DNA of 64,000 nt from Bacillota bacterium. GTDB lineage: Bacteria > Bacillota > Limnochordia > Darwinibacteriales > DTU012. The stretch covers positions 1 through 64,000 of the forward strand of contig DURM01000089.1 of assembly GCA_012837335.1 (NCBI GenBank), read 5' to 3'. The translations under genes and the position numbers were made by a program. The notes under the pieces are model-generated. The model saw nothing but the letters and a program-made list of their open reading frames with translations. It was not told the origin of the DNA and did no database searches. Shown one piece after another: positions 1 through 64,000 of the stretch (the first letter of the stretch is position 1; every line of letters starts with the position of its first letter).

Positions 1-825
1 CAAGCACCAGAGACACCGACCGCAGAGGGCCAAATTTCTATGATTGATGCGCTGATCGCCCAGAGAGTAGATGCGATTCTTGTCAGCGCCAATGATCCGG
101 ATGCTTTGGTTCCGATCCTAAGACGTGCCATGGACCGCGGCATTCGGGTTGTAGCATTTGACTCGGCTGTAGCTCCGGCAGGCCGCCATTTATTCTTGAA
201 TCAAGCTGATATGGAATTAATCGGCCGCATTCAAGTGCAGATGCTGGCAGAAATGATTGATTATGAAGGCCAAATCGCAGTTTTAAGTGCTACATCAACA
301 ATGGCTAATCAGAATATCTGGATTGAGTGGATGAAAGAAGAGCTCAAGTTGCCTGCGTACGAAAAGATGGAGTTGGTTTCGATCGTATACGGCGACGACC
401 TGCGTGAAAAAAGCTATAACGAAGCCCTGGGCTTGTTCAGAGCATATCCTGACCTGAAGGGTATTATCTGTCCGACAACAGTTGGCTTGGCTGCAACAGC
501 CCGTGCTATCGAGGACCAAGGCTTGTCCGGAAAAATTGCTCTGACCGGTTTGGGACTGCCGAGCGAGATGGCAGATTACATCCGCAGCGGCACCAGCGAA
601 GCGATTGCGCTGTGGAACCCAATTGATCTTGGTTATGTTTCCACTTACATGGCCTACGGTCTCCTTACCGGTGCAATTGAAGGAAAAGCCGGTGAGACCG
701 TTAATGTTGGCCGCATGGGCGAGAGAGAAATCGTAACAACTGAAGACGGCGGCCTGGAAGTTATTTTAGGAGCTCCTTTTGTGTTTGATAAAGACAACAT
801 CGACGAGTGGTATCAAGTGTACTAA
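1..825 (+). CDS. Sugar ABC transporter substrate-binding protein (RhaS/RbsB/LsrB-like), 5' truncated
   Basis: Periplasmic-binding-protein type 1 fold that delivers a sugar to the ABC importer encoded just downstream. The reading frame is open from base 1, so the signal peptide and first strand lie outside the window; about 274 residues are visible. Visible family features are the segment DAILVSAND, then VVAFDSA and LFLNQAD, and the ligand-contact stretch NQNIWIEW, which resemble rhamnose (RhaS) and AI-2 (LsrB) binding proteins more than RbsB. A second lobe follows (GIICPTTVGLAA, ALTGLGLP, ALWNPIDLGY). The substrate cannot be fixed from sequence. It is first in an operon with a double ATPase, two permeases and a sugar kinase, separated from the ATPase by a stem-loop. 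Confidence 0.85.
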   Translation, partial: QAPETPTAEGQISMIDALIAQRVDAILVSANDPDALVPILRRAMDRGIRVVAFDSAVAPAGRHLFLNQADMELIGRIQVQMLAEMIDYEGQIAVLSATSTMANQNIWIEWMKEELKLPAYEKMELVSIVYGDDLREKSYNEALGLFRAYPDLKGIICPTTVGLAATARAIEDQGLSGKIALTGLGLPSEMADYIRSGTSEAIALWNPIDLGYVSTYMAYGLLTGAIEGKAGETVNVGRMGEREIVTTEDGGLEVILGAPFVFDKDNIDEWYQVY

Positions 826-841
826 ATAAAAATAAAAGAGG

Positions 842-865
842 GGAAGCGGGTTGATACCCGCTTCC
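842..865 (+). promoter_or_regulatory. Intercistronic stem-loop between binding protein and ATPase genes
   Basis: A perfect 10-bp stem (842-851 with 856-865) closed by a 4-nt loop. No T-run follows, so it is not a standard intrinsic terminator. Such hairpins behind binding-protein genes often protect the upstream mRNA or partly attenuate readthrough, giving more binding protein than transporter. That role is inferred. Confidence 0.6.
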
Positions 866-914
866 GATTCACTGCATGATTGTTCACAACACTTCATAAA
901 AGGAGAAGGTCTCA

Positions 915-2426
915 GTGGCAGATTATATTCTCGAACTCCGTAATCTAACCAAAAGATTTCCTGGTGTTACAGCACTTAATCAAGTGGAATTTCAACTTAA
1001 ACCAGGTGAAATCCACGCCTTGGTCGGTGAGAACGGAGCCGGTAAATCTACTTTGATTAAAATAATCACCGGGGTACACCAGCCTGATGAGGGTCAGATT
1101 ATTCTTAATGGAGAACCGGTTTCTTTTGCAGGTCCGCTTAATGCGCAGCAGGCGGGGATTGCTGCCATCTACCAGGATCCTACTTTTTTTGCTGATTTGA
1201 GTATTACTGAAAACGTGTTTATGGGGCATCCGGTACTTTATCCGAAATCGCGCCGCATTAATTGGCCAGCTATGCATAAGACAACCAAAAAGCTTCTGCA
1301 GGATCTGCAGCTTGATGTCAGTCCGGATACGCAAATGAGATATTTAAATGTAGCGGAGCGTCAGCTGGTGGAGATTGCGAAAGCGCTGTCAATCGATTCA
1401 AAAATCTTAATTATGGATGAACCGACATCAGCCCTGACTATTCAGGAAACTGAGCGGTTATTTAGTATTATTCGCAAATTGCGTGCTGATGGAGCTGCAG
1501 TTATTTTTATCTCTCATCGTTTAGAGGAAGTGTTTGATCTTGCGGATCGAGTAACCGTGCTTAGAGACGGCAAGTACATCGGGACCAACAACATTAATGA
1601 AGTATCGGTGCAGAAGGTTATTCAAATGATGGTTGGGCGGCCCATGCACGAGATGTACCCAAAAGCAGCTGTGGAACTTGGGGAAGAAATATTCCGAGTT
1701 GATGGATTTACCAAGCATGGTGAGTTTTCCAACGTTTCTTTAAGTCTCAGAAAAGGAGAGATTCTCGGCATCGCGGGTTTGGTGGGCGCTGGCAGAACCG
1801 AATTGGCCGAAGCTATTTTTGGTATCAGCCGTCCGGATCAGGGGAAAATTTATTTGGGGGGCAAGGAGCTAGCTGTCCGCTCGCCCCATGATGCGCTGAA
1901 CTGTGGAATTGCCTATCTCCCTGAGGATCGACAGCGCTGCGGTTTGATTGTGCCCATGAATGTCGCATCTAATATTACGATTTCAATTCTCGATAGCTTT
2001 AAGTATAAAATACTTAATAAAGCTCGGGAAAGCGATATTGCGAAACGGTTTGTCGATCAATTATATATTCGCACTTCTGGTGTATCGCAGTTGGTGAGGA
2101 ATCTTTCCGGCGGAAACCAGCAGAAAGTAGTGCTGGCTAAGTGGATGGCTACAAATCCGCATGTTCTGATTTTAGACGAACCGACTAAGGGAATTGATGT
2201 CCAGGCTAAAACAGCTGTTTATAATTTAATGAATGATTTGGCTGCGCAGGGATTAGGCATTATTCTGATCTCATCTGAACTGCCCGAGATTATTGGCATG
2301 TCCGATCGGATTTTAGTTATGCATGAGGGGCAAATTGCGGCAGAATTTAAGCGGGGTGAAGCTACTCAGGAGCTGATCCTCCAGGCAGCTATCGGCAGAA
2401 AACAGCTGGAAGCTGATGTATCATAA
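915..2426 (+). CDS. Sugar ABC transporter ATPase, two nucleotide-binding domains (RbsA/RhaT/MglA family)
   Basis: Energises the sugar importer. The 503-aa length and tandem ABC domains are typical of the RbsA/MglA/AraG class. Domain 1 has Walker A GENGAGKST (residues 38-46), a degenerate signature near 143 and Walker B ILIMDEPTSA. Domain 2 has the degenerate P-loop GLVGAGRTE usual in this class, signature LSGGNQQKV (about 397) and Walker B ILDEPTKGID. The start is GTG at 915 with a Shine-Dalgarno AGGAGAAGG just upstream. It lies between the binding-protein gene and two permease genes and is probably co-transcribed with both. Confidence 0.93.
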   Translation: MADYILELRNLTKRFPGVTALNQVEFQLKPGEIHALVGENGAGKSTLIKIITGVHQPDEGQIILNGEPVSFAGPLNAQQAGIAAIYQDPTFFADLSITENVFMGHPVLYPKSRRINWPAMHKTTKKLLQDLQLDVSPDTQMRYLNVAERQLVEIAKALSIDSKILIMDEPTSALTIQETERLFSIIRKLRADGAAVIFISHRLEEVFDLADRVTVLRDGKYIGTNNINEVSVQKVIQMMVGRPMHEMYPKAAVELGEEIFRVDGFTKHGEFSNVSLSLRKGEILGIAGLVGAGRTELAEAIFGISRPDQGKIYLGGKELAVRSPHDALNCGIAYLPEDRQRCGLIVPMNVASNITISILDSFKYKILNKARESDIAKRFVDQLYIRTSGVSQLVRNLSGGNQQKVVLAKWMATNPHVLILDEPTKGIDVQAKTAVYNLMNDLAAQGLGIILISSELPEIIGMSDRILVMHEGQIAAEFKRGEATQELILQAAIGRKQLEADVS

Positions 2427-2438
2427 GGGGGCTTAGAG

Positions 2439-3446
2439 ATGATACAATTAACATCAGAAAGACGCCGCTTACTTGCGAAAGCAGTTGTCAGGCGGGAAAC
2501 CAGCCTGATTGTATTTACGCTTTTATTGATAATAGGTGTATCAATTCGCAGCCCACGGTTTTTATCCGCTGCTAATTTTAACGATATCCTGCTTAACGGA
2601 GCAATTCTGGCTGTGGTGGCTGTCGGTCAGATGATGGTAGTAATCACCGGTGGAATTGATCTGTCGGTTGGCTCAGGATTAGCTCTTTCGGGAATGCTTG
2701 TCGGTTTAATTTATAAACATGGGTATGGGTTAAATCCGCTTCTTGCTCTAATTTTAGGCGGTTTGATCGGTTTAGTGCTGGGCAGCATCAATGGTTTTCT
2801 GATCAGCAAAGCTGCTGTTCCCCCCATTATTGCAACCTTAGGAACGATGTCTGTTTATCGGGGGCTGATTTTTATCGCCAGCAAGGGTCAGTGGGTAAGT
2901 GCTCATGAAATGCCCAGCAATTTTATTAGGCTGGCGCGGGGACATATCCTCGGTATACCAAATCTGATCTTTATGACCGTGGTCTGCTATGCGATTTTTT
3001 ATTATTTCCTGACTCATACCAAACCCGGCAGAGAGATTTACGCTGTCGGTGGCAATGCGGAGGCTGCCCGGGTGGTCGGCATTAATGTAGATAGGATTAA
3101 GTATCTGGTCTACACGCTGTCAGGCTTATTGTACGGATTATGTGGTGTTTTGTGGGTTTCCCGCTTTGCATCCGCCCAGAGTGACTCAGCAACAGGTTTT
3201 GAGTTCTCCACTGTCACTGCAATCGTCATCGGCGGAGTCAGTGTCTTCGGCGGTACGGGCAAAATTACCGGGGTTCTTCTTGGTGCTCTCTTAATCTCAA
3301 TAGTAGAAAACGCCCTCGCTGTTACTCAGGTATCACCATTTTGGCAGTTGGCAATTCAAGGCTTCATCATTCTGCTGGCCGTGGTCTTGGATGCGGTGAT
3401 GAAGACCAGAGACAAAAAAGCAGCAGCAAGGGGGCAAGAGGCATGA
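2439..3446 (+). CDS. Sugar ABC transporter permease 1 (RbsC/RhaP-like)
   Basis: 335-aa polytopic membrane protein of the BPD_transp_2 family. It has the hallmark VVITGGIDLSVGS segment near residues 67-79, GREIYAVGGNAEAARVVGI on a cytoplasmic loop and the glycine-rich TAIVIGGVSVFGG coupling region. The N-terminal transmembrane helix follows a short basic cytoplasmic tail. It starts at ATG 2439 after GGGGG and is followed by a 4-nt ATGA overlap with the second permease. Two dissimilar permeases in tandem are usual for rhamnose and AI-2 importers, whereas ribose systems use one. Confidence 0.92.
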   Translation: MIQLTSERRRLLAKAVVRRETSLIVFTLLLIIGVSIRSPRFLSAANFNDILLNGAILAVVAVGQMMVVITGGIDLSVGSGLALSGMLVGLIYKHGYGLNPLLALILGGLIGLVLGSINGFLISKAAVPPIIATLGTMSVYRGLIFIASKGQWVSAHEMPSNFIRLARGHILGIPNLIFMTVVCYAIFYYFLTHTKPGREIYAVGGNAEAARVVGINVDRIKYLVYTLSGLLYGLCGVLWVSRFASAQSDSATGFEFSTVTAIVIGGVSVFGGTGKITGVLLGALLISIVENALAVTQVSPFWQLAIQGFIILLAVVLDAVMKTRDKKAAARGQEA

Positions 3447-4402
3447 CCAGAATCTTTAGGCATTGGGAATTTATTCTGCTGTTACTGCTGGTAGGAGTCT
3501 TTATATTGATGTCCAATCTATCTCCATATTTTCTGGACATCCGCAATCTATTTGACTCTACCCTCCATTTTACTGAGAAGGGTATCATTGCCCTGTGCAT
3601 GACTTTTATTGTTATCACGGGAAATGTGGACCTGTCTGTAGCTTCCAACATGGCGATGTCAGCAGCGGTGATGGGGATTGCTTACCGCTCAGGAATGGAC
3701 ATTTGGACTGCGGCTGGGCTCTGCCTGCTGGTAGGTGCACTTGGAGGTCTATTTAACGGATTGGTGATCACCAGGTTTAAGCTGCCGGCGATGGTAGTTA
3801 CATTAGCCACCTTTTCCTTATTCAGGGGCATCGCTTATGTGCTTCTGGGAAATCAGGCGGTCACTGGATATCCTTGGGATTTCGCTGATATCGGCCAGGG
3901 GTACTTTGCTGGAACAATGATTCCCAATCAGCTGGTGATTTTTGCGGTTTTGGCGGTTATTTTCGGATTCATTCTCCACAAGACCACCTTTGGACGCTAT
4001 GTCTATGCCATCGGCAATAACGAAGATGCCTGCCGATATTCCGGAATACCGGTTGATCGCATTAAGCTGATTCTCTTTACGGTCAGCGGGCTTTTGTCTG
4101 CTTTTGCGGCCATCTTACTCACGTCAAGAATTTACAGCACCAGACCGAATATTGCTCAAGGATATGAGTTGGAAGTTATTACCGCGGTTGTTTTAGGAGG
4201 CGTCAGCATCAATGGTGGTTCCGGATCGATGTTGGGTGTAGTTCTGTCGCTGTTCTTAATTGGGTTCGCCCGCTTTGGGATGAGTCTTTTGAACGTGCCG
4301 GCGCAGGTAATGACTGTAATCATCGGCTGTCTGTTGATTTGCGCGATTCTGCTGCCGCGTCTGGTGGACCGGTTAACTCAGAAAACCAGCAAAACTGGAT
4401 AG
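3443..4402 (+). CDS. Sugar ABC transporter permease 2 (RbsC/RhaQ-like)
   Basis: 319-aa partner permease, homologous to the preceding gene (VITGNVDLSVAS, GRYVYAIGNNEDA, TAVVLGGVSINGGSG). The start is ATG 3443, overlapping the previous stop by 4 nt (ATGA) and therefore translationally coupled; the frame extends further upstream inside the first permease but that part is not membrane-like. It probably forms the heterodimeric channel with permease 1. About 110 nt without a terminator separate it from the kinase gene. Confidence 0.92.
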   Translation: MTRIFRHWEFILLLLLVGVFILMSNLSPYFLDIRNLFDSTLHFTEKGIIALCMTFIVITGNVDLSVASNMAMSAAVMGIAYRSGMDIWTAAGLCLLVGALGGLFNGLVITRFKLPAMVVTLATFSLFRGIAYVLLGNQAVTGYPWDFADIGQGYFAGTMIPNQLVIFAVLAVIFGFILHKTTFGRYVYAIGNNEDACRYSGIPVDRIKLILFTVSGLLSAFAAILLTSRIYSTRPNIAQGYELEVITAVVLGGVSINGGSGSMLGVVLSLFLIGFARFGMSLLNVPAQVMTVIIGCLLICAILLPRLVDRLTQKTSKTG

Positions 4403-4515
4403 GATAGAATATTATCGATTACAGAAACTAAAGGTGAAGCAGGATTATTCATTAAATAATCTAAATGTATTACCATGAATTAGGAACAGTTATTACACTA
4501 CAGGGAGGTTTTAGC

Positions 4516-5595
4516 GTGAGTATTGAACTGCGAAAAGATTGTAAATACGCCATGATCGTGCCTACCAGCATGGGAGTTAGAATCACTCCTTTGGATGGAC
4601 AGCCTGTATATGCAAGCGACAGATACATTATGCATGCGACCAGTGCTGAAACTAATGTAGCTAGTATTTCGTCGTATCTTGGTTTACCTGTAAAGGTATT
4701 GACTACATTTGTTAAAGGCAGCCCAATTGCTCAGTTCATTAAGAACAATCTCGCCAGCCGCCATATGGACTATGAAGGTCCTGAGGTAGATCAAGGTGGA
4801 CCTTGGGGTTACCGGCATCAGTTTAATATTGCTGACAGCGGATATGGTACCCGTGGTCCTAGAGTTCACAATGACCGGGCTGGTGAGGTAGGGCGGACCT
4901 TAAATGCCAAAGATTTTGACTTGGACCGCATCTTTGGTGAAGAAGGCGCCCAGATTGTGCATATGTCCGGGTTGATCGCTGCTCTCTCAGAAGAAACCAG
5001 CCAGTTCTGCCTGGAAATCGCTCGAGCAGCTAAAAAATACGGTACACGCATCTCTTTTGATCTCAACTACCGCGCTACTTTCTGGAAAGGTCGTGAACAG
5101 GAACTGCGCGAGGTGTTTACCGAGATTGCCAGTGTATCTGATATCTTAATTGGGAATGAAGAAGACTACCAGTTGTGCTTAGGAATTGAAGGTCCGGAAG
5201 CAGGCGGAAAAGATATAGCTGAGACAATCGATCATTTCAAAGAAATGATTGGTAGAGTTAAGCAAGCATTTCCAAACGCCAGTGTGTTTGCTAACACCCT
5301 GCGGGAAGTAGTCAGCGTTAACCACCATCTCTGGGGTGCAATTCTGTTGGAAGGCGATAATTGGCATGTTGTTGAGCCGCGGCCGATCACCGTACTGGAC
5401 CGCATTGGCGGTGGTGACGGATTTGTCGGAGGCCTGCTCTACTCTATTCTGCGGCAATGGGATCCAGAAAAATGGGTTCAATTTGCCTGGGCTACCGGAG
5501 CAATGGCTACAACCTTCTTGACCGACTATGCCCAACCGGTTGACGAGGCGCAGGTGTGGAGTATTTGGGAAGGTAACGCCCGCGTCCAGAGATAA
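4516..5595 (+). CDS. PfkB-family carbohydrate kinase (2-keto-3-deoxygluconate kinase-like)
   Basis: Predicted cytoplasmic ATP-dependent sugar kinase, 359 aa. The C-terminal PfkB signature region is seen as LDRIGGGDGFVGG, with the catalytic Asp in GGGD. SFDLNYRATFW and ILIGNEEDY are typical of KDG-kinase-like members. I chose GTG 4516 because GGGAGG lies 7-12 nt upstream; an ATG 17 codons earlier has no ribosome-binding site. As the only catabolic gene next to the importer it probably phosphorylates the imported sugar or a derivative. No isomerase, dehydratase or aldolase is present in the window. A clear terminator follows. Confidence 0.82.
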   Translation: MSIELRKDCKYAMIVPTSMGVRITPLDGQPVYASDRYIMHATSAETNVASISSYLGLPVKVLTTFVKGSPIAQFIKNNLASRHMDYEGPEVDQGGPWGYRHQFNIADSGYGTRGPRVHNDRAGEVGRTLNAKDFDLDRIFGEEGAQIVHMSGLIAALSEETSQFCLEIARAAKKYGTRISFDLNYRATFWKGREQELREVFTEIASVSDILIGNEEDYQLCLGIEGPEAGGKDIAETIDHFKEMIGRVKQAFPNASVFANTLREVVSVNHHLWGAILLEGDNWHVVEPRPITVLDRIGGGDGFVGGLLYSILRQWDPEKWVQFAWATGAMATTFLTDYAQPVDEAQVWSIWEGNARVQR

Positions 5596-5631
5596 AACAA
5601 GCGTAAAATATAATGGAATAACGGTAAATGA

Positions 5632-5680
5632 GCACCCCAAATGCCGCCTTTGCTCTCTTGGCATTTGGCGGTGCTTTTTT
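5632..5680 (+). terminator. Intrinsic terminator of the sugar importer-kinase operon
   Basis: The stem GCACC-CCAAATGCC pairs with GGCATTTGG-CGGTGC with one bulged base, followed by TTTTTT at 5675-5680. Confidence 0.9.
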
Positions 5681-5766
5681 ATTGAGATCTGAGGGGGAAG
5701 GAAAGAACGCGGGCAGGCAAGAATACTAGAAACAGCTACTAAATGCTTTTAATCAGAGGGATTATC

Positions 5767-6162
5767 ATGAATAAAAATAAGAGAATTATCCTGGTTTTTT
5801 CAATCATACCCATCCTGGTGTTAGGTTACTTGGCGTATAAAGGCCTGGAAGGTACAGCCGCTTATTACTATACAATTGAAGAAGCGGTGAACCTGGAGGC
5901 GGGCAGCCGGAAAATTCGCATCAAAGGCAGTCTTGTTGCGAACAGTGTAGATTATCAGCCGGAAATACCACTGCTTTCCTTTACAATCAGCCATGGCGAA
6001 AACCAGCTCAGCGTCCGGCATAAAGGTGTGCTGCCTAACAACTTGACCCATGCTGATGAAATCATTGTTGAAGGCAGGTTTAATGACGTTGGGGAGTTTG
6101 AAGCCAGCAAGCTGATGCTTCAGTGTCCGTCAAAATATGAAGATGGTTCTGGAGGCAGATAG
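5767..6162 (+). CDS. ccmE: Cytochrome c maturation heme chaperone CcmE, Cys (CxxxY) variant
   Basis: 131-aa membrane-anchored heme chaperone. An N-terminal transmembrane helix (about 7-25) is followed by an OB-fold beta domain (RIKGSLV, PLLSFTIS, ADEIIVEGRF). In most CcmE proteins a His in HxxxY carries heme covalently; here the motif is C120-P-S-K-Y124, the CxxxY type known from archaea and Desulfovibrio (System I*). I chose ATG 5767 because AGAGGG lies just upstream; an in-frame ATG at 5743 lacks a site. It abuts ccmA with no gap. CcmF and CcmH are not in the window. Confidence 0.88.
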   Translation: MNKNKRIILVFSIIPILVLGYLAYKGLEGTAAYYYTIEEAVNLEAGSRKIRIKGSLVANSVDYQPEIPLLSFTISHGENQLSVRHKGVLPNNLTHADEIIVEGRFNDVGEFEASKLMLQCPSKYEDGSGGR

Positions 6163-6804
6163 GTGGAGGGCATTTTAGTCGTTGAAAGACTGTGTAAACA
6201 GATTGAAGCTAAGGTCATTCTCGATCAGATTTCCTTTACGGCAAAAACCGGCGATTTAATAGTTGTCACCGGGCGTAATGGAGCAGGCAAAACGACGCTG
6301 CTGCGGGTTCTTGCCGGTTTAATGCCGAAAACTTCCGGAAAAATCCTGTGGAATCAGGAGGAGAATGGATTAAAGCATTGGAAAATAGGGTATTTATCCC
6401 ACCTACCCATGCTTTATGAATCCCTGTCGGTTCTAGATAATCTGCGCTTCTTTGCTAAGCTGTACGGCTGCTGGTCATTGGAGCGGGGTAGAGAGCTGCT
6501 GACAGAGTTTGGTCTGTGGCCGGAGCGTTATGAGTTAACCGGTGTGCTGTCGCGCGGTATGAAGCAGCGGCTGGCGCTTGCCCGTGCGTTAATTAATGAT
6601 CCGGATGTAATATTATATGATGAGCCTTTTACCGGTTTGGACAGGGAGGGAACCGCTTTGCTGCAGGGCATCTTAAAGCGGAAGCAGATAAACTCGATCC
6701 AGATCCTGGTAGCTCATGATTTAGGTTATGTGAATGGGCTTGACTATCGAATGATGATAATTGAAGGCGGAAAAATGGTTGAAGAAGGGATTACAGGTGT
6801 CTGA
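6163..6804 (+). CDS. ccmA: Heme exporter ATP-binding protein CcmA
   Basis: 213-aa ABC ATPase that, in characterised systems, powers release of holo-CcmE from the CcmABCD complex. Walker A GRNGAGKTT, signature LSRGMKQRLALARAL, Walker B VILYDEPFTGLD and a switch His in VAHD are all present. The start is GTG directly after the ccmE stop, with GGAGG upstream. The gene order ccmE-A-B-C-D and the small size identify it as CcmA rather than a generic ABC-2 ATPase. Confidence 0.87.
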   Translation: MEGILVVERLCKQIEAKVILDQISFTAKTGDLIVVTGRNGAGKTTLLRVLAGLMPKTSGKILWNQEENGLKHWKIGYLSHLPMLYESLSVLDNLRFFAKLYGCWSLERGRELLTEFGLWPERYELTGVLSRGMKQRLALARALINDPDVILYDEPFTGLDREGTALLQGILKRKQINSIQILVAHDLGYVNGLDYRMMIIEGGKMVEEGITGV

Positions 6805-7477
6805 GTACGGGCGCAGAATTTGGCTGATTTTTCGTAAAGATCTCCGCGTGGAGCTCTTGACTTCACATAATTTTATATCTACAGCTGTCTTTGGTATTAT
6901 GCTGGTTGTGATTTTCAGCTTTGCATTTCAGCTGACAGATTTCCCGGTTGACAAAGCATTTGGAGCTGTTATTTGGGTCAGCGTTTTCTTTACTTCCACG
7001 CTCAGTCTGCAGCGTTTGTTTGGTGTTGAGGAAGAAAACGATGCCCTGAGTGCTCTGCTGTTAGCAGTAGGTGACAGAGGCAGTATTTTTTTGGCTAAAA
7101 TGCTTGCCAATTTGACTGTGCTGCTCCTTTTGGAAATGATTATCCTTCCGCCTGCTTGGATATTGATAAATGCTCGAATCAATCCCAATCGAATTGGCTT
7201 CTTGATAGCAGCGCTTTTTTTGGGCAGCTGGGGCTTGGCTGCTGTGGGGACGGTGGTTAACGCCCTTGCGGTTCAAGTTCCGAATACGCGGCTGCTGTTT
7301 CCAATTCTGCTGTTTCCACTGCTGCTGCCAATCCTAATCGGAGGTGTGCTCTGTGTCAGCGCTGCTTTGGATTCAAGTGCGGATTTAATCCCGGGCTGGC
7401 TTTATCTAATGCTCTGTTTTGATTTGATTTACACAGTAGTGCCGTTTGTGCTGTTTGATTGGATTCTGGAGGGCTGA
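6797..7477 (+). CDS. ccmB: Heme exporter permease CcmB
   Basis: 226-aa integral membrane protein with about six transmembrane segments. It has the family-typical N-terminus (FRKDLRVELLTSHNF), the cytoplasmic EEENDALSALL loop and the C-terminal half LFPILLFPLLLPILIGG. I chose GTG 6797, preceded by GAAGGGA and overlapping ccmA by 8 nt; a TTG 12 codons upstream has no site. It forms the membrane part of the CcmAB transporter with CcmA and CcmC. Confidence 0.87.
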   Translation: MSEYGRRIWLIFRKDLRVELLTSHNFISTAVFGIMLVVIFSFAFQLTDFPVDKAFGAVIWVSVFFTSTLSLQRLFGVEEENDALSALLLAVGDRGSIFLAKMLANLTVLLLLEMIILPPAWILINARINPNRIGFLIAALFLGSWGLAAVGTVVNALAVQVPNTRLLFPILLFPLLLPILIGGVLCVSAALDSSADLIPGWLYLMLCFDLIYTVVPFVLFDWILEG

Positions 7478-7481
7478 AAAG

Positions 7482-8150
7482 GTGCTGGAAAAGTTGAAAA
7501 GGTTGATTTTGCTGCTGTTGGGGATTTTGGTGCCCGGTAATATATATTTGATCTTTGTTTATGCTCCAGAAGAGAAAACGATGGGAGCTGTGCAGAAAGT
7601 GTTCTACGCCCATGTGGCGAGTGCGTGGATCGGTATGCTGGCATTTGCGGTGGTATTCTTCTTTAGTATTAGGTATCTGATCACAAGAGAGCGTGCCAGC
7701 AGTCAGCTGGCGCTTGCTTCCGCAGAAATCGGCACTGTTTTTATTACCAATGTGCTTTTGACCGGACCGATGTGGGCGAAACCAGTGTGGAACACATGGT
7801 GGACATGGGATCCCCGATTAACAACCACTACAGTGATGTGGTTTATGTATCTGGCGTATCTAATTCTCCACAGCGGCGGAGCTAGTGAGAACCGGCGCAG
7901 ATTGGCAGCAGTGTATGGGATAATCGCATTTATCAATGTACCGATCGTATTCTTTTCAGCCCGATGGTGGCGGTCAATTCATCCTGTGGTGATTACCGCA
8001 GCGGAAACCGGGCTGTCAGACCTTATGAAGATCACTCTGCTCTTCACATTGGGGACGTTTACCTTAATCTATCTTTACTTTTTGGCGTTAAGATTTCGCA
8101 GTCTCAGACTGGAAGAGCGGATTAACAACCTAAAGGGGGGCGGGCGGTGA
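7482..8150 (+). CDS. ccmC: Heme export protein CcmC
   Basis: 222-aa heme handling protein with six transmembrane segments and the tryptophan-rich loop WNTWWTWDPRLT. The flanking histidines are FYAHVASAW, before the loop, and RSIHPVVI, after it; they match the axial heme ligands of the family. CcmC loads heme onto CcmE. I chose GTG 7482, with GGAGGG about 9 nt upstream of it. It overlaps the following ccmD-like gene by 4 nt (GTGA). Confidence 0.92.
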   Translation: MLEKLKRLILLLLGILVPGNIYLIFVYAPEEKTMGAVQKVFYAHVASAWIGMLAFAVVFFFSIRYLITRERASSQLALASAEIGTVFITNVLLTGPMWAKPVWNTWWTWDPRLTTTTVMWFMYLAYLILHSGGASENRRRLAAVYGIIAFINVPIVFFSARWWRSIHPVVITAAETGLSDLMKITLLFTLGTFTLIYLYFLALRFRSLRLEERINNLKGGGR

Positions 8151-8278
8151 CTTATTTGGCTGCGGCTTACTCAATTGTGTGGTTATTAATGTTAGGATAC
8201 ACGGTGTTTCTGCACCGACATCAGGATAAGTTGGAGAAGCGGCTGGCAGTATTGGAGGAAACAAAGATAGAAAAATAG
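8147..8278 (+). CDS. ccmD: Small CcmD-like heme exporter subunit
   Basis: 43-aa protein below the usual gene-calling size. It has one hydrophobic helix (AAAYSIVWLLMLGYTVFL) followed by a highly charged tail, the topology of CcmD, which in other bacteria helps release holo-CcmE. The GTG start overlaps the ccmC stop (GTGA) and follows a G-rich Shine-Dalgarno. Position and topology support the call; sequence conservation in CcmD is too weak to prove it. A strong terminator follows within 10 nt. Confidence 0.75.
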   Translation: MTYLAAAYSIVWLLMLGYTVFLHRHQDKLEKRLAVLEETKIEK

Positions 8279-8281
8279 TTG

Positions 8282-8317
8282 AAAAAAAGACTGCTGCCTT
8301 AATTGGCAGCAGTCTCT
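8282..8317. terminator. Bidirectional intrinsic terminator between convergent operons
   Basis: The perfect 10-bp stem GACTGCTGCC/GGCAGCAGTC (8289-8298 with 8305-8314) has a 6-nt loop. An A7 run on the left serves as the T-run for the minus strand; the + side has TCTATTT. Confidence 0.85.
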
Positions 8318-8828
8318 ATTTGACGCCATCAATGCGGTAGCAGGCGACAATCTCGCCAAAATAAAGTGTGTGGTAATCGGGATACCAGCGTTCTTGAACT
8401 GCAGCATCTAAGAAGGCTGGATCCATAGTCTGTTTATACACGGTTTTGCATTCGAAGTGGAGTTCGCACTGAGCGATAACGGGAGTGCTGATCACTTGCC
8501 CGGGAACAGCGGTTATGCCTGCGGATTGAAACTTATCCACATCCCGCCCGGAGTGGGTGCCGCAGAATCTAAGTTGAGCGCTGAGATCCGCTTCGAGCGG
8601 CACGCTTACGGTGAATTCACCTGCACTGTCAATCAGATCATATGTATAGCGGGAACGCCTTACCGGTACGATGAAGATCGGCTTTGCCCAAAAATGAGTG
8701 ATGCCTCCCCAGCCGATGGTCATGGTATTGAGACTGGATTGGTTTTGCGCTGTAAGGAATACGCCGCCTTTGGCTAATTTTTGGTAGACAATTTCAAGAT
8801 AATCGGTAATCTGAACATCCTGATACAT
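8316..8828 (-). CDS. Flavin reductase-like (FMN-binding split barrel) protein
   Basis: 170-aa cytoplasmic protein of the flavin reductase-like domain family. Visible features are the N-terminal GGVFLTAQ, the NTMTIGWGGITHFWAKP segment usual in the FMN-binding barrel, EFTVSVP, and CGTHSGRDVDKF in the middle. Related clostridial proteins are annotated as flavin reductases; physiological substrates are unknown. It is a single gene, divergent from the 2H phosphoesterase gene and convergent with the ccm operon. The ATG at 8828 has a weak GAGGTGATTC upstream. Confidence 0.85.
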   Translation of the reverse strand: MYQDVQITDYLEIVYQKLAKGGVFLTAQNQSSLNTMTIGWGGITHFWAKPIFIVPVRRSRYTYDLIDSAGEFTVSVPLEADLSAQLRFCGTHSGRDVDKFQSAGITAVPGQVISTPVIAQCELHFECKTVYKQTMDPAFLDAAVQERWYPDYHTLYFGEIVACYRIDGVK

Positions 8829-8888
8829 CGAATCACCTCGGTTTTGTTATGAACTACTTCACTCTTCGACACGGTCCGGGTATTCCCT

Positions 8889-8918
8889 TTGTGCGATAAA
8901 GCATTATAGTTATATTAT
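8889..8918 (+). promoter_or_regulatory. Possible SigA-type promoter for the 2H phosphoesterase gene
   Basis: TTGTGC and TATTAT are 18 nt apart, upstream of GAAGGAG and the ATG at 8936. The match is moderate. Confidence 0.35.
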
Positions 8919-8935
8919 AGGAAGGAGTCGGTAGC

Positions 8936-9451
8936 ATGGCTGAGTTTTTTCTGGGTATCACACTTCCGGATGATATCAATAAAGAAGTGGAGGCTTGGAG
9001 GAGGCGCTTTAAGGCTCCTAAAACACCGCCGCATATAACCTTGATTCCGCCATTTCGCTGGGATTTGGATGAACGAAAACTGAGAAAAGTGCTGCAGGAG
9101 ACTGCGATTCGCCATCAGGTCTTTGAGCTCTCCTGCAGGGGTATTGGCCATTTTGGCAGATCTGTGATCTTTATTGATATCGAGGAGAACCAAGCTTTGT
9201 TTGGTCTGCAGCGGGATTTGAGCGGAGTCCTCGAACATTTCGGCATTAAACCGGAACGCCGCCGCTATCATCCTCATCTTACTTTAGCGACTCGTTTAAG
9301 GGGAGATAAATATGATTTGTACCTGGAGCAATTAATGGGTTATAATCCTAAATATAGTTTTGACTGCCGTAGTGTTGCAGTATTTACTTTGGTCACAGCA
9401 AATAACTTAAAGCAGTGGCAGCAGGTCTATGCGCTGCCGCTGAAGGAGTAG
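8936..9451 (+). CDS. thpR: 2H phosphoesterase / RNA 2',3'-cyclic phosphodiesterase (ThpR/LigT family)
   Basis: 171-aa cytoplasmic protein with the two HxT motifs of the 2H superfamily: HITLIPP (about residue 35) and HPHLTLATR (about 112). These form the paired catalytic histidines that open 2',3'-cyclic phosphates. The N-terminus EFFLGITLPDD is typical for ThpR. The ATG at 8936 follows GAAGGAG. The gene is 3 nt upstream of an EamA permease with no evident functional link. Confidence 0.9.
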   Translation: MAEFFLGITLPDDINKEVEAWRRRFKAPKTPPHITLIPPFRWDLDERKLRKVLQETAIRHQVFELSCRGIGHFGRSVIFIDIEENQALFGLQRDLSGVLEHFGIKPERRRYHPHLTLATRLRGDKYDLYLEQLMGYNPKYSFDCRSVAVFTLVTANNLKQWQQVYALPLKE

Positions 9452-9454
9452 AGT

Positions 9455-10312
9455 ATGATGAATCAGCAGCGGCTTAAAGCAATCAATCAGTTAGTTTTGG
9501 CTTCGGTGCTGTGGAGCAGCGCTGGAGTGTTGATCAAGTCCATCAACCTAAATACGATGGCATTGAGCAGCGCCAGAGCGGGTATTGCGGTTTTAGTGCT
9601 GTTTATCTATCTGCGGCGCAGGTTTACGCTTACGAAATATCATCTGCTGGGTGCCCTTACTTACGCAGCGAATTCGTTTTTATTTGTAGCTGCGAATAAG
9701 CTGACCACATCGGCCAACGCTATCCTGCTGCAGTTCACTGCTCCGATCTGGGTGGCACTGTTTGCGGTATGGTTTTTGAAGGAGAGGGTTCGCCGCTCAG
9801 ATTGGGTTTCGGTTGCAGTGGTAACTATAGGTATGGTATTATTCTTTATCGGTGATTTGGAAGTCGGCCATTTATTCGGAAATATTCTGGCAGTAATCTC
9901 AGGTATTGCTATGGCGGGCTTCGTAATTGTTGCTAAACTTGATCCTGATCGAGATCCTGCTGAGTATGTACTGCTGGGAAACTTAGTCAATTTTCTGATT
10001 GGGCTGCCCTTTTTAGCAGGTTCTGCCGGTGGCATCGATTTAAATGGCGGACTCCTGCTTTTAGTCCTGGGTATCTTCCAACTGGGGCTGCCATATATTT
10101 TGTACACAAAAGCCATACCAGTTGTTTCGTCTTTAGAAGCTATTCTGATTACGATTTTAGAACCGCTCTTGAATCCGGTGTGGGTCGCAATTGTTACAGG
10201 CGAAAAGCCGGGTATTTGGGCTGTAATTGGCGGATTGATAGTTTTATCCACAGTGATAATTCGCGGCGTTTACCAGGCCAAAAACGCAGATAGAGACAGC
10301 TCGGCCAATTAA
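9455..10312 (+). CDS. DMT-superfamily (EamA) permease
   Basis: 285-aa membrane protein with about ten transmembrane helices in two EamA repeats. Features include VLWSSAGVLIKS in helix 1, NAILLQFTAPIWVALFA at the end of repeat 1 and LEAILITILEPLLNPVWV at the end of repeat 2. This family exports or imports small metabolites; the substrate is not predictable. There are two adjacent in-frame ATG codons (9455 and 9458), so the start is uncertain by one codon. Confidence 0.92.
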   Translation: MMNQQRLKAINQLVLASVLWSSAGVLIKSINLNTMALSSARAGIAVLVLFIYLRRRFTLTKYHLLGALTYAANSFLFVAANKLTTSANAILLQFTAPIWVALFAVWFLKERVRRSDWVSVAVVTIGMVLFFIGDLEVGHLFGNILAVISGIAMAGFVIVAKLDPDRDPAEYVLLGNLVNFLIGLPFLAGSAGGIDLNGGLLLLVLGIFQLGLPYILYTKAIPVVSSLEAILITILEPLLNPVWVAIVTGEKPGIWAVIGGLIVLSTVIIRGVYQAKNADRDSSAN

Positions 10313-10733
10313 TTTAGTTTCGAAAAGAGGAAAATAAAGATTTGCGGCGAACTATACATGAACACAAAGGACAGTGTTATTGTGAAATCCGCACATTCCG
10401 GCTGGGTGCGGTACGCGGCAGCTGGTCCTCTGGAACAGCTGCTGAGGCTGGTTTAGTTAATATTGTTATGGCTTGGTTAACGGACTGTAGAGATTAGAAA
10501 AAACGCATCTTTTTGGCCTTATTTTTACTGATCTTACAAAAAAATCATCTTTTCTTGAAGGAAATCTGCAAAAGAGAGAGAATAGTTACCGAAAGACTTT
10601 ATGCTAGGAGACTTTTTATTTTTTGAAGGGGGGATGTAAACCGTTATATTTAGCGGTCTATTTTTAGGTAGGATTGATAACTAATGGATGATGACTGAAA
10701 ATGAAGTATGAAAATAATGCTTGAAAGGGTGAC
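10313..10733 (+). other. Non-coding gap with a possible 32-aa ORF and promoter region
   Basis: About 420 bases without a recognised gene. A 32-codon frame at 10358-10456 starts with ATG but lacks a nearby ribosome-binding site; it contains a CCGCAC/GTGCGG inverted repeat. The second half is AT-rich and includes TTGAAG (10556) and GAGAAT (10579) at 17-nt spacing, a weak SigA-like match for the importer operon downstream. No terminator was clear for the upstream gene. Confidence 0.4.
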
Positions 10734-13187
10734 ATGTTGGTGAGTCGTAGATTAAGCCTTTTATTGGCAGTAGTAATGTTGTTTAGTTTCACGATCGGCG
10801 CCTCTGCACAGCGCACAGGCACATGGGTGGATGAGGTAATTTTTGTAGAAGAGGCTAACGTTTCAACAGCTATCTCTCGTTTGCAAGCAGGTGACATTGA
10901 CATTTGGGCAAACTCTTCATCTGACGTCACTGCTTACAATACAGTTCAGGTAGACCCTGCGCTGGATTATTACATTTCTTACGGTTCCTACACTGAAGTT
11001 ACATACAACACTGTAGGACCAGAGTTCAATGATGGTAGACTCAACCCGTTTGGCAATCGGAAGATCCGCGAAGCAACCAACTGGTTGTTTGACCGCGATT
11101 ATATTGCTCAAGAACTCTACAGCGGTTTAGCTGTACCGAAGTATACCCTGCTGAACAGCTCTTTTGTTGACTATTCTCGCGTTGTTGAGAAAGTTCGCGA
11201 ACTCGAGCTGAAATATGCATATGACTTCGAAAGAGGAAAACAAGTCATTCATGAAGAAATGCACAAGATGGGTGCCGACTTAGTGAATGGCGTTTGGCAC
11301 TACAAACAAGAACCAGTTGAACTTATCATCCTTGCCCGTAACGAAGACGAAAGATCTCGTCTTGGTGACTACATGGGTGAACAGTTCGAAAAAGTTGGTT
11401 TTAAAGTTAGAGTTGAGCACAGAAGTGGTACCGAATTATCTCCAATCTGGATGATGGGCGATCCGGCACTTGGTGAATGGCATGCTTACACCGGCGGATG
11501 GTTGTCACCGGTTGTATACCGCGACCAAGGTCATATCTTCAACCAAATGTACACTAGAAGAAGTATGACTCAGCCGAGATGGCAAGCTCTTGAGCCGATT
11601 CCAGAGCTGGATGAGATTTCCGATAAGCTCTATCGGAGAGAATTCAACACATTGGAAGAAAGAAAAGCTCTCTACGAACGCGCACTGGAATTGGCATTTG
11701 AAGATTCCCCATGTGTGTTCATCGTAGATAAGGTTTCCTTCACACCGATTCGCGCTGGTATCAGTGTTGCATCTGACTTAGCTGGTTATGTTGCTGGTAC
11801 AGATCTGTGGGCACCGACCCTGCGCCGCGGTGAAGAAATCGGCGGTACTGTAAACATCGCGCTGCCGCAAGTATTGGTTGAACCTTGGAACCCGGTTGGC
11901 GGCTCCAACTGGACCATGGACTTAATGCCGATGAGAGCTACTTTCGACCGCGGTCTCATGGTTGACCCGTTCACTGGTAACTACTGGCCGCACAGAATCG
12001 AAAGAGCAGAAGTTACTGTTAAAGAAGGACTCCCTGTTACTAAGACTCTTGACTGGGTAACTCTGGATTTCGAAGAAGAAATCGTTGTACCTGGCGATGC
12101 TTGGGCAGAGTGGGATCCTGTCGAAGGACGCTTCATCACAGTTGCTGAGAAATGGCCGGAAGGCGTAACTGCTTTACGGAAGTCCGTAATGTACTACACT
12201 GACCTTAACAAGGTTAAATGGCATGACGGCAGTGACTGGAGTATCGTTGACATTCTGCTTCCGTTCATCTTTGACGGATTTGATCGCGGAATGGAAGAAA
12301 GCCCACTGTTTGACAGATCAGCAGTATCCGGTTTAGAAACTATGCTCAAGTCCTTCCGCGGCTTGAAGATTATTTCTACCGATCCGCTTGTATATGAGTA
12401 CTACTCTGACTCCTGGTCACTGGATGCTGAGCACAACATCTCTGACCTGTTCGCTGTTCAGTATAACTATGGTAAACAGCCATGGCACACACTGGCTATC
12501 GGTATGCTGGCTGAGCTGAATGAAGAGTTAGCGTTCACAGCTACCAAGGCTAATGACCTGGAAGTTGAATGGTTAGGCTATCAAGCTGGTCCGAGTATCC
12601 GGATCCTGGCTAAGTGGTTAGATTACGCTATCGAAAACAACTGGATTCCGTATGAAGATTTCTTGAGTGATTACATCACTGAAGAAGAAATTCAAGAGCG
12701 CTATGCTAACCTCAAGGCTTGGTATCAAGATAAGCGCCACTTCTGGGTTGGCGATGGTCCGATGATGCTCGAGCGGGCATTCCCAACAGAAAAAATGGTT
12801 CACTTAGTACGCTTTGAAGACTACTCCGAACCAGTTGGTAAGTGGTCCATGTTCGAAGAGCCAGCTATCGCTGAAATTGAAGTAAGCGGTCCGGCACGTG
12901 TATCTGCTGGTCAAGTAGCTACAATTAACGTTGACATTACCTTCAAGGGTGAAGCTTATCGCGCTGAAGACCTGCAGCAAGTCAAATACTTAGTATTAGA
13001 CTCTTCCGGCAAGGTTGCATTCAGCGGCGAAGGCGACATCGTTGCTGACGGTAAAGCAGTAATCACCCTCACCGGTGACGAAACTGCTCAACTGCCAGTT
13101 GGCTCCAACACCGTTGAAGTAATCGTTATGCCTAAACTGGTTGGCGGCGCAAGTCTGGATCAGCATACATTTGTAACCCTGCCGTAA
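10734..13187 (+). CDS. Family 5 extracellular solute-binding protein, apparently permuted, with C-terminal Ig-like domain
   Basis: 817-aa secreted receptor of a peptide/oligosaccharide ABC importer, with a signal peptide ending near ASA-QRT (about residue 24). The usual SBP_bac_5 motifs are all present but in rearranged order. The pattern normally in the second half (ALxxGEID, then VRxAxxxAxDR) appears first, as LQAGDIDIW (about 50) and KIREATNWLFDRDY (about 108). The normal beginning (GTVNIALPQ, about 371), the VKWHDG motif (about 494) and the GDGPMML/FEDY motif (about 671) come later. Residues from about 712 form a beta-rich Ig-like tail. Long archaeal/Thermotoga cellobiose- or peptide-type receptors may be relatives; the ligand is unknown. 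Confidence 0.88.
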   Translation: MLVSRRLSLLLAVVMLFSFTIGASAQRTGTWVDEVIFVEEANVSTAISRLQAGDIDIWANSSSDVTAYNTVQVDPALDYYISYGSYTEVTYNTVGPEFNDGRLNPFGNRKIREATNWLFDRDYIAQELYSGLAVPKYTLLNSSFVDYSRVVEKVRELELKYAYDFERGKQVIHEEMHKMGADLVNGVWHYKQEPVELIILARNEDERSRLGDYMGEQFEKVGFKVRVEHRSGTELSPIWMMGDPALGEWHAYTGGWLSPVVYRDQGHIFNQMYTRRSMTQPRWQALEPIPELDEISDKLYRREFNTLEERKALYERALELAFEDSPCVFIVDKVSFTPIRAGISVASDLAGYVAGTDLWAPTLRRGEEIGGTVNIALPQVLVEPWNPVGGSNWTMDLMPMRATFDRGLMVDPFTGNYWPHRIERAEVTVKEGLPVTKTLDWVTLDFEEEIVVPGDAWAEWDPVEGRFITVAEKWPEGVTALRKSVMYYTDLNKVKWHDGSDWSIVDILLPFIFDGFDRGMEESPLFDRSAVSGLETMLKSFRGLKIISTDPLVYEYYSDSWSLDAEHNISDLFAVQYNYGKQPWHTLAIGMLAELNEELAFTATKANDLEVEWLGYQAGPSIRILAKWLDYAIENNWIPYEDFLSDYITEEEIQERYANLKAWYQDKRHFWVGDGPMMLERAFPTEKMVHLVRFEDYSEPVGKWSMFEEPAIAEIEVSGPARVSAGQVATINVDITFKGEAYRAEDLQQVKYLVLDSSGKVAFSGEGDIVADGKAVITLTGDETAQLPVGSNTVEVIVMPKLVGGASLDQHTFVTLP

Positions 13188-13191
13188 ACCA

Positions 13192-13251
13192 CAATTGTTT
13201 ACAACAATTGAATTTAAGACGGGGACGTGGTGTCCACGATCCCCGTCTTTT
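13192..13251 (+). promoter_or_regulatory. Two stem-loops between receptor and permease genes
   Basis: A small CAATTGT/ACAATTG hairpin (from 13192) is followed by a strong imperfect hairpin: AAGACGGGG/CCCCGTCTT with inner CGTGG/CCACG (13216-13250). Only a short T-run follows. It may partly terminate transcription or stabilise the receptor mRNA, echoing the hairpin at 842-865 behind the other binding-protein gene. Confidence 0.65.
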
Positions 13252-13288
13252 AATGATTTATTGAACGCTAGGATTGGGAGGTTTAGTT

Positions 13289-14425
13289 ATGCTTAATATG
13301 GCTGTTGAGAAAGCACAAACAGCCGCCGGCCGTTCGTCGGAACGGATGCGAAACCTCAGCAGATTACTGCGGTACATTCTTGTCCGCGGTATTGTGCTGT
13401 TAATCACTGTTACAATTGGAATCTATCTTACGATTATTATTGCTAACGGTGGCGGCTATGTAGACGATATGCGCAAAGCACAGATTAAAGAATCTGTTTC
13501 GATGCAGATGCAGGGAAACGAAGCGATGCGAGACATGAGTAAAGCGGAGCGCGATGCCTTTTATGAAAGGGAAGTAGCGCTTGAGATTGAGAAGCTGGGA
13601 TTGGATAGACCTTTCTGGCAGAGAGCCCATGAGTATTTATGGAATGGTATGACATTGAACTTTGGACGGGCGGATTATCTGCTAAGTGACTCCGGCTCAT
13701 CTGAAGTGCGCAATATTCTTGGAGAAAGATTGTTCCCAACACTGCTGTTGATGGCTTCGGGACAGCTACTGCTGTTCTTTGTCAGCATTACTTTTGCTTT
13801 GTTTTTATCTCGGCGGTATGGAAGTCCCCTTGATAAGCTTGTTGTCGCTATGGCACCGATGTCAGCAGCACCGGCATGGTTCTTTGGTATCTTTTTGATA
13901 TTAATATTTGCAGCATTTCTGGGTTGGCTGCCTTTCGGCGGACTGGTATCAGCTCCACCACCGAAAGAACCACTGGCTTATGCTTTAAGTGTGCTCAAAC
14001 ACTTGATTCTGCCAGTATCAGCAATTGTTGTCAGCTCAGTGTTTTTGACATCATACCATTGGCGTACATTTTTCCTGATTTACTCTAGTGAAGACTATGT
14101 AGATATGGCAAAAGCAAAAGGATTGTCATCTTCACAGATCGAACGCCGTTATGTACTGCGTCCAACACTGCCAACTATTATTACGAGCTTTGCTCTGACA
14201 TTAATTAGTTTGTGGACTGGTGCTATTGTATTAGAGACTGTCTTTAATTGGCCTGGTATTGGACGGTTGACCCAAGAAGCAATTAATATGTTTGATACAC
14301 CGGTTTTAGTGGCGGTTACTGTTCTTTATGCTTATTTATTAGCCATTACCGTGTTTCTTTTAGATATCATCTATGCCATAGTTGACCCAAGAGTTAAGCT
14401 AGGAGCGGAGGGGAATAGATCATGA
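13289..14425 (+). CDS. Peptide/oligosaccharide ABC permease, DppB-like
   Basis: 378-aa membrane protein of the BPD_transp_1 family. After TM1 (about 34-54) comes a charged extracytoplasmic region rich in Met, Lys and Glu, somewhat longer than in DppB, ending in LGLDRPFW. Further transmembrane helices follow, with the coupling loop DYVDMAKAKGLSSSQI and the typical end LETVFNWPGIGRLTQEAI and DPRVKLG. I chose ATG 13289, preceded by GGGAGG; a TTG five codons earlier is less likely. It overlaps the second permease by 4 nt. Confidence 0.9.
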   Translation: MLNMAVEKAQTAAGRSSERMRNLSRLLRYILVRGIVLLITVTIGIYLTIIIANGGGYVDDMRKAQIKESVSMQMQGNEAMRDMSKAERDAFYEREVALEIEKLGLDRPFWQRAHEYLWNGMTLNFGRADYLLSDSGSSEVRNILGERLFPTLLLMASGQLLLFFVSITFALFLSRRYGSPLDKLVVAMAPMSAAPAWFFGIFLILIFAAFLGWLPFGGLVSAPPPKEPLAYALSVLKHLILPVSAIVVSSVFLTSYHWRTFFLIYSSEDYVDMAKAKGLSSSQIERRYVLRPTLPTIITSFALTLISLWTGAIVLETVFNWPGIGRLTQEAINMFDTPVLVAVTVLYAYLLAITVFLLDIIYAIVDPRVKLGAEGNRS

Positions 14426-15765
14426 GTGGGTTGAGGAATGCATTTAATGAAATCAGACGCTATCCTTCTGCTGTTGCTGGTCTGGTCATTATCGCATTGC
14501 TGTTTGTTTTCGCGGCGTATGCCCTCATTAAGATTCCGCCTGCAGAAGCCATTAGGCTTTGGAAAGGCGAGGGTCAAATTTGGCGGCAGGTGCCTCGCAA
14601 CGCTAAACCTGCTTGGTTAAACTATTTTTACAAAGAAAAACAGCCTTTAACCACTAAGGTAAGCAGTATAGATAATCCGGAACTTAAGACCGCTGTTGAT
14701 TTAGGCAGCGGCATTGCAACGCAGGATTTTGTGTTCGAATTTGATTATCAGTACGATGGTTTTCCATCAGAGATTAGTCTTTTCTTCATTTCGAAGTTTA
14801 CCTCGGCAAGACCATACGCGACTGTTAAGTGGGTTACACCTGACGGTCGTGAGATTAAGCTCGCTGACTTGACGGTCAGTTCTGCTGATAACGCTTATGT
14901 AATCAGCCAGGACAGTAATGTTACTAGAGCTCTTGGCGGCGTAAGACCTGACAGAGGTTTATTTGCTGATCCAAATGATCCCAGTAAGGTATTAAAAGGG
15001 ACATACCAGCTGGTTGTCGAAGGATTAGTCTTCGAAGAGAACTCGACAATGGAGGCCGAACTGGTTGTTTACGGTAAACTCCATGGCCTCGCTGGAACTG
15101 ACCACCGCCGCAGGGATATTATGGTTGCGCTGATGTGGGGTGCACCTGTTGCCCTGTCCTTTGGTCTGTTAGCAGCTGTAGGTTCATCTCTGGCAACTAT
15201 GATGTTGGCGGCTTTTGGTGTATGGTTTGGCGGTCTGATTGACAGTTTGATCCGCAGGATCAACGAGATCGTTATGATCTTGCCGCTTCTGCCGATCTTG
15301 ATTATGGTGGGAATGTTTTATTCCCGAAGTATTTGGACGATGCTGGGTGTAACAATTCTGCTGGGAATCTTCGGTTCGTCGATCCTGTCGTACCGCTCAA
15401 TGTTCCTGCAGGTTAAGGCGTCCGGGTATATTGATGCAGCCCGCGCCTATGGGGCCAGCAACTTCAGGATCATTTTCCGGTATTTGATTCCGAAAGTAAT
15501 TCCGGTTCTGATTCCCGGATTTGTAACCCAAATTCCGTCCTTTGTATTCTTGGAAGCGACATTGGCAGTATTAGGCCTTGGTGATCCTCACCTGCCGACA
15601 TGGGGTAAACTGCTCAACGACGCATATTCTGAAGGAGCACTGTTTACAGGACACTACTATTGGGTATTAGAACCAGCCGTGCTGCTTGTCATCACAGGGT
15701 TAGGATTCGCAATGGTTGGCTTTGCGCTTGACCGGATCTTTAACCCACGGCTGAGGGGGTTATAA
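14422..15765 (+). CDS. Peptide/oligosaccharide ABC permease, DppC-like, with large extracytoplasmic insert
   Basis: 447-aa partner permease, against about 280-300 aa for DppC. The N-terminal helix (about 18-38) is followed by about 180 residues of soluble, beta-strand-rich sequence before the normal DppC core begins at TDHRRRDIMVALMWGA. The core contains YIDAARAYGASNFRIIFRYL (coupling loop) and LGLGDPHLPTWGKLL. The insert lies outside the membrane and may contact the unusual receptor; that is inference. ATG 14422 overlaps the previous stop (ATGA). Confidence 0.9.
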   Translation: MSGLRNAFNEIRRYPSAVAGLVIIALLFVFAAYALIKIPPAEAIRLWKGEGQIWRQVPRNAKPAWLNYFYKEKQPLTTKVSSIDNPELKTAVDLGSGIATQDFVFEFDYQYDGFPSEISLFFISKFTSARPYATVKWVTPDGREIKLADLTVSSADNAYVISQDSNVTRALGGVRPDRGLFADPNDPSKVLKGTYQLVVEGLVFEENSTMEAELVVYGKLHGLAGTDHRRRDIMVALMWGAPVALSFGLLAAVGSSLATMMLAAFGVWFGGLIDSLIRRINEIVMILPLLPILIMVGMFYSRSIWTMLGVTILLGIFGSSILSYRSMFLQVKASGYIDAARAYGASNFRIIFRYLIPKVIPVLIPGFVTQIPSFVFLEATLAVLGLGDPHLPTWGKLLNDAYSEGALFTGHYYWVLEPAVLLVITGLGFAMVGFALDRIFNPRLRGL

Positions 15766-15767
15766 TT

Positions 15768-16754
15768 ATGAGTAGGATTCTTTTAGAAGTAAATAATCTA
15801 AAGCTGTATTTCAAAACTACAAAAGGCCCCGTGCAAGCTGTAGATAATGTGAGTTTTACCCTAGAAGAAGGTAAAACATTAGCAATAGTTGGGGAGTCTG
15901 GCTGCGGCAAGACTTCCCTTAACAAGGCGATTTTACGCCTGCTGCCCCGCAATATTTTAGAATACAGCGGGGAGATTATCTTTGAAGGTGTCGATCTGAT
16001 GAAGTACAGCGATGAGCAGTTCCGCAAGGAGATTCGCTGGAAGCAGATCGCTATGGTACCGCAGGCAGCGATGAACTCGCTGAATCCAGTTATGCGGATC
16101 GAGGATCAGATTACTGAACCTCTCTTTATCCATGAACGGGGTATGACTAAAGAAGATGCTATAAAAAGAGCCGCTGAGGTATTTCAAGTTGTTGGATTGC
16201 CTCTCGACTTCATGAAACGCTATCCATTTGAGCTCAGTGGTGGAATGAGACAGAGGGCTACCATTGCCATGGCATTGGTCACCAATCCAAAGCTGGTGCT
16301 CTTGGATGAGCCTTCATCCGCATTAGACTTGCTGACACAGGCAAACTTGATGAACGTATTAAAGAAAATTAAGCATGAATTTGGCACAACATTTATCCTA
16401 ATTACACATGATATCGGTACCGCCAGTGAACTAGCTGATGAGGTTGCTGTAATGTACGCTGGTGAAATGGTAGAAAAATGTCACGCTGAGTATTTCTACA
16501 CTGAAGCGAGACATCCATACTCACGCAAACTCATGAGCAGTGTACCCACACTGCGTGAAGATAAAGAACTTGTGTTTATCCCTGGGCAGCCGCCTTCATT
16601 GATTAACCCCCCTAAGGGATGCAGATTTTATGACCGCTGCGACCAGCGCTTCGAAAAATGCTTACAGCACCCTGATAGCATTGAGCTGGAGCATGGTCAG
16701 CAGGTTAAATGTTGGCTGTATTCAGATGGGATCGAGGTGAAGAAGAATGCCTAA
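15768..16754 (+). CDS. Peptide/oligosaccharide ABC ATPase, DppD/OppD-like
   Basis: 328-aa ATPase. Walker A GESGCGKTS (about 44), signature LSGGMRQRATIAMAL (about 153), Walker B LVLLDEPSSALD and switch THD are intact. The C-terminal oligopeptide-transporter extension, with its Cys-containing motif GCRFYDRC.....KC, usually carries an Fe-S or metal site. It pairs with the next ATPase, which it overlaps by 8 nt, to power the importer. Confidence 0.93.
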   Translation: MSRILLEVNNLKLYFKTTKGPVQAVDNVSFTLEEGKTLAIVGESGCGKTSLNKAILRLLPRNILEYSGEIIFEGVDLMKYSDEQFRKEIRWKQIAMVPQAAMNSLNPVMRIEDQITEPLFIHERGMTKEDAIKRAAEVFQVVGLPLDFMKRYPFELSGGMRQRATIAMALVTNPKLVLLDEPSSALDLLTQANLMNVLKKIKHEFGTTFILITHDIGTASELADEVAVMYAGEMVEKCHAEYFYTEARHPYSRKLMSSVPTLREDKELVFIPGQPPSLINPPKGCRFYDRCDQRFEKCLQHPDSIELEHGQQVKCWLYSDGIEVKKNA

Positions 16755-17772
16755 TCTGGCTGTGAAATCTCAGCAGAGCCCTCAGAAAAAAATGCCGATT
16801 CTTAAGGTGGAGAATCTGCACACCTGGTTTGAGATCAGACGACTTGGTTTTTTCAAAGCAGGTGATGTGCGAGCTTTAGACGGAGTCAGCTTCGAGCTGT
16901 ATCAAGGCGAAACAGTTTCGATTGTTGGAGAGAGTGGCTGTGGAAAAAGTACACTGGCCAAAACAATTTTGGGTTTGAACCAACCGACTAAAGGTAAGAT
17001 GTACTTTGACGGCAAGGATATGAGCGAGTTTACGAAAGAGGATATTAAGAAATATCACTCTGACGTTGGCTATGTTCAGCAGGATCCTTATGGTGCACTG
17101 CCGCCGTTTATGACCGTTCGCAGAATTCTCGAAGAACCGATGCTGATTAACGGCATTACTGATAAAGCTGAACGAGAAGCGCGGATTAAAGAAGTGCTGG
17201 AAGAGGTAAAGTTAGCTCCGATTGAGGACTTTTTACCGAAGTTTCCACATATGCTCAGTGGAGGACAGCAGCAGAGATTGGTTATTGCTAGAGCGATGAT
17301 TCTCCATCCAAGAATGCTGATCGCAGACGAACCTGTGTCCATGCTTGACGCATCGGTTCGGGTTGAGATTCTGCAGCTGCTGCGCGGCCTGCAGAAAAAA
17401 CACAACCTGGCAATTATCTATATTACCCACGACTTATCGACTGTAAGATATTTCTCAGAACGTATATTTACTATGTATGGAGCAAAAATTATAGAAAAGT
17501 CTTCTACTGATAAATTGCTGGAAAACCCACTGCATCCTTATACCCAGGCTTTATTTAAAGCCACATCGGATCCGGATGCAGAGAACTTGAAGTCTTTCAA
17601 AGAGGTACCGACAGGTGAGCCTCCAAGTCTGATGAACCCACCGAAAGGATGCCGCTTCCATCCTCGCTGTTCAAAGATGATCAAAGGCAAATGCGATCAG
17701 TTTGAACCGCCTGAAATCAAAGTCAACGGGGAGCAGATGGTTGCCTGTTGGCTGTATGAAAAGAATAAGTAA
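16747..17772 (+). CDS. Peptide/oligosaccharide ABC ATPase, DppF/OppF-like
   Basis: 341-aa second ATPase of the importer. Walker A GESGCGKST (about 60), the QQDPYGALPP Q-loop region, signature LSGGQQQRLVIARAM, Walker B LIADEPVSMLD and THD are present. The C-terminal extension GCRFHPRC......KC matches the OppD/F tail. The ATG at 16747 lies inside the end of the preceding gene after GAGGTGAAG, indicating coupled translation. A small membrane-protein gene follows 3 nt later. Confidence 0.93.
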   Translation: MPNLAVKSQQSPQKKMPILKVENLHTWFEIRRLGFFKAGDVRALDGVSFELYQGETVSIVGESGCGKSTLAKTILGLNQPTKGKMYFDGKDMSEFTKEDIKKYHSDVGYVQQDPYGALPPFMTVRRILEEPMLINGITDKAEREARIKEVLEEVKLAPIEDFLPKFPHMLSGGQQQRLVIARAMILHPRMLIADEPVSMLDASVRVEILQLLRGLQKKHNLAIIYITHDLSTVRYFSERIFTMYGAKIIEKSSTDKLLENPLHPYTQALFKATSDPDAENLKSFKEVPTGEPPSLMNPPKGCRFHPRCSKMIKGKCDQFEPPEIKVNGEQMVACWLYEKNK

Positions 17773-17775
17773 GCC

Positions 17776-17973
17776 ATGAGAAAAGATCTCCGCTGGATTT
17801 TAATTGGCGGGAGCATGTTGATAGCGGGATGGCTGATTATTCTCGGTGCGGTTGTTGGCATCATTCCGTCAATTGTGTGGTTAGCTTTTGCAGCTTATGC
17901 TCTGTCTTTGACAGGCTTTGTAGTCGGCATAATTGGCGTTATTATGTATGTGCGGTTTGGAGCGAGGAAGTAA
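17776..17973 (+). CDS. Small two-helix membrane protein at the end of the importer operon
   Basis: 65-aa hydrophobic protein: a short basic start (MRKDLRW), helix 1 about 8-28, helix 2 about 36-58, and a basic end. I do not recognise a family. It begins 3 nt after the ATPase stop and has only a weak ribosome-binding site, so translation is probably coupled. A strong terminator follows, making it the last gene of the importer operon. It could be an accessory subunit, but this is unproven. Confidence 0.65.
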   Translation: MRKDLRWILIGGSMLIAGWLIILGAVVGIIPSIVWLAFAAYALSLTGFVVGIIGVIMYVRFGARK

Positions 17974-17993
17974 GCTCAGATAAGCTGATAGAG

Positions 17994-18029
17994 GTTAAAA
18001 CACACCATTATTGGTGTGTTTTAACCATT
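17994..18029 (+). terminator. Intrinsic terminator of the importer operon
   Basis: A perfect 14-bp inverted repeat (17994-18007 with 18012-18025) has a 4-nt loop. The right arm contains TTTT and the left arm AAAA, so it may work in both directions. Confidence 0.85.
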
Positions 18030-18088
18030 TAGCCTGCCTGGTTTTGTCCTGATCCGCCCGCGCAGATGAATTTTGAGGAGGTATATGT

Positions 18089-19288
18089 ATGGCTCGACTC
18101 CCAGAATATATTGGACCAGCAGCTTTAGGTATCAAAATGGGTGTTATTGTACCCGGGATGGACCTGACAGCTGAGATTACCGCCTGTGTTAAACGCTGTG
18201 CTGAAGATGACTTAATCGACAATGGCGATATTCTCTGTATTACAGAATCGATTGTTGCACGCTGTCAGAATAACTTTGTGACTTTGGATCAGATTGCTGA
18301 AGAAATCAAGCAGAAGCTTAAGCTGAAACCGTCGAGCTCAGTTGGTGTTGTTTTTCCGATTTTAAGCCGCAATCGCTTTGCATTAATCCTGCAGGCGATC
18401 GCTAGAGCTGTACCCCAAGGTCGGGTTGTTGTGCAGCTTTCCTGGCCAACCGATGAGGTCGGCAATCAGGCAGTGCCCGGTAATGTCACCGCAGAACTAG
18501 GTAAATCTTACTATGATAAAATTACTGAAGCTGAGCTTGCCGGTTATAATTTACAGCATCCTGTTACTAAGGTGGATTACATCCGTCTGTATCGGGAAAC
18601 CATTGAGTCGGAAGGTGCGCAGGCGGAAATTTTTCTGGCTAATGATCCAGCAGCAATCGCAGAATACACCTTGGATGGTGTGATTGCAGCAGATGTACAC
18701 GGCCGGGAGCAGACCAAGAAAGCATTAAGCAGAGTTGTTTCTAACTTGATTACCCTCCAGGATATCTGTTCTGACAGCAGCAGCGAAGCGTGGTCAGAAT
18801 GGGGACTTTTAGGAAGCAATATGTCTGCAGGAGATAAACTGAAACTTGCTCCGCGTGCTGGTCTAGAGTTTGCGCTTAAGCTTCAGGCTGAGGTAAAAAA
18901 GGCGGTTGGCAAACACGTGGAAGTGATTATTTATGGTGACGGAGCCTATAAAGATCCGAGCACGGGTATATACGAGCTGGCGGATCCACTTCCGGTCTTT
19001 GGAGCTACCTCTGGATTTGAAGGAGTAATGCGTGAGGGGATCAAGTATAAGTATATAGCTGATATGGGATATGAAGAAGGTAAAACCATTGCCGAAATCG
19101 AAGCGGAATTAGAGGAGCTCAAGCAGAGGGAGCATGAGCAGACTGACAATGCAGCAGAGGGAACTACACCGCGGCGATTAGCTGATGTAACCGCCAGTCT
19201 GGCTGATTTGGTCAGCGGTTCTGCTGATGCCGGCACCCCCTTGGTGCTGGTTAAAGGTTTTCTCAGCCCCGAAAAAGATCAGGGCTGA
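18089..19288 (+). CDS. Coenzyme F420-0:L-glutamate ligase-like (CofE family) protein
   Basis: 399-aa cytoplasmic protein resembling the CofE gamma-glutamyl ligase fold. Features include [13 protein letters not shown] near 48-60, [25 protein letters not shown] and [15 protein letters not shown]. CofE adds glutamate to F420-0. Many Bacillota without known F420 carry a lone long homologue of uncertain reaction, and no other F420 gene is seen here. The C-terminus has a Glu-rich helical stretch, then [13 protein letters not shown] 18089 follows GAGGAGG. Its last 10 nt overlap the convergent Zn-knuckle gene. Confidence 0.7.
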
Positions 19289-19479
19289 ATAGCGCTGCAG
19301 GTTGGGCACGCAGTTGATCCGGTTCCGTTACAGAAGGGACAGTCGGCGTAGGCATTTTCTGGCCCAAGGCCTTCGGTGCAGCCGCATTCTACAAACAGTG
19401 TACCGCTGCAGGCTGAACAAGTATTGTCGGTTGTTCCCGGCTGTGGCTGATTTTGTTCAATCGGTTTAAGATCGTTCAC
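19279..19479 (-). CDS. Small DnaJ-type zinc-knuckle protein
   Basis: 66-aa cysteine-rich protein with pairs resembling the DnaJ central domain (CxxCxGxG): CSACSG, CGC, CPFCNGTGS and CPTC. It probably binds one or two zinc ions; its function is unknown. I chose GTG 19479 because AAGGGGG lies 8 nt upstream on the minus strand. The frame extends further upstream but without a ribosome-binding site. It is antisense to and overlaps the CofE-like gene end by 10 nt. Confidence 0.65.
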   Translation of the reverse strand: MNDLKPIEQNQPQPGTTDNTCSACSGTLFVECGCTEGLGPENAYADCPFCNGTGSTACPTCSAIQP

Positions 19480-19569
19480 AGCAGTTTCCCCCTTATCAGT
19501 GTTTGTATTAGTATGGCAGATCTGGCATAAAATTATCATTCTAGAGTTCTGCGGCATTGGAGGATCAAA

Positions 19570-20934
19570 ATGGGCATTGAGATTCGATATGAAGGAAATA
19601 AGCTGGTGTTGCCTGAACTGAACTGTGACTGCGGTTTACAGCATTCTTATCCGGATATTGATATCTACATCGGCGAAAATCTAGTTGAAAGAATTCCCGA
19701 ATACCTAGCACCCCGCAGTCTGGGAACTAATGTTTTGGTGGTAACTGATAATGTTGTCTATGACGCTGCCGGCCAAGCTACTGTTTCGGCCCTTGAGGAG
19801 GCGGGTTATCAGGTAAATCTCTGCCTGCTGGAGCGGAAGAAACCGTTGATTCCTAATGAAACAGCTTTGGGTGAAATTCTGCTAGCCTTTACCGATGAGA
19901 TAGAGTTTTTACTTGCGGTAGGTTCGGGTGTGATCACCGACTTGACTCGCTACGCGGCCCATCTCACCGGGAAGCCTTTTGCCGTGGTAGGTACCGCTCC
20001 TTCGATGGATGGATACACCTCAGTAGTAGCACCCCTTACTTTAGGCAATCTTAAAGTTAACAAGCCTTCGGGGTATCCGCAGGTTCTAATCTGCGATTTG
20101 GGTGTGATGAGCCGGTCACCTTACCATATGCTCTTAGCCGGATTCGGCGATGTAATGGGAAAATATATTGCTAAAGCTGACTGGCTGTTGGGAGAGATCG
20201 TCAATGGAGAAAAGGTCTGTCCTATCTGCATTGATATTGTTACCCAAGCAGTTGAGCGGTGTCTTGACAATGTCGGTGAGATTAAGAAACAGTCTGTTGC
20301 AGGAGTCCGGGCGTTGATTGAGGGTTTAATTCTGTCCGGCTTAACAATTTTAATCATTGGCCATACTCGACCTGTGGCGTCAAACGAGCACAGTATGGCC
20401 CACTATTGGGAAATGATGAAACTGCTTGCTGGTGAAGAACCACCACAGCATGGTTTGTCGGTTGGTGTTGCAGCTGTTTACTGCCTCAAGTTTTATGAGC
20501 GGTATTTTGAGCTGAACCTTGATCAATTTCAGCTTGATAAGGCCAAGCAGGCTTACCTGGATGAGGACGCTCATGCAAAACTGGTTCTAGATAAATATGG
20601 CGAAAAGATTGGCCGAGCGATCGTTAGAGATAACGAAGAAATCGGAATCAGCTGGGAGAAAACAGAACGCCGCTTCCGCACTCTTGCTGCTGAGCATGAG
20701 CGGATCCGAGCTGCACTGGCGTTTCTGCCCACAGCAGATGAGATGCTGGAAGTTTATAGGGAACTGGGCTATCCTTGGCCCGCAGCAGCGCTCGATATTG
20801 ATGACAAACTGCTGTTAAACAGCCTTCTGTACGGTAAAGAATACCGCAGTCGTTATACAGTATTTAAATCCGCGTATGAAATAGGAGTGCTGCCTGAATT
20901 GGTTGATAAAATAATTAAAGACCTCTCAAATTAA
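19570..20934 (+). CDS. araM: sn-glycerol-1-phosphate dehydrogenase (AraM/EgsA family)
   Basis: 454-aa cytoplasmic NAD(P)-dependent dehydrogenase that reduces dihydroxyacetone phosphate to glycerol-1-phosphate, the archaeal-stereochemistry lipid precursor also made by B. subtilis AraM. Features are the nucleotide-binding GSGVITDLTRYAA, the substrate region GTAPSMDGYTS, and metal ligands in AGFGDVMGKY (Asp), NEHSMAHYW (His) and QHGLSVGVAA (His). It is longer than AraM (about 394) because of a C-terminal helical extension. ATG 19570 follows GGAGG. A terminator overlaps the stop. Confidence 0.88.
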   Translation: MGIEIRYEGNKLVLPELNCDCGLQHSYPDIDIYIGENLVERIPEYLAPRSLGTNVLVVTDNVVYDAAGQATVSALEEAGYQVNLCLLERKKPLIPNETALGEILLAFTDEIEFLLAVGSGVITDLTRYAAHLTGKPFAVVGTAPSMDGYTSVVAPLTLGNLKVNKPSGYPQVLICDLGVMSRSPYHMLLAGFGDVMGKYIAKADWLLGEIVNGEKVCPICIDIVTQAVERCLDNVGEIKKQSVAGVRALIEGLILSGLTILIIGHTRPVASNEHSMAHYWEMMKLLAGEEPPQHGLSVGVAAVYCLKFYERYFELNLDQFQLDKAKQAYLDEDAHAKLVLDKYGEKIGRAIVRDNEEIGISWEKTERRFRTLAAEHERIRAALAFLPTADEMLEVYRELGYPWPAAALDIDDKLLLNSLLYGKEYRSRYTVFKSAYEIGVLPELVDKIIKDLSN

Positions 20935-20948
20935 CAGAGAGGTTTTCT
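20921..20948 (+). terminator. Intrinsic terminator overlapping the end of the G1P dehydrogenase gene
   Basis: ACCTCTC (20921-20927) pairs with GAGAGGT (20937-20943), followed by TTTTCTT. The stop codon lies in the loop. Confidence 0.75.
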
Positions 20949-20959
20949 TATGCTATAAT
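20931..20959 (+). promoter_or_regulatory. SigA-type promoter for the HelD-like gene
   Basis: TTAACA (20931-20936) and TATAAT (20954-20959) are 17 nt apart. The -35 box sits inside the loop of the preceding terminator. Confidence 0.65.
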
Positions 20960-21056
20960 GATACTTACGGAAGTAATGATTTAACATTTAATTATATAAA
21001 TGTCTGGAAATATTAAGTTAATCACTGCATGAATTCTTAGGAAAGGAAGGATTGCT

Positions 21057-23321
21057 ATAGATCGGCAGCAGTATCGTTTGGAAGAACAGCGGCTGCAGCA
21101 AGTTATGCAGATAATTAAAGAGCAGCTGCAGGCTGCTCGGGCGCAGACTTATGCGGCTAAGCAGCAGCTGAAAGACACCCGCCGCTCAATCTGGGAAGAG
21201 CTGCAGATAGGCGGCGCAAATATGATTACTACAGCTCAGTACCTTGACGAGCTGAACCGGCACGGACAGGACTTTGGGATTTACCGCAGCAACATGTCTA
21301 AACTTGAACTGCTGAAGAAGTCCCCGTATTTCGGACGCATTGATTTTTATGATGACGAATATAAAACAACAGAAAAAATCTATATCGGAGTCGCATCGCT
21401 GGTTGATCGCGAGACTAGAGAGCATATGGTCTATGATTGGCGTGCTCCGATTTCCAGTATGTTCTATGATTATGGAGTAGGTGCAGCTCAGTACGAAGCT
21501 CCTAGTGGTACTGTTACTGGAGATATCCGCCTCAAGCGCCAGTTTCGGATTGAGGATGGCGAACTGAAATACATGTTTGACAGCGATTTGACTATCAATG
21601 ATGATGTGCTTCAGGCTGCTCTCAGTAAAAGCGCTGACAATAAAATGAAGCATATTGTCTATACCATTCAGCGGGAGCAGAATCAAGCGATTCGGGAAGA
21701 AGTCAGCCGAGTGCTGCTGGTTCATGGCCCCGCGGGAAGCGGCAAAACCTCAATCGCACTGCATCGGGCAGCATATCTTCTCTACCGCTACCGCGATCAG
21801 CTCAGTGCCAGGGAAATCATGATCTTTTCACCGAACCAGATTTTCAGTGACTATATCCAAAATGTTCTGCCTGAACTCGGTGAGGATAATATCCCGCAGG
21901 CAACCATGCAGGATTACATTGATCGGCAGATTCGACCGGAGTGGCTGATAGAGGATTACTTCGCTCAATTCGAGTACATTTTAGGAGGTCAGGCCGATCC
22001 GGATTATCAGGCGCGAATCGCAGCAGTAGAATTCAAATCGTCTTTAAATTTCTATAATTTAGTTAACAAATATTTAAAATATCTAGAGCAGAATGCGTTT
22101 CAATTTGCTGACATTAGAGTATGGAATCGAGTCGTTATTACCAAGGCAGAATGCGAACAGCTTTTTAACGAAACCTACAGTTATCTGCCGTTGACTCAGC
22201 GGCTGGAAAAGATTAAGCGCCGTATTTTGTATCTGCTGAAATCGATCCGCAGGAATAGAATCAGTACGCTGACAGCGGAAAAGGCTGCTCTTCCTGAGTA
22301 TAAAGGCTATAACGAGCGGGAGCTGCAGAAACTCAGCATGAAAGAAGTCAATCAAGATTTGGCACCAATTCACGAACAGATAAATGCAATGTGTACGTTG
22401 GACGTTTACCAGCTTTACTATGATTTGTTTCAGGGCACTGATCACATCGCTGCTTTTGCGGATCCCAACTTACTGCCACCTCTTTGGGATCAGATCTGCC
22501 GGATCACCCAGCTCAGTTTTGCTCAGAAAAGATTGCTTTATGAAGATGCCGCACCTCTGCTCTATTTCCAAGGTGAGCTGGACGGTTGGGAGGAACTCTC
22601 GGGAATAAAGCATGTGATCATTGATGAAGCGCAGGATTATTCACTGTTTCACTATGAAATTTTCCGCAGTATCTTTCCGAGGGCAGCATTTACAATTTTG
22701 GGAGACTTGAATCAGGCTATTCATCCTTATCTCAAATTGACAGATTTTCAAACAGCTGCCAACGTATTCAGGGAAAAGGGTTATGACTGCCGGCTGCTGG
22801 AAATGACAAAGAGTTATCGCTCTACTATGCAAATTGGTGAATTTACCGGCAGGCTTTTGCCTGTTAAAAAGCAAATAGAACTGGTAGAACGAGAAGGTTC
22901 GAAACCGAAGGTTATTGCCTATGGTGAAGACCAAGCTGAGCAGCTCATCCGCGCGGTGGCTTCCTGCTCAGCAAACGGCTGTGAGTCGATAGCAATCATT
23001 TGTAAAAATGAATCTGAAGCCAAAAAAGCAGCAGAACTGCTGGATGGAAAGATCGAGTTCAGCTTAATCAGCAAAGAAACTGGATATTTTCCATCCGGTG
23101 TTGTGATCATCCCGGTATATTTAGGTAAGGGACTGGAATTTGATGCAGTTATCATTTTCGATGCGGGTGCAGCTGTTTACGGCTCTGATGCAGATCGCTA
23201 TTTGCTCTATACTGCATGCACCAGGGCGCTGCACGAGCTTTATCTGTTTTATGAGGGAAATTTAACCCAGTTGATTGCGGAGATGGATCCAGAATTGTAC
23301 GACACAAGCATTGAGCAGTGA
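21057..23321 (+). CDS. helD: HelD-like superfamily 1 helicase (RNA polymerase recycling factor type)
   Basis: About 755-aa UvrD/HelD-type protein. The N-terminal charged coiled coil (about 1-60) fits the arm that HelD inserts into RNA polymerase. Motif I is HGPAGSGKTS, motif II IIDEAQDYS, motif III GDLNQAI and motif IV KSYRST; the VVIIPVYLGKGLEFDAVI segment is typical. In B. subtilis HelD releases stalled RNA polymerase. The start is uncertain. AGGAAGG (21044-21050) sits 6 nt before an in-frame ATA at 21057, and the family-like sequence DRQQYRLEEQR begins there. The first conventional start, TTG 21078, has no site. Confidence 0.85.
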   Translation: MDRQQYRLEEQRLQQVMQIIKEQLQAARAQTYAAKQQLKDTRRSIWEELQIGGANMITTAQYLDELNRHGQDFGIYRSNMSKLELLKKSPYFGRIDFYDDEYKTTEKIYIGVASLVDRETREHMVYDWRAPISSMFYDYGVGAAQYEAPSGTVTGDIRLKRQFRIEDGELKYMFDSDLTINDDVLQAALSKSADNKMKHIVYTIQREQNQAIREEVSRVLLVHGPAGSGKTSIALHRAAYLLYRYRDQLSAREIMIFSPNQIFSDYIQNVLPELGEDNIPQATMQDYIDRQIRPEWLIEDYFAQFEYILGGQADPDYQARIAAVEFKSSLNFYNLVNKYLKYLEQNAFQFADIRVWNRVVITKAECEQLFNETYSYLPLTQRLEKIKRRILYLLKSIRRNRISTLTAEKAALPEYKGYNERELQKLSMKEVNQDLAPIHEQINAMCTLDVYQLYYDLFQGTDHIAAFADPNLLPPLWDQICRITQLSFAQKRLLYEDAAPLLYFQGELDGWEELSGIKHVIIDEAQDYSLFHYEIFRSIFPRAAFTILGDLNQAIHPYLKLTDFQTAANVFREKGYDCRLLEMTKSYRSTMQIGEFTGRLLPVKKQIELVEREGSKPKVIAYGEDQAEQLIRAVASCSANGCESIAIICKNESEAKKAAELLDGKIEFSLISKETGYFPSGVVIIPVYLGKGLEFDAVIIFDAGAAVYGSDADRYLLYTACTRALHELYLFYEGNLTQLIAEMDPELYDTSIEQ

Positions 23322-23336
23322 GGAAGGAGTGAAGGC

Positions 23337-25724
23337 ATGGACCATGATTTTGAGATTCCGGAGTTATTGCAGAAAGCATTAGAGTCCTCGGGTATTAAAC
23401 GCGAGCAGATTCGCGCTTTCACCCACAGTGATCTTGATCAAAAGGGAGATTTTCGTTCCAGCTGGATTTGTGTAGATGACCAGTGGCTGTACATTTTTAC
23501 CCAGACTGAACGCGTCAAATCTCAGCCGAGGCTGGCGCGTTTAAAGCGCAGACGCGCAAAAAATGAGCAGTTTGCTACCGAAGTCGATTTGCGCAACTTT
23601 ACTGAGGAAGTCAAGCTGGCAGCCAAATACGAGCTGACAGATTTAAGCGAGTTGAAATGTGAGTATTTTGTCGGCAGTGTAGCCGTGGTGACAGATATTG
23701 ACGGTAAAGAACAGGTGCTCCTGAGAGCCAGTAAAGGCAGGGGGGCAGAGCTTAACACTTTCTGCCGAACTGTCAGCGGCATGCTGAAGCCGAAGGAAGC
23801 GAAACGGAAGCCTGATCAAGCAGAATTTGGGCCGGGCAGACCCGGAAGATTCGGAAGACCCGGAGGTCCAGGAGGACCAGGGCGAGGTACGCATGATGCA
23901 AGATGTCCCAAGTGCGGCCGCCTCTATCCTAATCCTGCCCATCAGGTATGTCCAAATTGTATTGACAAAGGAACGCTGTTTAAGCGGGTACTAGCGCTGA
24001 CGCCCAGATACAAGGTGCCGCTGATGGCGATGATCGCGATCATGTTTATCAGCGCGCTCCTGTCTTTGGTAACGCCGTTCATGTCCGGACGGGTTTTGAT
24101 TGATGAGGTCATAACGCCGGGCGGCAAGTATGAAGGTATGATCGGGCAAATGGTTCTGCTCACAGTTGGCTTTAGTCTGATCTCATACCTGCTGCGGATT
24201 ATTTACGGCAGGATTAATTCTGCGGTTACCGCTGAGATCATCTATGATTTAAAGAGTATGATTTTCTCAGCAATGCAGCGGCTGTCGCTCAGTTTTTACA
24301 ACAAGCGCCAGACAGGATCGTTGATGAATAGAGTTAACAGCGATGCTCTTGACCTGCAGTACTTCTTCCATGACGGACTGCCCTACTTCATTGTCAATAC
24401 GGTGCAGATTATTGGTGTAACTGCACTGCTATTGTGGATGAACTGGCGTTTGACTTTGTTGGTGTTTATTCCAATTCCGCTCATTCTTTTGATTACCTAT
24501 AAGATCCTGCCGAATCTCTGGAAACTGCATTCACGGCGCTTCAGAGCAAATGCATCGCTGAACTCCGTGGTAAATGACTCTTTGACCGGAATTAGGGTGG
24601 TTAAAGCATTTGGTAAAGAAGATTCGGAAGTGGATCGCTTTAACGACCGCAACGCCCGCGTGTTTGATGTCCAGATGAGCATTGGCCGCTTGAGCTCTAC
24701 TGTATTCCCGGTCATGGGTTATGTCATGAGTTTAGGCCAGCTGGTCATTTGGGGTGTAGGCGGCTGGGACGTTATTACCGGAAAAATGACCTTAGGTACG
24801 CTGATCACCTTTACTTCTTATCTGGGCATGCTGTATCAGCCAATCCGCCAGATGACCCATATCGTTGACTGGTGGTCATCCTGTATGAACTCAGCCCAGA
24901 GAATCTTTGAGATCATTGACTCAACCGAGCATCTGCCTTATCCGGAAAAACCGGTTCGGATCAAGACAATTAAAGGCCATGTTACTGCTCGTGATGTTGA
25001 ATTCAGTTATGAGGAAGGTGTGCCGATTCTCCAGGATATCAACTTTGAGGTGCAGCCCGGTGAAATGATCGGTTTGGTTGGCCATTCAGGAGCCGGCAAG
25101 TCTACCATGATTAACCTGATTTCCAGGCTGTATGATGTTGATGCTGGTGCAATTCTCATTGATGGAGTTAATATAAAGGACATTGCCAAGGAAGATCTGA
25201 ACCGTCAGGTTGGCATGGTTCTCCAGGAAACATTCCTGTTTCACGGAACCATCATGGATAACATCGCCTATGCGAAACCGGAGGCAAGTCCGGCAGAGAT
25301 CATTCGGGCAGCCAAAATTGCCAATGCCCATGATTTTATTATGAAACTTCCGGATGGATACGAAACAGTAATCGGCCGCAAAGGTCAGGATTTGTCTGGC
25401 GGTGAGCGGCAGCGGATTGCGATTGCCAGAGCGGTGCTGCTGGATCCGAGGATTCTGATTCTTGATGAGGCAACAGCAAATATCGATACCGAAACCGAGC
25501 AGCTGATTCAGGCTGCGCTGGAAAAATTGGTTGAAGGCCGGACTACTTTTGCAATTGCCCACCGCTTATCGACGCTGCGCAAAGCAGATCGGCTGTTCGT
25601 CTTTGAAAAAGGAAGGATTGTTGAAGTTGGCCATCATGATGAACTCCTGGAAAAACAGGGAGTTTATGAGAAACTGTTTACTACACAGCGCAAAGCCTTA
25701 GAGCTTACTGTGGTAGGAGGATAA
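23337..25724 (+). CDS. ABC exporter with N-terminal PH-like domain, Gly/Pro linker and zinc ribbon (unit 1)
   Basis: 795-aa fused permease-ATPase. Residues 1-150 form a soluble domain with the look of a PH-like fold. A Gly/Pro/Arg-rich linker (about 163-183) follows, then a zinc ribbon CPKCG...CPNC (about 190-208), six transmembrane helices (about 220-500) and an ABC domain with Walker A GHSGAGKST, signature LSGGERQR and Walker B ILILDEATANID. Catalytic residues look intact. It probably pairs with the similar exporter at 26273; the DUF1854 gene lies between them. The substrate is unknown. The ATG follows GGAAGGAG. Confidence 0.85.
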   Translation: MDHDFEIPELLQKALESSGIKREQIRAFTHSDLDQKGDFRSSWICVDDQWLYIFTQTERVKSQPRLARLKRRRAKNEQFATEVDLRNFTEEVKLAAKYELTDLSELKCEYFVGSVAVVTDIDGKEQVLLRASKGRGAELNTFCRTVSGMLKPKEAKRKPDQAEFGPGRPGRFGRPGGPGGPGRGTHDARCPKCGRLYPNPAHQVCPNCIDKGTLFKRVLALTPRYKVPLMAMIAIMFISALLSLVTPFMSGRVLIDEVITPGGKYEGMIGQMVLLTVGFSLISYLLRIIYGRINSAVTAEIIYDLKSMIFSAMQRLSLSFYNKRQTGSLMNRVNSDALDLQYFFHDGLPYFIVNTVQIIGVTALLLWMNWRLTLLVFIPIPLILLITYKILPNLWKLHSRRFRANASLNSVVNDSLTGIRVVKAFGKEDSEVDRFNDRNARVFDVQMSIGRLSSTVFPVMGYVMSLGQLVIWGVGGWDVITGKMTLGTLITFTSYLGMLYQPIRQMTHIVDWWSSCMNSAQRIFEIIDSTEHLPYPEKPVRIKTIKGHVTARDVEFSYEEGVPILQDINFEVQPGEMIGLVGHSGAGKSTMINLISRLYDVDAGAILIDGVNIKDIAKEDLNRQVGMVLQETFLFHGTIMDNIAYAKPEASPAEIIRAAKIANAHDFIMKLPDGYETVIGRKGQDLSGGERQRIAIARAVLLDPRILILDEATANIDTETEQLIQAALEKLVEGRTTFAIAHRLSTLRKADRLFVFEKGRIVEVGHHDELLEKQGVYEKLFTTQRKALELTVVGG

Positions 25725-25733
25725 CAAAAGAGG

Positions 25734-26258
25734 ATGGGGATGTCTATGGCAGCAAAAGAATTACAGGAATTCAGCAGTATTAACTATTTGAATCCTAAAG
25801 AAGCTGTTTTTGCAATTTCTGAAGGTGGGCTGTTGACCCTTCAGCTCGGTACAGAGCTGTACCGTAAGGTTGATTTATACCAGGCATTTCCTTTTTCCCT
25901 GGAACAAAAGTACATTTCGGTGCGGGATGAAGAAGGAAACGAAATCGGAATTATTAGGGATGTCGCCGAGTTTCCGGCAGAATCGCAGGAAGCGATTCTG
26001 ACCGAGTTGCGTTGGCGCTATTACTCACCAGTAATTACCCGAATTCTGGATGTTAAAGATGAGTTTGGCCATCTTTATTGGGATGTGGAGACAGATCACG
26101 GATTTCGTAAATTTGTCACAAGGGCTCGTGATGATGGAATTTTTCCTATTGGCGGAGGGCGCCTGTTGATTGTTGATATGACAGGCAATCGCTATGAGAT
26201 CGAAGATTACCATCGTCTAGATGCCAGGAGTTTACGATTCCTAGAACCATATATCTAG
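25734..26258 (+). CDS. DUF1854 family protein
   Basis: About 174-aa soluble protein without signal peptide or membrane segment. The segments LTLQLGTELYRKVDLYQAFPF, YISVRDEEGNEIG, FGHLYWDVETDHG and YEIEDYHRLDARSL match the DUF1854 pattern. Members occur beside ABC exporters, in some cyanobacteria and proteobacteria near cyanophycin genes, which are absent here. Position between two zinc-ribbon ABC exporters suggests a subunit or regulator. Starts at 25734, 25740 and 25746 are all possible. Confidence 0.8.
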   Translation: MGMSMAAKELQEFSSINYLNPKEAVFAISEGGLLTLQLGTELYRKVDLYQAFPFSLEQKYISVRDEEGNEIGIIRDVAEFPAESQEAILTELRWRYYSPVITRILDVKDEFGHLYWDVETDHGFRKFVTRARDDGIFPIGGGRLLIVDMTGNRYEIEDYHRLDARSLRFLEPYI

Positions 26259-26272
26259 CGAGGTGAAGCTAA

Positions 26273-28495
26273 TTGAGCAGCATGCCCTTGAAGCAAGATT
26301 TGGAGAGCCAGCCGCAGTTCGAGCTGCCAAAAGGTCTGCTCGCCGATGGTGAGTCACTCCTTTTCCGGCTGCCATCGGATCTTGATGCAGATGGAAATAA
26401 AGCGGATGCTTTAGTGATAATTACAAACCTAAGGATTTTGCGCTTTGATGTTGTTGATCAAAAGCCTCAGGTGATACAGGAGTTTGATCTAGATAAAGTT
26501 GAGAAAATAGAAGCCCAGAATATGGTCGGCAACGGTCGTCTAGTTGTTTGGATGGATGGCAAAGTTTATTCGGCAGCGCGGTATTCCCTCCAGCACCATC
26601 CGGAGTATGCGGTTGCTGAAAACTATGTAAACCGCTACTTAGAGGATAAGGTTCTGCGCCCGCTGGATGAACCTGAGCCTGCCGCATGTCCCCGCTGCGG
26701 CAGACCTTTTAGACGTAATACCCAAATCTGTCCGGTTTGTCTGGATAAACGCCAAGTGTTCCTTCGGTTATGGGATGTGATGAAACCCCACGCACCCATG
26801 GTCGCGGGAGTGATGGCTATATTCTGGCTGATTACCGCTGTTGATCTAGTTATTCCCCAAATCCAGCGGCATCTGATTGACAATGTATTGAAACCACAGC
26901 TATATGATCTTCGCCTGCTCTTAATTTTGGTGGGAGGACTGGCGCTAGGAAGACTGTTAAACCTGCTGCTGTCAATATGGCGTGACTTTACCATGGTTAA
27001 GCTCAGCGCTAACCTTGGTAAGGATTTAAGGGATATGGTTTACAGTAAGATTCAGGCTCTTTCTTTAAGGTTTATTGACCAGAAGCAGACAGGCGATCTG
27101 ATGAATCGGATCAGCCGTGATACCAACAATATTCAGAGTTTTATGCAGCGCCATCTGCCGGAGTTGGTGAATCAAACGATTCTGCTGTTCGCGATTGCAG
27201 TGATTCTGCTGTTTACCAACTGGAAGCTGACACTATTGGTGATTATACCGGCGCCGATTATTGTCTTGGCTCAGAGAGCTACCTGGCGCAGAATCCGGAT
27301 CATGTATCGGCAGCAGTGGCGGGTTAATGACCGGGTTAACTCTCTTTTGCAGGATATTCTTTCTGGTATCCGCGTTGTCAAGGCTTTCGGAGGAGAAGAG
27401 CGGGAGATTTCCAAATTTACAGATCAGACCCGTGAATTCGCCGATGTCAGTGCCCGCAACGAAAAAGCATTTAATACTTTTTATCCAATCCTTGAATTTG
27501 TTATGGGCTTGGGTAACTTCTTGATTCTCTATTTTGGCGGTAAGCTGATACTGGGCGAGCAGATGATGCTCGGTGAACTATATCTTTTTACTAACTATGC
27601 AACTAGAATTTATGGGCCGCTGCGGTTCTTAACTTCAGTGCCGCGGTGGTTCCACAATGCGATGATTTCTGCGGAGCGGATCTTTGAAGTTGTTGACCAG
27701 CAGCCTGATGTTACAGATCGGGAAAATCCGGTTCCTGTTCCGAGACTAAAAGGCAAAATCGAATTAAGTAATGTCACTTTTGGTTACATTAAACATGAAC
27801 CGGTACTAAAGAACATCAATCTGACGATTGAAGAAGGAGAAATGATCGGTTTAGTCGGCCATTCTGGGGCAGGGAAGTCGACTCTGATTAACTTAATTTG
27901 CCGCTTCTATGATGTTGATGAAGGCGAAATTCTAATCGATGGAATCAATATAAAAGATTTGAAGCAAAAAGATCTCCGCAACCAGATTGGTATTGTTCTC
28001 CAGGACACATTTCTCTTTGCTGGTAGTATCTGGGAGAACATCGCATATGCTAAGCCGGATGCCACGCCGGAAGAGATTATTAGAGCTGCTAAAATAGCCA
28101 ACGCCCATGACTTTATTGTGAAGTTTCCGGACGGGTATGATACCCGGGTTGGCGAGCGCGGTCAGAGGTTATCCGGCGGAGAAAGGCAGCGGATTGCGAT
28201 TGCCCGGGCAGTGCTTCACGATCCCAGAATCTTGATCCTGGATGAAGCAACATCATCCGTTGACAGCCACACCGAACAGCAGATTCAAGAAGCCATTCAA
28301 AGGCTGGTTGCCAACCGAACCACAATTGCTATTGCTCATCGCTTGTCGACATTGAGGTATGCCAACCGCCTTGTTGTGCTGGATCATGGCCGCATTGCTG
28401 AACTAGGTACGCATGATGAGTTAATGGAGCAGCAGGGTACCTATTACCGCTTGGTGCAGGCTCAGAAAGAACTGGCTGATATGAGGGCTGTCTAG
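26273..28495 (+). CDS. ABC exporter with N-terminal PH-like domain and zinc ribbon (unit 2)
   Basis: 740-aa fused permease-ATPase, paralogous to the protein at 23337. It has an N-terminal domain (ADALVIITNLRILRFDV, typical of PH-like YdbT/bPH folds), a zinc ribbon CPRCG...CPVC (about 140-157), a transmembrane core, then Walker A GHSGAGKST, signature LSGGERQR and Walker B ILILDEATSSVD. The likely active complex is a heterodimer with unit 1, as for other tandem exporters. The TTG start at 26273 has GAGGTGAAG upstream. Next comes the promoter of the metal-ATPase gene. Confidence 0.85.
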   Translation: MSSMPLKQDLESQPQFELPKGLLADGESLLFRLPSDLDADGNKADALVIITNLRILRFDVVDQKPQVIQEFDLDKVEKIEAQNMVGNGRLVVWMDGKVYSAARYSLQHHPEYAVAENYVNRYLEDKVLRPLDEPEPAACPRCGRPFRRNTQICPVCLDKRQVFLRLWDVMKPHAPMVAGVMAIFWLITAVDLVIPQIQRHLIDNVLKPQLYDLRLLLILVGGLALGRLLNLLLSIWRDFTMVKLSANLGKDLRDMVYSKIQALSLRFIDQKQTGDLMNRISRDTNNIQSFMQRHLPELVNQTILLFAIAVILLFTNWKLTLLVIIPAPIIVLAQRATWRRIRIMYRQQWRVNDRVNSLLQDILSGIRVVKAFGGEEREISKFTDQTREFADVSARNEKAFNTFYPILEFVMGLGNFLILYFGGKLILGEQMMLGELYLFTNYATRIYGPLRFLTSVPRWFHNAMISAERIFEVVDQQPDVTDRENPVPVPRLKGKIELSNVTFGYIKHEPVLKNINLTIEEGEMIGLVGHSGAGKSTLINLICRFYDVDEGEILIDGINIKDLKQKDLRNQIGIVLQDTFLFAGSIWENIAYAKPDATPEEIIRAAKIANAHDFIVKFPDGYDTRVGERGQRLSGGERQRIAIARAVLHDPRILILDEATSSVDSHTEQQIQEAIQRLVANRTTIAIAHRLSTLRYANRLVVLDHGRIAELGTHDELMEQQGTYYRLVQAQKELADMRAV

Positions 28496-28498
28496 CGG

Positions 28499-28528
28499 TT
28501 GACAGAGCACCAGCTTTTGTGCTAAACT
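28499..28528 (+). promoter_or_regulatory. SigA-type promoter for riboswitch and cation ATPase
   Basis: A perfect TTGACA (28499-28504) and TAAACT (28523-28528) are 18 nt apart, just upstream of the riboswitch. Confidence 0.75.
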
Positions 28529-28531
28529 ACC

Positions 28532-28638
28532 AAAAAAGGGAGTAACTGGTGTGCAGTTTTGCACATCGGCGCATCAACATCATGGCAGAACTGCCTGGTG
28601 CGTCGGCCATTTATTTGGGTCAGTGAGACTTTTTGCAA
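28532..28638 (+). promoter_or_regulatory. yybP-ykoY (manganese-sensing) riboswitch aptamer
   Basis: The leader begins with AAAAAAGGGAGTA, the 5' signature of this class, has the internal CATCAACATCATGG-like loop elements, and ends with GTCAGTGAGACTTTTTGC, matching the conserved 3' GUGAGACCUUUGCC end. The outer helix would pair the 5' A-run with the 3' T-run. That T-run is also the left arm of the terminator at 28626, so Mn2+ binding should prevent termination and switch expression on. The downstream P-type ATPase is a classic target. Confidence 0.85.
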
Positions 28639-28667
28639 CTTTGTGTTGTAAAAAGTCTCTTTTTTTA
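28626..28667 (+). terminator. Riboswitch expression-platform terminator
   Basis: A 14-bp hairpin (28626-28639 with 28645-28658, one G-T pair) is followed by CTTTTTTTA. Its left arm overlaps the 3' end of the aptamer, giving mutually exclusive folds. Confidence 0.88.
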
Positions 28668-28691
28668 TTATTGCAGAAGGAGTGTGGATGC

Positions 28692-31259
28692 ATGAGTTCT
28701 AAGCCGCATGCGCTAACGACTGAAGCAGTGTTTAGAGCAGTTAAATCAAGTTCAGAGGGTTTAACAAATGAGGAGGCGCAGAAGCGCCTTGCCAACAGCG
28801 GACCGAATGAACTGCAGCAGGGCGAATCAAAGACGCTGCTGTCTATCTTTCTTGCCCAGTTTGCAGATTTAATGATCTGGGTGCTGATTGGAGCAGCCCT
28901 GATTTCCGGTATTGTCGGCGAATGGGTTGATACCGCAATTATCCTTGCGGTAGTGATTATCAATGCTGTTCTGGGCACAGTGCAGGAGAGCAGGGCAGAA
29001 AAAGCGCTGGAAGCCCTGAAAAAGATGGCTGCGCCGACAGCGAATGTAGTTCGTGGTGGAAAGATTCAGCAGATACCAGCGCGGGAACTCGTTGTGGGTG
29101 ATATCGTTCTTTTAGAGGCAGGCGACAGTGTACCTGCGGACTTGCGCTTGATCGAAACCGCAGCTTTAAAGATTGAGGAATCTGCTTTGACTGGAGAATC
29201 TGTTCCGGTAGATAAGCTAACTGATCCTTTGGAAAGTGAAAACCTGACAGTCGGTGACCGCATCAATATGGCTTACATGGGTACTAATGTCACTTACGGG
29301 CGCGGCACCGGTGTCGTTACTGCTACCGGCATGCAGACCGAAATGGGTTCCATCGCTGAGCAGCTAGCTTCTACCGAAAAAGAAATTACACCGCTGCAGC
29401 GTAAACTAAACCAGATTTCGAATATGCTTTCAATCGGTGTAATTGGTATTGCGATTGCCACCTTTGTGATTGGGCTGTTAAGCGGAGTACCGGCTCTGGA
29501 GATGTTTCTAACCGCGGTCAGCCTTGCGGTGGCAGCTATTCCTGAAGGACTAGTGGCCGTTGTAACCATTGTTCTGGCAGTAGGTATGACCCGGATGGCT
29601 GCTAGAGGCGCGATTATCCGCCGCCTCCCGGCAGTGGAAACGCTTGGCTCCACTCAAATCATCTGTTCAGATAAAACCGGAACCTTGACCCAAAACAAAA
29701 TGACTGTTCAAGAGCTTTGGAGTGAAAACCCGGATATTCTCTATGATGCAATGGGTCACTGTAACGATTCTAAGCTGGATGAAGCGGGCGAAACCATTGG
29801 TGATCCTACCGAGACAGCTCTGATAGATTATATCTTAAAGGAGAATAAATGGACTGTTGAGCAGGTGAATCAGCGGCAGCGGGAAGGTGAAATTCCCTTT
29901 GATTCTGCCCGCAAGCTCTCATCTGTGGCAGTTCGGAAATCAAATCCCGGTGGATTGAGAGTTTATGTTAAAGGAGCCCCGGATGTTCTCCTGGACCGCT
30001 GCACCCATGAAGATCGAAATGGAGATGTTGTGCCCTTATCGGATGAGCGCCGCAGTGAAATTGCAGCTGCCAATGATGCGATGGCAGGCCGAGCTTTAAG
30101 GGTGTTAGCATTCGGTTATAGAGATGTGAGTGAAAAACCAGATTTTGATAATCCGGAAGCAGTTGAGAATGATCTGGTCTTCTGTGGTTTAACCGGTATG
30201 ATCGATCCGGCTCGTCCAGAAGCAAAAGAAGCAATTGCCACCTGCAAACTTGCCGGAATCAAACCTGTCATGATTACCGGTGACCATAAGGTTACTGCTG
30301 TAGCGATTGCTGAGGATCTTGGCATAATGGATGAGCGCAGCCGGGCGGTTACTGGAGCAGACCTCGATCAGATGTCCGATGGGGAACTGGAATTTGAAGT
30401 AGAAAATATCTCGGTCTATGCTCGGGTTGCCCCGGAGCATAAAAGCCGGATAGTTAATGCTTGGCAGCGCAAAGGCCAGATCGTAGCAATGACCGGCGAT
30501 GGTGTAAACGACGCGCCAGCTTTGAAAACAGCGGATATCGGTGTTGGCATGGGTATTACCGGCACAGATGTATCGAAGCAGGCTGCCGATATGGTGCTTA
30601 CAGACGATAATTTTGCTACAATAGTATCGGCTGTCAAGGAAGGCAGACGAATATTCTCGAATATACATAAGACAGTTCGCTTTTTACTATCTTCTAATGT
30701 GGGAGAAGTAATTGCGATCCTGACATCCACCATAATCGGATGGAGACTGCTGGCACCTGTCCATATCCTGTGGATTAACTTAGTTACAGATACATTCCCG
30801 GCACTGGCTTTAGGTGCCGAGCCCGCAGAACCGGATGTTATGGAACGGGAGCCGCGGGACAGCAGGGAGCCGCTTTTAGGAGTTAGGGATTGGGTAAGAA
30901 TTGTTTTTGTCGGCGCGGTAGAGGCTATGGTTACCCTATTTGCGTATCGACTGGGTGGAGGCGGCCAGGTGGGCACTACTATGGCGTTTCTAACTCTATC
31001 CCTGTCTCAGTTGTTTGCTGCTTTTGGATTCCAGAGTGACCGCCACAGCGTGATCCATGTGCGTCCAAAAGAGCATCCCTGGTTGTGGCGGGGAGTACTG
31101 GCATCGGCAGCGCTGCAGCTGGCTGTAATTTTTGTGCCGGTGCTGCGTAATCTCTTTGACCTGGCAGTGCTGACAGCCGGTCAGTGGCTGATTGTTCTCG
31201 CTATGTGCTTAGTCATGCTGTTCTTTATCGAACTGCAGAAATGGGTCGCAAGACGGTAA
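28692..31259 (+). CDS. P-type cation-transporting ATPase (Ca2+/Mn2+ type)
   Basis: 855-aa P2A-like membrane pump. Features in order: actuator motif LTGES, the transmembrane-4 cation site AAIPEGL, phosphorylation motif SDKTGTLT, the nucleotide-binding KGAPD, the hinge GDGVNDAPAL and the C-terminal membrane helices (HILWINLVTDTFPALALG). PEGL in helix 4 with ND in helix 6 indicates Ca2+ or Mn2+. The Mn2+ riboswitch in its leader supports Mn2+ export. I chose ATG 28692, after AGAAGGAGTGTGG; the open frame upstream runs through the riboswitch and is not coding. Confidence 0.92.
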   Translation: MSSKPHALTTEAVFRAVKSSSEGLTNEEAQKRLANSGPNELQQGESKTLLSIFLAQFADLMIWVLIGAALISGIVGEWVDTAIILAVVIINAVLGTVQESRAEKALEALKKMAAPTANVVRGGKIQQIPARELVVGDIVLLEAGDSVPADLRLIETAALKIEESALTGESVPVDKLTDPLESENLTVGDRINMAYMGTNVTYGRGTGVVTATGMQTEMGSIAEQLASTEKEITPLQRKLNQISNMLSIGVIGIAIATFVIGLLSGVPALEMFLTAVSLAVAAIPEGLVAVVTIVLAVGMTRMAARGAIIRRLPAVETLGSTQIICSDKTGTLTQNKMTVQELWSENPDILYDAMGHCNDSKLDEAGETIGDPTETALIDYILKENKWTVEQVNQRQREGEIPFDSARKLSSVAVRKSNPGGLRVYVKGAPDVLLDRCTHEDRNGDVVPLSDERRSEIAAANDAMAGRALRVLAFGYRDVSEKPDFDNPEAVENDLVFCGLTGMIDPARPEAKEAIATCKLAGIKPVMITGDHKVTAVAIAEDLGIMDERSRAVTGADLDQMSDGELEFEVENISVYARVAPEHKSRIVNAWQRKGQIVAMTGDGVNDAPALKTADIGVGMGITGTDVSKQAADMVLTDDNFATIVSAVKEGRRIFSNIHKTVRFLLSSNVGEVIAILTSTIIGWRLLAPVHILWINLVTDTFPALALGAEPAEPDVMEREPRDSREPLLGVRDWVRIVFVGAVEAMVTLFAYRLGGGGQVGTTMAFLTLSLSQLFAAFGFQSDRHSVIHVRPKEHPWLWRGVLASAALQLAVIFVPVLRNLFDLAVLTAGQWLIVLAMCLVMLFFIELQKWVARR

Positions 31260-31288
31260 TCCCAGCCAATTTGGGAGGGGGGAGTGGA

Positions 31289-32092
31289 GTGAATACGCTC
31301 TATCTCGTGCTTGCTGGAATTATGATCGGCGGAGGAATGATTATTCCGGGAGTGAGCGGAGGAGTTCTGGCGGTCATCCTGGGGATCTACGAGCGAATTA
31401 TCAGCATCATTGCTCATCCTTTTGAAGACCTGCGGGAAAACATCAAATTTGGGCTGCCCCTGGCTGCAGGGGCAGTAATCAGTGTCTTAGCTTTGAGCCA
31501 GGTTCTCAATTATCTGCTGGAGTATTATCCGCTGCTGGTAAAATACCTATTCATTGGTTTACTGGCGGGCAGTCTGCCCGGCTTAACTGATGTTGCGAAT
31601 GCGAAGGGCTTAGATAAGCGCTATTACGCTGCTTTGATCCTGGGTGTATGTATCATCTTCATTCCGCTTTTGTTTGGATCGGAGCTGCAGGAACCAGTTA
31701 AAACTGCAGATGAACTTAAGGGATGGCAGGCAGTGCTTTCTGGAATTCTGCTGGCTGCAGGTACGGTAGTTCCCGGTGTCAGCTCATCTTTTCTGCTGAT
31801 GATTGCCGGCACTTATCAGCTCCTGTTAAAATCACTGGCACAGCTGAACTTACTTCCCTTGATTCCGACGGGACTATCAGCTTTGATCAGCGCGGTTTTA
31901 CTGTCGCGGGTAACTAAGTTTTTGTTGAGTAAATATTATGGCTGGACCTATTATACCTTGTTGGGGATCGTGGCTGGATCGATTATTGTGGTCTTTCCGG
32001 GCTTTCCCCGCAGTATTCTTGAAGCGCTGCTGGGGATTTTGCTGTTAGTTTTTGGTGCGCTGGTATCATGGGGACTGTCGCGGAGAAAATAA
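31289..32092 (+). CDS. DUF368 membrane protein, undecaprenyl-phosphate translocase-type (PopT family)
   Basis: 267-aa polytopic protein with the duplicated family motif: GGGMIIPGVSGG near the N-terminus and AAGTVVPGVSSS in the second half. DUF368 proteins recycle the undecaprenyl-phosphate carrier across the membrane. I chose GTG 31289, preceded by a G-rich Shine-Dalgarno; the longer frame overlapping the ATPase gene is unlikely. It starts 29 nt after the ATPase stop and so is probably under the same Mn2+ switch. A terminator follows. Confidence 0.85.
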   Translation: MNTLYLVLAGIMIGGGMIIPGVSGGVLAVILGIYERIISIIAHPFEDLRENIKFGLPLAAGAVISVLALSQVLNYLLEYYPLLVKYLFIGLLAGSLPGLTDVANAKGLDKRYYAALILGVCIIFIPLLFGSELQEPVKTADELKGWQAVLSGILLAAGTVVPGVSSSFLLMIAGTYQLLLKSLAQLNLLPLIPTGLSALISAVLLSRVTKFLLSKYYGWTYYTLLGIVAGSIIVVFPGFPRSILEALLGILLLVFGALVSWGLSRRK

Positions 32093-32097
32093 AACGG

Positions 32098-32141
32098 AAG
32101 CCTACATCAAATTTCTAAGGAAATGCGATATAGGCTTTTTA
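32098..32141 (+). terminator. Intrinsic terminator after the DUF368 gene
   Basis: The outer stem AAGCCTA/TAGGCTT has one mismatch and further pairs inside, plus an inner ATTTC/GAAAT helix. TTTTT follows. Confidence 0.8.
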
Positions 32142-32210
32142 ACTTGATAGGATTAAGGATTGAAATAGCGAATTAATATCACAATCCAACATAGAGAGGG
32201 TGTTGCGGCA

Positions 32211-32831
32211 ATGATCGGAGTGATAGATTATAAAGTTGGGAACGCTCCCAGTGTTCTTAACGCTCTGGCAAAAATAAAAGTTGATGCGGAGTTGATCTCT
32301 CGTCCCGAGCAGCTGCAGGGATTAAGTGGCATTATTCTGCCGGGGGTTGGTTCAGCGTCGGCAGCTATGGCTTCTTTAACTGAATTGGGTTTTGTACCAG
32401 AATTAGAAAATCTGGTATTCCATAAAAAACTGCCGTTTCTCGGAATATGTGTGGGCATGCAGATTTTATTTGAACACAGCGAGGAAGGGGATACAGCCTG
32501 CTTAGGCTGGATCCCGGGACAGGTAAAGCGGTTTCCCGAAAGCGTGCGGGTGCCTCAGATCGGGTGGAACAAAGTTAAATTTCGAGGTAAGCATCCGCTG
32601 ACAGAGGGGATTCCGGACTCGGCGTATTTTTATTTCGTGAATTCCTTCTACGTTGAACCAGACGCAGATGAGATTACAATTGGAACGAGTGAGTACGGCC
32701 AAGAATTCTGCGCGTTAATTGCCAGTGGGAATATCTATGCGGCCCAATTTCACGTAGAAAAAAGTGGTGAAATGGGACTGGCCATGCTGAAAAATTTTGC
32801 TGCGATTGTGGGTGATGCAGATGCTGACTAA
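32211..32831 (+). CDS. HisH-like glutamine amidotransferase subunit
   Basis: 206-aa class I glutaminase resembling the HisH subunit of imidazole glycerol phosphate synthase. The nucleophile Cys is in LGICVGMQ (about 83), the oxyanion strand is ILPGVGS, and the catalytic His and Glu are in FHVEKSG (about 182). It hydrolyses glutamine and channels ammonia to the HisF partner encoded next, which it overlaps by 11 nt. No other histidine gene is present. ATG 32211 follows a GAGAGGGTG site. Confidence 0.85.
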   Translation: MIGVIDYKVGNAPSVLNALAKIKVDAELISRPEQLQGLSGIILPGVGSASAAMASLTELGFVPELENLVFHKKLPFLGICVGMQILFEHSEEGDTACLGWIPGQVKRFPESVRVPQIGWNKVKFRGKHPLTEGIPDSAYFYFVNSFYVEPDADEITIGTSEYGQEFCALIASGNIYAAQFHVEKSGEMGLAMLKNFAAIVGDADAD

Positions 32832-33642
32832 ACGTTTGATAGCTTGCTTTGATGTTATTAACGGAATGGTGACCAAAGCTCAGCAGTTTCAGGATAATAT
32901 CAATATTGAGCGGGCGGAAACCATAGCCGCCAAGGTCTACCGCGATCAAATTGATGAGATAATCTTCTATGATATTACTGCCAGCGCAGAAAAGCGACCA
33001 ATTGACTTGAAAATGGTGCAGGCTGTTGCTAAGCAGGTTTTTGTTCCTTTTACAGTGGGCGGTGGAATCAGAAGTTTAGAGGATATGTACAGTGTTCTCA
33101 AATCCGGAGCTGAGAAAATCAGCATCGATTCCATGGCTGTGCGCAATCCGCAACTGATTACCGAAGGAGCTCAGGCATTTGGCAGCCAGTGCATTGTCCT
33201 AAGCATGCAGGTGAAAAAAGTCGTCAAGACTCCGGAGATTCCCAGTGGTTATGAAATTATGATTGATGGAGCTAGAGTTGCTACCGGTATGGATGCGCTC
33301 GCTTGGGCTAAACGGGGAGAGGAACTGGGAGCCGGTGAAATCTGTGTGAACAGCATTGACTGCGATGGCACTCATGAAGGCTATGATTTAGATATCACAG
33401 CTTTAATCAGTGAGCATGTCAATATTCCGGTTATTGCTTCAGGTGGTGCAGGCAAACCGGAGCATCTTTTGGATGTGTTTACCAAGACTAAGGCGTCAGC
33501 CGGAATTATCAGTTCGATGCTGTATTCGCCCCGCCTAGAGCGCAATTATTCGGTCCGGGAGCTAAAAACATACTTAGCTGAGCACGGTGTTACGGTGCGG
33601 CCGTGGATTGATTGCATGGTAGGATTGGAGGAGCAGATTTGA
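32821..33642 (+). CDS. HisF-like cyclase subunit, divergent at one catalytic position
   Basis: 273-aa TIM-barrel synthase subunit. Compared with Thermotoga HisF, CLDVKDGRV reads CFDVINGMV (Asp11 kept), DITAS, VGGGI and ASGGAGK phosphate-binding loops are kept, and SIDCDGT keeps Asp176. The second catalytic acid, Asp130 in AIDAKR, is Gln here (SMQVKK), and SVFH is SMLY. It could be a functional HisF variant or an amidotransferase with another substrate, like the WbuZ paralogues of O-antigen pathways. I chose ATG 32821, 6 nt after GTGGGTG. Confidence 0.8.
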   Translation: MLTKRLIACFDVINGMVTKAQQFQDNINIERAETIAAKVYRDQIDEIIFYDITASAEKRPIDLKMVQAVAKQVFVPFTVGGGIRSLEDMYSVLKSGAEKISIDSMAVRNPQLITEGAQAFGSQCIVLSMQVKKVVKTPEIPSGYEIMIDGARVATGMDALAWAKRGEELGAGEICVNSIDCDGTHEGYDLDITALISEHVNIPVIASGGAGKPEHLLDVFTKTKASAGIISSMLYSPRLERNYSVRELKTYLAEHGVTVRPWIDCMVGLEEQI

Positions 33643-34262
33643 ATCTAGAAGAGATCAGGGAGCTGGCGTATCAGCATTTAGCGAACCGCAAAGCCCATAA
33701 AGAGCGGGAGTTAGGTTTTATTTATTACCATGGGCAGCGGGTTGCTAAAATAGCGGTTAAGCTGCGTCAGCTGGTGCTGCCGAACGATGATTCCTGGGAT
33801 CAGGAATTAACTGCTGCGGCCTATTTTCATGATATCGCGAAAGGCATCGAACCCCACGCAGTCTATGGTTCGATTATCGTGCGGGAGATTCTTGCGGACT
33901 ACTGCACCAAGGAGCAGCTGGATCGGATCAGCGAGCTGGTCCGCTGGCACCAGTTCCGCGATCATACTAAGGAATATCATGACTATATTAAAATTCTCCA
34001 GGATGCGGATACGCTTGATCATTTTGGTGCAGTTGAAATCTGGATGAATTTCTTCTACTACGCTCATGTCGAAGGGACCTTAGAGGATTCAGTTGAGTTT
34101 TATCAAACAAAGTATCCTGAGATAGCTGGTAGGGCCCGTAGTGCGCTGAATTATGAAGTTTCTAAAACCATTTTTGATGAGAAGCATCAATTTGTGTTAG
34201 ATTTTGCCAAACGCATGAGTATTGAAGCTGAAGGTGGATTTGTAGATTTTGATCTGAGGTGA
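33639..34262 (+). CDS. HD-domain hydrolase
   Basis: 207-aa cytoplasmic metal-dependent phosphohydrolase. The order of ligands fits the HD family: an early His in YYHGQRVAK, the HD doublet in AAYFHDIAKGI (about 62), a His in RWHQFRDH and an Asp in LQDADTLDHFG. It resembles HDIG/YqeK-like nucleotide hydrolases; the substrate is unknown. The TTG start at 33639 overlaps the HisF-like stop (TTGA) and has GGAGGAG upstream, so it is co-translated with the HisFH-like pair. Confidence 0.78.
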   Translation: MNLEEIRELAYQHLANRKAHKERELGFIYYHGQRVAKIAVKLRQLVLPNDDSWDQELTAAAYFHDIAKGIEPHAVYGSIIVREILADYCTKEQLDRISELVRWHQFRDHTKEYHDYIKILQDADTLDHFGAVEIWMNFFYYAHVEGTLEDSVEFYQTKYPEIAGRARSALNYEVSKTIFDEKHQFVLDFAKRMSIEAEGGFVDFDLR

Positions 34263-34266
34263 TTAT

Positions 34267-35064
34267 GTGGTAAAGATTTGGGGTAATGAGATTCCGGGTT
34301 TTGTGCCTGAGTATGGACAAAATGAACCTGCGGTTGAGCCGTATTTAGTTGAGTCTGCTGCTCCTACCGCAGCAGTAGTTGTCTGTCCCGGAGGAGGATA
34401 TCGGGGTAAGGCACAACATGAAGGCAAAGATATTGCTGAGTGGTTAAATACAATTGGAGTTTCTGCCTTTGTTTTGGATTATCGGGTGAGTCCCTACCGC
34501 CATCCGGTTCCGCTGGCGGATGCTAGACGAGCAGTGCAGTTTGTGCGCAGCCATGCTGAAGAGTACAATGTCGATCCAAATCGAATTGGGCTCATGGGCT
34601 TTTCAGCGGGAGGCCATCTTGCGGCATCGGCTGGGGTCTATTCCCTTGATGCCAATCCCAACGCGGATGATCCGGTTGAACAAGTCAGCTCCCGCCCTGA
34701 TTGCTTGATTCTCTGCTACCCAGTTATTTCCATGGAAAAGCATCATCATCAGGGATCCCGCAGCAACCTCCTGGGACCGGATCCTGATCCTGAATTAGTG
34801 AATCAAATGTCGCTGGAGAATCATGTGCATGAGAATATGCCGCCGACTTTCCTCTGGCACACAGCGGAGGATAAATCGGTACCGGTGATGAACAGCCTCA
34901 TGTTTGCCGAAGGACTGAGCAAAGCCAATGTAGATTTTGCTCTCCATGTTTTTCCCCGCGGCAGGCATGGCTTGGGTTTGGCCGAGGAGCTGCCGGAAAC
35001 AGCTGTTTGGTCAGAACTGCTGGCTTCCTGGCTTGAGCAGATTGGATTTCGCAGAGGTGAGTGA
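34267..35064 (+). CDS. Alpha/beta hydrolase (acetyl-esterase/BD-FAE-like)
   Basis: 265-aa serine hydrolase. The oxyanion-hole segment CPGGGYR, nucleophile elbow GFSAGGH (Ser about 116), acid Asp in HTAEDKSVP and His in RGRHGLG complete the triad. There is no signal peptide, so it is cytoplasmic, like esterases that deacetylate imported oligosaccharides. The GTG start follows GAGGTGATT. It is 4 nt downstream of the HD hydrolase and overlaps the region of the dCTP deaminase start, which indicates one operon. Confidence 0.85.
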   Translation: MVKIWGNEIPGFVPEYGQNEPAVEPYLVESAAPTAAVVVCPGGGYRGKAQHEGKDIAEWLNTIGVSAFVLDYRVSPYRHPVPLADARRAVQFVRSHAEEYNVDPNRIGLMGFSAGGHLAASAGVYSLDANPNADDPVEQVSSRPDCLILCYPVISMEKHHHQGSRSNLLGPDPDPELVNQMSLENHVHENMPPTFLWHTAEDKSVPVMNSLMFAEGLSKANVDFALHVFPRGRHGLGLAEELPETAVWSELLASWLEQIGFRRGE

Positions 35065-35066
35065 AG

Positions 35067-35591
35067 ATGATTTTATCGGGTAAGGAGATCTATCAGAACT
35101 TAAATAAAAAGATCTTCATTGAACCATTTAATGAAAGCCAGCTGAACCCTAACAGCTATAATCTGCGCTTACATAATCAACTGCTGGTCTATGATGAACC
35201 GGTTCTCGATATGAAAAAACCGAATAAAACAAAACTGCTGACGATTCCGGAAGAGGGCTTAGTTTTGGAGCCGAATCGGCTGTATTTGGGCAGAACTGTG
35301 GAATATACCAGGACAGAAGGGTTTGTGCCGATGTTGGAAGGCCGCTCATCCATCGGCAGGCTTGGACTGGTAGTCCATGTCACAGCCGGGTTTGGGGATG
35401 TGGGGTTTTCCGGGTATTGGACCCTGGAAATGTTCTGCATTAAGCCGATCCGCATTTACGCAGGCGTAGAGATCTGTCAGATCTACTACCACACGATCTG
35501 CGGTGATTACGAGCCCTACTCCAGCGGTAAGTATCAGAATAACGACGGTATCCAACCCAGTTTACTTTACCGTGATTTTGAGAAAGCATAA
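35067..35591 (+). CDS. dcd: dCTP deaminase
   Basis: 174-aa trimeric enzyme that deaminates dCTP to dUTP, or directly to dUMP in bifunctional forms. The signature is complete: EGRSSIGRLGL, then HVTAGFGDVGFSG and WTLE with the catalytic Glu. QLNPNSYNLRL at the N-terminus is also typical. I chose ATG 35067 with GAGGTG 7 nt upstream; a GTG two codons earlier is possible. It is the last gene of the HisFH-like operon, with a terminator starting at its stop codon. Confidence 0.9.
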   Translation: MILSGKEIYQNLNKKIFIEPFNESQLNPNSYNLRLHNQLLVYDEPVLDMKKPNKTKLLTIPEEGLVLEPNRLYLGRTVEYTRTEGFVPMLEGRSSIGRLGLVVHVTAGFGDVGFSGYWTLEMFCIKPIRIYAGVEICQIYYHTICGDYEPYSSGKYQNNDGIQPSLLYRDFEKA

Positions 35592-35616
35592 ATGGCTGCC
35601 TTTTGGCAGCCATTTC
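35591..35616. terminator. Bidirectional intrinsic terminator
   Basis: A perfect 11-bp stem AAATGGCTGCC/GGCAGCCATTT has a TTTT loop, between convergent genes. Confidence 0.85.
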
Positions 35617-35619
35617 CAT

Positions 35620-36258
35620 TTAAAGCATGGTCCAGTGGATGACATCGTAACCATTGGCAGTAAGTGTCTCGATCACCGGTTCTGGTTTATCAACTGCGAT
35701 TCTAAATACTAGAGCAGCAGTATCCGCTCCTGTGGCGTAGGTGGCTAAGCTGATGATGGTTAAATTGAGATTCTTGATTAAAGTTGAGATGTCGGCGATC
35801 ACACCGATGCGGTCTTTTACCTGAACTGTCACTCTAAGGCCCGGTCTGTCTAAGCCGAACAGCTTGGTAAGGGCATCGTAGATATTAGTTTCAGTTACAA
35901 TTCCCACCAATCTGCCGTTATCCAGTACAGGCAGACAGCCAATATCCTTTTCATGCATAATCATGGTGGCTTCTTCAACTGTAGTTTCGGGTGTTACTGT
36001 AATGACGGTAGTGGTCATCACATCAGCCACAGTTATTTTATCCGCTAAGTAATTGATCTCGTATTTACTTAATGTCGTAGCCGGAGAAGGAAGAGCTTTA
36101 GCGACATCTTTTTCAGTAATAATGCCTACCAGCTGTTCATTATCCATAACCGGCAGACGCTTCAGCTTGTGTTTTTTCATAACATTGGCAGTAACAGTAA
36201 TAGAATCCTTTCTTGATACCGTAATAGGGTCTTTTGTCATGAAATTCTTTACGAACAT
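35620..36258 (-). CDS. CBS-domain pair with C-terminal ACT domain (AcuB-like)
   Basis: 212-aa cytoplasmic regulatory protein. CBS1 (about 1-60, VKNFMTKDPITV, LPVMDNEQLVGIITEKD) and CBS2 (about 78-135, VADVMTTTVITV, LPVLDNGRLVGIVTETNI) form a Bateman module that binds adenine nucleotides. An ACT domain follows (VTVQVKDRIGVIADISTLI). AcuB-type proteins have this layout; the regulated target is unknown. I chose ATG 36258, with AGGTGGGG 4-11 nt upstream; that site lies inside a palindrome. Confidence 0.88.
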   Translation of the reverse strand: MFVKNFMTKDPITVSRKDSITVTANVMKKHKLKRLPVMDNEQLVGIITEKDVAKALPSPATTLSKYEINYLADKITVADVMTTTVITVTPETTVEEATMIMHEKDIGCLPVLDNGRLVGIVTETNIYDALTKLFGLDRPGLRVTVQVKDRIGVIADISTLIKNLNLTIISLATYATGADTAALVFRIAVDKPEPVIETLTANGYDVIHWTML

Positions 36259-36264
36259 TTCGCC

Positions 36265-36363
36265 CCACCTAGGTGGTAGGTTCACCTGCCTTTCAAGTTG
36301 GTATCTCTACAGATTAAAGTTCTTTTTCATTGGCTGTTATCCTTTTTAATCGGCAGGTGAACC
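36265..36363 (-). promoter_or_regulatory. Structured 5' leader of the CBS-ACT gene
   Basis: A perfect 12-bp inverted repeat (36279-36290 with 36352-36363) encloses an adjacent 7-bp helix (36312-36318 with 36345-36351). A 12-bp palindrome CCACCTAGGTGG (36265-36276) includes the Shine-Dalgarno. The layout suggests an RNA element controlling translation, or a protein operator. It matches no riboswitch class I know. Confidence 0.5.
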
Positions 36364-36371
36364 GAAAAAAT

Positions 36372-36542
36372 CTAGTGCTCGTTAGTTTTTTGTCTGCCGT
36401 GAACCTTCTTCAGATCTTCTCCGTCGAGAACACCCATCGGACCACCGGTTTTAGTATCTGTATACGAAACAAATTCGCCCTCCCGCCCTTTAGGGGCATC
36501 GGCTCTGCGCTTGCCATGGCTCATTTTCTGTTTTTCCGTCAT
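36372..36542 (-). CDS. Unrecognised 56-aa basic protein
   Basis: A short frame with an ideal AAAGGAGG site 6 nt before its ATG (36542). The product is hydrophilic and Lys/Arg/Gly-rich, with no Cys, membrane helix or signal peptide; segments such as MSHGKRRADAPKGRE and GGPMGVLDGEDLKKVHGR are visible. A weak minus-strand promoter (TTAACA, 18 nt, TATAGG) lies at 36572-36601. It precedes the CBS-ACT gene by about 110 nt and may be co-transcribed. I know no family. It could be a spore or nucleic-acid-associated protein, which is speculation. Confidence 0.65.
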   Translation of the reverse strand: MTEKQKMSHGKRRADAPKGREGEFVSYTDTKTGGPMGVLDGEDLKKVHGRQKTNEH

Positions 36543-36643
36543 AGCTGCCTCCTTTCTGCTGATAGTTTCCCCCTATAAGAGGATGTTCAGTCGACTGTTA
36601 AGAATATTAACCACAGATAGACCATGAACAGCGGAGGAAACAT

Positions 36644-38644
36644 ATGTCAAAGCAAATTACGATCAAGCAGGCGGCTGAGATTCTCGGTGTCAGCCCTGCT
36701 ACTGTTCGCAATTGGATTAGATTAGGTAAAATCAAGCAAGTCACACGTTCTGGAAGGGTGTACGAGCTGGCATCGGCTGAGATCAATCAGCTCAAACAAG
36801 CGATTAACACCGGCAGCCTGCCATATTTAAAGAGCCGCAGGAACAAACAAGCGATAACGGGACGGGCGGTGCCGGCCAACTATCTGGAGAATAAGGCTCT
36901 TGTTGATTTTGGAGAAAGTTTGATGCCGCTGATCCGCAAACTCTCCAAGCAGGGGCAGCTGCTGGTGCTTTTGGAGCTTTATCTCAAGCTTTTGCAGATG
37001 AACGGCAGAATTTCACCTAATAAAACAAACCTAGTGCTGACCGAAGAGTGGCTTGCAGGTCGGATTGAGATGGGACTCTATGGCGGTTTTGCTAAAGAGT
37101 TTTGGGAGTTATGTGCTCCCAGCTCTCGGAATGATCTGCAGCTGTTGAGGGAAATAAACAGCGGTTATCTGCAGGCTGTTTCCGGTGACGACCTGCTTGG
37201 ATTGGTGTATATGGCAATCTGTTCACTGCGGAAGCGAAAAAATACTGGCAGCTACTACACGCCAAGTGCGGTCGTAAAGCAGCTGATCGCATCCAGTTTT
37301 CACTACATCGACCCGCTGGTGCTGGGTTCTGCTGTAGATCCCTGCTGTGGTTCAGGGAACTTTTTGCTCCATTTGTTTCAATTTTTGAAGCCCCGGATTG
37401 TGAAAACAGGACTGGCGGAGTATGAGGCAGAGCTGAGGTTAGCGGGCATGCTGATTGGTTTTGATAACGATCCGATCGCAGTTATTCTTACCAAAATGAA
37501 TCTGTCACTGCTGTTTGCCCATCCTGAACTGGCAGCGCAGGTGCGCATCGAGCAGCGGGATACCCTGCTGGAACCGAATCAGAACCAGTACGACTTAGTA
37601 ATCGGCAATCCGCCCTGGGGATACAGGTTTACTCAAGCGGAGCTGCAGAAGCTGTCAGGAAGGGGGTATCAAACAATCCAAGCTGGCGGCAGAGCAGAAT
37701 CGTTCTGCCTGTTCATCGAATGGGCGGTTGAGCGTGTGCGGACCGGAGGTTTAATCAGCTATGTCATCCCGGAGGCATTTTTGACCACCCATTTTCATCA
37801 TTCCGCTCGAGAGCTGATCTTAAAATCATGCCAGATCAGGGAGACCGCTCAACTTGGAATGGCATTTGCACAGGTTAATGCGCCCGTAATCACCTTGATA
37901 GCAGAAAAAACAAACCGCCAAAGGGATTTATCTGAGCTAAGCGATCTCAACCTAAGTTGTTTTGTGTACGGTAAGCAGCGTGACCGTTCCATTATTGAAC
38001 ACCTCCGCACCAGACCCAACATTACTTACCTTAAAGATAAAGCAGATTTCGCATTGGGAATTGTCACCGGGAATAATCGGAGGTTTTTGCTCACTTCTCC
38101 GGTCGATAACAGTGAACCAGTGATTTCCGGCCGTGATCTGCTTCACTACAATATTAAAGAATGCTCATATCACCTTGTTTATCAGCGCGAGCTTTTCCAG
38201 CAGGTTGCTCCGGAAGAATACTACCGAGCGCCGGAGAAGCTGCTCTATCGTTTTGTTCATCAGCGTTTAGTTGTGGCTTACGATAACCATCAGCGTTTAA
38301 GCATCAACAGCGCCAACATATTGATTCCAAAACTTACAGGCGTTTCCGTAAAATATGTGATGGCTGTACTGAATTCGAGAGTTGTCCAGTTTTATCGAAC
38401 GATCACCAATCCGGATGTGAAAGTGCTCCGCAGTTTTTTGGAATCAATACCGATTGCGCTCTGTTCTGAATCCGAGCAAAAAGAGGTTATCGGCTTGGTT
38501 GATCAGATTTTGATGTCGAAAAACCCTGGTCAGCGCCGCAGAATTTACGAGGAAATTGATCAAAAACTGATGGATTTATATGGCTTGTCTTTTCAGGATC
38601 AAATTTATATTCGCCGAAAAAGTCAGACAGTTGACTTATTGTAA
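36644..38644 (+). CDS. HTH-fused N6-adenine DNA methyltransferase (orphan, type IIG/TaqI-like)
   Basis: 666-aa protein. Residues 1-55 form a MerR/excisionase-type helix-turn-helix (TIKQAAEILGVSPATVRNWI). A helical region follows, then the SAM-binding motif I VDPCCGSGNF (about 230), an acidic FDNDP loop and catalytic motif IV NPPWGY (about 324), and a C-terminal TaqI-like target-recognition region. No nuclease motif (PD-ExK) was seen and no restriction gene lies beside it. It may be a regulatory or protective methylase, or a degenerate type IIG enzyme. ATG 36644 follows GCGGAGGA. Confidence 0.82.
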   Translation: MSKQITIKQAAEILGVSPATVRNWIRLGKIKQVTRSGRVYELASAEINQLKQAINTGSLPYLKSRRNKQAITGRAVPANYLENKALVDFGESLMPLIRKLSKQGQLLVLLELYLKLLQMNGRISPNKTNLVLTEEWLAGRIEMGLYGGFAKEFWELCAPSSRNDLQLLREINSGYLQAVSGDDLLGLVYMAICSLRKRKNTGSYYTPSAVVKQLIASSFHYIDPLVLGSAVDPCCGSGNFLLHLFQFLKPRIVKTGLAEYEAELRLAGMLIGFDNDPIAVILTKMNLSLLFAHPELAAQVRIEQRDTLLEPNQNQYDLVIGNPPWGYRFTQAELQKLSGRGYQTIQAGGRAESFCLFIEWAVERVRTGGLISYVIPEAFLTTHFHHSARELILKSCQIRETAQLGMAFAQVNAPVITLIAEKTNRQRDLSELSDLNLSCFVYGKQRDRSIIEHLRTRPNITYLKDKADFALGIVTGNNRRFLLTSPVDNSEPVISGRDLLHYNIKECSYHLVYQRELFQQVAPEEYYRAPEKLLYRFVHQRLVVAYDNHQRLSINSANILIPKLTGVSVKYVMAVLNSRVVQFYRTITNPDVKVLRSFLESIPIALCSESEQKEVIGLVDQILMSKNPGQRRRIYEEIDQKLMDLYGLSFQDQIYIRRKSQTVDLL

Positions 38645-38696
38645 GGAAGCGTTCTAACTGGAGTTTTAACACGTTCTTAACTCCGTGACTAAGTAT

Positions 38697-38726
38697 TTAT
38701 CCACATAGTCCACAGACTTACCCACA
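38697..38726 (+). promoter_or_regulatory. Cluster of three DnaA-box-like sites
   Basis: TTATCCACA (38697, perfect consensus), TAGTCCACA (38706, two mismatches) and TTACCCACA (38718, one mismatch) lie in the same orientation. An AT-rich stretch and a promoter follow downstream. Confidence 0.55.
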
Positions 38727-38792
38727 ACAGAATGGGTCAAACTTTTGTTTGTCCCTACATTTGGTGGTCCGCTGTAATGAGTTTGATTACTG

Positions 38793-38821
38793 TTTACATT
38801 AATATGATAATGTATTATAAT
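38793..38821 (+). promoter_or_regulatory. SigA-type promoter for the oxidoreductase operon
   Basis: TTTACA (38793-38798) and a perfect TATAAT (38816-38821) are 17 nt apart. Transcription should start near 38828, so translation cannot begin at the ATG at 38824. Confidence 0.75.
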
Positions 38822-38856
38822 CAATGGCAAATAGTGGAAGAGAGGTGGTTTGTGCG

Positions 38857-40557
38857 TTGAAAAGCTTCAATATTCTGATTGGCGGCGAAGCAGGACAAGG
38901 TTTGGTTTCAGTTACCAACATGCTGATTCGAGCAATAACTAAGGAAGGTTGGTACTTGTTTGCTCAGCAGGACTATATGTCCAGAATCCGCGGTGGTCAT
39001 AATTTTACCAGACTGCGGATAGCAGATGAGCCGGTCTTCTGCTGTGAGCGTGGAGTCGATCTTTTGGTGGCTCTGGATAAGCACACCATCGGGCAGCACC
39101 GCTCAGAGCTAAACGAGGGTGGAGTTGTTATCGCCGATGGGCAGTCGGATGAGGAGGAAGGCCTGGATTTTATCGGTATCAACTTTGCCGAGGTTGCGAA
39201 CGAGCAGGGTCAGCCTTCAATTATGGCCAACACCGTTGCAGCTGGAGCAGTTTGGGCGTTTTTGGCTGACAATCTTGACGCTGTTGAAACTGTGCTGGCG
39301 GAAACATTTGGATCCAAAGGCGATGCAGTGGTTGAGGGCAATCTTAAGTGTGCCCGGGCTGGATTTAGTCTGGCGCGAGCAGGAAGAACCCTGGAACATC
39401 CGCCTAAGCCGGAGGATCGCCCACCGGTAATGATCCTCAAGGGCAATGACGCCCTCCCGGCAGGAGCGCTTGCAGCTGGATTAAAGTTTATGAGCGCATA
39501 CCCCATGACTCCATCAACAGGCGTAACTGAATTTATTGCTATGAACAGCGAGCGCTTAGATGTGGTGATGGAACAGGCTGAGGATGAAATATCAGCGATT
39601 AATATGGCAATCGGAGCTGCTTATGCCGGCGCGCGGGCAATGACAGCCACTTCCGGAGGCGGGTTCGCTCTAATGACTGAAGCATTGGGTTTAGCTGGTT
39701 CAGCAGAAATACCGGTCGTAGTAATCAACGCACAACGTCCCGGTCCTAGCACTGGGCTTCCCACCCGCACTGAACAAGGCGACTTACTATTTGCAGTTTA
39801 TGGCGGCAGCGGAGACTACCCCAAAGCTGTATTAACTCCAGGTGATGTAGAAGAGGCTTTCTATTTGATGGGGACCGCATTTAACTTAGCAGAGCGGTTC
39901 CAGACTCCTGTAATCGTCTTAAGTGACCAGCATTTGGCTGATTCATACCAGACTGTCAAACCGCTGGATCCGGGGAGGATTACCATTGATCGCGGTGAGC
40001 TGATCACCGATGCCGGACCGGAGTATAAGCGCTATCAGTTTACCGAATCAGGTGTATCGCCGCGCCTACTGCCCGGATTTGGCTCGGGAGGTCTTGTAGT
40101 CAGCGCTGGTGATGAGCATGATGAAGAAGGCCATCTTATCGAGGATGCGGATACCCGGATTAAAATGATGGATAAGCGGATGAAGAAGTTAGAAGGTCTG
40201 CAGGCCGAAGCTTTGGATCCGGTTACCTATGGCGATGATGACCCTGAGTATATCTTAATCGGTTTTGGCTCAACCAAGGGTGTGATCAGGGAAACAGTTG
40301 ATATCTTGAGAGAAAAAGGCATAAGAGCACTGCAGGTGCATCTGCCTCAAGTCTTCCCCTTACCTGATAAGCTGCGGGAGGTTTGGAATCTGCCCGGAAA
40401 GAAGTTCGTTGTAGAAAACAACTATGTAGGACAGCTGCAGAAACTGATCGGAATGGAATTAGCTGCAGCTCCGGATGGGCATGTGCGCAAATACGACGGA
40501 CGTCCATTTGCCCCGCAGGATATTGTGGAGCGGATCTTAGGAGGTGAAGGCAGATGA
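38857..40557 (+). CDS. korA: 2-oxoacid:ferredoxin oxidoreductase, fused gamma-alpha subunit (KorA-like)
   Basis: 566-aa subunit of an anaerobic oxidoreductase that decarboxylates a 2-oxoacid (2-oxoglutarate-like) to its acyl-CoA and reduces ferredoxin. Residues 1-180 form the gamma domain (IGGEAGQGLVSV, SRIRGGHNF). The alpha domain follows (KGNDALPAGALAAG, SAYPMTPSTGVTEF, GGGFALMTEALGLAGS) with a transketolase-C-like end (YILIGFGSTKGVIRE). I chose TTG 38857, 8 nt after AGAGGTGG, because the promoter excludes the upstream ATG. It overlaps korB by 4 nt. No ferredoxin subunit is encoded nearby. Confidence 0.9.
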   Translation: MKSFNILIGGEAGQGLVSVTNMLIRAITKEGWYLFAQQDYMSRIRGGHNFTRLRIADEPVFCCERGVDLLVALDKHTIGQHRSELNEGGVVIADGQSDEEEGLDFIGINFAEVANEQGQPSIMANTVAAGAVWAFLADNLDAVETVLAETFGSKGDAVVEGNLKCARAGFSLARAGRTLEHPPKPEDRPPVMILKGNDALPAGALAAGLKFMSAYPMTPSTGVTEFIAMNSERLDVVMEQAEDEISAINMAIGAAYAGARAMTATSGGGFALMTEALGLAGSAEIPVVVINAQRPGPSTGLPTRTEQGDLLFAVYGGSGDYPKAVLTPGDVEEAFYLMGTAFNLAERFQTPVIVLSDQHLADSYQTVKPLDPGRITIDRGELITDAGPEYKRYQFTESGVSPRLLPGFGSGGLVVSAGDEHDEEGHLIEDADTRIKMMDKRMKKLEGLQAEALDPVTYGDDDPEYILIGFGSTKGVIRETVDILREKGIRALQVHLPQVFPLPDKLREVWNLPGKKFVVENNYVGQLQKLIGMELAAAPDGHVRKYDGRPFAPQDIVERILGGEGR

Positions 40558-41414
40558 CAACAGAAAGACGGTTTGCCATCAGCAGGGAAACAGCGTGGTG
40601 TCCCGGATGTGGAAACTTTGGAATTCTCAGTGCACTTTCCCAGGCCCTTGAAGGCCTGGACTTAAATCCGCAGGATGTTTTATACGTGTCCGGAATTGGT
40701 CAAGCTGGTAAAACTCCTCATTACATTAAGGGTAATGTTCTCAATACGCTGCATGGGCGCACACTGCCGACAGCCACTGGTGCCAAGATTGCTAACGGAG
40801 ATTTAACGGTAATCGCAGAAGGCGGTGACGGTGATGGCTATGCGGAGGGGGGCAACCATTTTGTCCATGCGATGCGGAAAAACATCGATATCACCTACAT
40901 TGTCCACAACAACCAAGTATTCGGGTTAACTAAAGGGCAAGCCTCTCCTATGTCAGGTCCTGGTATGGTTACAGGCACTACACCAAAGGGTGTGGCCTAC
41001 GAGTCATTTAATCCACTGGCATTAGCGATTACGTTAAATGCTGGTTTTGTTGCCCGAAGCTACGCTGCCGATCAGCAGCATCTAATCAAAACGCTAAAAG
41101 CTGCTGTTCAGCATCCCGGTTTTGCCTTGGTGGATGTGCTGCAGCCGTGCGTCACGTTTAACAAAATCAATACTTATCAGTGGTACCGAAGTCGGGTTTA
41201 TGATCTGAATCAGGATCCCAATTACGATCCGCATGATCGCAGTATGGCGTGGGAGCGATCCTGGGAGTGGGGAGAAAAGATTCCCATCGGCATTTTCTAC
41301 AAGGTCAACCGCCCAACGCTGGCTGACTCGATTCCCGCATTAAAATCCGGACCGCTGGTTAAACAACCCCTTGTCAGTCCTAACTTGGATGAGGTTTTGG
41401 CACAATTCAAATAG
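40554..41414 (+). CDS. korB: 2-oxoacid:ferredoxin oxidoreductase beta subunit (KorB-like)
   Basis: 286-aa thiamine-diphosphate subunit. It has the cluster-binding CPGCGNFG at the N-terminus and a further Cys in LQPCVTF. The TPP motif is GGDGDGYAEGGNHF with NNQVFGLTKGQASP, typical of two-subunit 2-oxoglutarate or pyruvate enzymes. Substrate choice between 2-oxoglutarate and branched oxoacids cannot be settled. ATG 40554 overlaps the korA stop. Spore-protein genes follow about 60 nt downstream. Confidence 0.92.
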   Translation: MTTERRFAISRETAWCPGCGNFGILSALSQALEGLDLNPQDVLYVSGIGQAGKTPHYIKGNVLNTLHGRTLPTATGAKIANGDLTVIAEGGDGDGYAEGGNHFVHAMRKNIDITYIVHNNQVFGLTKGQASPMSGPGMVTGTTPKGVAYESFNPLALAITLNAGFVARSYAADQQHLIKTLKAAVQHPGFALVDVLQPCVTFNKINTYQWYRSRVYDLNQDPNYDPHDRSMAWERSWEWGEKIPIGIFYKVNRPTLADSIPALKSGPLVKQPLVSPNLDEVLAQFK

Positions 41415-41475
41415 CATACTTTTTGCCGCTGCTGCAGAGACTATGGGAGAGGCAGCTAGGAAAGGAGTTGTTAGT

Positions 41476-41715
41476 ATGCCAAAACCCAAGCCTGACGATC
41501 GCAGTGACAACGTGGATAAGCTGCAGGATCAGGTAGTAAATACTATTGAAAACCTGGAAGCAGCCCACGAAACTCTCCGCAATGAGGATCTGCCGGAAGA
41601 GCAGCGGCAGGCAATATTAGCAAAAAACCGCCGTAGAGAAGAAGCGATTGCAGGCAAGCGTGAGGAAATCAAAGACGAATACAGATTCCAACAGCAGCAG
41701 AACCATGAAGAATAA
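41476..41715 (+). CDS. tlp: Small acid-soluble spore protein, Tlp family
   Basis: 79-aa hydrophilic, helical protein. The family core is visible: PDDRSDNVDKLQDQVVNTIEN and, later, KNRRREEAIAGKREEIKDE, close to B. subtilis Tlp. Tlp proteins are made in the forespore and packed into spores. I chose ATG 41476 after AAAGGAG; the longer open frame overlaps korB. CATACTT at 41415 resembles a SigG -10 box, but I found no matching -35. A shorter paralogue follows. Confidence 0.88.
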   Translation: MPKPKPDDRSDNVDKLQDQVVNTIENLEAAHETLRNEDLPEEQRQAILAKNRRREEAIAGKREEIKDEYRFQQQQNHEE

Positions 41716-41727
41716 GGGGTTATGGTA

Positions 41728-41925
41728 ATGGCTAAAAGGAAGAATCGGGAAGCTAAATACAGAGAACAGATTGAAAATACTCTTGAGCGTTTAGATGAAG
41801 CTGAAGAAACTTTAAGAAACGATGCACTTCCTGAGACTGAGCGCGAACGGATCATGCGCAAGAACGAACACCGCCGTGAGCAGATTGCTTCTTTGCAGGA
41901 TAACTTAGACGAGATTGATGGTTAA
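41728..41925 (+). CDS. Second Tlp-like small protein
   Basis: 65-aa highly charged helical protein that looks like a shortened copy of the preceding Tlp: YREQIENTLERLDEAEETLRND aligns with the Tlp middle, and ERIMRKNEHRREQIASL with its end. The N-terminal PDDRSDN motif is lost. I chose ATG 41728 with AAGGGG 8 nt upstream. Tandem arrangement suggests duplication, and the two are probably co-expressed in the forespore. A terminator follows. Confidence 0.7.
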   Translation: MAKRKNREAKYREQIENTLERLDEAEETLRNDALPETERERIMRKNEHRREQIASLQDNLDEIDG

Positions 41926-41934
41926 CAAATCGTG

Positions 41935-41968
41935 GATAGGCAGGCTAATCCTGCCTGTCCTTTTTTTA
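41935..41968 (+). terminator. Intrinsic terminator after the Tlp genes
   Basis: AGGCAGG/CCTGCCT has a 5-nt loop and is followed by GTCC and T7. Confidence 0.88.
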
Positions 41969-42032
41969 TTTTGCGGATAAAAAAGGAACTGACGTGTATT
42001 TTGTAGAATAATAAACAGATAATTGTTACATT

Positions 42033-42056
42033 AAACCCAGTTTAACTGGTTTTTTA
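42033..42056 (+). promoter_or_regulatory. Hairpin with T-run in the leader of the DUF4914 gene
   Basis: AAACCCAG/CTGGTTT (one mismatch) with a TTTAA loop is followed by T-rich sequence, 37 nt before the ATG at 42093. It may be an attenuator, or a second terminator for upstream transcription. Confidence 0.45.
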
Positions 42057-42092
42057 ATTTACCAGAATCCTAATTACAGAAAGGGAGTTATC

Positions 42093-43973
42093 ATGGAAAA
42101 TCTGATGTTAACTAAGTTTGAGTTACCTGAGGATGTTTTCAAAACCATAAACCATGAAAATGTCTTTGTGCCTGAAACTCGGGAACAGTTAGTTAAGCTT
42201 GCCATTGGCGGTCAGCAGAGTGGCTTTTTTGAAGTCGCTTATCAAGTTCCTGAGCAAGGCAGAGTTTTGGAAGCAACTGTAACCAAGTGCAAAAATGGAG
42301 TTGCGGTTAACTTTGTGGAGCCGTATATGCGTCGGCGTGATCCCGACTGCATGGTGATTGGAGATAAGAAACCGACTGATAAAGTAACTTTTGATCAGCG
42401 GTTTGGAGAAGAATTTGATCCCCTGAGACAGCAGACGCTTGATTGGCTTAGCAATCAGAGTTTAATTGTCATGCCATTTTATGCCGGAGGAAAAGAATAT
42501 GGATATCCGGCACTGCTGATTTCACCGCGTAACGCAGCATTTTTCGCAGCTGCCTTAGCTGATATGCAGGAGTTTATTCCAAGAGATGAGATTCCTGAAA
42601 ACTTCAAGCCGCGGGGAATAGTTTATGTGGCTCCGCCATTTCGGCATACCCACTTTGATGGAAAGCAGATCGTGGTTCACAACCGTACAGATGAGGTCCA
42701 CGAAGTGTTTTCGTACAATCTCTATCCTGGACCGAGCGCCAAAAAAGGCGTCTACGCTATGCTGCTGGATTTGGGAGAAGATGATGGCTGGGTAACACTG
42801 CATGCTTCAACGGTCAAGATTATTACTCCCTATGAGAACGTACTTACCATTATGCATGAAGGAGCAAGCGGCAGCGGAAAGAGCGAGATGATTGAGCAGA
42901 TTCACCGCCAGGAAGATGGTACTGTTAAATTCGGTGAGAACGTAACCACCGGAGAAGAGATTATCATCAGCTTGCGCGAATCCAGCGAACTGCTGCCAAT
43001 TACTGATGATATGGCGCTGTGCCCTAGAGGTCTGCAGGAAGACGATGGCAAGTTAGTTGTTAAAGATGCCGAAGCCGGATGGTTTTTGCGGATCGACCAT
43101 ATCGCGCAGTACGGCACGGAGCCGTATTATGAGAAAATTACAATCCATCCCAAAGAACCGCTGATTTTTATGAACTTAGACGGAAAACCTGGCGCCACCT
43201 GCTTGATTTGGGAGCATATCGAAGACGCTCCTGGACAGCCTTGCCCGAACCCCAGGGTGATTGTGCCGCGCAGCCATATTTCCGGGGCTATCACTGAACC
43301 GGCTGCAGTTGATATCCGCAGTTTCGGTGTCAGAACTCCGCTCACCACCAAGGATAATCCTTCCTATGGGATTATTGGCCTGTTTCATGTACTGCCGCCG
43401 AGTTTGGCCTGGCTGTGGCGGTTAGTGTCCCCGCGGGGGGCGAACAACCCCAGCATTAATGATGTCGGCGGAGGCATGAAAAGTGAAGGAGTTGGCTCGT
43501 ACTGGCCTTTTGTAACCGGCAGAATGGTAGATCAGGCTAATCTGCTGTTAGAGCAGTTTAGGAAAGCGTATAGAACCCGCTATATCCTGATTCCGAATCA
43601 GCATATCGGAGCATACGAGGTAGGCTTTATGCCGCAGTGGATTACCAGAGAGTATCTAGCTAGGAGAGGAAGTGCTAGTTTCGGTAAAGATCGACTGGTC
43701 GAATCTCGCTGTCCGCTGCTGGGATATGCGATGCAGTCTGTCAAGGTAGATGGAAACCAGGTTAAGAAAGATCTGCTCCAGGTGCAGTATCAGCCTGAGG
43801 TCGGTTTTGGTGCTTACGATCAAGGCGCGGCAATTCTCACCTCATTCTTTAAGCGCGAGCTGGAGAAATACTTGGTTGACGACCTCCATCCTCTCGGCAG
43901 AAAGATTATCGAATGCTGCCTAGATGACGGCAAGGTAAGCGATTATCTCGAGTTTCTGCCGATGAGCTACTAG
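42093..43973 (+). CDS. DUF4914 family protein with P-loop (PEPCK/HprK-like kinase fold suspected)
   Basis: 626-aa cytoplasmic protein of unknown function. The central P-loop HEGASGSGKSEMIEQI (about 254-269) resembles those of ATP-dependent PEP carboxykinase and HPr kinase. Further recognisable elements are MPFYAGGKEYGYPALL, the His-rich PPFRHTHFDG, ITDDMALCPRG and SPRGANNPSINDVGGG. No signal peptide or membrane helix is present. DUF4914 proteins occur in anaerobic Bacillota and other anaerobes; the reaction is not known to me. ATG 42093 follows AAAGGGAG. It stands alone between a leader hairpin and the tRNA gene. Confidence 0.75.
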   Translation: MENLMLTKFELPEDVFKTINHENVFVPETREQLVKLAIGGQQSGFFEVAYQVPEQGRVLEATVTKCKNGVAVNFVEPYMRRRDPDCMVIGDKKPTDKVTFDQRFGEEFDPLRQQTLDWLSNQSLIVMPFYAGGKEYGYPALLISPRNAAFFAAALADMQEFIPRDEIPENFKPRGIVYVAPPFRHTHFDGKQIVVHNRTDEVHEVFSYNLYPGPSAKKGVYAMLLDLGEDDGWVTLHASTVKIITPYENVLTIMHEGASGSGKSEMIEQIHRQEDGTVKFGENVTTGEEIIISLRESSELLPITDDMALCPRGLQEDDGKLVVKDAEAGWFLRIDHIAQYGTEPYYEKITIHPKEPLIFMNLDGKPGATCLIWEHIEDAPGQPCPNPRVIVPRSHISGAITEPAAVDIRSFGVRTPLTTKDNPSYGIIGLFHVLPPSLAWLWRLVSPRGANNPSINDVGGGMKSEGVGSYWPFVTGRMVDQANLLLEQFRKAYRTRYILIPNQHIGAYEVGFMPQWITREYLARRGSASFGKDRLVESRCPLLGYAMQSVKVDGNQVKKDLLQVQYQPEVGFGAYDQGAAILTSFFKRELEKYLVDDLHPLGRKIIECCLDDGKVSDYLEFLPMSY

Positions 43974-43982
43974 AAAAACAGA

Positions 43983-44011
43983 TTGAATTCATGTTAGTTT
44001 TGTGTTACACT
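43983..44011 (+). promoter_or_regulatory. Probable promoter of tRNA-Arg
   Basis: TTGAAT (43983) and TACACT (44006) are 17 nt apart, ending 12 nt before the tRNA. Confidence 0.5.
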
Positions 44012-44023
44012 ATATTTTGCTGC

Positions 44024-44099
44024 GGCCCCGTAGCTCAGGGGATAGAGCAGCGGTTTCCTAAACCGCGTGCCGCAGGTTCGATTCCTGCCGGGGCCGCCA
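44024..44099 (+). tRNA. tRNA-Arg (anticodon CCT)
   Basis: A complete 76-nt cloverleaf with encoded CCA. The acceptor stem GGCCCCG/CGGGGCC has U8-A9, a D-stem GCTC/GAGC, anticodon stem GCGGT/ACCGC with loop TTCCTAA, and T-stem GCAGG/CCTGC with loop TTCGATT. Anticodon CCT reads AGG. Confidence 0.96.
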
Positions 44100-44127
44100 C
44101 TTATGAATAAATCAAATAAGGATTTAC

Positions 44128-44166
44128 AGCTGACACTTTGTGAGAGAACAGGTGTCAGCTTTTTTC
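44128..44166 (+). terminator. Intrinsic terminator after tRNA-Arg
   Basis: The 9-bp stem AGCTGACAC/GTGTCAGCT (44128-44136 with 44152-44160) is followed by TTTTT. Confidence 0.88.
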
Positions 44167-44189
44167 ATTTTCTCGAGAAGGGCTAACTG

Positions 44190-44261
44190 ATGAAGAGCAG
44201 TTTAGGCAGGAACCCCATGACCAAATGTGGAAAATGTAAACAAATTATTGTGAATTTGTAA
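44190..44261 (+). CDS. Possible 23-aa peptide with a CxxC motif
   Basis: A short frame starting at ATG 44190 has GAAGGG 8 nt upstream and encodes a basic peptide with MTKCGKCKQ, a half zinc-finger pattern. It lies in the otherwise empty 165 nt between the tRNA terminator and the DUF1349 gene. There is no evidence beyond the ribosome-binding site, so it may be chance. Confidence 0.25.
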   Translation: MKSSLGRNPMTKCGKCKQIIVNL

Positions 44262-44332
44262 TTGGTACAACTGGAACTTTTTCGAGTAAGTGTTCGGGAA
44301 TGACGTGGTAAAAACTGAAAAGGGAGGCAATC

Positions 44333-44944
44333 ATGATGGTAAATCTTTTTGCCGGATTGCAGGGAAAGACACTGCCGGAAGGATTTCAGTGGCTCAATGA
44401 ACCAGAAAATTGGTGTTTTACTGACCAGGGATTGGTAGTGCAGGCAGAGACCAAGACGGACTTTTTCCGGGATCCTGCCGGAACTAGTGTTAAAGACGAT
44501 GGACATTTTCTGTACAGGCATCAAGCAGGTGATTTTACTTTCAGCACCCGAGTTCAGGTAGAGATGCTTGACGACTTTGATGCTGCGGTATTGATGGTGA
44601 TGGTTGATGATGAGCATTGGGCTAAGCTGTGCTGCGAGTTCAGCTATAAACGACCGATGATCGTAAGTGTTGTGACTAAGGGTCTTTCAGATGACTGCAA
44701 TTCAGTAACTCTGCCGGAAAGCGGTGTTTATCTGAGGGTAACTAGATTTGGCAGCTGTTTTGCATTTCACTATTCTCACGATGGCGAATGGTGGGAGATG
44801 GCGCGCTATTTTCGCTTGGAGAGCGATGGCCCTGTTAGAGTTGGATTGGTAGCCCAGTCACCGACCGGAAACGGGTGCCAGGTTGTTTTCGAAAACCTGC
44901 AGTTTTCGCCAACACCGATAAAAGATATTCGCTCCGGTCGGTAA
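44333..44944 (+). CDS. DUF1349 (concanavalin A-like fold) protein
   Basis: 203-aa protein without signal peptide. It matches the DUF1349 family of beta-sandwich, lectin-like proteins: WLNEPENWCFTDQGLVVQAETKTDFFRDPAG, DFTFSTRVQVEM, DAAVLMVMVDDEHWAKLCCEF and the FHYSHDGEWWEMARYF strand pair. Yeast Ree1 belongs to the same group; no bacterial function is firmly established, and carbohydrate binding is possible. GGGAGG precedes the ATG at 44333. It is a single gene. Confidence 0.85.
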   Translation: MMVNLFAGLQGKTLPEGFQWLNEPENWCFTDQGLVVQAETKTDFFRDPAGTSVKDDGHFLYRHQAGDFTFSTRVQVEMLDDFDAAVLMVMVDDEHWAKLCCEFSYKRPMIVSVVTKGLSDDCNSVTLPESGVYLRVTRFGSCFAFHYSHDGEWWEMARYFRLESDGPVRVGLVAQSPTGNGCQVVFENLQFSPTPIKDIRSGR

Positions 44945-45023
44945 ATCTTTAGAGGGATTGGAGCTTATGTGAGGAATAAATTAGCAGGAAAGTAATAAAT
45001 TATACTGGTGAAGGAGGATACCT

Positions 45024-45536
45024 ATGAGTGAACGCAGAGTGACAATGGGCGGAAATCCGGTAACTGTAGTAGGCGGTGTTCTTAACGTTGGCGATCCTGC
45101 TCCCGATTTTCAGCTGGTTGACAATGATTTGGGCATCAAGACTCTGTCTGATTTCGGAAATAAGGTGAAGATGATCAGCGTTGTTCCATCCCTTGACACG
45201 GGTGTTTGTGATCAGCAGACCCGGCGATTTAATGCAGAAATTGCCAATCTCCCTGAAGCGGTTGTGATAACTGTCAGCAACGATCTGCCTTTTGCCCAAA
45301 AGCGCTGGTGCGGTAACGCCGGATTAGAAGACGCCATCACCCTTTCTGCTCATCGCGATGAAGCGTTTGGAAGAGACTATGGGGTGCTGATCACAGAACT
45401 GAGATTGCTCGCCCGCGCTGTGTTTGTCCTCAACCAAGATAACCAGGTTACCTATGTAGAATACCTTGATGAGATGAGAAACCACCCAGATTATGAAGCT
45501 GCATTAGAGGCTCTGCGCAGCCTAATTAAGCAGTAA
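45024..45536 (+). CDS. tpx: Thiol peroxidase (atypical 2-Cys peroxiredoxin)
   Basis: 170-aa thioredoxin-fold peroxidase that reduces H2O2 and alkyl hydroperoxides. The peroxidatic Cys is in [12 protein letters not shown] (about 60) and the resolving Cys in AQKRWCGN (about 94), the classic Tpx pair. The conserved N-terminus GNPVTVVG is also present. The ATG at 45024 has GAAGGAGG upstream. It is a single gene with its own terminator, supporting oxygen tolerance of an anaerobe. Confidence 0.95.
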
Positions 45537-45554
45537 GGATTAACTCGAAATGCG

Positions 45555-45586
45555 GCACTGTTTCCTGATGGAGGCAGTGCTTTTTT
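45555..45586 (+). terminator. Intrinsic terminator of tpx
   Basis: GCACTG/CAGTGC with further TTCC/GGAG pairing is followed by T6. Confidence 0.88.
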
Positions 45587-45618
45587 GTTGAAGAGAAATC
45601 AATAAGACACCCTCGAAT

Positions 45619-45635
45619 TTTGTACCAATTTGTAC
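45619..45635 (+). repeat. Direct repeat TTTGTAC-caa-TTTGTAC upstream of chemoreceptor 1
   Basis: Two perfect 7-mers are spaced by CAA and abut a TATAAT box at 45636-45641. A related copy occurs before chemoreceptor 2 (47615-47631), so it may be a regulator site. Confidence 0.4.
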
Positions 45636-45703
45636 TATAATCACTTTCCGTTTTATGGTAAAATATTCGTAACCAAATAAGTTCTTAATAGGAGGCAGCA
45701 TAC

Positions 45704-47569
45704 ATGAGACTATCCCTGCGGTGGAAAATGCTGTTGCTGGTGTTTGCCGTAATTGTTATCCCGGTATTTATTTTGGGGTTAAATGATTACCAGACGTCTA
45801 AGGAGCTGCTGACAGAAAATGTGAGGATGAATGCTCGCAGCGCTCTTGAAAGTGGTGTAGATGTGGTCGATGTGTTTCTGAAGTCTGTTGAAGATGCGGT
45901 TGAAATGATGCAAAGTGACTTCAGTGTCCGGCATGTACTCAGCAGGCCTTCTGAATCAGAAAGAATTGAGCAGATTTTTGAGGCGTATGTTGAATCGCAC
46001 GCTGATATTGAGAATGCTTTTTACGGTACTAGAGACAGCAGCTTCTATGTTTATCCTCTGCCGCCAGAAGGTTTGCCGCCGGGCTTTGATCCAACTGCTC
46101 GGTCTTGGTATGCTGAAGCGATTGCTTCCGGAGGACTCGTGTGGACGGATCCCTACGTGGATACAGGCAGCGGTAAGCTGGTAGTGACCGCTGCAGCGCC
46201 GGTCTATAGCCCGGGTGACAGCAGGGCTGTCGGTGTAGTGGGGATAGATGTAACCTTAGACAGTCTGTCTGCAATTCTCTCCAACCGTCGGGTAGGCCAG
46301 GAAGGATTTCTGGTTTTAGTGGATCAGCAGGGATTGATTTTGGCTCATCGTGAACCACAAAAGGTGGGGACCTTGGTGGAAGCTGATCTGGAAGCAGCCC
46401 AAAAAATGCTGAATGAGCCCTCGGGAGAATTTAACTATCGCGACCCGGATGAGAGATTCATGGCCTTTTCAACCATTGATCGGACCGGCTGGTCATTAGG
46501 AGCAGTTATTTCCTATAATGAAGCCAATGTCCACATCCAGGATCAACTGAGACGGACATTGATAATCGGGCTGGTGCTTCTGCTGTCCGGATTTGCTATC
46601 GGTTCTTTGTTTGCTAACCGAATTCTGATTAATCCCGTGCTGCGTTTGGCATCAGCAGCGGAAAACATAGGCCGCGGAGACTTTACTACCGAGGTTACGC
46701 TGGTGAGCAAAGATGAGCTTGGTGATCTTGCCAACACATTTAAAAAGCTGCAGCATGATTTAGGTGTGCTGATTGGCGAGGTAAAAGCTGCCAGCGGTAC
46801 AACCGCTGATTTAAGTACGGTTGTGTCGCGATCCAGCCAGGAAATCAGCGCTTCAACCCAGCAAGTGGCGGCAACGACCAGCGAGTTTGCCGGATCTGTG
46901 CAAAAGTTGAGTGATCATGTCCAGAATATAGATCAGGACGGTGTTTCAGTGCGCTCCCTTGCTCAGGAAGGGCAGGAGTTGATTACTAAAGCGGTTGATC
47001 AGATGCAGACGATTGAAGACAGTTTCGACATTCTCCACCAAAGTGTTGGACAGCTCAGTGTTCAATCCACGGAAATTGGGAAGATTACCGATTTAATCCG
47101 CGATATTTCAGAGCAGACCAATCTGCTGGCTTTAAATGCTGCTATTGAAGCAGCAAGAGCAGGTGAGCAGGGAAGAGGCTTTGCTGTAGTAGCGGACGAA
47201 GTACGCAGTTTAGCAGAGCAGTCCGCTGTCGCTACTGGGCAAATCGCCGGACTGCTTCGTGAAGTGCACACTCAGATTTCTCGAGTAATCAATGGAGCTA
47301 ATGACAGCATTATTGAGATTAAGACAGGATCAAGCAGTGTGAAAATAGCGGGAGAGGCTTTTGAAAAGATCGGTCGAGCGGTAGAGAATATCAGTATCCG
47401 GATAAAAGAGGTTGCTGCCTATGCATTAGAATTAAGCAGCGGTTCAGAGCAGATGGCAGCTGCTACCGAAGAACAAGCGGCCACACTGCAGGAGATTACT
47501 TCATCTGCCAATGATTTGGCGGAGCAGGCAGAAGTATTGAGGGAATTAACAGAGAAATTTAAGATATAG
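45704..47569 (+). CDS. Methyl-accepting chemotaxis protein with dCache sensor
   Basis: 621-aa chemoreceptor. TM1 is at about 9-29 and an extracytoplasmic dCache domain at about 30-275, followed by TM2 (about 280-303), HAMP and a long signalling coiled coil with the conserved hairpin tip [19 protein letters not shown]. The sensor contains [18 protein letters not shown] and GVVGIDV, resembling the amino-acid-binding dCache pattern, though Phe replaces the first Tyr. Amino-acid sensing is therefore only a suggestion. ATG 45704 follows AGGAGG. A terminator separates it from the second receptor. Confidence 0.93.
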
Positions 47570-47573
47570 ATCC

Positions 47574-47600
47574 AACCCCGCGGCAACTGCGGGGTTTTCT
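47574..47600 (+). terminator. Intrinsic terminator between the chemoreceptor genes
   Basis: AACCCCGC/GCGGGGTT has a 7-nt loop and is followed by TTCT. Confidence 0.85.
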
Positions 47601-47614
47601 GATCCGACCAGAGA

Positions 47615-47631
47615 TTTGTGCCAATTTACAC
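47615..47631 (+). repeat. Repeat TTTGTGC-caa-TTTACAC upstream of chemoreceptor 2
   Basis: Same layout and identical central spacer as the element at 45619-45635, with three base differences. Confidence 0.35.
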
Positions 47632-47714
47632 AAAAAGAAGGAAACGATAGCGATTTTTACGAATACAGGGTTAAAGGTAAAAAACTCTCGGAATGGTGTG
47701 AAAGGAGTATCTTA

Positions 47715-49289
47715 ATGAAGTGGTCGGATCTCACTATCGGGAAAAAAATAGGTTTGGGCTTTACTTTAGTGTTGGTACTTATGCTGGTTTTTGGTCTTTC
47801 TAATTTTTTCGGCCTCTTTTCTATCCGCGATCAGAATACTGTTGTGCTGGATACCAGCGATCTCATCTATGACTTTGCCCAGCGTGAAATAGACCATTTG
47901 TTTTGGGTATCGCGATTAAGAGATCTGATTGATGCCCGCAGTCCTGATTTTGATATTGAGTTAGACCCCACTAAGTGCAGGCTTGGACAGTGGCTGCTCA
48001 GTCCCGAGCGAGCAGAAATTGAAAAAGAGATTCCTGGACTCGCTCCTATTATTGCTGAGTTGGAAAATAATCACCGGTATCTGCACAGCAGCGCCCAGAA
48101 AATTCAGGGAGCCCTGCCCAATAACCACTTGCAGGCATCATCCATCTTTACAAGCGAAACTCAACCTCGTTTGACAGAGATTCGCGCTTCCCTTGAGTCC
48201 ATTTCCGACGCGTTATTCGTTGTCCGCACTGATTCTTCCGAAAAAATTACGAATACGATTGCTGCCAGTATTCTCCGCAGTCATTTTGTTTTGGCTGCAG
48301 CTGTTTCCCTCGGAATAATTCTGGCGGTTGTAATTACCCGCAGTATTACTAAGCCTATTAAGCTGCTCACAAACGCCATGCTCCATGCCAGCAGCGGCGA
48401 CTTAACTGTTGTGGTTGAGTATGAATCTGGCGATGAGGCGGGAATCATGGTCAAATCTTTTAATAAGATGGTTTCCGGGCTGAAAGAAATGATAGCTGCA
48501 GCTAAAAATGCTGCTTTGGAGACTTCGTCCGCGAGCCAAACTGCGTCCGCTTCAGTTGAAGAGCTCAGCGCTTCGATTGAACAGGTAGCAACTGTCGCTA
48601 CCGAGTTTGCCAGCAGCGTTACCGCAATCAGTGAACATACCCAAAAGATCAATGAACAGGCGCAGGAAACCGGGAAGGTTGCTCAGCTGGGTTCTAATCG
48701 CATTGAATCGTGTATGGAATCGATGCAGATGATTGAAGAGGCAACTGAAACTACTACTGCTGCCATTAACAGTCTGAAAGAAGCTTCCAAAGAGATTATC
48801 AAAGTAGTTCAGGTAGTTACCGAAATAGCGGATCAGACTAATCTCTTGTCTCTAAATGCGGCAATTGAAGCTGCGCGAGCTGGGGAGTTTGGCCATGGCT
48901 TTGCAGTTGTTGCGGAAGAGGTGCGTAAACTAGCTGAGCAGACCAAGACCAGCCTGCAGGAAGTCAATAACCTGGCAGCTACTCTAGAAAGCCAAATGAA
49001 TACCGCGGTTGAATCAATCAGCTCCAGCCGAGCCAAGGTTAATCAGGGAGCAATGGTAGTGAAAGAAACTACCGGATCGCTGCGGAATATTGTGGAGAGG
49101 ATCAACGACATTATTGAACAGCTGCAGATTATCAGCGACAGATCTCAGGATCAGGCAGCTTCCAGTCAAGAAATCGCGGCGATGACCGAAGAACAATCAG
49201 CAGCAACCCATGGTATTGCCCAGTTTGCAGTGAATTTGTCACGGGTTGCTCAGAATTTAGAAGACATTATTAAAAAATTGTCCGTGTGA
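47715..49289 (+). CDS. Methyl-accepting chemotaxis protein with extracytoplasmic CZB-like zinc domain
   Basis: 524-aa chemoreceptor. TM1 is at about 14-36 and TM2 at about 180-200. Between them lies a helical domain with the ligand set of chemoreceptor zinc-binding (CZB) domains: a His in REIDHLFW, a Cys in KCRLGQWL and two His in NNHRYLH. HAMP and a signalling tip ([19 protein letters not shown]) follow. CZB domains are usually cytoplasmic and C-terminal; here it is the outer sensor. I chose ATG 47715 after AAAGGAG; the frame extends upstream but without a site. Confidence 0.9.
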
Positions 49290-49309
49290 TTGGACTAAAG
49301 GATGCGGTT

Positions 49310-50398
49310 ATGGTGAATAGATTACAGGTAATTCGCAAACCTGCCGGCGTTCAACTTTACACAAAAGGTCAGTCGGCAGACGCTATGTTCTTTATCCTGC
49401 GCGGCAGTGTTGAACTAACTGATGAGCGAACCGAAATCGCTGGCAATGGAGCATTAATTGGTGCGCTGGAGTTTTTGAACAAAATGCCTCGAAAAACAAC
49501 AGCCCGCTGCGTTACTGAAACCGATTTATTTGTCATTACTGAGGATAACATCATCAGCTTATTTCAGCAGCGGCCGCGAATTGGCTACACAATCTTGAAA
49601 GCAGTGGCTGCAGAAGCGGTGAATAAGGAGCTGAATGAAAACAAAGACACCTTACAGGCAGAAACCTCGAAGCCGCTTGCAAAAACATTAGCCCAAGTTC
49701 TGCCCGACGGACACCCCCACTTTGAAACGACAGCGCCGGCTGAATTTGATGAATATATTTTCTATTCATCAGCGGAGTGTCCGGTCTGCCAGACAGAGTT
49801 TTCTGCGGTAAAACTGCGGGAATCGCGATTAATAACTAAACAGGTCGCTTCTGATTTTCGCATAATTTACGAGAACATGGAACCCCTTTGGTACTATATC
49901 TGGGTTTGTCCGGGCTGTGGATTTGCTTATCCACGCAAGCAGTTTAGAAAAATTACCCCGCGGCAGGCTGCGAAATTGAAAAAAGCTCTGGTGGAAGGCA
50001 GCCTCCAATTTGAGTACAGCTCTCGACGTACCTTAAGTGAAGTGTTCGCAGCCTATTATTTGAGCCTATACACATTTGATCTTATGGAAGCGGCACCGCA
50101 GCTGTATGGAAATTTGTGGATGCGGCTTGTTTGGCTTTATGAAGACTGCGGAGAGCCGGAGTGGGCGTTAGAGGCGGCAGCTAAGGCGTTGAATTATTTT
50201 GAGGAGGCGCTGCTGTCGGGACGGCGCAGTGATGCGGGGGATCAGCAGCTGTATATCATCATGGCAGAATTAAATCTACGCTTAGGTAAGAAGGAAGAAG
50301 CGCTCCGGTGTTTGATGGAAGCGGTAAATCTGAGGCAGGGAAATGATGGATACCGGCGATTAGCGGCAGACCGGATTCAGGATCTGCGCTCGCAGTGA
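49310..50398 (+). CDS. Cyclic-nucleotide-binding domain fused to DUF2225 zinc protein
   Basis: 362-aa cytoplasmic protein. Residues 1-110 form a cNMP-binding beta barrel (YTKGQSADAMFFILRGSVEL, LIGALEFL); the arginine of the phosphate cassette is in the PRKTTAR region. There is no HTH. The rest is DUF2225: AECPVCQTEF, WVCPGCGFA, and C-terminal TPR-like helices (ALEAAAKALNYFEEAL). I chose ATG 49310 with AAAGGA upstream; GTG 49286 overlaps the chemoreceptor stop but has no site. Adjacency suggests a link to taxis signalling, which is unproven. Confidence 0.82.
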   Translation: MVNRLQVIRKPAGVQLYTKGQSADAMFFILRGSVELTDERTEIAGNGALIGALEFLNKMPRKTTARCVTETDLFVITEDNIISLFQQRPRIGYTILKAVAAEAVNKELNENKDTLQAETSKPLAKTLAQVLPDGHPHFETTAPAEFDEYIFYSSAECPVCQTEFSAVKLRESRLITKQVASDFRIIYENMEPLWYYIWVCPGCGFAYPRKQFRKITPRQAAKLKKALVEGSLQFEYSSRRTLSEVFAAYYLSLYTFDLMEAAPQLYGNLWMRLVWLYEDCGEPEWALEAAAKALNYFEEALLSGRRSDAGDQQLYIIMAELNLRLGKKEEALRCLMEAVNLRQGNDGYRRLAADRIQDLRSQ

Positions 50399-50488
50399 TG
50401 CTTTTGGTGTACATACCCTATATCACCACAGTAATCCAGTATCTCATGGTTAAAACCGGGTTAGGCTATACTTGGGAGTGATGCAGTG

Positions 50489-50680
50489 ATGCCGCGACGC
50501 AGAGGTGTTATGTCGGACCGGCTCAAGTATGAATTGGCTCAGGAACTCGGTTTCTACGACAAAGTCAAGAACGGAGACTGGGGTAACATCACGACCAGGG
50601 AAGCGGGCAGTTTGGTAAAGGCAGCCATCATTCGCGCAGAGAAGATGCTGGCTGATCACTACCAACAGCCGCAGCAGTAG
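50489..50680 (+). CDS. Alpha/beta-type small acid-soluble spore protein
   Basis: 63-aa DNA-binding spore protein. LKYELAQELGF contains the region cleaved by the germination protease GPR (E-L/I-A), and GNITTREAGSLVKAAI matches the second conserved helix. These proteins coat spore DNA. The start is ATG 50489 or GTG 50486; GGGAG lies upstream. TATACT at 50467 could be a -10 box. It is direct evidence for endospore formation. Confidence 0.85.
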   Translation: MPRRRGVMSDRLKYELAQELGFYDKVKNGDWGNITTREAGSLVKAAIIRAEKMLADHYQQPQQ

Positions 50681-50705
50681 GACGGGTCAGCGCACCCGTC
50701 CTTTC
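50680..50705. terminator. Terminator between SASP and convergent gene
   Basis: The 8-bp stem GGACGGGT/ACCCGTCC is followed by TTT. The end of the convergent gene lies inside it. Confidence 0.75.
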
Positions 50706-51031
50706 ATATATCTGGCAAGAATCAAGAGAATTTTTCGGTCTGGATAGCCTTTGATTCGCCATTTCTGCACTTTTTCATACACCCTGCGGTAGTGGAGAAT
50801 GGTGCAGTTTTCGCAGGCCCAGACTTTTCTGGGCACATTGTTTTGGTCACGATAGTGAAGCCAGTATCCTCCCAGCTCGGTAAGTTCCAGGTTGGAGCAC
50901 TCTTCGTAGAATTCGCAGTAGCACATGCGGCAGTCATACTCACTCTCCGGGATGTTTTGATGGCAGGGGTAGTAATAGCAGGCTCTGCGCAGGTTGAGGT
51001 TATCGGGATTAATTTTGATCTTTTTCATCAT
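50687..51031 (-). CDS. Cysteine-rich small domain protein
   Basis: 114-aa cytoplasmic protein with nine-plus cysteines in a zinc- or cluster-binding pattern: CYYYPCH, DCRMCYCEFYEEC and WACENCTILH, the arrangement of the Cys-rich small domain family (PF04071). Related domains occur alone or attached to cobalamin-pathway proteins; the role here is unknown. A GAGAAGG site precedes the ATG at 51031. It is a single gene convergent with the SASP gene. Confidence 0.8.
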   Translation of the reverse strand: MMKKIKINPDNLNLRRACYYYPCHQNIPESEYDCRMCYCEFYEECSNLELTELGGYWLHYRDQNNVPRKVWACENCTILHYRRVYEKVQKWRIKGYPDRKILLILARYMKGRVR

Positions 51032-51166
51032 TCATACCTTCTCAACAGAGATGTCCATTAAGTGATTCGTGACTCCTGTTTGTCTCCCTGCACCTTTCTT
51101 CTATTGACGCATTTTCTGATAAGTGATATCTTTTAGTTAGTTGTTTGAAACTGGGGAGGGAATACT

Positions 51167-51895
51167 GTGATTAAGCTGGAGCATGTCAATAAAACATATG
51201 GCGGTGGTGTCAAAGCGGTTGATAATCTTTCTTTAACTGTACCTCCGGGAGAGATTTTTGGGTTTTTGGGTCCGAATGGTGCGGGCAAAACCACTGCAAT
51301 CAAGTTAATTACCGGGATCTTAGCTCCTGACAGCGGTAGAATTGAAGTCAACGGCATAGACATTTCGGAGAATCCGCTCGAGGCTAAGAAACAGATCGGA
51401 TTCGTTCCGGATACTCCCAACATGTTTTTGCGGTTACGAGGAATTGAATACTTAAACTTTATGGGTGATATTTATGAAGTGCCCCTTGATGTGCGCAGGA
51501 CCAGAATTGCTGAATTAAGCGATCGGTTTGACATGACAGAGGTATTAAACGATCGCATCCAAAGCTATTCCCATGGAATGCGGCAGAAAATTATCATTAT
51601 CGGCGTACTGCTTCATGATCCAGCTGTTTGGATTTTAGATGAGCCCATGACAGGTCTTGACCCCCGCTCATCGTTTCTGTTAAAAGAAATGATGAGGGAG
51701 CATGTCAACAAGAATAAAACACTATTTTTCTCCACCCATGTGCTGGATGTGGCAGAAAAACTCTGCGATCGAATTGCGATTATTAATCGCGGTAAAATCC
51801 TGTTCACAGGCGATATGACTGAGATGCGTGAGCATTTCCGGAAAAATGATTCCCTTGAGAAATTCTTCTTGGAGTTGACCGATAATGAGGAATAA
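51167..51895 (+). CDS. ABC-2 type transporter ATPase
   Basis: 242-aa ATPase. Walker A GPNGAGKTT (about 38), signature YSHGMRQKI, Walker B VWILDEPMTGLD and STHVLD switch are present. It belongs to the drug/EcsA-like ABC-2 exporter group. The GTG start follows GGGAGGG. It overlaps the permease gene by 11 nt and so forms an exporter with it; the substrate is unknown. Confidence 0.92.
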   Translation: MIKLEHVNKTYGGGVKAVDNLSLTVPPGEIFGFLGPNGAGKTTAIKLITGILAPDSGRIEVNGIDISENPLEAKKQIGFVPDTPNMFLRLRGIEYLNFMGDIYEVPLDVRRTRIAELSDRFDMTEVLNDRIQSYSHGMRQKIIIIGVLLHDPAVWILDEPMTGLDPRSSFLLKEMMREHVNKNKTLFFSTHVLDVAEKLCDRIAIINRGKILFTGDMTEMREHFRKNDSLEKFFLELTDNEE

Positions 51896-53561
51896 GACGT
51901 TTGTGTTAACAAAAGTTTTATTAAAAAACGGCGGCGGTATCGATTTTGGTTTTAAGAGGGGCAGCAAATGGTCCTGGGTTTTAATGGCAGCGTTCTTCCT
52001 CGTTTTTATCCCGATTGCTCTCTTTGCTTTTTTAGAATTGATCGGTTTACTTTACCAAGGGTTAGCTGTAATTGGTCAGGAAAGCGTAATTATTAGTTGG
52101 GGCTTGGCGATAAGTTCCCTGATCATTTTCATCTTCGGGATCTTTCATATTCTCAGCACTTTTTACTTTGCAAATGATGTTGAAAACTTTCTGCCTCTGC
52201 CGGTAAAGCCGCGGGAGATTGTGGGCGCCAAGTTTTTCACAGTAGTACTGTATGAATATTTGTTAGTCGGATTTGTATTTCTGCCGATTCTTGTTTACTA
52301 TGGTATTCAGCAAAAAGCTGGTATACTTTTCTATCTGTACGGCTTAATCATTACAGTATTTCTGCCAATTGTGCCCTTGGTGCTGGCGGCATTCTTGGTG
52401 ATGCTGGTGATGCGGGTTACTAATCTGGGACGCTACCGGGAAATGCTCAAGATTGGGGGAGGTCTGCTGAGTTTTGCTCTTGGTGTGAGCATTAACTTTT
52501 TTCTGCAGCGATTTGATACAATTACACCAGAAATGCTGCAGCAGATGATTCTTGATGACAGAAATGCTCTCTCGATGCTTCAGACCAGGCTGTTTCCCAG
52601 TGTGCAGTGGGCGTTGAAATCGCTGATCAATTTCGAAATTGCCAGCGGTTTGACTAATCTGCTGATATTTGCCGCTCTGTCAGCGGCCGCGTTTTTAGTG
52701 CTGCTGTTTTTCGCGGAGCTGATCTATTTTAAAGGTGTAATTGGGATCTCTGAATCGGGCTCACGGCGCCACCGCATCAAAGCTGACCAGGTTGGCGGGC
52801 TCGTTAAACAGCGGACACCGATCCTATCTTATCTTTTATTGGAGATGAAGATTTTAATCCGCACGCCGATCTATTTTCTCAACTGTGTGGTAATAAATTT
52901 TGTCTGGCCGCTATTTTTAATTATGGGACTGTTCTTTTCTTCCAATGAAGCCGAAGTTGGTTTTGTTGAGAGACTTGGAACGCTTTCCGGCATTCTTCAG
53001 GAACCAGAAATAGCGGGCATAGTCTTTGGTGTTGTATTGGGAATAGCGGCCATTCTCGGCGGGAGCAATGGTATTACAGCTACCGCTATTTCTCGGGAAG
53101 GGCAGCAGTTATATGTTAAGCATATCCCGATGCGTTATCAAGAACAGTTGATCGCTAAGCTTTTATCGGGGGTAGTGTTCAGCTACGCCGGATTTCTTCT
53201 CATGGTTATACCAGCAGCGGTGCTGATCAAAGCTCCGGTTTATTTTACGATTTTGGTTCTAGCCGCCAGTTTTGCTGCCATGCTTTTAACCGGTATGATG
53301 GGGCTGATGATAGATCTGCTCAATCCTAAGCTGGATTGGGACACTGAGCAGATGGCAGTTAAGCAGAATATGAATTTACTGTATAATATGCTGGCTAGTA
53401 TGGTGATAGGATTTGGCCTGATTGCTTTAACCTTTATGCTGAGATTAGAAATAGCGGCCGCTGCAGTACTATTTTCAGGAATTGTAATCCTAGGTTGTGC
53501 TGGAATGTACTATTTGATGAAAACCTACGGAACGGTTAGATTTCGCGAGCTTGAAGGATGA
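51885..53561 (+). CDS. ABC-2 type transporter permease (large, about 12 TM)
   Basis: 558-aa membrane protein with about twelve hydrophobic segments. Features include FYFANDVENFLPLPVKPREIVGAKF near residue 95, LSYLLLEMKILIRTPIYFLN in the middle and GGSNGITATAISREGQQLYV, all typical of large clostridial ABC-2 permeases such as YthQ-like proteins. The exported substrate is unknown. It starts at ATG 51885 within the ATPase gene and overlaps the pseudouridine synthase by 4 nt. Confidence 0.85.
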   Translation: MRNKTFVLTKVLLKNGGGIDFGFKRGSKWSWVLMAAFFLVFIPIALFAFLELIGLLYQGLAVIGQESVIISWGLAISSLIIFIFGIFHILSTFYFANDVENFLPLPVKPREIVGAKFFTVVLYEYLLVGFVFLPILVYYGIQQKAGILFYLYGLIITVFLPIVPLVLAAFLVMLVMRVTNLGRYREMLKIGGGLLSFALGVSINFFLQRFDTITPEMLQQMILDDRNALSMLQTRLFPSVQWALKSLINFEIASGLTNLLIFAALSAAAFLVLLFFAELIYFKGVIGISESGSRRHRIKADQVGGLVKQRTPILSYLLLEMKILIRTPIYFLNCVVINFVWPLFLIMGLFFSSNEAEVGFVERLGTLSGILQEPEIAGIVFGVVLGIAAILGGSNGITATAISREGQQLYVKHIPMRYQEQLIAKLLSGVVFSYAGFLLMVIPAAVLIKAPVYFTILVLAASFAAMLLTGMMGLMIDLLNPKLDWDTEQMAVKQNMNLLYNMLASMVIGFGLIALTFMLRLEIAAAAVLFSGIVILGCAGMYYLMKTYGTVRFRELEG

Positions 53562-54250
53562 ATTTGATGCTGTCTATTCCAATAATCTATGAGGACAACC
53601 ATTTATTGGTGGTGGAGAAACCGGTTAATGTGCTGTCTCAGGCAGATCGCACTGGTGATCCCGATATGCTGACTTTGTTGAAGCAGGATCTAAAGGAGCG
53701 CTACAATAAACCGGGGAATGTGTATCTTGGCTTAGTGCACCGCCTTGACCGCCCGGTGGGAGGTGTGATGGTTTTTGCCAAGACTTCGAAGGCAGCCGGA
53801 CGCCTTTCCAAGCAGTTTGTTGATGGAAGTTTTGAGAAGATCTACCTGGCCGTTGTTCACGGCAGACCTAAAAAATCTGCTGGACAGCTTGTCCATTATT
53901 TAAAGAAAGATAGAGAACTTAATAAGGTTGCGGCGAGTGCTGGAGAGGTTTCCGGCAGCAGAAAAGCTGTTTTGAATTACCAGGTGCTGGAAAGCCAAAA
54001 GGGATGCAGTCTTGTGCGGATAGAGCTGATAACCGGACGCCCGCATCAGATTCGTGCGCAGTTTGCAGCCGAGGGTACTCCGTTGATTGGAGACCAGAAG
54101 TACGGCATTCCGACTAAAGATCATGTTCAAATCGCTTTGTGGTCTTGTCAGGTGGGGTTCAGCCATCCAACATTAAAAGAATGGATGACCTTTAAGCTTC
54201 TGCCTCCGACCAGGCTGTATCCGTGGAATCAATTTAATTGGGATTACTAA
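53558..54250 (+). CDS. RluA-family RNA pseudouridine synthase
   Basis: 230-aa enzyme that isomerises uridine in rRNA or tRNA. The catalytic Asp is in VHRLDRPVGG (about 66), with the N-terminal YEDNHLLVVEKPVNVLSQ and the later LITGRPHQIRAQ and GDQKYG motifs. It lacks an S4 domain, like short RluA/YjbO-type members. ATG 53558 overlaps the permease stop, indicating coupling. Confidence 0.92.
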   Translation: MNLMLSIPIIYEDNHLLVVEKPVNVLSQADRTGDPDMLTLLKQDLKERYNKPGNVYLGLVHRLDRPVGGVMVFAKTSKAAGRLSKQFVDGSFEKIYLAVVHGRPKKSAGQLVHYLKKDRELNKVAASAGEVSGSRKAVLNYQVLESQKGCSLVRIELITGRPHQIRAQFAAEGTPLIGDQKYGIPTKDHVQIALWSCQVGFSHPTLKEWMTFKLLPPTRLYPWNQFNWDY

Positions 54251-54264
54251 ATGGTGGTGTGACT

Positions 54265-54801
54265 ATGAAAGTTTATCAGAAACCGGTAATTGTAGTAAGC
54301 AGATGCTTGAGTTTTGACGCCTGCCGCTATGATGGAGCTCGGATCGAGGCAGATTTTATCCAGGAACTAGAACCTTTTGTAGAATTTATTCCTGTCTGTC
54401 CGGAAGTGGGAATAGGGCTCTCTGTTCCCAGGGACCCGATCTGCATCTATAAGACCGATCAGGGTTTACGATTAATCCAGCCCTCCACAGATCGGGATTT
54501 GACAGATGAGATGATTGGTTTTGCCGAAGGCTTTCTGGAAGATTTGGAGCATGTGGATGGATTTATCCTCAAAAGCCGCTCTCCTTCCTGCGGAATAGAG
54601 GACTGTAAGCTCTTTGCTGTCGACTCGCCCGAAGAGCCCATTGGAAGTATCAGCGGTTTTTTCGCAGCTGAGGTATTAAAGAAATACCCTAGATGCAGAG
54701 TAATCTCGGAAAAGGACATGCTTGATCCGGAGCTGAGGCAGGCTTTTCTTCAGGAAATTCTTACTGCAGTGCGGGAGCGGGCTGTAAAGCCTGTGGAATA
54801 G
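54265..54801 (+). CDS. DUF523 family protein
   Basis: 178-aa protein with conserved cysteines in SRCLSFDACRYDG, PVCPEVGIGL and SRSPSCGIEDC, the DUF523 pattern. Family members are probably metal or Fe-S proteins of unknown activity. I chose ATG 54265; the frame begins 9 codons upstream inside the pseudouridine synthase gene. It is the last gene of the exporter operon; a terminator follows. Confidence 0.88.
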   Translation: MKVYQKPVIVVSRCLSFDACRYDGARIEADFIQELEPFVEFIPVCPEVGIGLSVPRDPICIYKTDQGLRLIQPSTDRDLTDEMIGFAEGFLEDLEHVDGFILKSRSPSCGIEDCKLFAVDSPEEPIGSISGFFAAEVLKKYPRCRVISEKDMLDPELRQAFLQEILTAVRERAVKPVE

Positions 54802-54845
54802 ATTGGATTAGAGAAAATCGAATCTTTTTCTGGCTTTATGTAAAG

Positions 54846-54876
54846 GATGGGATAGAGGACGCCCGTCTTTTTTTTT
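54846..54876 (+). terminator. Probable intrinsic terminator after the DUF523 gene
   Basis: GATGGG pairs with CCCGTC (one G-T pair) and is followed by T9. Confidence 0.65.
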
Positions 54877-54953
54877 GTTTGCCAATTTTCTCTAATAAAT
54901 TTTACCAATTTGGGTAATGCTCTATCTGAAGATGGTTTTAGGTGGTGGTGTGA

Positions 54954-56264
54954 GTGAGAATACTGGTCTTGTCTTGGGAATACCCGCCTAAGATTGTAGG
55001 CGGGCTGGCCCGCGCAGTTGCTGATTTATCCGAGGCAATGGCTGCTCGGGGCCATGATGTCTGCGTGATTTCCGGCGATTATCCTCAGGGAAGCAGCTCT
55101 GAGTTTCGGGAAGGGGTAAGGGTAGAGCGAGTGAACACAGAGCACCCACAGCCGCTGAATTTTCTTGATTCAGTTTTTTATTTTAATTACCAAGTGATCG
55201 AACGTGCTCTTAAACTGTGGTCTAGTGGTTGGCACTGGGATGTGGTGCATGCCCATGACTGGTTGGTTGGGCACGCCGCCAAAGTGCTAAAACATGGGTT
55301 TGGCTGTCCAATGATCGCCACAATCCATGCGACAGAGTGGGGGCGCAATAATGGACTGCACAATGATCTGCAGCGGCATATCAGCGATGTGGAGTGGTGG
55401 CTGACCTACGAAGCCTATGCCGTCATCTGCTGCAGCTTTTATATGTGCGGAGAGCTTCAGCGCATATTCCAAGTGCCCCAGGATAAAATAATGGTTATAC
55501 CCAATGGCGTCAAGGCGGACAAATTCACCAGCACTGTGAAAGATTTGACAGCTTTTAGAAGTAAATATGCCAGTCCAGAAGAGAGAATTGTTTTTTTTAT
55601 AGGGCGGCTGGTCTACGAGAAAGGGGTACAGGTGCTGTTGGACGCTGTGCCTAAGGTGCTGGCGCGGATACCTGATGCCAAGTTTATTGTTGCTGGTGCA
55701 GGACCAAATGAAAAAGAACTCCGGCACAGGGCGGCAGCGATGGGTGCAGCTGACAGAGTTATTTTTGTCGGATTTGTAGATGATCAGATTAGAAACAGCT
55801 TTTACCGCATAGCGAATGCAGCGGTTTTTCCCAGTTTATATGAGCCTTTCGGAATTGTGGCTTTGGAAGCTATGGCAGCTGGTACACCGGTGGTGGTAAG
55901 CGATATTGGAGGTTTTGCCGAAATCGTACAGCACGGAAAAAATGGTTTAACCACCTACGTGGGCAACAGCCAGTCTTTGGCAGATAATATTGTGGCTATC
56001 CTGGACGCTCCTGCCTTAGCCAAGAAGCTGCGGGATCAGGCCTATGAAGATGTTACCACCAAGTATCAGTGGAGTAGAATTGCTGAGCAGACAGAGGAGG
56101 TGTTTAACCAAGTCATCAGCCGCAGCGCGTTGGAGGATGGGCGGGATTTCAACTCCAGGATGGCTAACTTGCCTCGCTATGATCGCTATCAGCAGACAGG
56201 CGATTATCTGGACCTTATCATAGCTAAGTCAGCGCAGAGAAGACTGAGGAGGGACAAAGAATGA
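54954..56264 (+). CDS. GT4 glycosyltransferase (glycogen/alpha-glucan synthase-like)
   Basis: 436-aa GT-B enzyme that probably elongates alpha-1,4-glucan. The N-terminal glycine loop [34 protein letters not shown] and the EX7E donor motif [12 protein letters not shown] are visible. It resembles archaeal and Thermotoga-type glycogen synthases in GT4 rather than GT5 GlgA. The donor (ADP- or UDP-glucose) is unknown. The GTG start follows GGTGGTGG. It is the first gene of the glucan operon and overlaps the next by 4 nt. Confidence 0.87.
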
Positions 56265-58639
56265 AAGCGGTTATTATGGCCGGGGGCGAGGGTACACGGC
56301 TGCGCCCGCTGACATGCACCATGCCCAAGCCGATGGTTCCTGTCGTCAATAAACCGATGATGGAACATATTCTTGATCTGCTGAAGAAGCACGATTTTCA
56401 TGAGATCGCCAGCACCTTATGGTACATGCCGGAGGTAATTCAAGATTATTTTGGGGATGGCAGCAATTATAATGTTTCTATCGAATATTTCATTGAACCC
56501 AAACAATTGGGGACAGCCGGGAGTGTTAAGAATGCGGAGAGCTTCCTTGATGAAACCTTCATTGTTGTCAGCGGTGACTGCCTGACAGATATCAATCTCC
56601 AATTCGCTGTTGATTTTCACCGTCGAAAAGGCGCCTTAGTAACCATAGTATTGACTGAGGTACCCAATCCTCTCAGCTACGGGGTAGTTATTACTGATGA
56701 GAAGGGCAGGATCGTTCGGTTTGTAGAAAAACCCTCCTGGAGTGAGGTTTTCAGCGACACAGTTAATACCGGAATCTATATTATAGAACCGGAAGCGCTT
56801 ACCCAAATTCCTAAGAATGAAAAATTTGATTTCAGCCAGGACTTATTTCCTAAATTGCTTGAGCAAGGGGCTCCGCTGTATGGCTATACAGCGGATGGCT
56901 ACTGGTCCGATGTGGGCGGCTTAGAAGCCTACCGCCAAGCTCAGTATGACTGCTTGTCAGGTCAGGTTAAGATTGAACTGCCGGAAGCGCAAAGCAGCAG
57001 TATTTGGATCGATATTGATGCTGATATTGCCGATGATGTCCAGATTACCGGACCTGTTTACATCGGAAAGGATGCAAAAATAACGTCGGGCTGTTGCATC
57101 GGCCCGTACACTGTGATCAGCAGCTGCTGTCAGCTTGATCCCGGTGCGGATATTAAACGAAGTGTGCTGTGGCCGCATGTAAAGGTGGGCGCAGACTCCC
57201 AGCTGCGAGGTGCAGTTTTAGCAAGTAATGCATGTGTTGGAGCAAAGACGCAAGTCTACGAAGGGTCGATAGTGGGAGAGAAATCGATCATAGGCTCAAG
57301 AACGATAATTGAACCAAATGTTAAAATCTGGCCCCACAAACAAATTGCCGCTGGTTCTCGTCTGAGCGACAGTGTGGTTTGGGGCAGTCACAGCGAATCA
57401 ACTCTATTTACCAAAGATGGCATCAAAGGGGATATCCGCACATCCTTGACTCCAGAGAAGATTGTGCGGTTCGGATTGGCTTATGGAGCCTTTGTCGGTA
57501 GAGGTGGAGCAGTACTTGTCAGCAGCGATGGCAGTGAGCTTGGACGGGTTGCAAAACGAGCCCTTATTTCCGGCTTGCTGGCTGCCGGAATTAATGTCTA
57601 TGATACCGGCAGCGTTCACGGTATTCTTGCGCGCTTCGGTGTCAGCTATATCAAAGTGGATGGCGGTCTCCACTGCCGGACATTGGTCGAACAGGAAAAC
57701 TCAGTAAACATTATCTGCTGGGACCAGCATGGATACTGGCTGTCTAAGGATGAGCAGCGCAGAATTGAGAATCTTTTCTTGCGTGAGGATTTCCCACGCG
57801 TCGGCGCTGCCGAAATTGGAGCTTTGGCGTATGTCCCCAAATTGGCCGAGCAGTATATTGCGAGTGCAGCAAAACTATACGCCCCTTATCTACAGGGTTT
57901 TCGATTAAAGATCTCTGGGGATGAGCAGGAACTGGCAGATCTGGCTGGGCAGTTTTTAACCAGGGCAGGATGCAGCATAGTTCGCGATGACCCAGAGCTT
58001 ATAATTCGGATAGCAGATCAGCAGTGGGAAATAGCTGATCCCAGCGGCAGCGCATTAACAGATGATCAGTGGTGGGAGCTGTTTATCTATAACCAAAAGC
58101 TTAAAAGTCAAGACCGGGTTGCTGTGCCAGTTCATGTTTCCAACCATGTGGCGAAAACAGCCAAACAGCAGAATATGGAAGTTGTCTGGACTAAAACTGA
58201 CCCGAGAGTGTGGATGGAAATTGCTTCAGAGCTTGGCAATGTTCGGGTAGACCCTGAAAGCGAAATAGAGTATTTTCCTTTTATTGATCCGCTAGTCAGC
58301 ATCGGTGAAGCTTTAAGTTACTTAAGACAAACTGGTACAACCCTTGATGAGATTCGTTTTGAAAGTACCCAAAACCGTGCTTATAAAACGGTCTACTGCC
58401 CATGGGAGAGTAAAGGCAGAGTTATGCGGAGCATGATTTCGGCGGCCGATCTTGAAACGGCTGAGTTTTTGGATGGTATTCGATATTACCTTGACAGCGG
58501 CTGGGCGCTGGTGGTACCAGACGGTGATGAACCCCTATTTCATGTTTTTTGTGAAGCTCAAACCAGCGAAGAGGCGGACGCCCTAGCCCAGGTCTATGCT
58601 GACCAGATTGAAAACTTTCTTTTAGGAGGGGAAGCATAA
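56261..58639 (+). CDS. Sugar nucleotidyltransferase fused to hexapeptide and degenerate phosphohexomutase domains
   Basis: 792-aa fusion. Residues 1-230 form a nucleotidyltransferase with [11 protein letters not shown] and the metal-binding [10 protein letters not shown] left-handed beta-helix (about 240-385) follows, then a phosphomannomutase/phosphoglucomutase-like region. In that region the serine loop reads [11 protein letters not shown] without the usual Ser-Pro or SHNP, and the metal loop DxDxDR is not seen, so mutase activity looks lost. The family is usually annotated as mannose-1-phosphate guanylyltransferase; in this operon it may make the glucosyl donor. ATG 56261 overlaps the GT4 stop. 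Confidence 0.87.
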
Positions 58640-59377
58640 TTGAGCATATTACAACCATCCGGATTTACGCCTCCTATACCTGATGCATATGGAACACCTT
58701 ATTTGGTGTGCTTGGTTAAGAATGTACATTGGGTCTACGTCTTCTGGGAACTTACTGATGACCTTCTGAACAAGGCTCGACAGGATTTAGGGGAGGATCC
58801 TTCTGCGCGCATAGTCCTCAGAGTTTGGATGGGAGAAGCATTTGAACGGCAGGTTGTCTGCGATCTGCCTCTTGAAGCGAATCTGGGAGCGCAGTATGTC
58901 CATCTGCCGCAACCGGGCAGTGCTTATCAGATGGAAATCCTGCTGGTGGGCTCTCAGGGATCGGTTTCGCTTCTAGCTTCCAATTTTGTAGTTACACCCT
59001 TTGGCGGAGTATGCGCTGTCGAGGATGAAAACTGGGCAAGCATTGAGGACTTGTACACCCAGTACGCATTTAAAGCGGCGGGAGAGCAGTTAAGCTCGCC
59101 CCAGCTTTGGCATATTTCCAGTCAGATGTACAAGCCGCCTCAACCCGCTGACGAACTAGAGTTAATCGTTGATACAGAACTGGTTATTTATGGAAAAACA
59201 GCGCCCGATGCGGTGGTCTTTATTCAGGGTGAGGCTGTGCCTACCAATCCTGACGGATCGTTTACCGTAAGATACGCGTTGCCTGAAGGCTGCACAATCT
59301 TTCCTATCAAGGCAGTCAGCAGAGATGGTAAGCAAAAACAAACAATCGTGCCGCTGATAACGAAGGAAACATATTAA
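58640..59377 (+). CDS. DUF4912 protein
   Basis: 245-aa protein lacking a signal peptide. The N-terminal half matches DUF4912 (YLVCLVKNVHWVYVFWEL and LEANLGAQYVHL); the C-terminal half has an Ig-like/carbohydrate-binding look (LVIYGKTAPDAVVFIQGE). DUF4912 genes often neighbour GH57 and alpha-glucan genes in Bacillota, so a glucan-binding role is likely but unproven. The TTG start abuts the previous stop after TAGGAGGGG. Confidence 0.83.
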   Translation: MSILQPSGFTPPIPDAYGTPYLVCLVKNVHWVYVFWELTDDLLNKARQDLGEDPSARIVLRVWMGEAFERQVVCDLPLEANLGAQYVHLPQPGSAYQMEILLVGSQGSVSLLASNFVVTPFGGVCAVEDENWASIEDLYTQYAFKAAGEQLSSPQLWHISSQMYKPPQPADELELIVDTELVIYGKTAPDAVVFIQGEAVPTNPDGSFTVRYALPEGCTIFPIKAVSRDGKQKQTIVPLITKETY

Positions 59378-59393
59378 AAGGGGAATTACACGA

Positions 59394-61007
59394 ATGAAGC
59401 AGGCAAAAGGAATTCTTGCGATCATACTCCACGCCCATCTGCCGTTTGTCCGGCATCCGGAGAGAGAAAAGACCCTCGAGGAATTATGGCTGTTTGAAGC
59501 GATCACAGAAACATACCTACCGCTTTTGTCCATGTTTGAACGGCTGGTTGGGGAGCAGGTGCCTTTTAAGCTGACTATGTCGATTACTCCTACGCTAGGT
59601 TCAATGCTCCGGGATCCGCTTTTAATCGAGCGCTACATCAAGCATCTCAATAGTTTAATCGAACTGAGCGAAAAAGAACTGGAGCGAACCCGCTTTCAGT
59701 CTCAGTTTTATCCTCTGGCTCAGATGTACCATGAATTGTTTCAAACCAGCCGCAGACTGTTTGAGGAGCAGTATCGATGTGATTTGGTCGCTGCTTTTGC
59801 TGAGTTTCAGGAACTGGGTGTGCTGGAGATTATTGCATCCGGGGCTACTCATGGCTTTTTACCGCTGATGGATCAAGAGCAGGCAGTCGAGGCGCAGATT
59901 AGGCTTGGCGTTGATTGGTACCGCCAGCAGTTTCACCGCGATCCGGAAGGTATGTGGCTGCCGGAGTGCGGTTATGCACCTGGAATGGATCGATATCTCC
60001 ATAAACATGGAATCAAATATGTCATTTTAGATACCCACGGTGTGCTCCACAGTAAGCCGCGTCCGCGTTATGCCGTATTTGCGCCAGTCGTGACCGAATC
60101 GGGAGTGGCTTTTTTTGGCCGGGATGTGGAAAGTTCCAAGCAGGTGTGGAGTTCCACGGAAGGGTATCCCGGGGATTACCATTACCGGGAGTTTTATCGC
60201 GATATCGGATTTGATTTAGACTATGATTATATCCGACCGTATTTGTACAGCGATCATCGCGGCCATACCGGGATTAAATATTATAAAATTACCGGCCCCA
60301 CCGATCATAAGCAGCCCTATTGTCCTAAGGCTGCCCGGGAAAAAGCAGCCGAGCATGCTGGGAACTTTATGTTTAACCGCGAAAAACAGGTTGAGTATCT
60401 CTGTCAGCATATGGAGCGCGAGCCAATTATCACTGCGCCGTACGATGCTGAGCTGTTCGGCCATTGGTGGTTCGAAGGTCCTCAGTGGCTTGAGTTTCTG
60501 ATCAAAAAAATCGCCTTCGATCAGACAACAATTAAATTAGGCACTCCTGGGGAATACTTAAAGCGATACCCTGTTAATCAGGTGGTCCAACCTTCGATGT
60601 CAAGCTGGGGATTTAATGGCTACAATGAGGTTTGGCTCGATAATACCAATGATTGGATTTACCGCCATCTTTCTTTGATGGCTAAAGCTATGATTGAACT
60701 GGCGAACTGTGAGAGTGATAACTCCCTGATTATCCGGGGCCTGAATCAAGCCGCCAGGGAGCTGCTGCTGGCTCAGAGCAGCGACTGGGCATTTATCATG
60801 AATGCAGGAACAATGACTGAATACGCGGTCAAAAGAACCCGCGAGCATATTTGTCAGTTTTGGGAGCTGGAGAAGCAGATTCGCTCCGGCAGAGTAGACT
60901 CGGATTATCTTTCCAAATTAGAAGCCAAAAATAATATTTTCCCCAATCTGGATTACCGCATTTATCGACAAGGAACTGCAGTAAAACTACCAGCACAGAT
61001 TATGTAA
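59394..61007 (+). CDS. GH57 1,4-alpha-glucan branching enzyme
   Basis: 537-aa GH57 hydrolase/transglycosidase with a C-terminal DUF1957 region, the branching-enzyme layout. Motif 1 is HAHLPFVRHPE, the nucleophile Glu is in MWLPECGY (about 189) and the acid Asp in APYDAELFGHWW (about 351). It makes alpha-1,6 branches on glucan made by the GT4 enzyme. GGGG precedes the ATG at 59394. The length is close to the 520-aa Thermus enzyme. Confidence 0.9.
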   Translation: MKQAKGILAIILHAHLPFVRHPEREKTLEELWLFEAITETYLPLLSMFERLVGEQVPFKLTMSITPTLGSMLRDPLLIERYIKHLNSLIELSEKELERTRFQSQFYPLAQMYHELFQTSRRLFEEQYRCDLVAAFAEFQELGVLEIIASGATHGFLPLMDQEQAVEAQIRLGVDWYRQQFHRDPEGMWLPECGYAPGMDRYLHKHGIKYVILDTHGVLHSKPRPRYAVFAPVVTESGVAFFGRDVESSKQVWSSTEGYPGDYHYREFYRDIGFDLDYDYIRPYLYSDHRGHTGIKYYKITGPTDHKQPYCPKAAREKAAEHAGNFMFNREKQVEYLCQHMEREPIITAPYDAELFGHWWFEGPQWLEFLIKKIAFDQTTIKLGTPGEYLKRYPVNQVVQPSMSSWGFNGYNEVWLDNTNDWIYRHLSLMAKAMIELANCESDNSLIIRGLNQAARELLLAQSSDWAFIMNAGTMTEYAVKRTREHICQFWELEKQIRSGRVDSDYLSKLEAKNNIFPNLDYRIYRQGTAVKLPAQIM

Positions 61008-61021
61008 AAGGAGTGAAAGTG

Positions 61022-62725
61022 ATGGGGACCTTAATTCACCGCAAGCCTAGGGTTGCATATTTCTGCATGGAATTTGGCTTGGATGAAACTTTTCCTATAT
61101 ATTCCGGTGGACTGGGTATTTTGGCGGGAGATTTATTGAAGTCTGCCAAAGACTTGGGTCTGCCCATGGTGGGTGTGGGAATCTTATGGGACGAAGGGTA
61201 TACAGATCAGTTTATCGATAAAGACAACAATCCCTATGACTGTGCCCAAGAGTATTCGCGTGAACACTTGGAAGATACCGGTGTGACTGTGAAGATCCTG
61301 GTGCGGGGCGAAGAGGTTGTCTGCAAAGTATGGAAGACCGAAAAATTTGGCAATGTTCCTTTGTTTTTACTGGACGCTAATACCCCGGACAGCAGCCATG
61401 GATGGATGACCCGCCAGCTTTACTATGGCGACGGTCAGGATCGGGTAGCGGCAGAGATGATCCTCGGAATTGGCGGAGTAAGAGCGCTGAGGGCGCTGGA
61501 TATAGATATTGATATTTATCACTTGAATGAAGGACACGCTGCATTTAGCGGTTTTGAGCTCATCCGCGAAAATATAGAGCGGGGAATGAGTTTTGAAGAT
61601 GCCTGGGAAGCGGCGCGGCAGCAGATTGTGTTTACCACTCACACTCCGGTTATGGCAGGAAATGAGGAGCATTCCCATCAGCTGCTGCAGTTTATGGGAG
61701 CCTATAACGGCTTAAACTACGATCAGGCTGCTCAGCTTGGCGGAGACCCTTTTAATATGACTGTGGCAGGTCTGCGCTTAAGCTATATTGCCAATGGCGT
61801 ATCTCAGCTTCACGGCATGACAGCGCGTTCTATGTGGAGGGGCAACATGGGTGCTTCGCCCATTATTGCAGTAACTAACGGAGTACATCAAAGAAGCTGG
61901 CAGCATCCGCAGATCTGGCAGATATTTCAGACCCAGGGCAATGTGTGGCGTCCGCATATGACAGCCAAGCGGCAGCTGATCAAGTTCATTGAAGATAAAA
62001 CCGGGATCCGGTTAGAACAGGATAACTTGATTATCGGGTTCGCCCGCAGATTTGCTGCGTATAAGCGGAGTGGGTTGATTTTCCATAATCCTGAAATAAT
62101 TGAACCTCTGCTGAAGGAGCGCATAGTCCAGCTGGTATTTGCCGGGAAAGCCCATCCCCTGGATGATGTGGGGAAGCAGGTGATCAGAAATCTGATGCAC
62201 TACGTGAAGCGCTTCCCCGAGAGTGTAGTTTTCCTCGAAAACTATAATATGGCTGTAGGACGACTGCTGACCTCCGGTTGTGATGTCTGGTTAAACAATC
62301 CTCAGCGTCCTTTGGAAGCTTCCGGAACTTCAGGAATGAAGGCGGCCTTAAATGGTGTGCTGAATCTGAGCACTCTTGATGGCTGGTGGCCGGAAGGATG
62401 CGTCCACGGCGAAAATGGCTGGCAGATCAGTGGGGGCTACGAGGGACCGGAGCAGACTCAGGTTGATGCCGCCAATCTATACGATGTGCTGCTAAATGAG
62501 GTTATTCCAACCTATTATGAGAACCGCAAGCGGTGGGTTGAGATGATGAATAACAGTATTGCTATGGCGGTGAACCGGTTTACTACTGACCGAACACTGA
62601 CCGAGTATTATAATCTCTTGTACCAGCCGGCGGTGAGTTTAAGAGACATAAAGCGGCAGATAATGAGTGTAGAAGCGATTCAGTCAGTTGAGTCCCACGA
62701 TTCGCTTCAAACTGTAAATGTATAG
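61022..62725 (+). CDS. glgP: Alpha-glucan (glycogen/maltodextrin) phosphorylase, short GT35 form
   Basis: 567-aa PLP enzyme that releases glucose-1-phosphate from alpha-glucan. EFGLDETFPIYSGGLGILAGD at the N-terminus and the PLP region EASGTSGMKAALNG with NLSTLDGWWPEG identify the short Thermotoga/archaeal-type alpha-glucan phosphorylase. I chose ATG 61022, 9 nt after AAAAGGAG; GTG 61013 is too close to the site. It ends the glucan operon: synthesis, branching and phosphorolysis are encoded together. Confidence 0.93.
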   Translation: MGTLIHRKPRVAYFCMEFGLDETFPIYSGGLGILAGDLLKSAKDLGLPMVGVGILWDEGYTDQFIDKDNNPYDCAQEYSREHLEDTGVTVKILVRGEEVVCKVWKTEKFGNVPLFLLDANTPDSSHGWMTRQLYYGDGQDRVAAEMILGIGGVRALRALDIDIDIYHLNEGHAAFSGFELIRENIERGMSFEDAWEAARQQIVFTTHTPVMAGNEEHSHQLLQFMGAYNGLNYDQAAQLGGDPFNMTVAGLRLSYIANGVSQLHGMTARSMWRGNMGASPIIAVTNGVHQRSWQHPQIWQIFQTQGNVWRPHMTAKRQLIKFIEDKTGIRLEQDNLIIGFARRFAAYKRSGLIFHNPEIIEPLLKERIVQLVFAGKAHPLDDVGKQVIRNLMHYVKRFPESVVFLENYNMAVGRLLTSGCDVWLNNPQRPLEASGTSGMKAALNGVLNLSTLDGWWPEGCVHGENGWQISGGYEGPEQTQVDAANLYDVLLNEVIPTYYENRKRWVEMMNNSIAMAVNRFTTDRTLTEYYNLLYQPAVSLRDIKRQIMSVEAIQSVESHDSLQTVNV

Positions 62726-62731
62726 GACTCC

Positions 62732-62758
62732 AAGGCATCTGGCGACAGGTGCCTTTTA
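62732..62758 (+). terminator. Probable terminator of the glucan operon
   Basis: AAGGCATC/GGTGCCTT (one G-T pair) has an 8-nt loop and is followed by TTAAAAT. Confidence 0.6.
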
Positions 62759-62776
62759 AAATAAAAGGAATTTACC

Positions 62777-62804
62777 CACCTGCGTAGAAACCCCCCTACA
62801 GGTG
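62777..62804 (+). promoter_or_regulatory. Hairpin enclosing the ribosome-binding site of the next gene
   Basis: CACCT/AGGTG with an inner GTAG/CTAC helix and C-rich loop. The right arm AGGTG is the Shine-Dalgarno for ATG 62812, so the fold would block translation. Confidence 0.5.
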
Positions 62805-62811
62805 ATGCTGC

Positions 62812-63288
62812 ATGAATAAATTAGAATTCTATCAAGAGCTGAATCGAAGTTTAACCGCATTGATCGCAGGTGAACCGGACGCCATTGCTAATTTGGCAAA
62901 TGCCAGTGCACTTGTGTATGAGAGGTTAGCAAAAATCAACTGGGCTGGTTTTTATTTGATGAAAGGCGGAGAATTGGTGCTGGGTCCATTTCAAGGTAAA
63001 CCAGCCTGCATCCGGATTGCCCTGGGGACAGGCGTGTGTGGAACCGCGGCTGCTCAAAAGCAGACAATCCTGGTTCCGGACGTCCATCAATTCCCGGGAC
63101 ATATCGTCTGTGATCCCGCTTCCCAATCGGAAATCGTCGTTCCGATTATCTCTGGGGGCAGGGTAAGGGGAGTTTTGGACATCGACAGCCCAATAATAAA
63201 CCGCTTCGATCAGTTGGATCAAAGCGGTCTTGAGCAGTTTGTGAAAATATTGGAATCCGAAATCGCTTGGCCGGATATCACAGATTAA
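62812..63288 (+). CDS. msrC: Free methionine-(R)-sulfoxide reductase (GAF domain)
   Basis: 158-aa cytoplasmic GAF-fold enzyme that reduces free methionine-R-sulfoxide. The three family cysteines are in GKPACIRI, GTGVCGTAA and HIVCDPAS; SEIVVPI and GVLDIDSP complete the pattern. The ATG at 62812 follows AGGTGATG, which can be hidden in the hairpin at 62777-62804. It converges with the phosphatase gene 8 nt away, without a visible terminator. Confidence 0.92.
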   Translation: MNKLEFYQELNRSLTALIAGEPDAIANLANASALVYERLAKINWAGFYLMKGGELVLGPFQGKPACIRIALGTGVCGTAAAQKQTILVPDVHQFPGHIVCDPASQSEIVVPIISGGRVRGVLDIDSPIINRFDQLDQSGLEQFVKILESEIAWPDITD

Positions 63289-63296
63289 TCGCTGGT

Positions 63297-64000
63297 TTAG
63301 TAAAAAGAGTCACTGCGAATAATGGACAGACCTAGATCGAAGACCTTGGCAAAGGCTTTATCTTTGCGTCTGGCATCGTTAATTTCCAGTTCGGCAGAGG
63401 ACTTCGCTCTGACCTTAATCAGGCATTTATCATCCAGGATTTCCGCGCTGATTCTGGTCACTGTACCGGTTTGACTCCGGTCAAGGGAATGGGCAATCTG
63501 GAGGAATAGGGCCAGCTTTTTGATTAAATCAAGGTCTTCCGGAGTGAGAGGACCGTTGGTGATATAATCCTCGATGTTTGCCAAGAACAGGTCGTCGTGG
63601 GATGCGGCAACATAAGCGGCGATCACTCTTTCTCGATGGGTTAATCCATGAACCGGTGCGTTCAAAAGCATGTAAAGGGTATGTTTGTCCCGCCCTTCCA
63701 CATCGATTACACTGCCGATTTCATGAAGCAGGCTGCTGATCAGCAGTAATCTGCGTTCAAATCCGTTTAACTTATGGAGCGGATAGAGCTGATCGAATAG
63801 TGTTACAGCTAAGTTTGAGACTCTGCGCAGGTGTGTTTCTTCCAGCTTGTAATAGGTGATCAAATTGTCGATATGATGGGTGATAACGCTTAGGACGATT
63901 GGGTCCTTCGTATACCGATGGAGGTACTCGTACAGCAGTCCATCCCGAATGCTGGTTGTACTGATAATGATATCTTGACGGCCGCTCACTTCCATTAAGC
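63297..64000 (-). CDS. Ppx/GppA-type phosphatase C-terminal (HD) region, 5' truncated
   Basis: The frame stays open to the window edge, so the N-terminal ASKHA domain is outside. The junction sequence SGRQDIIISTTSIRDGLL is the typical end of the Ppx/GppA ASKHA domain. The HD part follows: SSLLHEIGSVIDVEGRDKH, AAYVAASHDD and LALFLQIAHSLDRSQ. Family members hydrolyse polyphosphate or pppGpp. It is not a standalone HD protein despite an in-frame ATG at 63995. Confidence 0.85.
   Translation of the reverse strand, partial: LMEVSGRQDIIISTTSIRDGLLYEYLHRYTKDPIVLSVITHHIDNLITYYKLEETHLRRVSNLAVTLFDQLYPLHKLNGFERRLLLISSLLHEIGSVIDVEGRDKHTLYMLLNAPVHGLTHRERVIAAYVAASHDDLFLANIEDYITNGPLTPEDLDLIKKLALFLQIAHSLDRSQTGTVTRISAEILDDKCLIKVRAKSSAELEINDARRKDKAFAKVFDLGLSIIRSDSFY

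Follow-up and report, generated by a model that had tools for sequence, protein, structure and literature searches.

Family-5 receptors are among the commonest import receptors of bacteria. The stretch of DNA that we analysed (64,000 nucleotides of contig DURM01000089.1 from a Bacillota bacterium; hereafter the window) carries one such gene in which the familiar motifs stand in an unusual order, and the question it raises is whether the two halves of an ordinary solute-binding protein (SBP) have exchanged places. A preliminary description of the gene, made from sequence alone, had proposed a permutation joining the old N and C termini, cut exactly between the GxGPY and GEID segments, along with a new signal peptide and the gain of a beta domain. 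We conclude that the gene product, the receptor of an Opp/Dpp-type ABC importer, is very likely (probability about 0.94) a natural circular permutant of family 5 (cluster C), a reading reached without an experimental structure or a CE-CP superposition.

Order of the receptor halves

The receptor open reading frame (10734-13187, plus strand) is intact and encodes 817 amino acids from an ATG start codon, which is preceded on its upstream side by AAAGGGTG. Its features are as follows.

10734..10811 (+): signal peptide, residues 1-26, with an apparent signal peptidase I site between ASA and Q (sequence; helix 2-23 in the model)
10812..11828 (+): original C-terminal half of a family-5 SBP, now first, residues 27-365 (PF00496 profile; 7fi3 chain 324-584; normal-SBP profile 227-501)
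10878..10901 (+): RLQAGDID, the ALxxGEID motif, residues 49-56 (family alignment)
11064..11096 (+): IREATNWLFDR, the VRxAxxxAxDR motif, residues 111-121 (family alignment)
11799..11849 (+): join of the old C terminus to the old N terminus, residues ~356-372, LWAPTLRRGEEIGGTVN (DSSP order in the model; family alignment)
11829..12869 (+): original N-terminal half, now second, residues 366-712 (7fi3 chain 103-310; normal profile 100-134 and 195-225; separate AlphaFold2 model and Foldseek)
12219-12233 (+): WHDGS, residues 496-500, inside the original N-half
12750-12764 (+): GDGPM, residues 673-677, inside the original N-half
12870..13184 (+): C-terminal beta-rich (Ig-like) tail, residues 713-817 (strands 714-816 in the model)

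The motif order that had been described held: the GEID- and VRxA-type motifs (residues 49-56 and 111-121) come before the usual start segment, GGTVNIALP..EPWNP (370-387), WHDG (496-500), and GDGPM (673-677). Within the VRxAxxxAxDR motif, R112, A114, and R121 are invariant in a wide family alignment. Both the new signal peptide and the added beta domain are supported by the sequence and the model. No lipobox is present in the N-terminal sequence of the window receptor, and tail residues 713-817 matched no Pfam family.

PF00496 matches the receptor at 79.2 bits against a gathering cutoff of 32.4, so that membership of the family by score is met. The match covers residues 32-257 only, corresponding to profile positions 148-347 of 368 and thus to the C-half alone. 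The same search returned neither a full-length linear match nor a second complete domain, the two outcomes that had been named as refuting a permutation. A split match in reversed order had been proposed as a check, and while PF00496 matched only the C-half, such a split was found with the best match of a phmmer search against the PDB, the normal-order oligopeptide receptor OppA of Thermococcus kodakarensis (TkOppA; PDB 7fi3). Here query residues 102-259 align with chain residues 401-569, and query residues 489-735 align with 100-347. With a 48-sequence profile the two segments were query 25-265 against chain 324-584 (i-value 1.7e-30) and query 485-692 against chain 103-310 (i-value 1.1e-13). 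Both halves of the receptor are therefore related to the same normal-order protein.

When the family profile was aligned by hhalign to a template profile built from 20 normal-order family-5 SBPs, query columns 3-318, 459-494, and 642-673 matched template positions 227-501, 100-134, and 195-225. These three out-of-order blocks meet at one template position, which places the cut between positions 226 and 227, that is, between the GxGPY segment and the GEID segment that normally follows it, as had been claimed. Rotation of the query profile raised the hhalign score from 181 to 215, with one alignment running across the join. For the single sequence, rotation raised the Pfam score from 79.2 to 87.4 bits as the match grew across the join to profile positions 108-347, and a local HMM scored over every rotation peaked over a plateau containing the predicted cut (86.8 versus 72.7 bits). 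A better score when permuted, also proposed as a check, was thus obtained; divergence of the N-half keeps the Pfam and local HMM gains modest.

Indeed, divergence from generic SBPs is far greater in the N-half than in the C-half. Taken alone, the N-half has zero Pfam matches, and hhalign aligns it with generic SBPs in short blocks only. Because Pfam is silent on this half, the comparison was made through TkOppA and profile-profile alignment, and the main reading carries the caveat that the kinship of the N-half to cluster C rests mainly on 7fi3.

Two homologous segments that are exchanged and complementary, with no duplication, meet the definition of a circular permutation. The linear order of PF00496/cluster C, in which an N-half (FHDG, GxGPY) leads into a C-half (GEID, VRxA..DR), is not met but reversed. 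By these computations the window receptor is a permuted variant of PF00496/cluster C and not a canonical member. An arrangement of tandem complete domains was ruled out, as none (0) of the family-5 ORFs in our survey showed duplicated profile coverage.

Predicted structure

Prediction gave a confident fold for the full chain: AlphaFold2, which the preliminary description had suggested running, returned a pLDDT of 91.1 and a pTM of 0.84 for the whole chain, and 91.9 and 0.89 for the N-half modelled separately. Foldseek aligns in linear order only. With the whole model it covered only about half of each normal cluster C receptor (TMt 0.40-0.50, ~315 columns; TMt 0.40 and E 4e-20 against 7fi3), and the best 50 PDB structure matches were overwhelmingly cluster C receptors. 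The N-half alone matched 7fi3 over 340 columns (TMq 0.70, rmsd 4.0, prob 1.00). The cluster C fold is thus predicted in both parts of the receptor, again with neither an experimental structure nor a permuted superposition. Joining of the old termini is supported by PF00496, 7fi3, the hhalign rotation, and AlphaFold2 with Foldseek.

The importer operon

Four importer genes follow the receptor gene in the same operon, so the arrangement expected of cluster C, with OppB, C, D, and F alongside, is met.

13274..14425 (+): OppB-type permease (PF00528)
14422..15765 (+): OppC-type permease with an insertion (OppC_N 5-34, BPD_transp_1 261-445)
14524-15072 (+): the OppC insertion after TM1, ~145-160 residues within about residues 35-217 (limits of OppC_N and BPD_transp_1; comparison with solved DppC/OppC)
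15768..16754 (+): OppD-type ATPase (PF00005 and oligo_HPY)
16747..17772 (+): OppF-type ATPase (PF00005 and oligo_HPY)

OppC has ~445 residues versus ~300 in solved DppC/OppC, whose match starts only at OppC residue 218-224, and we therefore place an insertion of ~145-160 residues after TM1. This insertion occurs in 41 of 73 Limnochordia genomes, all 41 of which also carry the permuted SBP; no genome has the insertion only, and a single one (G001, 87% complete) has the permuted SBP without it. No regulatory RNA was found in the operon, and promoter and terminator scans remained at chance level.

Elsewhere in the window, a full-length DUF4914 protein (42093-43973; 1050 bits, function unknown) adjoins a tRNA gene (44024-44096), and 36644-38644 encodes a TaqI/Eco57I-like N6 DNA methylase with a MerR-type HTH at its N terminus.

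Conservation and anchoring

The swapped order and its operon are conserved across phyla. Receptors of the window type, which we call type A, have colinear permuted relatives, full length or cut by contig ends, in 42 of the 73 genomes of Limnochordia, the source class, as well as elsewhere in Bacillota and in 14 of 151 Chloroflexota. In all, type A is found in Bacillota, Chloroflexota, Spirochaetota, and Bipolaricaulota/Acetothermia, with named records from Bacillota including Symbiobacterium, Anaerolineae, Caldilineaceae, Spirochaetaceae, Acetothermia, and Bipolaricaulota. Among its carriers are the isolate Bellilinea caldifistulae (L090) and two chromosome-level records (L104, L107), and the most distant colinear relatives (L055, L056) share ~21% identity in the family alignment. 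OppB lies directly 3' of the SBP in nearly all type A loci with enough sequence, followed by oppC, oppD, and oppF. Plasmid searches gave generic partial matches only, or none.

The beta tail is missing from two relatives (L052 and L053) and is therefore optional in the family. The age and wide conservation of this clade, the optional tail, and the other cut points found in other family-5 SBPs (below) had all been missed by the preliminary description.

The N terminus also varies. A plain signal peptide begins the window protein. In Chloroflexota, most relatives carry a lipobox together with a long linker, and two relatives from Bipolaricaulota (L120, L136) open with a TM helix. At L134 (8621-12370, plus strand), known from one MAG, a 1249-residue protein combines a Ser/Thr kinase, a TM helix, a linker, and a complete type A SBP with its tail; it resembles a receptor kinase with an SBP as sensor, and oppBCDF is absent within 10 kb. 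A search of 151 Chloroflexota with the kinase part found no second clear case. Since tethering differs among relatives (signal peptide, lipobox and linker, TM helix, kinase and TM), the permutation may be an adaptation to tethering, a possibility that we infer by analogy with the one suggested for MglB-2 (PMC4990184).

Two further arrangements were observed. The source genome encodes a 449-residue lipoprotein (L016 874-2223, plus strand) in which an InlB-like repeat accompanies the C-half alone of a type A-like SBP; this stand-alone half receptor has relatives in several genomes of the source order. In Bipolaricaulota/Acetothermia (L200 3995-13991, L201 2-9974), the permuted importer operon adjoins another importer; the family-5 SBP of the latter (~880 residues) has the normal order.

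Other permutations in the family

A survey of the same genomes with PF00496 identified two further family-5 permutations, types B and C, each with cut points unlike those of type A and each in its own clade. Type B (L197), present in 14 of 151 Chloroflexota, starts just before VRxA (query 30-264 aligns with 2d5w 322-560, and 394-604 with 79-311). Type C (L198, L199), found nearly full length in 22 of 151 Chloroflexota, begins past the FHDG helix (query 73-446 aligns with 3tpa 127-505, and 475-567 with 26-125). Placed on one normal profile, the cuts lie near 217 (A), at 260-284 (B), and at 119-138 (C), and profile coverage is duplicated little or not at all. The type B protein (L197 2-1822, plus strand; orthologues L228-L238) carries the normal N-half at its end, and the type C proteins (L198 2178-3911, plus strand; L199 2733-4475, minus strand; orthologues L207-L226) are lipoproteins ending with the normal N-terminal segment.

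A tree built from the shared C-lobe places B in one clade (100/100), C in another (100/90), and A in a third with TkOppA. Six rows from the flanks of type A loci are other, normal-order SBPs; with these counted as such, four changes of state are needed. Normal-order TkOppA falls within the permuted type A clade, beside L055/L056 (99/90). Type A as a single clade was not rejected by the AU test (p = 0.206), and the tree was built without archaeal genomes with TkOppA relatives. It is possible that type A arose once and later reverted, or that there were several events; neither can be excluded.

Comparison with known systems

TkOppA, a cluster C/PF00496 oligopeptide receptor solved with an endogenous pentapeptide, is the best match to both halves in sequence and structure. 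Its halves are in normal order, whereas the window protein places the C-half first and adds the beta tail. Receptors of the DppA/OppA/AppA/NikA type (1dpp, 1xoc, 3m8u) belong to the same family and align with the window C-half, but they are in normal order, have ~500-550 residues, and work with an OppC partner that lacks the insertion.

A natural permutation is already known in a binding protein of another fold class. Tp0684/MglB-2 of Treponema pallidum ('Type Ic / cluster Bc'; PMC4990184) is likewise a naturally permuted, clade-conserved ABC-importer binding protein, and its relatives are mostly membrane-tethered, a likeness to type A. It differs from the window receptor in fold class, cut point, and cargo, being a Type I/cluster B sugar receptor with ~70-100 residues moved. 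The window receptor, with PF00496 as its sole Pfam, does not meet this cluster Bc fold criterion. For cluster C/family 5, we found no earlier report of permutation in the open-access literature that we searched, subscription papers being outside our scope.

Alternative explanations

The rival that survives best, itself unlikely, is that the halves were fused from two different family-5 genes by gene shuffling instead of being permuted within one; the topology is permuted either way. In its favor, the N-half is much more diverged than the C-half from generic SBPs, a half-only paralogue exists (L016), and a like origin was considered for MglB-2 (PMC4990184). Against it, TkOppA is the best solved relative of both halves, and the pieces meet without overlap. 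Very unlikely is a second possibility, that the permuted protein is now a surface sensor or enzyme and no longer a transport receptor, as the kinase fusion at L134, with its TM helix and no adjoining oppBCDF, could suggest; nearly all other loci directly precede oppB-C-D-F with the matching OppC insertion. Finally, an artefact in which a chimeric or rearranged contig of one MAG fuses halves of ordinary genes, conceivable in a 91-contig draft assembly, is all but excluded, since the whole-chain model is confident and dozens of independent assemblies from several phyla show the same order in proteins of 40-85% identity, with misassembly excluded by isolate Bellilinea and the two chromosome-level assemblies.

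Function and significance

Under our preferred reading, a permuted cluster C receptor, the gene would have arisen when an ordinary SBP gene was duplicated in tandem and in frame, after which the N-half of the first copy and the C-half of the last were lost. The receptor would be exported by its new signal peptide, and its two lobes would close on a ligand. By kinship with TkOppA, the only basis for inferring peptide binding, this ligand is most likely an oligopeptide. It would be handed to OppBC, whose docking surface may include the extra OppC ectodomain, and import would be powered by OppDF. The permutation would relocate the N-terminal tether, a lipid linker or TM helix in relatives, on the receptor. 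The inferred function, for which there are no ligand data, is periplasmic or cell-surface capture of oligopeptides for delivery to OppBCDF.

We lean, with reservations, toward a bolder reading in which family-5 receptors are a natural hot spot for permutation, with at least three independent events at different cuts fixed in separate clades. Type A permutation would, in this reading, be linked to a rebuilt OppC, from which it would follow that permutation altered receptor tethering or docking. If TkOppA truly sits inside type A, then reversal or repeated permutation has also happened.

Permuted members are misread by profile searches as truncated or ordinary receptors. The three cut points of these conserved natural permutants reveal the loops at which the bilobed fold can accept new termini, information of use in biosensor design. 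The permutants are also a natural experiment on tether position and receptor-permease docking, and the docking question can be tested directly through the co-conserved OppC insertion.
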